The position numbers and the translations under genes were made by a program. From a virus, in the IMG/VR virus record IMGVR_UViG_3300040960_000632, positions 1 to 30,494 of that record: DNA of 30,494 bases; one strand, 5' to 3'. The notes below the pieces were generated by a model. That model was not told the origin of the DNA and searched no databases. It worked only from the letters and a program-made list of their open reading frames with translations. Every line of letters begins with the position of its first letter. The stretch's first letter is position 1. Shown piece after piece: positions 1 through 30,494 of the stretch.

Positions 1-127
1 CAGGACCCAAACCCAAACGCATAGTAGAGGGCACAGTAAAGGGTTACGCAGTGGGACGCGATAAGAAGATAGTCGCTCCAGAAGACGTTCAAAAATTAGC
101 CGCATTAGGGTGTCGTGATAATGAAAT
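1..127. repeat. Terminal direct repeat (left copy), circular assembly overlap
   Basis: The first 127 bases are identical to the last 127 (30368-30494). An exact 127-base overlap matches a commonly used maximum assembly k-mer, so this most likely marks a closed circle and not a biological terminal repeat. It lies inside the small terminase gene, whose reading frame continues without a break across the join. The genome may be physically circularly permuted or have cohesive ends; the sequence alone does not say which. Confidence 0.95.
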
Positions 128-386
128 TGCGAACTACTTTGGTATCAAGGAAGATACCCTACGTTACAATTTTGCGGATAATCTAGTAAAAGGCAGAGAA
201 GAAGTAAAAATTACGTTACGACGTGCTATGCTTACCAATGCCTGTCAGAATATGAATGCCGCAGTTCAGATATTTTTAAGTAAGAATATGCTGGGGATGG
301 CGGATACACCTATTAACAGCGAAGCAAACACACCACTACCATGGGTAGAGGCAGATACAGGAGAAAATAATGAAGAGAATATCTAA
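1..386 (+). CDS. terS: Terminase small subunit, 3' part (gene spans the contig ends)
   Basis: This is the C-terminal part of a 139-residue protein that starts at 30334 and runs through the circular junction. Small terminases bind phage DNA and hand it to the large terminase for packaging. The joined protein has a basic, Pro-rich N-terminus, a helix-turn-helix-like stretch (about residues 40-65: CRDNEIANYFGIKEDTLRYN) and then an alpha-helical segment with NAAVQIFLSKNMLGMAD, a pattern typical of TerS oligomerisation regions. A GTG at 51 could be mistaken for the start, but the ATG at 30334 has a good Shine-Dalgarno (AAGGGAGG). The 3' end overlaps the next gene. TerS assignment is by motif and context (TerL lies downstream); the separation from TerL by about 3.8 kb of small genes is unusual. 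Confidence 0.75.
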   Translation, partial: GPKPKRIVEGTVKGYAVGRDKKIVAPEDVQKLAALGCRDNEIANYFGIKEDTLRYNFADNLVKGREEVKITLRRAMLTNACQNMNAAVQIFLSKNMLGMADTPINSEANTPLPWVEADTGENNEENI

Positions 387-588
387 AGATAAATGGACTG
401 ATGGCGAACATCTATACAGTGGCAATCCCAAGGATGGATTCACAAAAATTGGCGATGAAAAACGTGCCCAAGAGATTGTAGAAGCAATACGCAACCGTGA
501 AAAGGACAATGTGGTTGAAATGGAAGCACACAATCTACAAGCGCCTAAAATGGACAAATTAACAGTTGACATAGAGGACGAAGAGTAG
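370..588 (+). CDS. Small hypothetical protein, 72 aa
   Basis: I do not recognise a family. The ATG at 370 is preceded by AGGAG at about 8 nt spacing, and the gene overlaps the terS 3' end by 17 bp, so the two are translationally linked. The product is highly charged: a basic N-terminus (MKRISKDKW), a helical middle rich in Glu/Arg (residues 30-50), and an acidic tail ending DIEDEE. There is no membrane segment or signal peptide. Its last codons contain the -35 and spacer of the next promoter (566-594). It is probably cotranscribed with terS from the TAAATA box at 30294. Confidence 0.7.
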   Translation: MKRISKDKWTDGEHLYSGNPKDGFTKIGDEKRAQEIVEAIRNREKDNVVEMEAHNLQAPKMDKLTVDIEDEE

Positions 589-594
589 TATACT
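551..594 (+). promoter_or_regulatory. Sigma70-type promoter with upstream TGGACA box
   Basis: TTGACA at 566-571, a 17-bp spacer and TATACT at 589-594 form a near-perfect bacterial promoter driving the gene at 618. A TGGACA box at 551-556 lies 15 bp before the -35 start, as at three other promoters in this genome. The promoter overlaps the end of the upstream gene. An RBS of the type TAGGAGTCA follows at about 607. Confidence 0.8.
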
Positions 595-617
595 ATAGTT
601 AAAATTAGGAGTCAAAC

Positions 618-1037
618 ATGAACTATAATGAAAGATTAAGAAACACAAACCAGTGGGTTGATAAATGTAACATACACTGGAAACGTCTTAAAGGCGAACT
701 TTATAATGACACAACATTTTGGGATGACGTAATTCACAAAATGGATAAAGATGATTGGTGGGCGTGGATTGACAATGCCCCAAGTTACAAAATCCAGTAC
801 AGTGAACATTGGCGTAAATATTCCAAGTCATTAGAAGCAGATACAAAATGGGTTGAAGAAAAACTAATGCTAGGCAAACCCGTTACCAAACAAATGAGAA
901 CAGGTTACAACACACCAGCATATCGTTTGTTTATGAACATTAAAGATTTTATTAATGATGTAAATGGTAAACCTACACAACATCGCTTTGAAGACACAGA
1001 AGAAACAGATTTTGAAAGACTGTTTGATTTTGTTTAA
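618..1037 (+). CDS. Trp-rich hypothetical protein, 139 aa
   Basis: No family recognised. The start is ATG 618, preceded by AGGAGTCA about 5-8 nt upstream and by a strong promoter at 566-594, so it should be transcribed independently and probably early. The protein is rich in aromatic residues: tryptophans cluster in residues 40-75 (including DDWWAWID and EHWRKYSK), and the C-terminus is acidic (EDTEETDFERLFDFV). No transmembrane segment is evident. The composition suggests a small soluble DNA- or protein-binding protein, possibly a host-takeover factor, but no residue pattern supports a specific activity. Its stop codon is part of the TAAATA box at 1035. Confidence 0.7.
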   Translation: MNYNERLRNTNQWVDKCNIHWKRLKGELYNDTTFWDDVIHKMDKDDWWAWIDNAPSYKIQYSEHWRKYSKSLEADTKWVEEKLMLGKPVTKQMRTGYNTPAYRLFMNIKDFINDVNGKPTQHRFEDTEETDFERLFDFV

Positions 1038-1040
1038 ATA
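1035..1040 (+). promoter_or_regulatory. TAAATA box before RNA-1
   Basis: TAAATA overlaps the stop codon of the preceding gene and precedes a structured non-coding stretch. It is one of about ten such boxes at unit starts. On its own it could be chance in AT-rich DNA. Confidence 0.35.
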
Positions 1041-1190
1041 AGTTTACCCGTGGAATCCATAATTGAAATGACTCCTTAATTAAGTTCTACGGGTTTTGAT
1101 TAAGAGGGTATAATCCCCAAGACTATACTATTGTTTTCATGCTCTTAATCAACAGCCTGGACACGCTGTTAAACTGTCCATTTTTAGAAA
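1041..1190 (+). ncRNA. Candidate structured RNA (RNA-1), gene-free leader or small RNA
   Basis: No ORF fits here. The sequence is rich in complementary arms: ACCCGT 1046-1051 with ACGGGT 1089-1094; an 11-bp helix, TTGATTAAGAG 1096-1106 with CTCTTAATCAA 1142-1152, enclosing GTATA 1108-1112 with TATAC 1124-1128; then AACAGC 1151-1156 with GCTGTT 1165-1170, which competes with the TGGACA/TGTCCA hairpin at 1158-1180. It sits between a TAAATA box and two terminators, like RNA-A at 27850. It could be a stable small RNA, a 3' UTR or an attenuator. I know no family match. Confidence 0.5.
1158..1185 (+). terminator. Rho-independent terminator, part of a two-hairpin switch
   Basis: TGGACA 1158-1163 pairs with TGTCCA 1175-1180 and is followed directly by TTTTT. 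The alternative hairpin AACAGC 1151-1156 / GCTGTT 1165-1170 occupies part of this hairpin's loop and is adjacent to its left arm, so the two folds probably compete. It ends the upstream unit. Confidence 0.6.
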
Positions 1191-1193
1191 CTG

Positions 1194-1242
1194 CCCCCCA
1201 AAATTACCCACGTTTAGAAGTGTGTTGCGGGGGGATCTTTTT
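1194..1242 (+). terminator. G/C-run terminator with long loop
   Basis: CCCCCC 1194-1199 pairs with GGGGGG 1229-1234, followed by ATCTTTTTGG. The 29-nt loop can form a small CAC/GTG hairpin. The tail ATCTTTTTGG is the same as that after the terminator at 28002, and in both places a consensus promoter follows at once. Confidence 0.65.
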
Positions 1243-1286
1243 GGACAAAATACCCCATTGACAGATGCTTGGTTTTACCATATAAT
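1242..1286 (+). promoter_or_regulatory. Perfect consensus sigma70 promoter
   Basis: TTGACA 1258-1263, 17-bp spacer, TATAAT 1281-1286. The spacer ends with the dyad TGGTTTTACCA (1270-1280) directly against the -10, a possible operator. A TGGACA box at 1242-1247 lies 16 bp before the -35 start. It is isolated from upstream transcription by the terminator at 1194-1242 and drives the gene at 1317. Confidence 0.85.
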
Positions 1287-1316
1287 GTATATACAAACTA
1301 AAATAAGGAGTCACAA

Positions 1317-1718
1317 ATGGCAACCATCTATCACTACACAACCTGGGATAAGGCACAGGAAATACTCAAGAGTGGCGTTATCACTGGCAATCTTGCCCAC
1401 CGTGAGCAGATACGGGTGTTGGGCAATGTCACGTGGTTTACTGCCAATCAATTTGAACGCACTGGACATCATATGAATGGCATCAACGAACACAAACGCA
1501 AGGTGCGTTTTGAGTTTGACAGTGATGACATTGGTGCCAAGCGATACGCAAGTTGGAAACAGTTACGCAACCGTGGCTATAAAAAGGTAGCATTTGAATT
1601 ATTGGAAATGTCAACCGCCCCAGAAGAGTATCGCAATTGGTATCTTGTGAACGGTGATGTTGACATTCGCAAGGCAAAGAATATGGTCATTTTGGACAAC
1701 TCAACCGTTGACGCATAA
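1317..1718 (+). CDS. ADP-ribosyltransferase-like protein, 133 aa
   Basis: The N-terminus reads IYHYTTWDKAQEILKSGVI, followed by VTWFTANQFERTG and a KVRFEF strand. This arrangement (Y/H-x-T near the start, 'ILKSG', then a 'WFT' strand) resembles small members of the ADP-ribosyltransferase superfamily, such as DarT-like and related ART-fold families, which transfer ADP-ribose from NAD to protein or nucleic acid. The length of 133 residues fits a minimal ART fold. The likely catalytic Glu cannot be fixed by eye; E117 of APEEYRNWYLV is a candidate region. ATG 1317 has AAGGAGTCA upstream and a perfect promoter. With the adjacent acetyltransferase it could modify host targets early. Family assignment is tentative. 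Confidence 0.45.
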   Translation: MATIYHYTTWDKAQEILKSGVITGNLAHREQIRVLGNVTWFTANQFERTGHHMNGINEHKRKVRFEFDSDDIGAKRYASWKQLRNRGYKKVAFELLEMSTAPEEYRNWYLVNGDVDIRKAKNMVILDNSTVDA

Positions 1719-1736
1719 CTGGTTTTACCATATACT
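1693..1736 (+). promoter_or_regulatory. Sigma70 promoter for the GNAT gene
   Basis: TTGACG 1708-1713, 17-bp spacer, TATACT 1731-1736. The TGGACA box is at 1693-1698 (15 bp before the -35), and the dyad TGGTTTTACCA at 1720-1730 abuts the -10. The -35 lies in the last codons of the preceding gene. The 39 bases from 1731 to 1769 are identical to 2514-2552. Confidence 0.8.
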
Positions 1737-1763
1737 GTAAGTATAAACAATAAGGAGTCAAAT

Positions 1764-2459
1764 ATGAAATATCCATTTACTAAAAGTGGCGACAGTGGTT
1801 TCCACTTCCAACCAATCACAGTAGCAGACAAAGAATTTGCTGATATGTTTACAGCATTTCTTAACGATTACGGCAAACTTGACAACATAAGTCCTAACGG
1901 TGCGGAATGGCAAGAAGGTGACACTCTTGACAAGGCTTTTACTTATAAGGTTATCAACGATGGTAAGACTGTGGGATTTTTTGAGAGAGCAAAGATTGAA
2001 GGTGCTCTTTCTACATACGCTATTGAGAATGTATATGTCAAACCAGAATATAGAGGTTGTGGTGTTGCTACAAGAATATATCAACACGCCATACACAATT
2101 ATGAATGTAAGGTTATGAGTTTGAGTTGGCAACGTGTAAACACACTGGCACAGATTGATACCTATCTTGCGGCAGGTTTTAAGGGTCTTATGATAGAGCC
2201 TGGGCAGGTTGGCACTGCTCGTGGACTTTGTGCTTTAGTAACTGAACCCGTTCACTCACCTTTATACTTTGAACTGGATAAGAAATCTATCATGAGAGCA
2301 AGAAATCACAGTCAAAAGATTTGTGAAAAACTTACTCGTAAAATGGGTGGTGTTGCTCGCGGAACGCTTACATCACTGCCAACCTATACTGTTGACGTGG
2401 TAAATGAAGTAATATACAACCATTTTGGCAACAGAATGAAACAGTATTTAGGGGCATAA
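1764..2459 (+). CDS. GNAT-family N-acetyltransferase
   Basis: GNAT enzymes transfer an acetyl group from acetyl-CoA to an amine. The acetyl-CoA binding motif A is visible at about residues 89-106 as VYVKPEYRGCGVATRIY, containing the signature R-G-x-G-x-A. Before it are beta strands including a 'VGFFERA' segment. The C-terminal third (about residues 150-231) goes beyond the minimal GNAT domain and is rich in basic residues (RNHSQKICEKLTRKMGG). ATG 1764 has AAGGAGTCAAAT upstream. The substrate is unknown. In a phage early block it might acetylate host proteins or a phage product. The gene is followed by the next promoter cassette. The GNAT call is well supported; the target is not. Confidence 0.75.
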   Translation: MKYPFTKSGDSGFHFQPITVADKEFADMFTAFLNDYGKLDNISPNGAEWQEGDTLDKAFTYKVINDGKTVGFFERAKIEGALSTYAIENVYVKPEYRGCGVATRIYQHAIHNYECKVMSLSWQRVNTLAQIDTYLAAGFKGLMIEPGQVGTARGLCALVTEPVHSPLYFELDKKSIMRARNHSQKICEKLTRKMGGVARGTLTSLPTYTVDVVNEVIYNHFGNRMKQYLGA

Positions 2460-2475
2460 TATGAAAGTATTAGAT

Positions 2476-2519
2476 TGGACAAAATACCCGTTGACAAAAC
2501 CAGTAATACCAGTTATACT
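2476..2519 (+). promoter_or_regulatory. Sigma70 promoter for the gene at 2547
   Basis: TTGACA 2491-2496, 17-bp spacer, TATACT 2514-2519. TGGACA is at 2476-2481, 15 bp before the -35. The spacer contains the direct repeat ACCAGT-AAT-ACCAGT (2499-2513) in place of the TGGTTTTACCA dyad. From the -10 to beyond the ATG it is identical to the GNAT gene leader. Confidence 0.8.
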
Positions 2520-2546
2520 GTAAGTATAAACAATAAGGAGTCAAAT

Positions 2547-2903
2547 ATGAAACAAGATAGTTTTTATGTAAGTGCTTGGAACAGCGTTTCAGGTAAGGTT
2601 GAACGTGTCTGGGAAGAAGACATTGACGGCGTGGTGCTACTTGGCGAAACAAATGGTAGCACAAGATCCATGGGGCGTGTTGATTATGTTCCGTACAGTG
2701 GCAACAACTGGGGTGATTTTTTGATGAACAATATGGATGCCTTCGCATATGAATGGGGCGATAAGGCAAGTTCCCCTACTGTTGGTGGCAAGGCAAAGAT
2801 AGCCTATTTTCCAAACAATCACAAGGCATTGGTATTGATTATGCCTGACAGTTATATGTCGTCAATTGACGTCATGGAACGTGACATTAACACACAACAT
2901 TAA
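2547..2903 (+). CDS. Hypothetical protein, 118 aa
   Basis: I chose ATG 2547 over an in-frame upstream start at 2475 because the promoter at 2491-2519 lies inside the longer frame, and AAGGAGTCA sits just before 2547. No family recognised. The protein starts with a beta-rich segment (SFYVSAWNSVSGKVERVW) and has a Trp/Asn/Gly-rich centre (SGNNWGDFLMNNMDAF), which suggests a small soluble alpha/beta protein. There is no signal peptide or membrane helix. It is followed, after AAGGAGTCA, by the gene at 2916 without a new promoter, so it likely heads a short operon of small genes through 3938. Confidence 0.7.
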   Translation: MKQDSFYVSAWNSVSGKVERVWEEDIDGVVLLGETNGSTRSMGRVDYVPYSGNNWGDFLMNNMDAFAYEWGDKASSPTVGGKAKIAYFPNNHKALVLIMPDSYMSSIDVMERDINTQH

Positions 2904-2915
2904 GGAGTCAGCGTG

Positions 2916-3173
2916 ATGAATACATTTCAGAGAATAGAAGCATTTGTTGAATACTTTCAACAACCGCAAAACAAAGAACAACTTCGCAAATGGGCGTTTC
3001 ATAATCCAATTGGTGATGCTTTGGTATGTTGTTTAGAACATAAAGAAGGTGCTGTTAGTTTATTCTGGGACGCCATAGAAGCATATTATGATGGTGAAGG
3101 ATTTAGCAATCCGCAACAAGAGTTCTTATATTTTAATGAACATCGTGTTAAAGAGTTAGAGGAGACAGCGTAA
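2916..3173 (+). CDS. Hypothetical protein, 85 aa
   Basis: A GTG (2913) and ATG (2916) are adjacent; the ATG is 8 nt from AGGAG (2903-2907) and is preferred. No family recognised. The protein appears mostly helical (FQRIEAFVEYFQQPQNKEQL) and acidic overall. It ends with EETA, whose codons overlap the Shine-Dalgarno and start of the next gene (GAGGAGACAGCGTAATG), with the stop and the next ATG sharing one base. Tight coupling indicates an operon with the genes at 2547, 3173, 3394 and 3708. Confidence 0.65.
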   Translation: MNTFQRIEAFVEYFQQPQNKEQLRKWAFHNPIGDALVCCLEHKEGAVSLFWDAIEAYYDGEGFSNPQQEFLYFNEHRVKELEETA

Positions 3174-3394
3174 TGAACATTTATATTTCTTATTATCCAA
3201 AAGAATACGGTGTTGTTTTGGGTCCTTTCAAGACAGACGGCAATCAAGCAAATTTACTTGAAAGTCTCTTTAAAGAGTGGGGAGAAGGTGAATACAAAGT
3301 TGAATGCGATTTGCCTATTCCAATGTTTAACCGTAAAGGTTATCTAAAAGACTTAACACAACCAATCCAAATTTTCAAAGAGGAGACAGCGTGA
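3173..3394 (+). CDS. Hypothetical protein, 73 aa
   Basis: ATG 3173 overlaps the previous stop codon by one base and uses the RBS (AGGAG) embedded in that gene's end. No family recognised. The N-terminal beta strand (NIYISYYPKEYGVVLGPF) is followed by a helix (ANLLESLFKEWGEG). It also ends in EETA, encoded by GAGGAGACAGCG, repeating the junction seen before it. No membrane segment. Probably translationally coupled to its neighbours. Confidence 0.65.
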   Translation: MNIYISYYPKEYGVVLGPFKTDGNQANLLESLFKEWGEGEYKVECDLPIPMFNRKGYLKDLTQPIQIFKEETA

Positions 3395-3711
3395 TGGCAA
3401 CATTTACAGTCAAACAACAGCAAGAAATACTAAAACGTTACGCAACTCTATTGGTTAAAAACTGGCCCGCTGACAGCAGACAGTTAGAGGTAAAAGAAAT
3501 GTATGAAGCCAAAAAACAGTTGGATGACTTTCTAAAAGTCATGACTATTTCACCAAAAGCATCTGTTGGCGGTTGTGTAAATTTAGCAAGGTTAATAAAT
3601 CTGAAATATAACCTTAAGGGCGATAAACTTGATGAATTCATATGGGATATTGATTACAAACTATTTGAACAATACGAAATAATTGATACATTAGGCAAGG
3701 AAACAGCGTGA
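3394..3711 (+). CDS. Hypothetical protein, 105 aa
   Basis: GTG 3391 and ATG 3394 are adjacent; ATG 3394 overlaps the upstream TGA by one base and is 8 nt from AGGAG, so I prefer it. No family recognised. It appears all-helical and basic in the first half (KQQQEILKRYATLLVKNW; EMYEAKKQLDDFLKV), with an acidic C-terminus that ends in KETA. That end is encoded by the third copy of the junction (AAGGAAACAGCGTGA), which carries the RBS and GTG start of the lipoprotein gene. Confidence 0.65.
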   Translation: MATFTVKQQQEILKRYATLLVKNWPADSRQLEVKEMYEAKKQLDDFLKVMTISPKASVGGCVNLARLINLKYNLKGDKLDEFIWDIDYKLFEQYEIIDTLGKETA

Positions 3712-3938
3712 TAAAGTATGGCATACCCATATATCTAATCTTAATCATACTGTTTCTTACATTAACAGGTTGTGCTACACCCCCACGTTGGTTAGCAACC
3801 ATGTACGACAACAACGATCCGTGTCAAGCACGTTTTAGAGAAGAAGGTTACAAACGTCCTTCATTTTGTGGTAAAGGCAAAACCCCTTCAAAAGTAATCA
3901 TTGTAGATTACTATACAAACAATCCCGTTAAATACTAG
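3708..3938 (+). CDS. Small lipoprotein with lipobox, 76 aa (lysis or surface role possible)
   Basis: The GTG start at 3708 overlaps the upstream TGA and lies about 6 nt from AAGGAAA. Residues 6-20 form a hydrophobic signal (IPIYLILIILFLTLT) followed by the lipobox L-T-G-C with Cys22, so the mature protein would be lipid-anchored. The mature part has about 54 residues with two further Cys and several Pro. Small phage lipoproteins include Rz1-type outer spanins and superinfection-exclusion proteins. No partner inner spanin with a membrane anchor is seen beside it; the next gene encodes a coiled coil without one. The lipobox is clear; the role is undecided. Confidence 0.7.
   Translation: MIKYGIPIYLILIILFLTLTGCATPPRWLATMYDNNDPCQARFREEGYKRPSFCGKGKTPSKVIIVDYYTNNPVKY
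3929..3934 (+). promoter_or_regulatory. TAAATA box (TAAATACTA form)
   Basis: TAAATACTAG at the end of the lipoprotein gene, upstream of the coiled-coil gene at 3970. It matches the TAAATACTA form seen at 19458, 27839 and 28788. Confidence 0.35.
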
Positions 3939-3969
3939 TATGAAAAACGATTGGTGGGAGGGAGACAGT

Positions 3970-4191
3970 ATGAATACTTTTGACCCATATGAAGAGTTGA
4001 TGTCGTTGAAGGGCGAACTTGCTCATCAACGCAAACTTATCAATAACCTAATTGTTACAAACAATCAACAGGCAGAAGTGTTGGTTAACATTAGCAATCA
4101 ACAGGTTAATCTAATTAATGATTTAAAGAAAGCCACTAGAGATTTAGAAGTGGCACGACGTCAAGTTGGTTTAATAAATAAACCCCTCTAA
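3970..4191 (+). CDS. Small coiled-coil protein, 73 aa
   Basis: ATG 3970 is chosen over the in-frame ATG 3940 because a strong Shine-Dalgarno (GGGAGGGAG) lies just upstream of 3970 and none precedes 3940. Nearly the whole protein is predicted helical with a heptad pattern (ELMSLKGELAHQRKLINNL and LVNISNQQVNLINDLKKATR), so a coiled-coil oligomer is likely. There is no membrane segment. It sits directly before the terminase large subunit. No family recognised. Confidence 0.65.
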   Translation: MNTFDPYEELMSLKGELAHQRKLINNLIVTNNQQAEVLVNISNQQVNLINDLKKATRDLEVARRQVGLINKPL

Positions 4192-4203
4192 ATTAACTTT
4201 CGC

Positions 4204-4209
4204 TAAATA
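4204..4209 (+). promoter_or_regulatory. TAAATA box 5 bp before terL ATG (leaderless-type)
   Basis: TAAATAGTGTTATGA: the box ends 5 bp before the ATG at 4215, and no Shine-Dalgarno is present. The same arrangement (TAAATAGAGTTATGA) precedes the gene at 27499. If the box acts as a -10 element the transcript would begin at or next to the ATG. Confidence 0.5.
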
Positions 4210-4214
4210 GTGTT

Positions 4215-5468
4215 ATGAAGTTAGCACAATGGCAATCTCTCGTGGCGAAAGATAAACACCGTTTTATTACTGTAGTAGCAGGCAGGAGGTCAGGGAAGAC
4301 ATATCTAGCCATAAGACAAATTTGTTATCACGCAAGAATTCCTAATCAAAACATATTCTACATTACGTCTTCATATAGACAGGCAAAGATGATTGCTTGG
4401 AAATTGTTAAAAGAAAAACTATTGGACTTGCGTTGGGTAGCAAAGATTAACGAAAGTGAACTTTCTATTACACTTAAAAACAATTCTATTATAAGCCTTA
4501 AGGGTAGTGAAAATATTCACGCATTAAGAGGAATTTCCTTATCATACGCAGTAATTGACGAAGCGGCGGATGTAGACGAAGATCTCTTTCCTGAAATCAT
4601 ACGTCCAGCACTAGCAGATCAACAGGGCGGATGCCTCTTTATCACAACACCAAAAGGCAAGAGCAATTGGGTTTATGATGCTTACAATATGGAAAAGGAA
4701 GCACCTGAATATTGGAAGAGTTTTACCACAACAACACTAGAAGCAGGATTTGTAAAACCTGAAGAAATAGAAGCCGCTAAAATGGATATGAGCGAAAGAC
4801 AGTTTCGCCAGGAGTTTCTAGCGACATTTGAAACTTATGAAAACAGGGTAGCGTGGGAGTTTTTTAGAGAGAAAAATGTCAAGGAACTAGAACAACTTGA
4901 CACTAGCATACTACACGTTGGACTTGACTTCAACGTAACACCAATTTGTGCCGCGGTATGTGTAAGGGTGGGTGATGATTTGTATCAATTTGATGAGATA
5001 CGTATGGACAACTCAAACACACAAGAGATGGCAGAAGAACTAAAGAACAGATATCCACGTTCAAAGATATTTGTTTATCCAGACCCTAGTGGTAATGCTC
5101 GTAAAACGTCAGCAAATGGGCAGACTGACTTTAGCATACTACAGAACAGTGGGTTTGTCACAAAAGCACCAAGACGACATGACGCAGTACGTGATAGAAT
5201 TAACGCCATCAATGCTCGTTTTCGTTCCGCAGACGGTCGTAATCACTTGTTTATAAGTAATAAGTGTAAATACACTATAGAATGTCTGGAGAAATACAGT
5301 TTCAAAGAAGGAACTCAAACGCCAGACAAGGGTGGTAAGGTGGATTATTCGCATATGTTTGACGCATTAAGTTATTGTGTCGCATTCTTATTCCCCTTAA
5401 CCAGAGAAGTGGAACCAATGGAACCACAACGATGGGGACATAATATTAAGAAACAGTATGCCTACTAA
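4215..5468 (+). CDS. terL: Terminase large subunit (ATPase/nuclease)
   Basis: This is the packaging motor that pumps DNA into the prohead and cuts it. The N-terminal ATPase has a Walker A, VAGRRSGKT (residues 21-29), a Walker B with catalytic Glu, YAVIDEAAD (111-119), and a coupling motif region FITTPKG at about 140. The C-terminal nuclease domain begins near VGLDFNVTP with Asp238 as a probable metal ligand, and later acidic residues include DPSGNARKT (about 293) and HMFDALSY near the end. At 417 residues it is slightly shorter than many TerL proteins but complete. No Shine-Dalgarno is visible and the start follows a TAAATA box. Portal follows after 11 bp. Confidence 0.95.
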   Translation: MKLAQWQSLVAKDKHRFITVVAGRRSGKTYLAIRQICYHARIPNQNIFYITSSYRQAKMIAWKLLKEKLLDLRWVAKINESELSITLKNNSIISLKGSENIHALRGISLSYAVIDEAADVDEDLFPEIIRPALADQQGGCLFITTPKGKSNWVYDAYNMEKEAPEYWKSFTTTTLEAGFVKPEEIEAAKMDMSERQFRQEFLATFETYENRVAWEFFREKNVKELEQLDTSILHVGLDFNVTPICAAVCVRVGDDLYQFDEIRMDNSNTQEMAEELKNRYPRSKIFVYPDPSGNARKTSANGQTDFSILQNSGFVTKAPRRHDAVRDRINAINARFRSADGRNHLFISNKCKYTIECLEKYSFKEGTQTPDKGGKVDYSHMFDALSYCVAFLFPLTREVEPMEPQRWGHNIKKQYAY

Positions 5469-5479
5469 AGGATAACGCA

Positions 5480-6988
5480 ATGAACATAACAGAACAAATC
5501 CAAAATGAAATAGCACAGTTAATCGCAGGAAATGAAACCTACGATACTTACCAACCACAATGGAAATACTTGCTGGAATCATACATTGGCGGTAAAGAAT
5601 ACCGTGAAGCAAGACACCTTACAAGATATCAATTAGAAAGCGACGCAGAATACCAAGCAAGACTTGACACTACACCACTTGAAAATCACTGTGCCAGTGT
5701 TATTAGTGTTTACAAGTCATTCTTGTTTAGAAACCCACCAGTAAGAGATTATGGTAGCATTGCTAACTTACCTGAATTAGAAGACTTTGAGAAAGATGCT
5801 GATATGGATGGTAGAAGCATTGACAGTTTTATGAAAGACGTGGCAACTTATGCTTCTATTTTTGGACACAGTTGGATATTGATAACACAGCCTGACACTG
5901 GAGCACAAACAAGAGGCGAACAAAGAGCGATGGGTGTGCGTCCTTATGTAAGTGTGCTTACACCACTTGCTGTACTAGACTGGAGTTGGACAAGAGCACC
6001 AAGCGGACGTTATGAATTAGACTACCTAAAGTATCTAGAAGATGTTAATGGTAGCATTAGAACAATTAAGAAGTGGACAAAAGAAGAAATTAAAACCTAC
6101 ATAGTAGATGTAGAAAAAAGTCTAATTGCTGAAGAAACAGTAGAAACAAATCAACTGGGCATGATACCAGCGGTATGTGCCTATAACATTAGAAGCGTGA
6201 TGAGAGGGATTGGCGTAAGTGATATTACAGATATTGCTGACGCACAAAAGTTTATCTACAATGCCACAAGCGAAGTAGAACAATCCATAAGAATAAACAC
6301 GCACCCTTCAATTGTTACAACGCCTGACTGTAACGTGGGCAGTGGTAGTGGAGCACTTATCCATATGCCAGAGGGATTGGATCCAGGACTAAAACCTTAC
6401 CTATTAGAGTTTAATGGTGCTAGTGTTGACAGCATCTATCAATCAATCAAACACACAATTGATGCTATTGACAAAATGGCAAACACAGGAGCAGTAAGAG
6501 CAACAGAAAGTCGTACAATGAGTGGCGTTGCTATGGAAACAGAATTTCAATTACTAAACGCTAAACTTTCAGAAAAAGCAGACAGCATTGAACTTGCTGA
6601 AGAGCAAATGTGGAAAATATGGTGTATGTATATGGGATATAATTGGGATGGTTATGTGGACTATCCAGGCAGTTTCAACATTAGAGACACAGGCGCAGAA
6701 ATTGCTCAACTTAAAACAGCAAAAGAAAGTTCCGCAAGTCCAGTGGTTGCTAAAGAGATTGACAAGCAAATACTTGAGTGGATGGAAGTTGATGAAGCAG
6801 TTATTAACAAATTAGAAGAACAGCATCCAACCACAACACCTGAAACAAGAACTGCTCATATACAGCAGATGATTATGGAAGGCTATACTGACGCACAAAT
6901 TTTACAAATTCATCCTGAAATTACACAGGCTGATATTGATAGTGCCAAACAGGCATTATTAACAAGCGAAGGAGCGAACGATGAATAA
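5480..6988 (+). CDS. Portal protein
   Basis: At 502 residues, located directly after TerL and before scaffold and capsid, this fits the portal ring that forms the DNA entry vertex. The N-terminus is acidic and helical, followed by a segment with YKSFLFRNPPVRDYG (about residues 75-90) typical of portals of this type, and a middle region FGHSWILITQPD. The long helical section with DKMANTGAVRATESRTMSG corresponds to the wing/stem region in related portals. The C-terminus is Gln/Glu-rich. The start ATG 5480 has AAGGA upstream. Its last codons overlap the start of a tiny basic-peptide gene (6981). Confidence 0.9.
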   Translation: MNITEQIQNEIAQLIAGNETYDTYQPQWKYLLESYIGGKEYREARHLTRYQLESDAEYQARLDTTPLENHCASVISVYKSFLFRNPPVRDYGSIANLPELEDFEKDADMDGRSIDSFMKDVATYASIFGHSWILITQPDTGAQTRGEQRAMGVRPYVSVLTPLAVLDWSWTRAPSGRYELDYLKYLEDVNGSIRTIKKWTKEEIKTYIVDVEKSLIAEETVETNQLGMIPAVCAYNIRSVMRGIGVSDITDIADAQKFIYNATSEVEQSIRINTHPSIVTTPDCNVGSGSGALIHMPEGLDPGLKPYLLEFNGASVDSIYQSIKHTIDAIDKMANTGAVRATESRTMSGVAMETEFQLLNAKLSEKADSIELAEEQMWKIWCMYMGYNWDGYVDYPGSFNIRDTGAEIAQLKTAKESSASPVVAKEIDKQILEWMEVDEAVINKLEEQHPTTTPETRTAHIQQMIMEGYTDAQILQIHPEITQADIDSAKQALLTSEGANDE

Positions 6989-7049
6989 GAAAAAGAAAAA
7001 AGGTGGCAAAAGAGGCGGAAAACGCGGCGGTAAACGCGGCGGCAGATAA
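6981..7049 (+). CDS. Tiny KRGG-repeat basic peptide, 22 aa
   Basis: An ATG at 6981, with AAGGAG at 6969-6974 (6 nt spacing), overlaps the portal stop and opens a 22-residue frame: a poly-Lys start followed by three KRGG units and a final Arg. The peptide would be extremely basic and without hydrophobic residues, which would suit nucleic-acid binding. From 7003 on the DNA is also read in another frame by the gene at 7003. The good RBS and overlap with portal favour real translation. It may act as a leader whose translation delivers ribosomes to the overlapping gene, or as a small head component. No family is known to me. Confidence 0.55.
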   Translation: MNKKKKKGGKRGGKRGGKRGGR

Positions 7050-7371
7050 AGAACTGTGGACACGTTATTTCTACAGTATACGTCACGTATGCCCATGGAG
7101 TTATTCAGCATGGAAACGTGGCAAGATAGAAATAGATTTGTGGAAAGGCGTGGCAAAAGATTTAGGAAATTTAGAGGCACGGGTAAACATTATTGGTGTT
7201 ATAAAACCCAGGCTTCTAAAAAAGATTGAACAACGTTTAAACAACGAACGTCAATCAGAAGAGTGGTTACATAGCCACCCTTTATTTGGGATTAATTCAA
7301 CCCCTGTCCCAGTCCTTATACAACAGGACAGAGAAGGGTTGGAAAAGGCAAGAAAGCAGTCAAATCATTAA
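7003..7371 (+). CDS. Conserved-looking small head-region protein, 122 aa
   Basis: The reading frame is open from after a TGA at 6982; the only plausible start is GTG 7003, with only the weak purine run AAAAAAGG upstream. The first 16 residues (AKEAENAAVNAAADKE) are the alternate-frame reading of the KRGG repeat. From residue 17 the protein looks globular: LWTRYFYSIRHVCPWSY, a helix IKPRLLKKIEQRLNNERQSE, then LIQQDREGLEKARKQS. It lies between portal and scaffold, where small decoration or maturation proteins are common, but no function can be assigned. A +1 ribosomal shift from the KRGG frame is another possible way to express it. Confidence 0.6.
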   Translation: MAKEAENAAVNAAADKELWTRYFYSIRHVCPWSYSAWKRGKIEIDLWKGVAKDLGNLEARVNIIGVIKPRLLKKIEQRLNNERQSEEWLHSHPLFGINSTPVPVLIQQDREGLEKARKQSNH

Positions 7372-7396
7372 TGGTTTTACCGCCTATTGCTAAATA
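7372..7396 (+). promoter_or_regulatory. TGGTTTTACC dyad plus TAAATA box before scaffold
   Basis: TGGTTTTACC (7372-7381) repeats the dyad found in the promoters at 1270 and 1720, and is followed by CTAAATAA (box 7391-7396). A strong Shine-Dalgarno AAGGAGG lies at 7412. Probably the start of the scaffold/capsid unit. Confidence 0.45.
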
Positions 7397-7428
7397 ACAT
7401 ATAACACTCATAAGGAGGCGATGCGACG

Positions 7429-8136
7429 ATGTCAGAAAATACATTGGTAAATGAAGAAAACGTAACTCAAACGGAGGCGACACCAAACGCAGAAATTGAG
7501 GCACAAGAAGAAGTAAGTAAAACCTACAGTCAGAAAGAAGTTGACGATATGATGGCACGTATGAAAGGTTCCATCTCTCGTAAATTTGAAAACAAATATG
7601 CTGACTTGGGCGATGTTGAAGAACTACGCAATTTGAAAGCAGAGGCTGAAAAGCGTCAGCAAGAACAACAAATTAAGCGTGGTGAGTTTGAAAAAACACT
7701 TCAAGAACTTGCTTCAAAAAAGGATGCTGAAATCCAAAAAAGAGATAGCATCATTAAGGAGTATAAGGTGAATACCCCGCTTTTGAATAGTGCCGCAAAA
7801 TACCGTAGCGTTAATCCAGAGCAGGTAAAATCCTTACTTGCTAATCAAGTTAGACTTAATGATGAAGGTGATGTAGAGGTTGTGGACACAACTGGTAGTG
7901 TGCGTTATAACGACGCGGGACAACCAATTGGGGTAGACGATTTAGTGCGAGAATTCCTGGATTTAAATCCGCATTTTGTAGCACCTACACCTACTACTAC
8001 AAACACTAAAAGTAGCGTTAGCAACATGGCTGATGGCAAATTAGATATCTCTAAATTGGATATGAAGAATCCTGAACATAGAAAACTGTATGCTCAAGCA
8101 CGAGAAAAAGGTGCCTTTAGCATTACAGGTAATTAA
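7429..8136 (+). CDS. Capsid assembly scaffolding protein
   Basis: Scaffold proteins guide capsid assembly and leave or are cleaved before packaging. The 235-residue protein is acidic at the N-terminus, then has a long charged helix, likely a coiled coil, at about residues 60-110 (LRNLKAEAEKRQQEQQIKRG and QELASKKDAEIQKRDSIIKE). A Pro/Thr-rich linker PTPTTTNTKSS follows, and a short C-terminal segment KNPEHRKLYAQAREKGAF that would suit capsid binding. ATG 7429 is chosen because the ATG at 7421 stops after nine residues; AAGGAGG is at 7412-7418. Position immediately before the major capsid gene supports the call. Confidence 0.85.
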   Translation: MSENTLVNEENVTQTEATPNAEIEAQEEVSKTYSQKEVDDMMARMKGSISRKFENKYADLGDVEELRNLKAEAEKRQQEQQIKRGEFEKTLQELASKKDAEIQKRDSIIKEYKVNTPLLNSAAKYRSVNPEQVKSLLANQVRLNDEGDVEVVDTTGSVRYNDAGQPIGVDDLVREFLDLNPHFVAPTPTTTNTKSSVSNMADGKLDISKLDMKNPEHRKLYAQAREKGAFSITGN

Positions 8137-8161
8137 TGCCAATTAAAAGGAGATACTAACA

Positions 8162-9001
8162 ATGGCTAATACAACATCAATCAACTCTGAATTATTTCAG
8201 AATTTGTTAGTTCAATCACAATACGCACTTTACGAGAATTCAATTGCTCGTGCTGTGTCTCGTGTATTTGACTATCCAGTGGGGGCAGGTAAAAGTGTAT
8301 CTGTACCAATTTGGGCTGGTATTACTTCATCTAAACCAGGTGAAGGAACAGCGCCAAGCGCCGCTGACACAAACACTAACGCGAAAGCAATTAATCTAGA
8401 AGAACACGTTGTTTACGCACAGGTTACTGACTTCTTACGCGATTCAGCACAAGAAGACGTAATCGCCGCACTTGCTAACCAATCAGGGTCAGCACTTGCT
8501 GAAGGTTTAGACAAAGAATTACTTGGTCTATTCACTGACGCATCTGTTACACAAACTGTTGGAACAGCAGGCGCTAATAACACAGTAGAAGACTTATTCA
8601 GAGCGGCTTCTTTAATCAGAAGTCAAAAATGGGGAGGTCAAATCTACGCTGTTATTCATCCAAAACAAGCATTTGAAATCAAAAAAGCGTTGACAGCAAC
8701 TACAGCCTACACAGCAAACACTAATGTGGGTAACGCAGTTCTAGATCAATACACAATTGGTAACATTGCTGGCATCACAGTATTGGAACACCCACTACTT
8801 ACAATTGATGCTAGTGAAGACTCATATGGTTGTGTATTTGCTCCAGAGGCTTTTGGTATTGCTCAACGTGGTGGTGTTCAAATGGGAACACAAAGACAAG
8901 AAAAAGAAAGAGCAACTGACGTTGTTATGAGCGTAACTGCTGGTGCTGGAATTTTACGTCCAGAACTTGCTGTTCAATTCATTGGCGACGCGGCTATCTA
9001 A
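8162..9001 (+). CDS. Major capsid protein, HK97-like fold
   Basis: At 279 residues, with an RBS AAGGAGA upstream, this follows the scaffold gene. The N-terminal helix (SINSELFQNLLVQSQYALYE) and the segment VPIWAGITSSKPGEGTAPS, followed by EEHVVYAQVTDFLRDSA, are typical of capsid proteins of many aquatic tailed phages with the HK97 fold. The C-terminal part contains EAFGIAQRGGVQMGTQR and a Gly/Ala-rich end. No cleaved N-terminal delta domain is evident, consistent with a separate scaffold. No protease gene is present in the head module. Confidence 0.9.
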   Translation: MANTTSINSELFQNLLVQSQYALYENSIARAVSRVFDYPVGAGKSVSVPIWAGITSSKPGEGTAPSAADTNTNAKAINLEEHVVYAQVTDFLRDSAQEDVIAALANQSGSALAEGLDKELLGLFTDASVTQTVGTAGANNTVEDLFRAASLIRSQKWGGQIYAVIHPKQAFEIKKALTATTAYTANTNVGNAVLDQYTIGNIAGITVLEHPLLTIDASEDSYGCVFAPEAFGIAQRGGVQMGTQRQEKERATDVVMSVTAGAGILRPELAVQFIGDAAI

Positions 9002-9018
9002 CACGAGGAGTAAGTAGA

Positions 9019-9531
9019 ATGTCTTTCATAATTGAAAATAATGTAACAATTAGTTTCGCAGACTATGACGATTGTGTTGATAAAGACAAGCGTTTGTTTG
9101 AACAGAATGAAGGACTTACTGACGACTATGTTGAAGAGCAACTAATTAGGGCAACAGAGCGTATCTTATCAAAGTTACGCTCCTCGTCCTGGTGGCGTTC
9201 ATACTTTGTAGCAAAGGATACTTCAGGCACTGTGATAAACACTGCCGCGGATATTCCAGCACTGGATCCTGATAAAATTAAGGCAAGACTTAATGATTTT
9301 AGAGATTTATGTGTATACACTGCTTTTAGTGATTTTGTGTTACCTTCAATTGCTGATTTTAGCAACGAAGAAAACGCAGAACGCAACAAGATGGGTTATT
9401 ATTCAAACAAAGCAGATAGTTTGTTTGGTGAACTTATCACAGCAGGTGATTGGTATGATTTTGATAACGATGGTAGCATTGTTTCAAAAGAAAAGCAACC
9501 AGGGCAATACAACCTTAAGAGGGTTCGCTAA
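9019..9531 (+). CDS. Head-tail connector/adaptor protein
   Basis: The 170-residue product follows the capsid gene, where siphoviruses carry the helical adaptor that docks on the portal. It has a helical N-terminal half (LTDDYVEEQLIRATERILSK) and a second helical region containing DFRDLCVYTAFSDFVLPSIAD, ending with a GDWYDFDNDG segment. This helical plan suits gp6/gp15-type connectors, though I see no diagnostic motif. ATG 9019 has GAGGAG upstream. The stop overlaps the start of the next gene by one base. Confidence 0.65.
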   Translation: MSFIIENNVTISFADYDDCVDKDKRLFEQNEGLTDDYVEEQLIRATERILSKLRSSSWWRSYFVAKDTSGTVINTAADIPALDPDKIKARLNDFRDLCVYTAFSDFVLPSIADFSNEENAERNKMGYYSNKADSLFGELITAGDWYDFDNDGSIVSKEKQPGQYNLKRVR

Positions 9532-9923
9532 TGAGAACAGAAGTTCTTGATTACATTGAAGGGTTGTCATTAGGTACATTTACTGTAACTAGAGACTTAC
9601 CCTACGATGCGAGTGGCAATGCGTTATACTTGACTAACGTGAAGAAGATATATGTTGACGAGGAACAAATAACTTCAGAACCGTTAGTTCAAGGACTAAA
9701 CGGATTACATATCAATAATCAGGTACAAGGCGTTAGTATCTACTTCACTGCGGATGCGAAGCAACTTCCAGCGAACTATGACGATTTATTGTCAGATTTG
9801 AGGGGAGCAAGAGATATAACTTCTGTCAGCGGTGTAAACCGCAGGGAGATAGAGGAATCAAGCGACTTTCAAGGAGACTTGATTGTCAAAACGTTGGAAA
9901 TACGTTTTAACACAGTAACATAA
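9531..9923 (+). CDS. Probable neck or tail-completion protein
   Basis: The 130-residue product overlaps the preceding stop codon (TAATG) and precedes the tail tube gene, the usual place for a stopper or tail terminator. It is rich in beta strands (SLGTFTVTRDLPYD; KKIYVDEEQ; VQGVSIYFTADAKQL), with a helix at YDDLLSDLRGARDITS and a final strand IVKTLEIRFNT. The mix resembles tail-terminator proteins (lambda gpU type). Assignment rests on position and predicted fold only. Confidence 0.55.
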   Translation: MRTEVLDYIEGLSLGTFTVTRDLPYDASGNALYLTNVKKIYVDEEQITSEPLVQGLNGLHINNQVQGVSIYFTADAKQLPANYDDLLSDLRGARDITSVSGVNRREIEESSDFQGDLIVKTLEIRFNTVT

Positions 9924-9940
9924 AGAGAGGAAACGAAAAA

Positions 9941-10420
9941 ATGGCTTACATTTATCCAGCACCTGGTGTTAGCAACATACAAGCAGTGTTAACAATTACA
10001 ACTAACGGTGGTACAGACACAGTTGGTTTAGTAGTGCCAGCACTACAAGACGTAACAGTTAATAATGCTAATGATGTTTTCACCTGGACACAATTAGACA
10101 GTGGATCCAAACAACAGATTGCTACAACTGCCACAAACAGTTTAGGAATGAACATTGTTTTAGAACAAGACACGTTTTTTGGAACTGCGGTATCTGGAGA
10201 AGATGCTCAAACAGCAGGTATTTTTGGACTGTCAAAAGACAAAACCAAAATTGATTTTGAACTTTACCTAGGTAGCACAGACGGTGCTTCTACATCAGAT
10301 GGTAAAACAATTTCAGGAAGTGGTTATGTTACAGGACTAGCACCTACTGTATCAGCAGATGCTCCAGTTTGGGTTTCACCAATCACTATTACAGTGGATG
10401 GCGATTACACAGTTTCTTAA
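9941..10420 (+). CDS. Major tail tube protein (probable)
   Basis: At 159 residues, almost entirely beta-rich and Thr/Ser/Gly-rich (QAVLTITTNGGTDTVGLVVP; SPITITVDGDYTVS), this precedes a strong terminator and the tail chaperone genes, the standard position of the major tail protein. Late in the sequence ISGSGYVTGLAPTVSADAPV is of the type seen in phage tail tube proteins. A dedicated terminator right after it (10450) would allow high expression of capsid and tube relative to later genes. RBS GAGAGGAAA upstream of ATG 9941. Confidence 0.7.
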   Translation: MAYIYPAPGVSNIQAVLTITTNGGTDTVGLVVPALQDVTVNNANDVFTWTQLDSGSKQQIATTATNSLGMNIVLEQDTFFGTAVSGEDAQTAGIFGLSKDKTKIDFELYLGSTDGASTSDGKTISGSGYVTGLAPTVSADAPVWVSPITITVDGDYTVS

Positions 10421-10449
10421 TCACTGATTAGGGAAGAGCGAGGGATAAG

Positions 10450-10473
10450 CGGGGCTTTTATGCCCCGTTTGTT
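10450..10473 (+). terminator. Rho-independent terminator after the tail tube gene
   Basis: CGGGGC 10450-10455, loop TTTTAT, GCCCCG 10462-10467, then TTTGTT. It ends the head/tail-tube unit. Confidence 0.85.
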
Positions 10474-10483
10474 CTATATAAGG

Positions 10484-10489
10484 TAAATA
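10484..10489 (+). promoter_or_regulatory. TAAATA box before the tail chaperone unit
   Basis: GGTAAATACAATAG follows the terminator at 10450 and precedes ATG 10508, so it is well placed to restart transcription of the tail genes. Confidence 0.5.
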
Positions 10490-10507
10490 CAATAGAAGGA
10501 AAGATTA

Positions 10508-10681
10508 ATGGATGTATTAGATAAAAAGACAGACAAAGAACTACTTCAAAGCGTTCTTGCTGAACTGGCAAAAGCACAAAATGAAATCAAGTGTGCCCGT
10601 TCAGATATAGAAAAGGCAACATCAAGAATACGTTTCTTGCTTGTTGTAGCAAACACAATGATTGAAAGAAAAGGAGATTAA
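10508..10681 (+). CDS. Small helical protein, 57 aa
   Basis: ATG 10508, with GAAGGAAAG about 6-13 nt upstream, opens a 57-codon frame ending at the TAA at 10679. The product is predicted helical and charged (KTDKELLQSVLAELAKAQNE; CARSDIEKATSRIRFLLVVA). A moderately hydrophobic stretch, FLLVVANTM, near the end is too short to be a confident membrane helix. Its final codons contain the AAGGAG Shine-Dalgarno of the tail chaperone gene at 10685, so the two are coupled. No family recognised. Confidence 0.65.
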   Translation: MDVLDKKTDKELLQSVLAELAKAQNEIKCARSDIEKATSRIRFLLVVANTMIERKGD

Positions 10682-10684
10682 CAG

Positions 10685-11020
10685 ATGAAACTTTCACAAC
10701 TAACATCAAAACCAAAACTAGAAAAAATTGTAATTGACGACGAAAAGATTGTTGCGTCATATGGAGAACCTATTGAATTTTGGGTATATGACAGACAAGG
10801 TATGGATACATTTATGAAATTAGCAACACTTGAGGGAGAGCAAGATGTATCAACAATTTCAGAAGTGGTAAAAAACCTTATCCTAGACGAAAAAGGCAAT
10901 AAAATTCTAGATGGTGACAAACTGTTACCAGTTGATGTAATGATTAAATGTATTGAAGTGACGGTGCGACGCCTGGGAAACTCCATAACCCAGACTTTGG
11001 GCAAATCACTCCAATCCTAA
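10685..11020 (+). CDS. Tail assembly chaperone (gpG-like), zero-frame product
   Basis: In siphoviruses a short chaperone and a frameshifted longer form coat the tape measure protein and recruit tail tube subunits. This 111-residue acidic protein lies between the tail tube and the tape measure genes, as expected. It begins MKLSQLTSKPKLEKIVIDD, then EFWVYDRQGMDTFMKLATL. The slippery heptamer GGGAAAC at 10975-10981 is in the correct phase (zero-frame GGA AAC), and a -1 overlapping frame continues to 11274. RBS AAGGAG lies in the end of the upstream small gene. Confidence 0.8.
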   Translation: MKLSQLTSKPKLEKIVIDDEKIVASYGEPIEFWVYDRQGMDTFMKLATLEGEQDVSTISEVVKNLILDEKGNKILDGDKLLPVDVMIKCIEVTVRRLGNSITQTLGKSLQS

Positions 11021-11274
11021 ACAGTTGGTTGACGCTTGACTTTGTAGCAAAGAGGTATAATACACTACCAAGCCAAGTTCTTAAGTCTGGGGATAGTTTT
11101 GACGTATTGTGTGCCACTTTAGGCGTTCAATATGAAAACTACTTAAATAAAAAAGCCAGAGACGAGGCAGATGGCAAGAAGAGTGTAAGTCACTCATATT
11201 CACAAAATCAATTGTTGGATATGGTGAACAAAGTGAGGGAGAAAAACAATGCGATTAAGGTTAAAGACGAATAG
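10957..11274 (+). CDS. Frameshift extension of the tail assembly chaperone (gpT-like)
   Basis: The -1 frame is open from 10957 to the stop at 11272-11274. After slippage at 10975-10981 the ribosome would continue from 10981, giving 99 residues from the zero frame plus 97 from this frame, about 196 in all. The extension includes TLDFVAKRYNTLPSQVL and VQYENYLNKKARDEADGKK, similar in style to tail chaperone T domains. The only independent start would be TTG 11029 without a good RBS, so expression by frameshift is preferred. Its 3' end overlaps the next gene by 26 bp. Confidence 0.75.
   Translation, partial: SDGATPGKLHNPDFGQITPILNSWLTLDFVAKRYNTLPSQVLKSGDSFDVLCATLGVQYENYLNKKARDEADGKKSVSHSYSQNQLLDMVNKVREKNNAIKVKDE
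10975..10981 (+). promoter_or_regulatory. Programmed -1 frameshift site GGGAAAC
   Basis: The heptamer fits X XXY YYZ (G GGA AAC) in phase with the upstream gene and differs from the lambda G/GT site GGGAAAG only in the last base. A -1 shift gives GGG AAA and continues in the open frame to 11274. No obvious strong downstream stem was needed or identified. Confidence 0.8.
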
Positions 11275-11530
11275 AATACGTCCTAACTTACAACGTAAGA
11301 ACAAGGAACTACAAGGTATAGCCAAAGAAGCACACGATAAGTTTGTCGCAGAAACTCCAATTAGAACAGGTAATGCTAGACGTAAAACTCGTTTACAAGG
11401 CAAAACTATTAAGGCAGATTATGCCTACGCACAAAGACTTGATGAAGGTTGGAGTAAACAAAGTCCAGATGGTATGAGCAAGCCAACAATTGAATTCATC
11501 AAAGATAGAATTGATGAGATTTTAGGATAA
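11249..11530 (+). CDS. HK97 gp10-like tail/neck component
   Basis: The 93-residue protein contains VAETPIRTGNARRKTRL followed by YAYAQRLDEGWSKQSPDGM, a pattern of the HK97 gp10-like family (tail completion or minor tail proteins), where a 'TG.AR' motif and a 'YA..LDEG.S.Q.P.GM' motif recur. It starts within the chaperone extension (overlap of 26 bp) with GTGAGGGAG upstream of ATG 11249. In many phages this gene sits upstream of the tail tube; its position between chaperone and tape measure is shifted. The function is likely head-tail joining or tail completion. Confidence 0.65.
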   Translation: MRLRLKTNRIRPNLQRKNKELQGIAKEAHDKFVAETPIRTGNARRKTRLQGKTIKADYAYAQRLDEGWSKQSPDGMSKPTIEFIKDRIDEILG

Positions 11531-11534
11531 TATT

Positions 11535-14084
11535 ATGGCGACTATTAGAGACAAATATGTATTAGATGTAGACACAAGGGGTGCTCAACGAAGTCTTGCT
11601 AACATAAGAAATGCTGTTGGTGCTCTTGCTGGTGCTCTTGCTATACGTGAAGTCGCACAGTTTACAGCCAGCATTGTAGAAGCAACAACAACATTTGAAA
11701 GATACCAAACAGTTCTTACTACTTTTTTAGGTAGTCAAGAAGCGGCAAACAAAGAACTAGAACGCCTTCAAAAATTAGCAAACACACTACCACAAGACTT
11801 GATGGACATTTCAGAAGCGTTCATCATCTTGAACAGGTATGGATTAGATACTACTAACGAAGGTTTAAGAGAATTTTCAAACATTGCTACTGCCAATGGT
11901 AAAAGTATTGAACAACTAGCAGAAGCAATTGGTGACGCACTTACAGGCGAATTTGAACGTCTAAAAGAATTTGGTATTAAGGTTACAAAAGAAAGTGGCG
12001 AGGTTGTTGCTAGAATTGGTGATGACATTGTAGCATCAGCAAGAAATACAACTGAACTTATAGCACAAATACAGAATTTAGGTAGCACACGTTTTGGTGG
12101 TGCGGCAGAAGCCAATGCTGATACACTTAACCAAGCACTATCTAATTTAAGAGGTGCTGTATTTGAAACACAGGTTGCGTTTGGTAGAGGATTAAAACCA
12201 GAACTTAAAGAAGTCGCAGATGAAATGGCGGCGCTTTTAAGAGCCAACGAAGAACTTGCTGTAAACCTAGGTGCTGGATTAGGTGATGCTATCAGAACAC
12301 TTGCTTCAGCGGCAAGATTAATAATTGACAATTTAGATTTAATTAGAACAGCACTTATCACCCTACTTTCTATCAAGGCAGTTAGTTACTTTGCCCAATT
12401 GGCAAGTGAGTTAAGAACAGCGGCAATTGGTGCGAAAAGTGCCAGTGGTGTGTTCACCAACGTTGGTAAAGCATTAAGAGGTGCTATAAGAAGTATACCT
12501 GGCATTGGGTTAATTGGAACAGCAATAAGAGCGTTAATGGGTCCTGTTGGACTTGTGGTAACAGCAATAACAGGATTAGCGTTTGTATGGCGTGATGTAA
12601 AAGACGCCACTGTTCAAGCAGGTGATGTAACAACTACATACGGTGAAATTGGCGATGCCGCATTGTTTAAAGTAATTCAAAAAGCAAAACAACTATGGAA
12701 TTGGATTGGTACACAACTAGTAAATGCCTTTAATGCCCTATCAGAAGCAGTAGCACCGTTTAAAAAGATAGCAATTGATTCCTTTAACGCTGTATATCAA
12801 ACTGTAAGAAGCACAGTGAACTTTATGATTGGTGCGTTTATTGGATTCTTCAAACAGGTTACATCAGGTATAAAAGATTTACCAATGATGTTCTTACAAG
12901 CATTAGAAAGCAGTCTTGTTGTAATCAAAGAATTTGTTGTTAGAGCAGGCGGAATAATTGGTGAACTTTGGGATTATGTAACTTCATTAGGTGAAGATAA
13001 AATTACAAATACATTTAGCGGCATTGGTGATATTGTTAGTGCTGAACTAGATAAAATTGGCGAACAGTCAAGTGTTGATTGGGCAGAAATAATGAACACT
13101 GACTATATTGGTAAAGCAAAAGAAGAAATTGTTGAAGCAGTAGAAGATTTAGTCACTGAATATCGTGCGGCACAGCCAGCAGTTGAAGAATTGACAGACG
13201 CACAAGACGATTTAAACAAAAAGAATGAAGAAGGTGCTAAAAAGGTTGCTGAATTAAGCAAAGAAGTCAAAGCGGCAAGTGTCACAATAGCAGAATATAT
13301 TAGACAATTAGAAGAAAGCACCAAAGATGCCAAATTTGAATTGGCAACATTGAACATGAATGAACTTGAAAAACAGATTGCTCGTATTCAATATGATATT
13401 AACAAAGGACTAGCAGAAGAATTAAGAAAACTAGGTGAAATTAAAACAGCATCACCAGAAGAAGAAGCGGCAATTAAAAAACAAATTCAAAATGCCAAAG
13501 AAGCGGCAAGGGTTGCTATTGAAGAACAAACCAAGGTTGCTGAAAGCATTTACGAACAACAACGTTCATTTGAATATGGTTGGAAAAGAGCATTTGAAGA
13601 ATATCAAGACAATGCTACTAATGCGGCAAGAGCGGCAGAACGTATATTCAAACAAACAACGCAAACAATGGAAGATGCTATTGTTGATTTTGCGAAAACA
13701 GGTAAGTTTGAATTTAAAGGACTTATTAATGACATATTAGAACAGTTATTGCGTTCACAAATACAACAATTACTTGCTAAAACATTTAGTGTGTTTAACA
13801 GCAGAGGTGGCGGAAGCACACTAGGCAATCTATTCGCAGGATTTTTTGCTAATGGTGGCACTATTCCAAACGGGCAATTTGGCGTGGTTGGGGAGCGAGG
13901 AGCGGAGTTGGTGGCAGGACCCGCAACAGTTACACCACTTTCAGGGATTGGTGGAAGCGGAAACGTTACATACAATATTAACGCAGTTGATGCTTCAAGT
14001 TTCAAATCACTGGTTGCTAGAGACCCAGGGTTTATTCACAGTGTGGCACAACAAGGTGCTAGAAAAGTGCCAGGGAGAAGATAA
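11535..14084 (+). CDS. Tape measure protein
   Basis: This 849-residue protein sets tail length; by the usual 0.15 nm per residue it predicts a tail of roughly 125-130 nm, near the lambda value (lambda H is about 853 residues). The N-terminal 240 residues are helical and Ala-rich (ATTTFERYQTVLTTFLGSQE; DALTGEFERLKEFGIKVTKE). Hydrophobic segments lie near residues 265-360 (IRTALITLLSIKAVSYFA; GPVGLVVTAITGLAFVW), as in tape measures that enter the host membrane. Coiled-coil follows at 570-720. The C-terminus has FANGGTIPNGQFGVVGERGA, a common tape measure ending. No lytic motif is evident. The stop abuts the next ATG. Confidence 0.9.
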   Translation: MATIRDKYVLDVDTRGAQRSLANIRNAVGALAGALAIREVAQFTASIVEATTTFERYQTVLTTFLGSQEAANKELERLQKLANTLPQDLMDISEAFIILNRYGLDTTNEGLREFSNIATANGKSIEQLAEAIGDALTGEFERLKEFGIKVTKESGEVVARIGDDIVASARNTTELIAQIQNLGSTRFGGAAEANADTLNQALSNLRGAVFETQVAFGRGLKPELKEVADEMAALLRANEELAVNLGAGLGDAIRTLASAARLIIDNLDLIRTALITLLSIKAVSYFAQLASELRTAAIGAKSASGVFTNVGKALRGAIRSIPGIGLIGTAIRALMGPVGLVVTAITGLAFVWRDVKDATVQAGDVTTTYGEIGDAALFKVIQKAKQLWNWIGTQLVNAFNALSEAVAPFKKIAIDSFNAVYQTVRSTVNFMIGAFIGFFKQVTSGIKDLPMMFLQALESSLVVIKEFVVRAGGIIGELWDYVTSLGEDKITNTFSGIGDIVSAELDKIGEQSSVDWAEIMNTDYIGKAKEEIVEAVEDLVTEYRAAQPAVEELTDAQDDLNKKNEEGAKKVAELSKEVKAASVTIAEYIRQLEESTKDAKFELATLNMNELEKQIARIQYDINKGLAEELRKLGEIKTASPEEEAAIKKQIQNAKEAARVAIEEQTKVAESIYEQQRSFEYGWKRAFEEYQDNATNAARAAERIFKQTTQTMEDAIVDFAKTGKFEFKGLINDILEQLLRSQIQQLLAKTFSVFNSRGGGSTLGNLFAGFFANGGTIPNGQFGVVGERGAELVAGPATVTPLSGIGGSGNVTYNINAVDASSFKSLVARDPGFIHSVAQQGARKVPGRR

Positions 14085-14462
14085 ATGAGTTTTCAATATG
14101 TAATTAACAATGCCACAACACTAGGTATAGACAGATTAGACACTGTGGCAAGCACACAATCGCGAGATGGTACTGTTAAGGCAGTAAGCAGAGGCACACC
14201 TAAAAAGATATTCACAGTTAGACTGCCTGATGGACCCAAATGGGCAGACATTAAAACAGACATTGAAGCCGCAGAAGCATTGGATAGACATACAACTGAC
14301 ACTATCACAATTACCTACGCAAGGCATCCATGGTATTATGCTAACGTAACACCTTCACAAGAAGAAAGTTACACAGTTATTTGTGTGGAGTTTCCTAGAT
14401 GGACAGTGTTTGGTAATCAGCAAGTGAGGTGGGACGGCGAATTTGTATTTGTAGAGGTATAA
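14085..14462 (+). CDS. Minor tail protein, 125 aa
   Basis: The ATG directly follows the tape measure stop. The protein is beta-rich with a PKKIFTVRLPDGPKWADIKT segment, an HPWYYANVTPSQEESYT segment and a Trp-rich end. In this position lambda-like phages carry distal tail or minor tail (gpM-like) proteins. The first strand (FQYVINNATTLGIDRLDTV) resembles no family that I can name with confidence. It likely forms part of the tail-tip ring joining tube to tip. Confidence 0.6.
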   Translation: MSFQYVINNATTLGIDRLDTVASTQSRDGTVKAVSRGTPKKIFTVRLPDGPKWADIKTDIEAAEALDRHTTDTITITYARHPWYYANVTPSQEESYTVICVEFPRWTVFGNQQVRWDGEFVFVEV

Positions 14463-14468
14463 AGGTTA

Positions 14469-15056
14469 ATGGCAAATTTAGATAGTTATACTAGTGTACG
14501 AACTAATGTATTTGTAAGACTGGCAATTGATGAATATAGAACAACATCAAGTGGTAGTTTTACATCACAAGTATTGAGATTTAGTGATAGCACTAGCACA
14601 GAAACAGTTGAAAGCGAAACATATTCACCACTGGGCACACTGTTAAACATTACAGCAACAACCAGTGAAATACGTCCTAGCAACAACACAATCACAGTAA
14701 GCATAAGTGGTATTCCAACAAACAGCATACCAGAAATTGTAAACAGCAGAATTAAAGGCAGTGATATAAAAATATATCGCAAGTTCAAAACTATTGCTGG
14801 AACTGACATAGCAACAACAGGTTATTTCCTAGGCAAAGTCAACAACTATTCACTACAAGAAGATTTCAATGTAGAAGATAGAACAGCAAGTAATATCATT
14901 CTACTAGAATGCGCCAGTGATATTGGTTTATTAGAACAAAAGATATCAGGACGCAAAACTAACCCCATAAGCGAAAAACGTTTCTTTCCAAATGATACAG
15001 CAATGGATAGAGTGCCAACACTTAAAGGCACACGCTTTGACTTTGGAGCACCATAA
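14469..15056 (+). CDS. Minor tail protein, 195 aa
   Basis: Beta-rich, Ser/Thr-rich protein with an LAIDEY segment near the N-terminus, then SETYSPLGTLLNITATTSEI and SNNTITVSISGIPTNSIPE, consistent with gpL/DUF1833-like minor tail proteins that bridge distal tail protein and tip. A Cys occurs only late (LECASD), so the iron-sulfur cluster of lambda gpL is unlikely. The stop codon overlaps the start of the next gene (TAATGA). Called by position and fold type. Confidence 0.6.
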   Translation: MANLDSYTSVRTNVFVRLAIDEYRTTSSGSFTSQVLRFSDSTSTETVESETYSPLGTLLNITATTSEIRPSNNTITVSISGIPTNSIPEIVNSRIKGSDIKIYRKFKTIAGTDIATTGYFLGKVNNYSLQEDFNVEDRTASNIILLECASDIGLLEQKISGRKTNPISEKRFFPNDTAMDRVPTLKGTRFDFGAP

Positions 15057-15817
15057 TGAGTTTTATAGATAGTGTAATTGGATTTGGTAAAAAAGCAGTT
15101 GGATTTCTAGGTGGGGATTCAATTGGCGGCAGTTTGGCAAGAACTGCTCTTTTAGGTTATGCTCTTAATCGTGTTATAAAGAGCGCCAACAAGGGCAATG
15201 ATGCTTTACGTGATGAAGGCAGTGAAGTCACTGTGGATCCAGATACAACACACAGCATACCAGTCCTTTATGGTAGTGCTTATGTAACAGGTAAAATTAC
15301 AGATGCTATTCTTACAAGCGACAACAAAACAATGTATGTTTGTTATACGCTTTGTGAAAAGACAGGCAACCTAATTGATGGCACAGCAAGTCAAATTAAT
15401 TTTAATGAATTGTATATAGATGGTTTTAGAATTGGTTTTCAAACAGATGGTAAAACTGTAAAAACTATTTTTGATACTGATGGTAATCAAAGTGATGTTT
15501 GGAATGGATTGATTGAAGTTTATCCTTTCAATAACGGTAGCACTTCAGCAACTACATTTACAAGCGAAAGCACAGGCAATAGTTCTAGTGCGTATAGTAT
15601 CTTTCCAACTTGGAGTAACACTGACACCATGGACAATTTGGTGTTTTGTATCATAAAATATACCTACAACAAAAAACAGAAACTGACTTCAATTGGAAGA
15701 GAAGTAAAATTTAAATTAACAAACACCATGAGCAAACCAGGCGATGTAATGAATGATTATCTACAGAACACTCGCTATGGTGCTGGCGTTCCAAGCGGGG
15801 AGATTGATATTCAATGA
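15056..15817 (+). CDS. Tail tip protein, N-terminal portion of a J-like protein (split gene)
   Basis: The first 60 residues include a Gly-rich hydrophobic stretch (GFGKKAVGFLGGDSIGGSLA) like the tail-assembly I-type segment; then VTVDPDTTHSIPVLYGSAYV matches the start of J-type central tip proteins, where a 'IPVLYG' strand is typical. It ends NTRYGAGVPSGEIDIQ, which corresponds to the 'YG.G' segment well inside a normal J protein. The expected continuation is found at the start of the gene at 15814 and then again at the start of the gene at 17576. I infer that one J gene has been divided. Stop and next start overlap (ATGA). Confidence 0.7.
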   Translation: MSFIDSVIGFGKKAVGFLGGDSIGGSLARTALLGYALNRVIKSANKGNDALRDEGSEVTVDPDTTHSIPVLYGSAYVTGKITDAILTSDNKTMYVCYTLCEKTGNLIDGTASQINFNELYIDGFRIGFQTDGKTVKTIFDTDGNQSDVWNGLIEVYPFNNGSTSATTFTSESTGNSSSAYSIFPTWSNTDTMDNLVFCIIKYTYNKKQKLTSIGREVKFKLTNTMSKPGDVMNDYLQNTRYGAGVPSGEIDIQ

Positions 15818-17565
15818 GCACACTAGAAGAACTTAATCAATACGCTGACAATGTTATACAGTTTACAGACAATCGCCCCAGCAATGTGATATTTTCATAT
15901 CCTGATGCGGCGGATATCACTGATGAAATTACTACCACTCTGTTTTCGCTACAGAGAAACATTGACATAATTGAAATTGTTCAACCAACGCTAACAAACA
16001 TTATTTTTACAGTTGATGTAAGTGCTATAAGTGGTGCTAGTGTAACCTTTAGCACACTGCCAATTGGTGTTACATCAACAAATCCACTGCCAGGCATATT
16101 CAAAGTTCAGGGCATTGACAGTGTAAGTGATTGGGACGCAATCAAAACACCTTCAATATCAATACCTAGTGGCACACAAGGTAGTTTTGAATATACTTGT
16201 ACGATTGAATACACAAATGACGGTGTAAGAAAAAGCAAATCATGGACTGTTGGTAAATTTAAACCTGTTGCGGCATTACAAGCAACAAGTTCAATGTCAA
16301 TTACACCTACAGTAGAATTTGGTTTATATCAGCAAGAACTAGTATCACAATTTGTTTTAGACGCACAGGGTATTTTTGTTATCCTAGGTAGATTTAGTGT
16401 TGATGTGTCTGGCAACAAATTAAGGTTTGGTGAAGCAAATCTAGAAAGTGTTACAACTTTAAGTGATTATAATCAATTTAGCGGATTTAGTAACCTAACC
16501 TATCAAAGCAACGTTGAAAATACACCGTTTAGTGGTGTTTCTTACATTGATACTAGGACTGCTGATGTACACAGACTAGATTTTACTGTAAGTAATGGAT
16601 ACATTACTAATAGTGACGATCCTAGCGGAACTTTAACTAACACTACGTTTATGACAGATACTAACCCAGCAACAATTACTAGTTTTATACAAGGAATGAA
16701 AATTTATCCAGATTATAATTATTCAGGTGACATTGTTGTTAGAGTTCAAACGTATTATGGTGGCGCTATACAAGATGATTTTAAAACCACAATATCAAAC
16801 AGCGGTGTTGGAACATTAAGTAGCAGAACCGCAACCTTTAATTCAAGTGGAACATTCACTGCTAGTGTTGATGAGATATTGTATGGAAGATTTTATACTA
16901 CAGTTGTTGGTGGTGGTGGTGGTGGCACCTACGGCGGCGGTGGCGGCGGCGGTGGCGGCATAAACTTTTATGCTAATTTGACTTCACGTTCTAATTATTT
17001 AGATAACAGAGATTATAGTATAGTTGTTGGAACAGGCGGAGCGGCAAATAATAACACACCTACAAATGGCACACAAGCCAAAGGAGGCACTGGTGGCACA
17101 AGTTCAGCATTTGGCGCTGTTGCTAATGGCGGTGAAGGCGGGTCGTTCCAATATAACTTTAGCGGTAGTGGTTATTATTCTTATGATTTAAGTGGGGGTG
17201 ATAGCGGCACAGCAACCTACCTTATTACAACCATACCAGCAGGATTAGGATTTGACGGAAGCGAGTCTGTTGCTACATCATTTACCACAACATTTGGTTA
17301 TGGTGGTGGAGGAGGAGGATCCAATGGCGGCGATGCTCCAGGACAGAATATTGGGATTAACAATGACGGAAAAAGAGGTGACAGTGGAGGCACTAAAGGT
17401 GGTTATGGCGAAGGTAGACTCAATACAAGTAGTATACCACCAGGATTTGCTGTAAGCCCAAATAGTGGTAACGGAGGAAACTACGGCGCTTTTGTTAATC
17501 AAACTGACATTTATGCTACAAACGGTGCTGATGGTAGAGTAGTAATAGAGATAACTCCAAAGTAA
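15814..17565 (+). CDS. Glycine-rich adhesin inserted in the J-like tip gene
   Basis: The first 25 residues (STLEELNQYADNVIQFTD) look like the J-protein segment that follows 'YG.G', but the chain then changes to beta-rich Ser/Thr-rich repeats (about residues 30-360), and ends in a glycine-rich domain (about 365-583). This last domain has GTFTASVDEILYGRFYTTVV, long Gly runs, a YSIVVGTGG strand and ends GADGRVVIEITPK, the usual close of phage Gly-rich adhesin domains that present loops for receptor binding. The same domain type occurs in the gene at 20418. Likely role is receptor recognition at the tail tip. Confidence 0.65.
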   Translation: MSTLEELNQYADNVIQFTDNRPSNVIFSYPDAADITDEITTTLFSLQRNIDIIEIVQPTLTNIIFTVDVSAISGASVTFSTLPIGVTSTNPLPGIFKVQGIDSVSDWDAIKTPSISIPSGTQGSFEYTCTIEYTNDGVRKSKSWTVGKFKPVAALQATSSMSITPTVEFGLYQQELVSQFVLDAQGIFVILGRFSVDVSGNKLRFGEANLESVTTLSDYNQFSGFSNLTYQSNVENTPFSGVSYIDTRTADVHRLDFTVSNGYITNSDDPSGTLTNTTFMTDTNPATITSFIQGMKIYPDYNYSGDIVVRVQTYYGGAIQDDFKTTISNSGVGTLSSRTATFNSSGTFTASVDEILYGRFYTTVVGGGGGGTYGGGGGGGGGINFYANLTSRSNYLDNRDYSIVVGTGGAANNNTPTNGTQAKGGTGGTSSAFGAVANGGEGGSFQYNFSGSGYYSYDLSGGDSGTATYLITTIPAGLGFDGSESVATSFTTTFGYGGGGGGSNGGDAPGQNIGINNDGKRGDSGGTKGGYGEGRLNTSSIPPGFAVSPNSGNGGNYGAFVNQTDIYATNGADGRVVIEITPK

Positions 17566-17575
17566 GGAAAAATGA

Positions 17576-19396
17576 ATGGCAAGTAAACCACAATTTAGAA
17601 TAAACGGATTAATAGACACAAAACGTGAGGTAGTAGAAAACCTTAACGAGTTGGCAAGTTCTAGTGGTTGTTATCTAACCTGGGATCCCGTTCAAGGCAA
17701 ATGGATTGTAGTTCTTAACACAACAGGTAGCAGTATAAAAAGTTTTGATGACAGCAACATTGTTGGCAGTGTAAACGTAAGTGGCACAGGTGTTAATGAA
17801 TTATATAACAAAGTAAGTGTACAATATCCTAACAAAGACACACGTGACACAGTAGATGTAATTGATGTTGAAATTGACAGTGCTGATAGATTTGCTAATG
17901 AACTAGACAACACACTTGAATTGCGTTTATCTGCGGTAAATGATTACACACAAGCACAATACCTAGCAACACGTGAATTAAAACAAAACAGACTAGACAA
18001 AATTATAGAATTTAGAAGTAACTTTGAAGCAAATGAATGTAAAGCAGGTGATTTAATTGACGTTACCAACGCACCACTGGGTTATACAAACAAAGTATTC
18101 CGCATTATACAGATTGATGAAGAAGATACTGAAGAAGGTGTTATCCTATACAGCATCATAGCACAAGAATATGATGCTAATGTTTACAGTGAAGCAGGAT
18201 TGACATATGAATTACGTTCAAACTTCAATGGCATCAAATCAAAAGTATTCAATGCTGAAATAGAACAAAGTGATGAAGCAGATTTAGGTGGCACAATGGC
18301 AAAACTGCTAGGTGCCAATGCTTTGTTGGGTATCCTAAATGGATTGTTTAAGAAGTTTGTTACTGCTGATGAAGAAACAGGCGTTCTTACAGAAGAAATA
18401 GAATTCAATAACGCAGACACGCAGAAACTAATGGAAGCAGGTGCTAAAAAACCTGATTTAACACACGCACCAAGCACAACTAATTTGTGTCCAGGTGTTC
18501 AAGAAACAATTACATTTAGTCATGACTGCGAAGTGTGTTTCTTAAACACGCCAAACTACAATTATGATTACAGTTTTAGTGGAATCACAGACAGTGAAAT
18601 AGATATACCACTTACAGGCACTATTGCTATGAGTGGTAACACAGGCACTTTAAGTTTTACACCAACTGTTACAGCAGACACAACCTTTACGCTAACAGCA
18701 GGTGGTAATACAACAACTTACAGAGCACTGCCAGAACCCACAGAATACATTGAAGATGTTACAGCAACAGCAACCACCCTTACACAGGGCGATAACACAA
18801 ACATTACGGTAACAACTGTTGGTAAAACCAATGGTGATACATTAAACTACACTATCACAGGCGACACAGGCAGTGTGACAACAGCATTAACTGGCACTGT
18901 AACTGTAAACAGCAATTCAGCAAGTTTAACTGTTACAACAGCAGATGACAGTGCTTATGGTGAAACAGAGAACGTCACTGTAACATTTACGCCACAGGTA
19001 GAAAACTTCTGTAGTGTAACCAACAACACAGTGGATTTAACTATTCAAAACAATGGCGGAACAGGCCCGCAACCACCAGCAGATACAACTTGTGAATATA
19101 CACAAGTGCCAGTGGTATGGTGTGGTGAATATGACGGCACTACAGGCGCCCTAAAAGGTGTAACAGTGCGTAAGAGTGCTTATATGCCAATACCACAAGC
19201 AGGTGAGGCTACTGTTACAGTACCAGCAGAATGTAGCGTGGTTGGTGGTGCTATTCAAATTGACAGCACAATAGATGTAGCAAGTTCAAGTTCAATGGGC
19301 GGTATTCCATATCAGGTTATAACTTCATTTAACAGTGTGCCAGCAAATGGTTTAATTACAGGAACAACCACCACTGTTTATGGTTATGCGTTGTAA
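17576..19396 (+). CDS. C-terminal portion of the J-like tip protein with Ig-like repeats
   Basis: The protein opens with KPQFRINGLIDTKREVVENL and then GCYLTWDPVQGKWIVVLN, which fits the J-protein segment that in phages such as lambda follows directly after the part now found in the gene at 15814. Further on, VEIDSADRFANELDNTLELR and QYLATRELKQNRLDKIIEFR match the hub region of J/phage-tail_3 proteins. From about residue 300 to the end come Ser/Thr-rich beta repeats of Ig type (NTNITVTTVGKTNGDTLNYT) and a Cys-containing end. ATG 17576 has AAGGAAAAA upstream. It likely completes the tip complex. Confidence 0.7.
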   Translation: MASKPQFRINGLIDTKREVVENLNELASSSGCYLTWDPVQGKWIVVLNTTGSSIKSFDDSNIVGSVNVSGTGVNELYNKVSVQYPNKDTRDTVDVIDVEIDSADRFANELDNTLELRLSAVNDYTQAQYLATRELKQNRLDKIIEFRSNFEANECKAGDLIDVTNAPLGYTNKVFRIIQIDEEDTEEGVILYSIIAQEYDANVYSEAGLTYELRSNFNGIKSKVFNAEIEQSDEADLGGTMAKLLGANALLGILNGLFKKFVTADEETGVLTEEIEFNNADTQKLMEAGAKKPDLTHAPSTTNLCPGVQETITFSHDCEVCFLNTPNYNYDYSFSGITDSEIDIPLTGTIAMSGNTGTLSFTPTVTADTTFTLTAGGNTTTYRALPEPTEYIEDVTATATTLTQGDNTNITVTTVGKTNGDTLNYTITGDTGSVTTALTGTVTVNSNSASLTVTTADDSAYGETENVTVTFTPQVENFCSVTNNTVDLTIQNNGGTGPQPPADTTCEYTQVPVVWCGEYDGTTGALKGVTVRKSAYMPIPQAGEATVTVPAECSVVGGAIQIDSTIDVASSSSMGGIPYQVITSFNSVPANGLITGTTTTVYGYAL

Positions 19397-19399
19397 AAC

Positions 19400-19453
19400 T
19401 TTTTTTAATGTTTTTTGACGTTTTTCAACTTTTTCAGACGTTTTTCTACGTTT
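19400..19453 (+). repeat. Phased T-tracts (probable bent DNA)
   Basis: Six T-runs start at 19400, 19411, 19421, 19430, 19441 and 19451 (7, 6, 5, 5, 5 and 3 T), spaced 9-11 bp. A-tracts phased with the helical repeat bend DNA. The tract ends next to a TAAATA box (19458) and a hairpin element (19471). The unit ACGTTTTT/ACTTTTT also repeats. Confidence 0.7.
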
Positions 19454-19457
19454 GAGG

Positions 19458-19463
19458 TAAATA
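19458..19463 (+). promoter_or_regulatory. TAAATA box before the tail protein at 19537
   Basis: GGTAAATACTACTAG, the TAAATACTA form, directly after the phased T-tracts. It matches 28788 in 11 consecutive bases (TAAATACTACT). Probable promoter of the 19537 unit. Confidence 0.5.
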
Positions 19464-19470
19464 CTACTAG

Positions 19471-19515
19471 AACAGACAATGTTTTGTTGTCTGTTTAAGA
19501 CAAAAAACAGACAAT
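19471..19515 (+). promoter_or_regulatory. Mutually exclusive hairpins in the 5' leader
   Basis: The arm AACAGACAA occurs at 19471-19479 and again at 19506-19514, with the complement TTGTCTGTT between them at 19487-19495. The middle arm can pair with the left copy (9 bp) or, as TTGTCTGTTT, with the right copy (10 bp), but not both. No U-run follows either, so it is not a simple terminator. Could be a leader RNA switch, an mRNA-stability element or a protein site in DNA. Confidence 0.6.
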
Positions 19516-19536
19516 ATAAACACAAGGAGAAATATT

Positions 19537-19932
19537 ATGTCAGCGGCATCAGACTTTTTAGAAAACAAAGTCCTAGATCACGTTCTAGGTAACACACAAT
19601 ACTCTCAACCAGATAACTATCTTGCTTTATTCACAGCAGATACAGGTTTAGAGTCTAACTCACCATCAGCAGAAGTATCTACTTCAGGCACTCAATATGC
19701 TAGACAAAGCGTATCATTTGGCGCGGCGTCAAGTGGTAGTGCTTCAACAGACGCAACTGTAACTTTTTTAGCGGCAAGTGCTAACTGGGGAACAATTACA
19801 CACGTGGCTGTAATGGATGCGGCATCAGGAGGAAACGTTCTTTTCTGGGGTGCTGTTACAACTACTAAAACTATTGAGAGTGGCGATACTTTCCAAGTAA
19901 GTTCAGGAAACCTAACAGTTTCACTTGATTAA
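19537..19932 (+). CDS. Tail fibre-associated structural protein, 131 aa
   Basis: The protein starts ASDFLENKVLDHVLG, has a NYLALFTADTGLES segment, then FLAASANWGTITHVAVMD and a GNLTVSLD ending. This plan is widespread in phage structural regions (small tail/fibre protein with a helical N-terminus and beta body), where it is annotated as a tail fibre or structural protein. AAGGAGAAA upstream of ATG 19537. It sits alone between the leader element and a strong terminator, suggesting separate, abundant expression. Confidence 0.65.
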   Translation: MSAASDFLENKVLDHVLGNTQYSQPDNYLALFTADTGLESNSPSAEVSTSGTQYARQSVSFGAASSGSASTDATVTFLAASANWGTITHVAVMDAASGGNVLFWGAVTTTKTIESGDTFQVSSGNLTVSLD

Positions 19933-19946
19933 TTAAGCATATGATT

Positions 19947-19973
19947 GAGGGTGTCATACTGGCACCCTCTTTT
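19947..19973 (+). terminator. Rho-independent terminator
   Basis: GAGGGTGTC 19947-19955, loop ATACT, GGCACCCTC 19961-19969, followed by TTTT. Nine-pair stem with one G-U. Ends the 19537 unit. Confidence 0.85.
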
Positions 19974-19999
19974 AACTTACAATTTAGGAGAGGACAGCG

Positions 20000-20407
20000 A
20001 TGGCTACGATAGTAACGAGAGCAGGTAAAGGCTCCGCGTTGACGCATACAGATGGAGATGCGAACTTTACAAATTTAAACAATGATAAACTTGAAGCCAG
20101 CGGTGGAACTCTTACTGGTTACAGCGAAACCATCTATTCTTTAGGTAGCACGGATTCACCTACTATTGCTGTTGCTAACGGCAATGTTCAAACAGTTACT
20201 ATTTCATCAGGTTTATCTTTACCAGCATTTACAAACGCATCAGCAGGCGAAAGTGTTACTTTACTTGTAACAGGAAGCGGAACTGCTACAGGAACAGCGG
20301 CATACAAATTCGCAGGGGGCAATACTACACTTACGTCATACAGCGTTGTGTCTATCATATATGATGGAACAACATATTGGGCTTCAATAGCAACAGATTT
20401 TCAATAA
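20000..20407 (+). CDS. Fibre-region structural protein, 135 aa
   Basis: The N-terminus VTRAGKGSALTHTDGDANFT is a motif common to phage fibre and tail-attachment proteins ('KGSALTH.EGDANF.NL'). The rest is a beta-rich Ser/Thr/Gly body ending SYSVVSIIYDGTTYWASIATD, as in small trimeric fibre or cap domains. ATG 20000 has AGGAGAGGACAGCG upstream, similar to RBS junctions near 3160-3400. It is probably a short fibre or a connector for the large fibres downstream. Confidence 0.65.
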   Translation: MATIVTRAGKGSALTHTDGDANFTNLNNDKLEASGGTLTGYSETIYSLGSTDSPTIAVANGNVQTVTISSGLSLPAFTNASAGESVTLLVTGSGTATGTAAYKFAGGNTTLTSYSVVSIIYDGTTYWASIATDFQ

Positions 20408-20417
20408 GGAGTAGAAA

Positions 20418-22094
20418 GTGCCACTAGGAGCAAGTAGATTAAGTTTTTTAGCATTAGGAGCGGCAGAGACACTGGTTACGCCAAGTGCTTCTGGTGGAAC
20501 AGAATCTACAATCACAGATGCTGGCACTGAATATAAAGTTCATCAATTTACAACATCAGGCAATTCAACATTTACAGTATCCACAGCACTAGTAGACGCA
20601 GAAGTTTTAATAGTAGCAGGTGGTGGTGCTGGTGGTATTATTGGTTGGGCCGCTGGCGGTGGCGCTGGCGCACTAATTGAAGGAACATTTGATGAAATAG
20701 CATCAGGCAGTTACACTGTAACGGTTGGTGCTGGTGGACTTAAAGGCACAAATGGTAGCACGGGTGAAACAGGCGGCGATGGTGGCAACAGTGTATTCAA
20801 CGGTTTAACTGCCCTAGGTGGTGGTGGAGGAGCAGGAAGTAGAAATAGTTCTGTTCCTGGCAATGATGGCGGCTCTGGTGGTGGTGGTAACGCAGACAGA
20901 GCAGGAACAAATTTAAACGTTGGTGGTAGCACAATACAAACACAACCAAGCGTATCAGGATTTACTGGAACAGCATATGGTAATGATGGTGGTGATGGTA
21001 ATCTAAACAGCAACAATGGTGGTGCTGGCGGTGGTGGTGGTGCTGGCGCAGTTGGCGGCACAGCAAGTCAATCATCAAGTGTAAATGTTGGTGCTGATGG
21101 CGGTATTGGACGTCAAAGTTCAATCACAGGCACAACAAAATATTACGCAGATGGTGGTGGTGGAGCAGGAGCCACTGGCGGTGGTGTTGGTGGTAGCGGC
21201 ACTGGTGGTAATGGTTATAATGCCGCTGTATACAAACCAAATGGTGATGCTAACAGCGGATCTGGTGGTGGTGGTGATAGAGGTAACGGCGGTAGCGGTA
21301 TTGTTGTAATTAGATATCCAACAGCAAGTTATAGCATTGGTGGCGCAAGTGCTGGAACCACACACGATGGTGATGCTTCAATTAGTTCAGCATTTAGTTT
21401 ATCTTGTGTTGCTACAGAAATAGCGGCACCTAGTAGAACAGCAATTACAACAAGTGCTATTGGCAATGCTCAATTAGACACAGCACAGAAGAAATTTGGT
21501 ACAGCAAGTCTATTGCTTGATGGCAATGATGCTGTTACACTTAACAACTTCCCTAATCTAGGCACAGGCAATTTCACCGTTGAAATGTGGGCTCGTCCAG
21601 CAAGTTTCTCTAATGCTAGTTACGATTCGCTGTTTACTTGGCAGTCACAACAAGAATGGGAAACAGAAAATTCAAGTAACGATCCTGGATTTGTGTTTAG
21701 TGTTGGAGCACTACACTATGGAACAAGCGCCAACAGTTCATACTCAAGTGGTATGTCAACAGGCAGTTGGCAACATATGGCGTTGGTTAGAAATGGTAGC
21801 ACTTGGAAAGTTTACAAAAATGGAACACAAGTTTTAAGCATCAGCAACAGCAACACTTATAATAACAATTTGTCATATACGAAACCAGCGATTGGTGTGT
21901 TTGATAGAGTTGCTGTAAACGGCGGACGCTTGTTCTTTAATGGACATATTGACGAATTAAGAATAAGTGATACTGCTAGATATACCAGCAACTTTACACC
22001 ACCAACAAGTGAATTTACAAACGACAGTAACACACTAGCATTGTTCCACTTCAATGGCAGTGATGGTAGCACAACATTTACGGATGATAACTAG
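20418..22094 (+). CDS. Adhesin with glycine-rich domain and LamG domain, 558 aa
   Basis: GTG 20418 follows AAGGAGTAGAAA. After a short N-terminus (PLGASRLSFLALGAAE) comes a glycine-rich domain at about residues 45-305: it opens HQFTTSGNSTFTVSTALVD, VLIVAGGGAGG, has a GSYTVTVGAGG strand, many GGGG runs, and closes GSGIVVIRYPTA. A laminin-G/concanavalin-like domain follows at about 335-550, with KFGTASLLLDG, TVEMWARP, GSWQHMALVRNG and HIDELRISDTARYT. Both are carbohydrate- or receptor-binding plans. The LamG unit is repeated in the next gene. Confidence 0.8.
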   Translation: MPLGASRLSFLALGAAETLVTPSASGGTESTITDAGTEYKVHQFTTSGNSTFTVSTALVDAEVLIVAGGGAGGIIGWAAGGGAGALIEGTFDEIASGSYTVTVGAGGLKGTNGSTGETGGDGGNSVFNGLTALGGGGGAGSRNSSVPGNDGGSGGGGNADRAGTNLNVGGSTIQTQPSVSGFTGTAYGNDGGDGNLNSNNGGAGGGGGAGAVGGTASQSSSVNVGADGGIGRQSSITGTTKYYADGGGGAGATGGGVGGSGTGGNGYNAAVYKPNGDANSGSGGGGDRGNGGSGIVVIRYPTASYSIGGASAGTTHDGDASISSAFSLSCVATEIAAPSRTAITTSAIGNAQLDTAQKKFGTASLLLDGNDAVTLNNFPNLGTGNFTVEMWARPASFSNASYDSLFTWQSQQEWETENSSNDPGFVFSVGALHYGTSANSSYSSGMSTGSWQHMALVRNGSTWKVYKNGTQVLSISNSNTYNNNLSYTKPAIGVFDRVAVNGGRLFFNGHIDELRISDTARYTSNFTPPTSEFTNDSNTLALFHFNGSDGSTTFTDDN

Positions 22095-22103
22095 GAGAAA
22101 TAG

Positions 22104-25100
22104 ATGGCTATAGTAACAGACGGATTAGTATTTCATTTAAACGCAAACGATAGTGAACATTTTTCTTCTGGCGGTAAATTATGGCGTGATATGGCAGGGC
22201 AAAATGATGCCACGCTTAACGGGCCTACACACAATTCAAGCGATGGCAGTTTTACATTTGTAGCCGCTAATCCAGGTAATGACGCTCCTAGTGGTATGCC
22301 TATACCATCATCAGCAACTAAACAAACTTGGGAAGTATGGACTGATTGCGAAAACATAAGTTCAGGAAATTATGCCTATATCTTACACAATGGTACTGTA
22401 ACAAGTGTTGGCGGCAGTTGGATGAGCATTGGTGTTCGCCCAGGCACAGCAGGAGATCAATATTATGGTTGTTTTAATGGCGCACACAGCACAATGGATG
22501 GTGGAGCAAGCGGTATTGTTGCTTCAAACGGAACTGTAAGACATCTAGTTTTAACATGGGACGGAACTACACAAAAATTTTATGTAGATGGTAGCCTAAT
22601 AGCATCTGAAAGTTTAAGTTCAATTACACAAAGTTTTGACGCAAACAATTTAAGTATTGGTGACAAGGTTAGTAATTATTACCGTCCAATTGATGGTAAG
22701 GTATACGCAATAAGAGCATACAATAGAGATTTATCTTCAAGCGAAATCACACAAAACTACAATGAAGGTGCTAATGGTGGCTCCAATCCAACACAGAGAA
22801 CTGAAAATACTATTACAAGTAAAAACTCTGCGGCAATTGATACAGCAGATTATAAATTTGGCGGTAGTTCAATATTTTTAGATAGAAGTTCAAGTCAATG
22901 GTTAGAAACTGGTGACATAGCAGGATTTGGTAGCACAGATGATTTCACTTATGAATGTTGGTTTAACTACGACAGCATAACATCACCACAATTCTTGTTT
23001 GGTAACAGAAATGGTAGTATTGGCAATTATATAAGTGTTTACTTTGATGGTAGCACTATGTTTGGTTACTATCACAATCAAACAGCAAAGATTAGTTTTA
23101 CAGCACCAGGAACAGGATGGCATCATTTTGCTGTGGTAAGACACGATGGTAATGTAAAATGTTATATTGACGGAACACAGGCAGGAAGTACCTATAATGG
23201 TGCCAATGATGTTATCAATACAGAAAGTTTTGCGATTGGTGCCAATGATTATACAAGAAATGGTGCTCACGGATGGGAAGGGCATATAGACGAAATAAGA
23301 TTTTCAAAAACAGCAAGATATACTTCTAATTTTACACCTTCAACTGTTCCTTTTGATGATGATGTTAATACACTTTTACTTGTTCACGCAGATGGAACAG
23401 ACGGTGATACTGTTTTTTATGATGACAATGGTTATAGAGCGCCAAGTGGAATGGTTAGTGTTTCTGATGCTGTTATCACAACAAGTGAAAGTAAATTTGG
23501 AACAAGAAGTTTATTACTAGATGGACCCAACAATACTGATCAACGTCTTCAAGCATACGATGGAGCAAAAGATGTTGACACAGGCGATTATACTCTTGAA
23601 TGTTTTGTTAAATTAAATGCCAATAACATTACGCAGGCAGTAACCTACATTGGCGATCATGCTCACTATATTGCTAATACAGGTGTAATGGGATATTATC
23701 ACGACAGTGCTACACTTGGAACAACAACTGTTACCACAAACACTTGGCATCACGTGGCTTGGGTAAGAACTAATGGCGAAGTAAAAATGTATTTAAATGG
23801 TACATTACAAGCAACAAGAACAGGACAGACAGATGTTTTACCTACTACATTGCTTACTATTGGCTCCCAAACTAACACAGGACAAAGATTAAATGGATAT
23901 ATTGATGAATATCGCTTTAGTCCAATTGCTAGATATACAAGTAATTTTACAGCACCAACAACAAAATTTGACAATGACAGCAACACCAATGTTCTTTTAC
24001 ACTTTGAAGAAGGTGCTAACGGAACAACAGAAATATTTGATGACAACGCAAACACGACATTTTTTGCGGCAGTAGTTCCGCCAACAGAAGCAGAAGCATC
24101 TATAAGTTCACAGTTTTCACTGTCAATGATACCTGGTGATGCGGATCCAAACTTTATTGACGTTGGATATATTGCTTACGATTATTTTGAAGGACAAGGT
24201 GAAATTAAAGAAGCAGATGCTACAATTTCAAGTTCTTTTGATACAAGTTCTAACATTGGAAAAATAGTTCAAGCAGAAATCGTTGTAAGTGCCTTGTTTA
24301 CACCTAACTTCATTATTGGAAATATAGTTGGTATTGAAGCGGCATTGTCAGCAAGTTTTGATATGTCAACAACTGTTAGCAAGTTTAGTGGCAATGAAGC
24401 AACACTGTCTAACATTGTTAATTTAAGTTTACAAGGTGCTGTAACTAGAGATTATCAATCATCAATCTCTGGCGTGTTCACGCAATCTGTTACATCAACA
24501 AAAATTCAACAAGCATCTAGCACAATTACTTCAAACAGTTCTTTAACTGTTACAATCACCACAACATTAGGTATTAACGCAACAATAACAAGTGTCCTTT
24601 CATTAACAGCAAACGTTGATGAAATTGAAAAGACTTTATTGTTTAATCGCCCTAATGATTGGAAGTATGCTTATAAAAACTTTCTAGGTAAGCAAGAAGA
24701 AACATTTGAAAATTACTATCCGCCGTTAAGCGGAAATATTGATTTTGATACCACTGTTAAAAAACACGGCACTAGCAGTGTTGTATTTGATACTCCTTTA
24801 CAATGGGATGGCGCTAGTTATGTTGTAGCATTAACCAATCAAATTGATGGCACTAACAACAACAGTTATATTGATGAAGATGAAGAATTTGTGCTAGAGT
24901 TTTGGTATAGAAGAACTACTGGCGGAATGTCTACTATTTGTAGTTACAGTGATATAATAAAAGTAGATAGTTTAGAATATGGTAGAGCATTGTCAAATGA
25001 CAATGACACAATGTTTAACATCAAAGAAGCACCCGCTCCTAGTGGTGGTGCTGATAAAATTATACGAGTAGAATTTAAGACAGATGAATTTCAAACACCA

Positions 25101-26924
25101 GTTTATGAACTAGATGGCACAACAGTTTTAAGTAATAATACATGGTATCATATTGCGTTTAGAAGAATTGCTAATGGTACAGTTCAACTTTTAATCAACA
25201 ACAGTGTAGAAGATAGTATTTCAAAAAATGCTAGATTTTACGACAGTTTAAGTGCTGGACAGTTAAGAATACATCTTTATTCATTTGTAGATGCTGGTAA
25301 TTTCTACGAAGGTGAAAAAGTTTATTATGACAGTGCCGCATTCCGCAAAGGCAACAGTGAAATAACTGGTTACACGTCAGCACCAGTTGGCGATTATGAC
25401 AGTCAACAGTTTTTAAGTTATTTTGATGGCAACTGGGATGATACAACTACATTCCAATTAAATGGTGCGGCAAATATTAGTTCTAATATAAGCGTAACAG
25501 CAAGTATTGGAGCATTGTTTGACAATGATGCTGATTTAACAAGTCAAGCAACTGTTTCAGCAACAGCAACAGCAACAATTGGTGCTAATAGTAACATTAA
25601 CAGTGAAGCAACAGTTACAGCAACAGCAACAAGAATACAGCAAGGTGAAGCAAATGTAGACAGTGAAACAACAGTTACAGTGACACCTGATGTTACACGT
25701 GATTTTGATGCTACAATTACATCACAGGCAACAACTAGTGCTACAGCAACAAGAATACAGCAAGGTGTTATTGACACAGACGCTGTAGCAACACAGGTTA
25801 CTGCCGCAGGTAGAATTGGCGACTTCTTTATCAACGCTGACTTACAAGCAACACTTACTGTTGATGCTGTAGTTAAAGCAGGCGCTGTAATTGCTATGGA
25901 CAGTGCGTTTAGCACACTAGCAGACACTACACTTTATAAAGAATTTGATAGTAGTGTTTCAAGTGTGTTTACACAAACGATATCAGAAACACTGTTCAAA
26001 GGTTTTGAAGGCACGCAGTCAAGCGAATTTACAACACAAGCAGATGCTGTAAAAACTGTTGATGTAGACAGCACACTAGACATAGTTTCTAGTGTAAGTG
26101 CTACAAGTTTACCTATTAGAAACTTTGATGCTAGTGTAACAAGTGCGTTTAGTCAAACACTAGACAACAGCAGAACTAGAGACTTTGATACAAACAGTGC
26201 TATTGAATCCACAGTTATAGTTGATGGTATTGCTGGTATTGTCGCAGAAGCAAGTATTACAAGCACAACAGCAATAGTTTGTGACAACAGCAGAATACGT
26301 GATAATGATATTGACACAGACAGTGTTGCTACACAATTAAGTGTGGCAGTTAAGATTGCTGACTTCTTTATCAATGCTGATTTACAAGCAACACTTACAT
26401 CATCACCAGTTAAAAGAACAGGCAACAGTGCTTTACTAGAAAGTTCCGCAACAATTATTACAGATGGTGATGTTACACGTGATGCTGAAAGTGATATGTC
26501 AATTGCTACAACTGTTGACGCTGAAGGAACAAGCAACCTAACAGGTGAAAGTAGTTTAGACAGCGAATTTACAACACAAACGGATCCAATTAAAACTGTA
26601 GACATGAATGCTACACTTGGTGGCGCAGGAACGTTTGTTGTTAGTGCTGTTGCTACAAGAAACAACGAAATTCAAACATCAACTACCGCTACAATGGCAA
26701 TTGATGTTGCTAGAATTAGAGATATACAATCTAACATTGACAGTGCCTTAACCACTGTTATAAACGCTGGAAAACAAGTAGATTCCGCAAGTACGGTAAA
26801 TACTACAGCAACAATTAGTGCTGATGTAAGAGCAATTCAACTTGGTTTATTTGAATATGTAATACCATCAGAAACTAGAGAAGAAACAATCGTCGCAGAA
26901 GTTAGGGAAGCGACAGTAACCTAG
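22104..26924 (+). CDS. Very large tail fibre with LamG domains and beta repeats, 1606 aa
   Basis: The longest gene of the phage. LamG-type jellyroll domains lie at about residues 5-215, 240-435 and 450-645 (each with F-type G-x-x-S/T-L-x-L-D-G starts, 'W.H.A.VR' and 'G.IDE.R.S..ARYTSNFT' ends), with a fourth, divergent one at about 850-1085. Between and after them are short repeats of about 25-30 residues of the type 'A.I.S.FS.S' (about 675-835 and 1105-1590), e.g. DATITSQATTSATATRIQQG. The C-terminus is charged (EETIVAEVREATVT). It would form a long shaft carrying sugar-binding domains. RBS AGGAGAAA precedes ATG 22104. Confidence 0.8.
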   Translation: MAIVTDGLVFHLNANDSEHFSSGGKLWRDMAGQNDATLNGPTHNSSDGSFTFVAANPGNDAPSGMPIPSSATKQTWEVWTDCENISSGNYAYILHNGTVTSVGGSWMSIGVRPGTAGDQYYGCFNGAHSTMDGGASGIVASNGTVRHLVLTWDGTTQKFYVDGSLIASESLSSITQSFDANNLSIGDKVSNYYRPIDGKVYAIRAYNRDLSSSEITQNYNEGANGGSNPTQRTENTITSKNSAAIDTADYKFGGSSIFLDRSSSQWLETGDIAGFGSTDDFTYECWFNYDSITSPQFLFGNRNGSIGNYISVYFDGSTMFGYYHNQTAKISFTAPGTGWHHFAVVRHDGNVKCYIDGTQAGSTYNGANDVINTESFAIGANDYTRNGAHGWEGHIDEIRFSKTARYTSNFTPSTVPFDDDVNTLLLVHADGTDGDTVFYDDNGYRAPSGMVSVSDAVITTSESKFGTRSLLLDGPNNTDQRLQAYDGAKDVDTGDYTLECFVKLNANNITQAVTYIGDHAHYIANTGVMGYYHDSATLGTTTVTTNTWHHVAWVRTNGEVKMYLNGTLQATRTGQTDVLPTTLLTIGSQTNTGQRLNGYIDEYRFSPIARYTSNFTAPTTKFDNDSNTNVLLHFEEGANGTTEIFDDNANTTFFAAVVPPTEAEASISSQFSLSMIPGDADPNFIDVGYIAYDYFEGQGEIKEADATISSSFDTSSNIGKIVQAEIVVSALFTPNFIIGNIVGIEAALSASFDMSTTVSKFSGNEATLSNIVNLSLQGAVTRDYQSSISGVFTQSVTSTKIQQASSTITSNSSLTVTITTTLGINATITSVLSLTANVDEIEKTLLFNRPNDWKYAYKNFLGKQEETFENYYPPLSGNIDFDTTVKKHGTSSVVFDTPLQWDGASYVVALTNQIDGTNNNSYIDEDEEFVLEFWYRRTTGGMSTICSYSDIIKVDSLEYGRALSNDNDTMFNIKEAPAPSGGADKIIRVEFKTDEFQTPVYELDGTTVLSNNTWYHIAFRRIANGTVQLLINNSVEDSISKNARFYDSLSAGQLRIHLYSFVDAGNFYEGEKVYYDSAAFRKGNSEITGYTSAPVGDYDSQQFLSYFDGNWDDTTTFQLNGAANISSNISVTASIGALFDNDADLTSQATVSATATATIGANSNINSEATVTATATRIQQGEANVDSETTVTVTPDVTRDFDATITSQATTSATATRIQQGVIDTDAVATQVTAAGRIGDFFINADLQATLTVDAVVKAGAVIAMDSAFSTLADTTLYKEFDSSVSSVFTQTISETLFKGFEGTQSSEFTTQADAVKTVDVDSTLDIVSSVSATSLPIRNFDASVTSAFSQTLDNSRTRDFDTNSAIESTVIVDGIAGIVAEASITSTTAIVCDNSRIRDNDIDTDSVATQLSVAVKIADFFINADLQATLTSSPVKRTGNSALLESSATIITDGDVTRDAESDMSIATTVDAEGTSNLTGESSLDSEFTTQTDPIKTVDMNATLGGAGTFVVSAVATRNNEIQTSTTATMAIDVARIRDIQSNIDSALTTVINAGKQVDSASTVNTTATISADVRAIQLGLFEYVIPSETREETIVAEVREATVT
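25821..26399 (+). repeat. Near-identical repeat within the fibre gene
   Basis: 25821-25859 and 26361-26399 agree at 37 of 39 bases and both encode DFFINADLQATLT; the flanking protein repeat is longer (IDTDAVATQ / IDTDSVATQ). Differences are silent. A second pair, CAACAAGAATACAGCAAGGT, occurs near 25627 and 25747. Repeat expansion or recombination is likely. Confidence 0.8.
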
Positions 26925-26933
26925 GAGAAAACA

Positions 26934-27266
26934 ATGGCTATAAACAGAGCAGGTTTTGAAAAAACCAACAATGGTTTAGAAATAACCAAAGACCCTGAAG
27001 CACAATTAGTCTACACTTTTGATTGGGGAACTTGGCTTCCTACATCAGATACAATAAGTGCTGTAGATTACAGTGTGGCGGCAAGACGCAACGACCCAAC
27101 ACCACCAACTATTGAAAGTGAAGGCATTCAGGGCAATAAAACTTATGTAGAATTAAGCGGTGGACAAAACAACAAAACATATATTGTTACTTGTAAAGTA
27201 ACTACTACAGATGGTTTGATTGATAGACGCAATTTCCGTCTTAAGGTGCTTGAAAGGAGTGCGTAA
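26934..27266 (+). CDS. Phage fibre/Ig-like beta protein, 110 aa
   Basis: The protein contains QLVYTFDWGTWLPTSDTISA and ends with TYVELSGGQNNKTYIVTCKV and a RRNFRLKVLER strand. This pattern ('L.YTFDW..WL..GDTI... LSGG..G..Y.V.....T..G....R...L.V') recurs in small Ig-like proteins encoded near tail fibres of many phages. RBS AGGAGAAAAC. It could decorate virions or cap the fibre. The stop overlaps the next start (TAATG). Confidence 0.65.
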   Translation: MAINRAGFEKTNNGLEITKDPEAQLVYTFDWGTWLPTSDTISAVDYSVAARRNDPTPPTIESEGIQGNKTYVELSGGQNNKTYIVTCKVTTTDGLIDRRNFRLKVLERSA

Positions 27267-27463
27267 TGAGTGATATCAATGAAAGTTACGCAAAACTAGA
27301 CAAACGCCTTTCGCTACTAGAACAGCGACTGGATATCATTCAAAACAATCATTTAGCACACATTCAAGCAGACATTAACAACATCAAACGCTACTTCTTA
27401 TGGGGCGTTGGTGTAGTGTTCGTACAGTTAATTGCTGTAATCGCCGTTTTGGCAACCAATTAA
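27266..27463 (+). CDS. XhlA-like membrane protein (candidate holin)
   Basis: The 65-residue product has a coiled-coil N-terminal half (YAKLDKRLSLLEQRLDIIQ, then HIQADINNIKRYF) and one C-terminal membrane segment (LWGVGVVFVQLIAVIAVLAT). This layout is that of haemolysin XhlA-type proteins, which work with holins in host lysis in some phages. It overlaps the preceding stop by one base. It is the best lysis candidate in this genome, but no endolysin gene is recognised beside it. Alternatives include a tail- or membrane-associated accessory protein. Confidence 0.6.
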   Translation: MSDINESYAKLDKRLSLLEQRLDIIQNNHLAHIQADINNIKRYFLWGVGVVFVQLIAVIAVLATN

Positions 27464-27487
27464 AAGACACCTCGTCCGTCGTTCTTT

Positions 27488-27493
27488 TAAATA
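27488..27493 (+). promoter_or_regulatory. TAAATA box 5 bp before ATG 27499 (leaderless-type)
   Basis: TAAATAGAGTTATGA shares sequence and spacing with the terL start (TAAATAGTGTTATGA, 4204). No Shine-Dalgarno lies between box and ATG. Confidence 0.5.
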
Positions 27494-27498
27494 GAGTT

Positions 27499-27831
27499 AT
27501 GAGCGACAAAGAACAACTAGAATCCTGGCAAATTGAAAAAGCACTAAATGAACTTGTAGAAGAGTGGAAACCCGCTACAGGTGAAGGTGCCCTAGAACGT
27601 GCTGATTTGGTAATCAAAAAACTAAAACGCATACCTAAACCATGCGAGGATTGTGGATTTATAATTGAAGAAAGATTGATTACCTTAAACGCAAGTCAAA
27701 ATCCTTATCCACACTGGAAAGAATGCTGTAAGCAGTGTAATTTGTGGCGCAATCCAGACACAAACAAGTTTGAATTTACATACAACCAATTAAGTAACTA
27801 TTACAACCTAAAAAAACGCAAGAAAAAATAG
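27499..27831 (+). CDS. Cys-rich (zinc-finger-like) protein, 110 aa
   Basis: ATG 27499 is chosen over an in-frame ATG at 27400 because the longer form would run through the end of the holin-like gene and the TAAATA box. The protein has a helical acidic N-terminus, then CEDCG at about residues 49-53, and PHWKECCKQCNLWRNP at about 71-86. The two CxxC pairs about 23 residues apart would bind one zinc ion, as in zinc ribbons or treble-clef/HNH-like folds. The tail is basic (LKKRKKK). It could bind nucleic acid, perhaps as a transcription factor; no family is certain. A stretch of non-coding RNA follows. Confidence 0.6.
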   Translation: MSDKEQLESWQIEKALNELVEEWKPATGEGALERADLVIKKLKRIPKPCEDCGFIIEERLITLNASQNPYPHWKECCKQCNLWRNPDTNKFEFTYNQLSNYYNLKKRKKK

Positions 27832-27836
27832 CATAG

Positions 27837-27844
27837 TATAAATA
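27837..27844 (+). promoter_or_regulatory. TATAAATA box before RNA-A
   Basis: TATAAATACTAATG is an exact match to the T4-type late promoter core TATAAATA and lies 6 bp before the first helix of RNA-A (27850). Confidence 0.5.
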
Positions 27845-27849
27845 CTAAT

Positions 27850-28034
27850 GTTAAGCAATTGATGAGGCGAGGCTGTCACTTCAAATCATCATTTCTGTTA
27901 ACTGTAATGCCATGCGATTAACTCCGTTTTGCTTAACACAGGATACAACAATAGCCAATTGTTTAATCCTTTAACTGACGTTTGTATATACGTTGTATCC
28001 AGAAACCCCCGCAATGGGGGTTTCATCTTTTTGG
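27850..28034 (+). ncRNA. Structured non-coding RNA (RNA-A)
   Basis: No ORF fits. Helices: GTTAAGCAA 27850-27858 with TTGCTTAAC 27929-27937 (9 bp), enclosing GATGA 27861-27865 with TCATC 27886-27890 and GTTAA 27897-27901 with TTAAC 27918-27922; then GGATACAAC 27941-27949 with GTTGTATCC 27992-28000 (9 bp), and a terminator at 28002-28031. The 16-base loop at 27902-27917 contains CTGTAATGCC, which is complementary to ten bases near the start of RNA-B (28100-28109). Could be a small RNA or the 3' UTR of the upstream gene. Family unknown. Confidence 0.6.
28002..28031 (+). terminator. Strong rho-independent terminator
   Basis: GAAACCCCC 28002-28010, loop GCAAT, GGGGGTTTC 28016-28024, then ATCTTTTT. 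Nine-pair stem. It isolates RNA-B from upstream transcription. Confidence 0.9.
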
Positions 28035-28074
28035 CATAACCTAACTTGACAAATCAAAAAATACTGGTTATAAT
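28032..28074 (+). promoter_or_regulatory. Perfect consensus promoter for RNA-B
   Basis: TTGACA 28046-28051, 17-bp spacer, TATAAT 28069-28074; both hexamers match the sigma70 consensus fully. Transcription should start near 28080-28083. The upstream TGGACA box of the other promoters is only partly matched (TGGCAT at 28032). No protein gene follows for about 740 bp, so the promoter's product is RNA. Confidence 0.85.
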
Positions 28075-28080
28075 GTAAAA

Positions 28081-28563
28081 GACATAAATAAAAATGTAAG
28101 GCATTACAGGCATTTTCAAGGCATTTCATTTGACACACAAGGTTGGCACGCCAGTTTGATATAGTGCTGTGGAAAAAGCATCCAGCGATGGAGCACACGT
28201 GAACATTGATACACTCCCCCGTGCGGTTGTATGCGGTTTAAAGGAGTTTGAGCGTGAGAACTAGGATACGCAACGTATTGATGAAAGTATGAATGTCAAC
28301 ATACGAAAACACTCGCACAACGTATAAACAGTTGAAATATAGCGGTAACGAATTCAACAATATCTATTAGATATGCCATAGTGGGTTGGGAATGAGTATG
28401 AGGTCCCTTACGTTGAGTGTATAATAAAATACCCACTTCCAGTCTTGGCTGTATTGGACACTCCAATATCAAGAAGGATGGAACCTTTAAACAGGTTCCG
28501 TCTGACTGAAACGTCGTGACTCCATATCAAGTAAAAGACATTCGCTACGCGATGTCTCTTTTA
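28081..28563 (+). ncRNA. Large structured non-coding RNA (RNA-B), about 480 nt
   Basis: No ORF with an RBS is present. Helices readable by eye include: 28095-28099/28104-28108; 28181-28184/28189-28192 with a GCGA tetraloop; 28213-28217/28243-28247; 28266-28270/28274-28278; 28287-28291/28300-28304; 28331-28336/28353-28358, capped by CG-GTAA-CG; 28360-28364/28370-28374; 28380-28386/28431-28437, enclosing 28388-28391/28404-28407; and a three-way junction closed by 28440-28444/28504-28508 with arms 28451-28458/28462-28469 and 28476-28486/28493-28503 (11 pairs). GNRA loops and a multi-branch end are features of large ornate RNAs. Size is near that of ROOL and below GOLLD RNAs, both known from phages; I cannot confirm either match. 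The 5' end carries GGCATT three times (28100, 28109, 28120). Confidence 0.7.
28533..28563 (+). terminator. Candidate 3' terminator of RNA-B
   Basis: AGACAT 28536-28541 pairs with ATGTCT 28552-28557, with inner CGC/GCG, and is flanked by AAA before and CTTTTAT after. A U-rich run follows the stem, so RNA-B probably ends near 28562, although readthrough to the hairpin at 28657 is possible. Confidence 0.6.
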
Positions 28564-28675
28564 TCACTTGTCTTATATTACTTCTTGTTTGAGCGACACT
28601 AATGTGAGATGAAAAAGAAACAAGTGAGTTTACGAACTTGTTGATTTTCATTGAACAGATGCCTCTAGGCATCTA
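28564..28675 (+). ncRNA. Further structured stretch after RNA-B
   Basis: TCACTTGT 28564-28571 pairs with ACAAGTGA 28620-28627 (8 bp), enclosing CAC-TAAT-GTG near 28597-28606; a competing pairing is ACAAGT 28620-28625 with ACTTGT 28636-28641. Then AGATGCC 28657-28663, loop TCTA, GGCATCT 28668-28674, a 7-bp hairpin without a clear U-run. It could be the 3' domain of a longer RNA-B (about 595 nt) or a processing site. Confidence 0.45.
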
Positions 28676-28820
28676 TTAATAACTACATACGCCACAAACA
28701 AATAAACAAACAGTTTGGGTGTTTTCTTATTCCTGGGTATGAATTTAAACTGCCCATCAAAAATAACCACAAATGAATCCTCTTGACTAAATACTACTAC
28801 AACATTATCAGGAGTTATAT
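28676..28820 (+). other. Leader region before the gene at 28821
   Basis: No gene. CAGTTT 28711-28716 and AAACTG 28747-28752 can pair around a TGGG/CCCA helix. The end contains a TAAATA box at 28788 and the RBS CAGGAG of the next gene. Confidence 0.5.
28788..28793 (+). promoter_or_regulatory. TAAATA box before the gene at 28821
   Basis: CTAAATACTACTAC, 11-base match to the box at 19458 (TAAATACTACT). A TTGACT hexamer lies immediately before it, too close to be a normal -35. Confidence 0.5.
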
Positions 28821-29270
28821 ATGGCAAGTTATTACACAGAATTACGCAAAGACTACCTAAAAACTTGGCGCATTTGGTATGTTATGAATCAAAGAAGCGA
28901 CCCTGAATGGCGCAAGAGATACATACCAAGACACAAGAGCACCTATTTTGCTATTTGTGATGAATGGAGCATCAAGGAAAGCGGTGAAGAAGGATTCATA
29001 AACTTTTTTGATTGCGTGGGTGATTTGGAACACGTTAGTGATTTACACAGAAAAGACACAACCAAACCCTACGGCCCAAACAACATAGTAAAAGGCGATG
29101 TAACATCAAGGGCACACAGAGCACACAGTTATCTTAATGAAAAGGCACACTACGCAAGGGTGGCATTAAATAAAGGTGTACCCAAGTGGTGTTATTACAG
29201 TAGAATAAGAAGGGGTATGACACCTAAACAAGCGGCAACAACTGCCTACAAAAGACAAAGGATAGCATAA
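28821..29270 (+). CDS. HNH/AP2-like DNA-binding protein, possible degenerate homing endonuclease
   Basis: The 149-residue protein has a basic helical N-terminus, then YFAICDEWSIKESGEEGFINFF, a stretch like the 'CDEW....F..F' segment of phage HNH/AP2-type endonucleases, followed by HRKDTTKPYGPNNIVKGDV, which resembles the 'D..KPY.P.N.RW' part. The C-terminal RIRRGMTPKQAATTAYKRQR looks like a short DNA-binding repeat (helix-turn-helix-like). The usual catalytic His-Asn pairs are not clear, so nuclease activity may be lost. RBS CAGGAG at about 28809. It follows the long non-coding RNA, a common place for selfish genes, though it could be a regulator. Confidence 0.45.
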   Translation: MASYYTELRKDYLKTWRIWYVMNQRSDPEWRKRYIPRHKSTYFAICDEWSIKESGEEGFINFFDCVGDLEHVSDLHRKDTTKPYGPNNIVKGDVTSRAHRAHSYLNEKAHYARVALNKGVPKWCYYSRIRRGMTPKQAATTAYKRQRIA

Positions 29271-29467
29271 TGGTATTACCAAAGCAATTCACACACTGGA
29301 TGACTATAAACCCAGAGGATTACGACAAGGTAGAGTTTTATCTTAACAATCTAGTAGAAGATTGGTGGAATCCTTCAGAAGGCGAATTTCCACTGGTAAA
29401 TCCGCATGAAGCATTCATAGAAAAGATGAAAGAGTTTGATATTGACGTTGTTGACTGTAGAAAATGA
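29270..29467 (+). CDS. Small hypothetical protein, 65 aa
   Basis: ATG 29270 overlaps the preceding stop (TAATG). No family recognised. The protein is acidic with a helix (PEDYDKVEFYLNNLVEDWW) and a second helix (NPHEAFIEKMKEFDIDVV). It ends with DCRK, overlapping the next gene's ATG (29464) by four bases, so the three genes from 28821 to 30288 form a coupled unit. Confidence 0.65.
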   Translation: MVLPKQFTHWMTINPEDYDKVEFYLNNLVEDWWNPSEGEFPLVNPHEAFIEKMKEFDIDVVDCRK

Positions 29468-30288
29468 ATATTAACATAATAGATTACAGAGGTGATGATA
29501 CAGTAATTAACAGCCGCGGTGATACGCTGTTTCAATACAGAACAAGATATTTTCATCGCATCCAGGAAGACTTTCAACCATGGCGTGACGCAGGACACAC
29601 ATTTACTTGCTTTACACAGCACAACAATCAAAATGATTTATTTGATGATTATTGGGGTTTTGACAAGGTTGTATCAATTCCAAGAAGCAACGCTCCACAG
29701 GCAAGAAATCACGTGCTTGACTATTATAAAAAAGGTGAATGGATTGGTGTATGGGACAATGATGCTAGTGTATATTTGGACAAGTTAGACACAAGAAACT
29801 TTATAAAAAATCTAGATACCATAGCACAAGAAGCAGAAGGTTTGGGCATTGTTAGTTTTGTTCCTTTTAACGCACAGCAGGCACCATATCCTAAAAAACC
29901 CAAACGCTGGAAACCACGTGTTGAACAAAAAGGCACAATGATGTTTTTAAAGGTTATGGATTGGCGTTATGATGAAACATTAGAATGTTTGGAAGATTTA
30001 GAAAATGCTTTACGTTTAGCACAACAGGGATATAAAACAGCACAGACAGAATTGTGTAGTTTGAAAGAATATGTTCATGCTAAAAGTACCGTATTCACTG
30101 TTAATGCCTATCATTCTGCTTATAAAAAACCAGGACCTCGTGCTAATCCAAAAGGATTGACAGAATGGGACGCACAAAAAGACAGGGTAGAAAAATATGC
30201 CCGTGCTAAACAGCAGATAGAAATTAAATTAGGTGATACTATACAAAACATCAAACAACAGCATAAAAATGTATGGAAAAACCACTAA
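29464..30288 (+). CDS. GT-A-like glycosyltransferase (possibly of the phage TAGT type)
   Basis: The 274-residue protein has a Rossmann-like beginning (a segment HTFTCFTQHNNQND), then APQARNHVLDYYKKGEWIGV directly followed by WDNDASVYLDK. An R-N helix followed by a D-x-D-like metal motif at the end of a strand is the core of GT-A glycosyltransferases. The late segment LENALRLAQQGYKTAQTELC and LKEYVHAKSTVF resembles the 'ED...A......G..T.......KE......S..F' part of families such as the TET-associated glycosyltransferases that decorate hydroxymethylated DNA bases. No TET/JBP or hydroxymethylase gene is present, so the acceptor could also be a protein or a host polymer. RBS is weak; it overlaps the upstream gene. 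Confidence 0.5.
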   Translation: MNINIIDYRGDDTVINSRGDTLFQYRTRYFHRIQEDFQPWRDAGHTFTCFTQHNNQNDLFDDYWGFDKVVSIPRSNAPQARNHVLDYYKKGEWIGVWDNDASVYLDKLDTRNFIKNLDTIAQEAEGLGIVSFVPFNAQQAPYPKKPKRWKPRVEQKGTMMFLKVMDWRYDETLECLEDLENALRLAQQGYKTAQTELCSLKEYVHAKSTVFTVNAYHSAYKKPGPRANPKGLTEWDAQKDRVEKYARAKQQIEIKLGDTIQNIKQQHKNVWKNH

Positions 30289-30293
30289 AAGGG

Positions 30294-30299
30294 TAAATA
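30294..30299 (+). promoter_or_regulatory. TAAATA box before terS
   Basis: GGTAAATATTAAG, 35 bp before the terS ATG at 30334, where AAGGGAGGCGAGG supplies the Shine-Dalgarno. Probable promoter of terS and the gene at 370. Confidence 0.5.
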
Positions 30300-30333
30300 T
30301 TAAGATATTAACTCCAAGGGAGGCGAGGATACA

Positions 30334-30494
30334 ATGTCCGTAGAACAAAACATTGGCACAAACAAACCAGGACCCAAACCCAAACGCATAGTAGAGGGCA
30401 CAGTAAAGGGTTACGCAGTGGGACGCGATAAGAAGATAGTCGCTCCAGAAGACGTTCAAAAATTAGCCGCATTAGGGTGTCGTGATAATGAAAT
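30334..30494 (+). CDS. terS: Terminase small subunit, 5' part (continues at position 1 of the circle)
   Basis: The ATG at 30334 opens MSVEQNIGTNKPGPKPKRIV and runs in frame off the end of the window. Because 30368-30494 equals 1-127, the frame rejoins at position 1 and ends at 386, giving 139 residues. The N-terminus is basic and Pro-rich, which may contact DNA or the large subunit. Strong Shine-Dalgarno (AAGGGAGG) supports this start over the GTG at 51 (= 30418). Confidence 0.75.
   Translation, partial: MSVEQNIGTNKPGPKPKRIVEGTVKGYAVGRDKKIVAPEDVQKLAALGCRDNE
30368..30494. repeat. Terminal direct repeat (right copy)
   Basis: Exact copy of 1-127. See the left copy; it shows that the contig closes into a circle of 30,367 bp. 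Confidence 0.95.

Follow-up and report, generated by a model that had tools for sequence, protein, structure and literature searches.

GOLLD is known from lake and marine samples. The phage RNAs ROOL and GOLLD assemble into cages and are often located close to tRNA islands; the length of GOLLD, itself a neighbour of tRNAs, frequently exceeds 800 nt (PMC12286853). The locus described here lies in an IMG/VR virus record of 30,494 bases from an aquatic phage, analysed at its full length (the window), in which terminase, portal, capsid and tail genes are annotated. It contains a member of a family of phage non-coding RNA that is absent from Rfam and apparently undescribed; the few large ornate RNAs of phages thereby gain a seemingly new and widespread family.

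The predicted RNA transcription unit

The last tail-side gene of the window ends at position 27831, and the initial annotation held the following 989 bp to be without a gene; in agreement with this, the open reading frame listing contains no plus-strand frame of at least 40 aa in 27832-28820. The terminator proposed near the start of this gap is present, with one pair more than the nine first counted (Table 1), and similar terminators are also located upstream of the RNA in two relatives, L040 and L025. Both promoter hexamers had been described as consensus, which is correct; the expectation for the window at full length is 0.08 perfect TTGACA-N17-TATAAT promoters, and two are found, the other being at 1258-1286 within the other long intergenic gap (1038-1316). 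From these signals transcription is predicted to start at 28081 and the RNA to end near 28560; the promoter further predicts an abundant, early product.

The terminator-like hairpin noted near 28533 is a plausible 3’ end of the RNA, as hairpins of this kind occur at the equivalent point, after the second heptamer, in 47 of 146 homologues compared to 7 of 106 shuffled controls; UUCG-loop terminators are seen at the corresponding place in L117 and L123. Single-sequence folding of 28081-28680 is moderately better than that of shuffles (z = -2.5); as the energy is only moderately unusual, folding energy alone is no proof of structure, and the proof is supplied by the homologues.

Table 1. Features of the RNA locus in the window (positions are those of the window; helix names follow the family alignment).
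Feature	Position	Strand	Remarks
Intrinsic terminator of the upstream (tail) operon; insulates the RNA unit	28002-28024	+	10 pairs
Perfect sigma-70 promoter, TTGACA-N17-TATAAT	28046-28074	+	12/12 match; predicted start ~28081
Structured non-coding RNA, ~480 nt	28081-28562	+	Ends predicted from promoter and terminator
PK1 5’ strand, TTGACA	28130-28135	+	Pairs with TGTCAA, 28294-28299, in the P5 loop (pseudoknot)
P2 hairpin	28146-28167	+	100% paired in alignment
P3 hairpin	28178-28194	+	88.5% paired; two-sided changes in 4/4 pairs
P4 helix, closes variable domain	28203-28285	+	98.3% paired in alignment
P5 hairpin, loop holds PK1 3’ strand (28294-28299)	28287-28304	+	Two-sided changes in 5/5 pairs
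PK2 5’ strand, CGTA	28321-28324	+	Pairs with TACG, 28409-28412
P6 hairpin, GTTGAA/TTCAAC, GNRA-type loop GTAA (28345-28348)	28331-28358	+	Alignment and covariation
P8 helix, GTGGGT/ACCCAC, encloses hairpin P9	28381-28436	+	Alignment covariation
Heptamer copy 1, ATATCAA	28466-28472	+	Same word as copy 2
P10 hairpin, between both heptamers	28477-28502	+	Alignment; 3’ strand partly fixed by search pattern
Heptamer copy 2, ATATCAA	28524-28530	+	~58 nt after copy 1
Terminator-like hairpin AGACAT..ATGTCT (28536-28557), then CTTTTATC	28536-28565	+	Probable 3’ end
HNH endonuclease-like gene, 149 aa, phrog_3377	28821-29270	+	Downstream of RNA

Relatives and their distribution

The neighbouring gene at 29464-30288 led to the contig L002, which holds a 76% identical counterpart of window 28132-28558 between different flanking genes; exact single patterns returned only L002 plus chance matches, and blast gave no further relatives. 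The bridge to the family was a TerL profile search followed by nhmmer, yielding L040, L022 and L045, all three of which have the RNA upstream of terminase. The alignment of these three gave two two-part patterns that each matched at least 120 viral contigs of IMG/VR and occur together, 289-380 nt apart, in at least 65 loci; nhmmer with an enlarged alignment found at least 192 loci at E < 1e-10, including a few duplicates, which amounts to about 190 homologous loci on IMG/VR phage contigs. Conservation of the pattern letters AAGGTT, GCTGTGG and GGTTCCGTCTGACT and their neighbours stems partly from the selection of loci; the other evidence is independent of them. The conserved core of the family corresponds to 28130-28530 of the window RNA, and the window has all family features (PK1, P2-P6, PK2, P8-P10 and two identical heptamers), scoring 106.6 bits (E 2e-26) against model R1, which was built with the window included. 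A match in L064 (E 0.5) was rejected since it falls inside a coding gene. L025, a remote member, was noticed as two weak colinear matches upstream of TerL; L234 (~640-710) and L025 (6590-6644) have divergent shared words, longer or GC-rich, and appear to represent remoter branches.

The RNA is absent from all 57 bacterial or archaeal contigs that match the 5’ pattern, which marks the family as phage-linked; its distribution extends across unrelated phage types. Five queries against the isolated phages of INPHARED returned nothing or chance matches only, and the covariance model found no credible match in 12 complete phage records (best E 1.8); PA5oct/Paride, Phosso and Atu_ph07, which by gp46 stand closest to the T4-like group among cultured phages, have none. 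The jumbo phages Paride and Phosso have stretches of 1-1.3 kb near gp46 with tiny or no genes (L338 7187-8530 and L339 7411-8424); these match neither Rfam nor the family and possibly hold other non-coding RNAs.

A conserved pseudoknotted fold

The RNA family and its fold are secure. A covariation scan of 96 non-redundant sequences revealed the helices and three pseudoknots, and pairs were counted in a fresh MAFFT alignment (A5) of 87 of those sequences. Standard pairs make up 97.2% of 5026 base-pair cells (58 pairs in 11 helices across 87 members), bearing out the early description of some 480 nt packed with helices; the compensatory changes that had been named as its test are found in 36 of the 58 pairs. 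Cells changed on both sides number 725, whereas shuffles give 208 and slid controls 35-85, and pairing falls to 29-46% when partners are slid by 1-3 columns; as the sequences counted are for the most part those on which the structure was built, these figures are support for the fold and not a blind test.

All three pseudoknots, which were out of reach of the initial reading, are supported. PK1 is 99.6% paired in the 87-sequence alignment with two-sided changes in five of six pairs, its family consensus being CCAACA/TGTTGG compared to TTGACA/TGTCAA in the window; PK2 is 98.8% paired with two-sided changes in all four pairs. PK3 is a brief pairing, in most relatives, of the P9 loop with bases just 5’ of P8, and is poorly formed in the window; the outer two pairs of P4 are unformed in the window sequence, and some pairs of P4, P6, PK3 and P9 are poorly formed in the window row, partly through misalignment. 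Of two GNRA-type loops first read in the sequence one fits the family, that of P6, which is GGAA in relatives; the long 11-pair arm corresponds to P10.

Protein coding with TGA, TAG or TAA read through was rejected as an alternative. Reading TGA as a codon opens a 145-codon frame in the window; however, four of the 39 window genes stop on TGA, and the window and L002 RNAs are separated by indels of 1-2 nt.

Absence from curated RNA families

Rfam 15 gives no convincing match in the window even at E up to 10; across 18 homologous loci there is none at the gathering score and none convincing at a loose cut-off, and the few loose matches lie far below family cut-offs and, in the window, all on the opposite strand. 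The covariance models of GOLLD (at gathering score) and ROOL are unmatched by the window and the 18 loci, as are those of OLE, IMES, group I and II introns, RNase P, tmRNA and the other Rfam 15 families by the window and homologous loci. ARAGORN reports no tmRNA in the window or homologous loci, and tRNA genes are absent from the window and 41 homologous loci. The model of HEARO/IscB omega-RNA is likewise unmatched, and in place of an adjacent IscB-type protein the window has a small HNH-like protein that is absent in L002. The RNA is thus not GOLLD, ROOL, OLE or another curated family, which supports the initial suggestion of a new one; the full-text literature searched, mostly outside subscription journals, contains no description of it, with Rfam 15 and this literature being the main basis of its novelty.

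Twin heptamers

The strongest non-helical signal of the alignment couples columns 316-328 with columns 376-388, the offset between them being almost constant, and corresponds to a heptamer placed both before and after P10. The two copies are identical within 86 of 87 RNAs, compared to at most 45 in 10,000 shuffles, while the word itself has 12 versions among these RNAs; words in the family are as different as ACATGAA, ATATCAA and GGGTCAT. The heptamers are therefore kept identical to each other while the word varies between phages. This coupling is always by identity and never by complementarity; identity is 100% at positions 0-5 and 99% at position 6, and drops immediately beyond the edges of the word, apart from some remaining identity at +8. 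With those columns left out of the tree, parsimony gives about 23 (23-24) changes of the heptamer, a rough count as many forks of the tree are weakly supported. Members outside the alignment have an identical pair in 66 of 68 cases; of the two exceptions, one ends at a contig edge and the other, L234, has the different shared word GTTAATGTAA. The remote member L025 carries GGGTCAT twice.

Judged by eye, the surroundings of both copies are alike (GTCT..CTG..C followed by the heptamer), which gives the 3’ domain the appearance of a duplicated module; the P10 segment between them is almost constant in sequence. As the word varies yet stays identical within each RNA, both copies are probably read by one partner, and since the covariation scan shows no column inside the RNA in complementary coupling with the heptamers, this partner is probably outside the RNA. 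The heptamer and its complement are not enriched in the phage’s own flanking DNA compared to other phages. Two candidate targets were rejected: the complement TTGATAT in the P2 loop of the window (28156) has no coupling in relatives and is considered chance, and the complement in a tRNA anticodon loop would call for bases that are unusual there (G37 after U36). To our knowledge, neither GOLLD nor ROOL is known to have twin words locked to each other in evolution. The agreement of the twin heptamers is a strong new observation and a sharp clue to what a large phage RNA binds, a question that becomes directly testable because every phage states its own seven-letter word twice.

Genomic context and transfer

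The RNA is found in two settings. In phages of about 30 kb like the window it lies upstream of terminase, in the order Gp77-type protein, small membrane protein, Zn-binding-like protein, terminator and RNA, with an endonuclease or other small genes and then terminase on the 3’ side. The commoner setting is that of T4-like phages, some on contigs of more than 100 kb, where the RNA is preceded by gp55 (late sigma factor, phrog_12791), gp47, gp46 and a GIY-YIG gene of SegE type (PF19835) and is followed by a baseplate hub gene. The adjoining gene of many relatives is SegE-type GIY-YIG in place of HNH; the former is close to the RNA in 113 of 170 loci, across both phage types. Zn-finger-like and nuclease genes are frequent neighbours, and no neighbouring gene is universal. 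An upstream frame ends at a TAA inside the first conserved motif of the RNA in 65 of 117 testable loci, often in the T4-like setting; the RNA there is probably operon-made, and the perfect promoter is no family trait.

The RNA tree mixes both phage types, with L135 grouping with the window, which points to transfer between unrelated phages. The 274-aa gene at 29464-30288 is 85% identical to L002 6001-6825 while TerL is only 48% identical, so the RNA and this gene may travel together. No replication gene is obvious among the annotated genes of the window, as in the circular phage DSL-LC06 (L011); in the latter, an unannotated 755-bp gap (573-1327) has two protein-like frames that are open only if TGA encodes tryptophan, for which a different code, readthrough or decayed genes are possible readings.

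Possible functions

The explanation tentatively preferred, at somewhat less than even probability, is a stand-alone phage RNA that acts in trans and whose heptamers capture a partner, most likely by base pairing with RNA. A rigid 5’ and central core would hold up the 3’ domain, whose two similar modules would each expose the same 7-nt word; the RNA could then capture either a pair of identical partners or a single partner at two sites, the partner being perhaps a host or phage RNA that is sponged or docked by pairing with the heptamers. Against this explanation, no partner has been found, neither the word nor its complement being enriched in flanking phage DNA; as the RNA lies directly behind a gene in many relatives, it may also act partly in cis.

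It is unlikely, although the best of the rival explanations, that both heptamers are recognized by a sequence-specific RNA-binding protein of phage or host, bound either as a dimer or in two separate molecules, with the RNA as scaffold or decoy. Two like modules with identical words would suit a two-fold or tandem protein, and Zn-finger-like and nuclease genes are at hand in many loci; however, some 23 changes among very different words would be less easily followed by a protein interface than by base pairing, which the free drift of the word without any following by its neighbouring letters would favour, and no one gene accompanies the RNA universally. A bolder reading, seen as rather improbable, is a new type of phage RNA machine in which a freely reprogrammable 7-nt word, present twice, would bind two molecules of a single nucleic acid (either DNA or RNA), possibly along with a GIY-YIG or HNH nuclease.

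The heptamers could instead be cutting sites of one endoribonuclease, whose processing would free the P10 hairpin segment. CRISPR and type III toxin-antitoxin RNAs offer examples of units that lie between repeats and are cut by a single enzyme, a precedent that suits identical sites flanking a hairpin of almost constant sequence; this is nonetheless thought improbable, as no nuclease co-occurs universally and processing alone leaves the conservation of the remaining RNA unexplained.

Three further explanations are each given little weight. In the first, the RNA would form a homo-oligomer like the cages of ROOL and GOLLD, with which it shares large size, pseudoknots, a phage-borne nature and the lack of a constant protein partner (PMC12286853), and the heptamers would be assembly sites; a pairing contact predicts complementary covariation within the RNA, of which the heptamers have none, and the loci lack the nearby tRNA genes of many ROOL and GOLLD loci. 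In the second, the RNA would belong to a mobile unit together with the GIY-YIG or HNH nuclease beside it and might, for instance, direct homing. The frequency of the SegE-type gene in both phage types and the movement of the RNA between them agree with this; however, L002, L022, L189 and L243 have no such nuclease adjoining the RNA, and isolates with SegE-like genes but without the RNA exist. The third is a cis element and not a free RNA, for which a 3’ UTR with structure or a pre-primer of replication such as plasmid ColE1 RNA II comes into question; the upstream frames that end within the first motif agree with this, and a pre-primer would suit a phage without a noticed replication gene, but in the window the upstream terminator and perfect promoter make the RNA a separate unit, flanking genes vary between relatives, and a cis element gives no reason for identical heptamers. 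A self-splicing intron or remnant of a known ribozyme is scarcely credible despite the size, pseudoknots and homing-type nuclease neighbours, as Rfam yields no match to any family and the RNA is not surrounded by an interrupted gene.

Comparison with known RNA systems

OLE and other Rfam families resemble the window family as large bacterial RNAs with an elaborate fold, whereas the latter is unmatched in Rfam 15 and found in phage contigs only. HEARO/IscB omega-RNA is similar in that the RNA adjoins an HNH gene in the window; the neighbour there is however of phrog_3377, relatives have GIY-YIG or neither, and Rfam gives no match. GOLLD is likewise a large ornate phage RNA, while the window family is about 400-480 nt in length, with no tRNAs nearby and no match to the GOLLD model. 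The likeness to ROOL is that of a large, pseudoknotted phage RNA whose function is likewise unassigned; the window family differs by its lack of an Rfam match, by the absence of tRNA genes near 41 loci, and by its twin identical heptamers.
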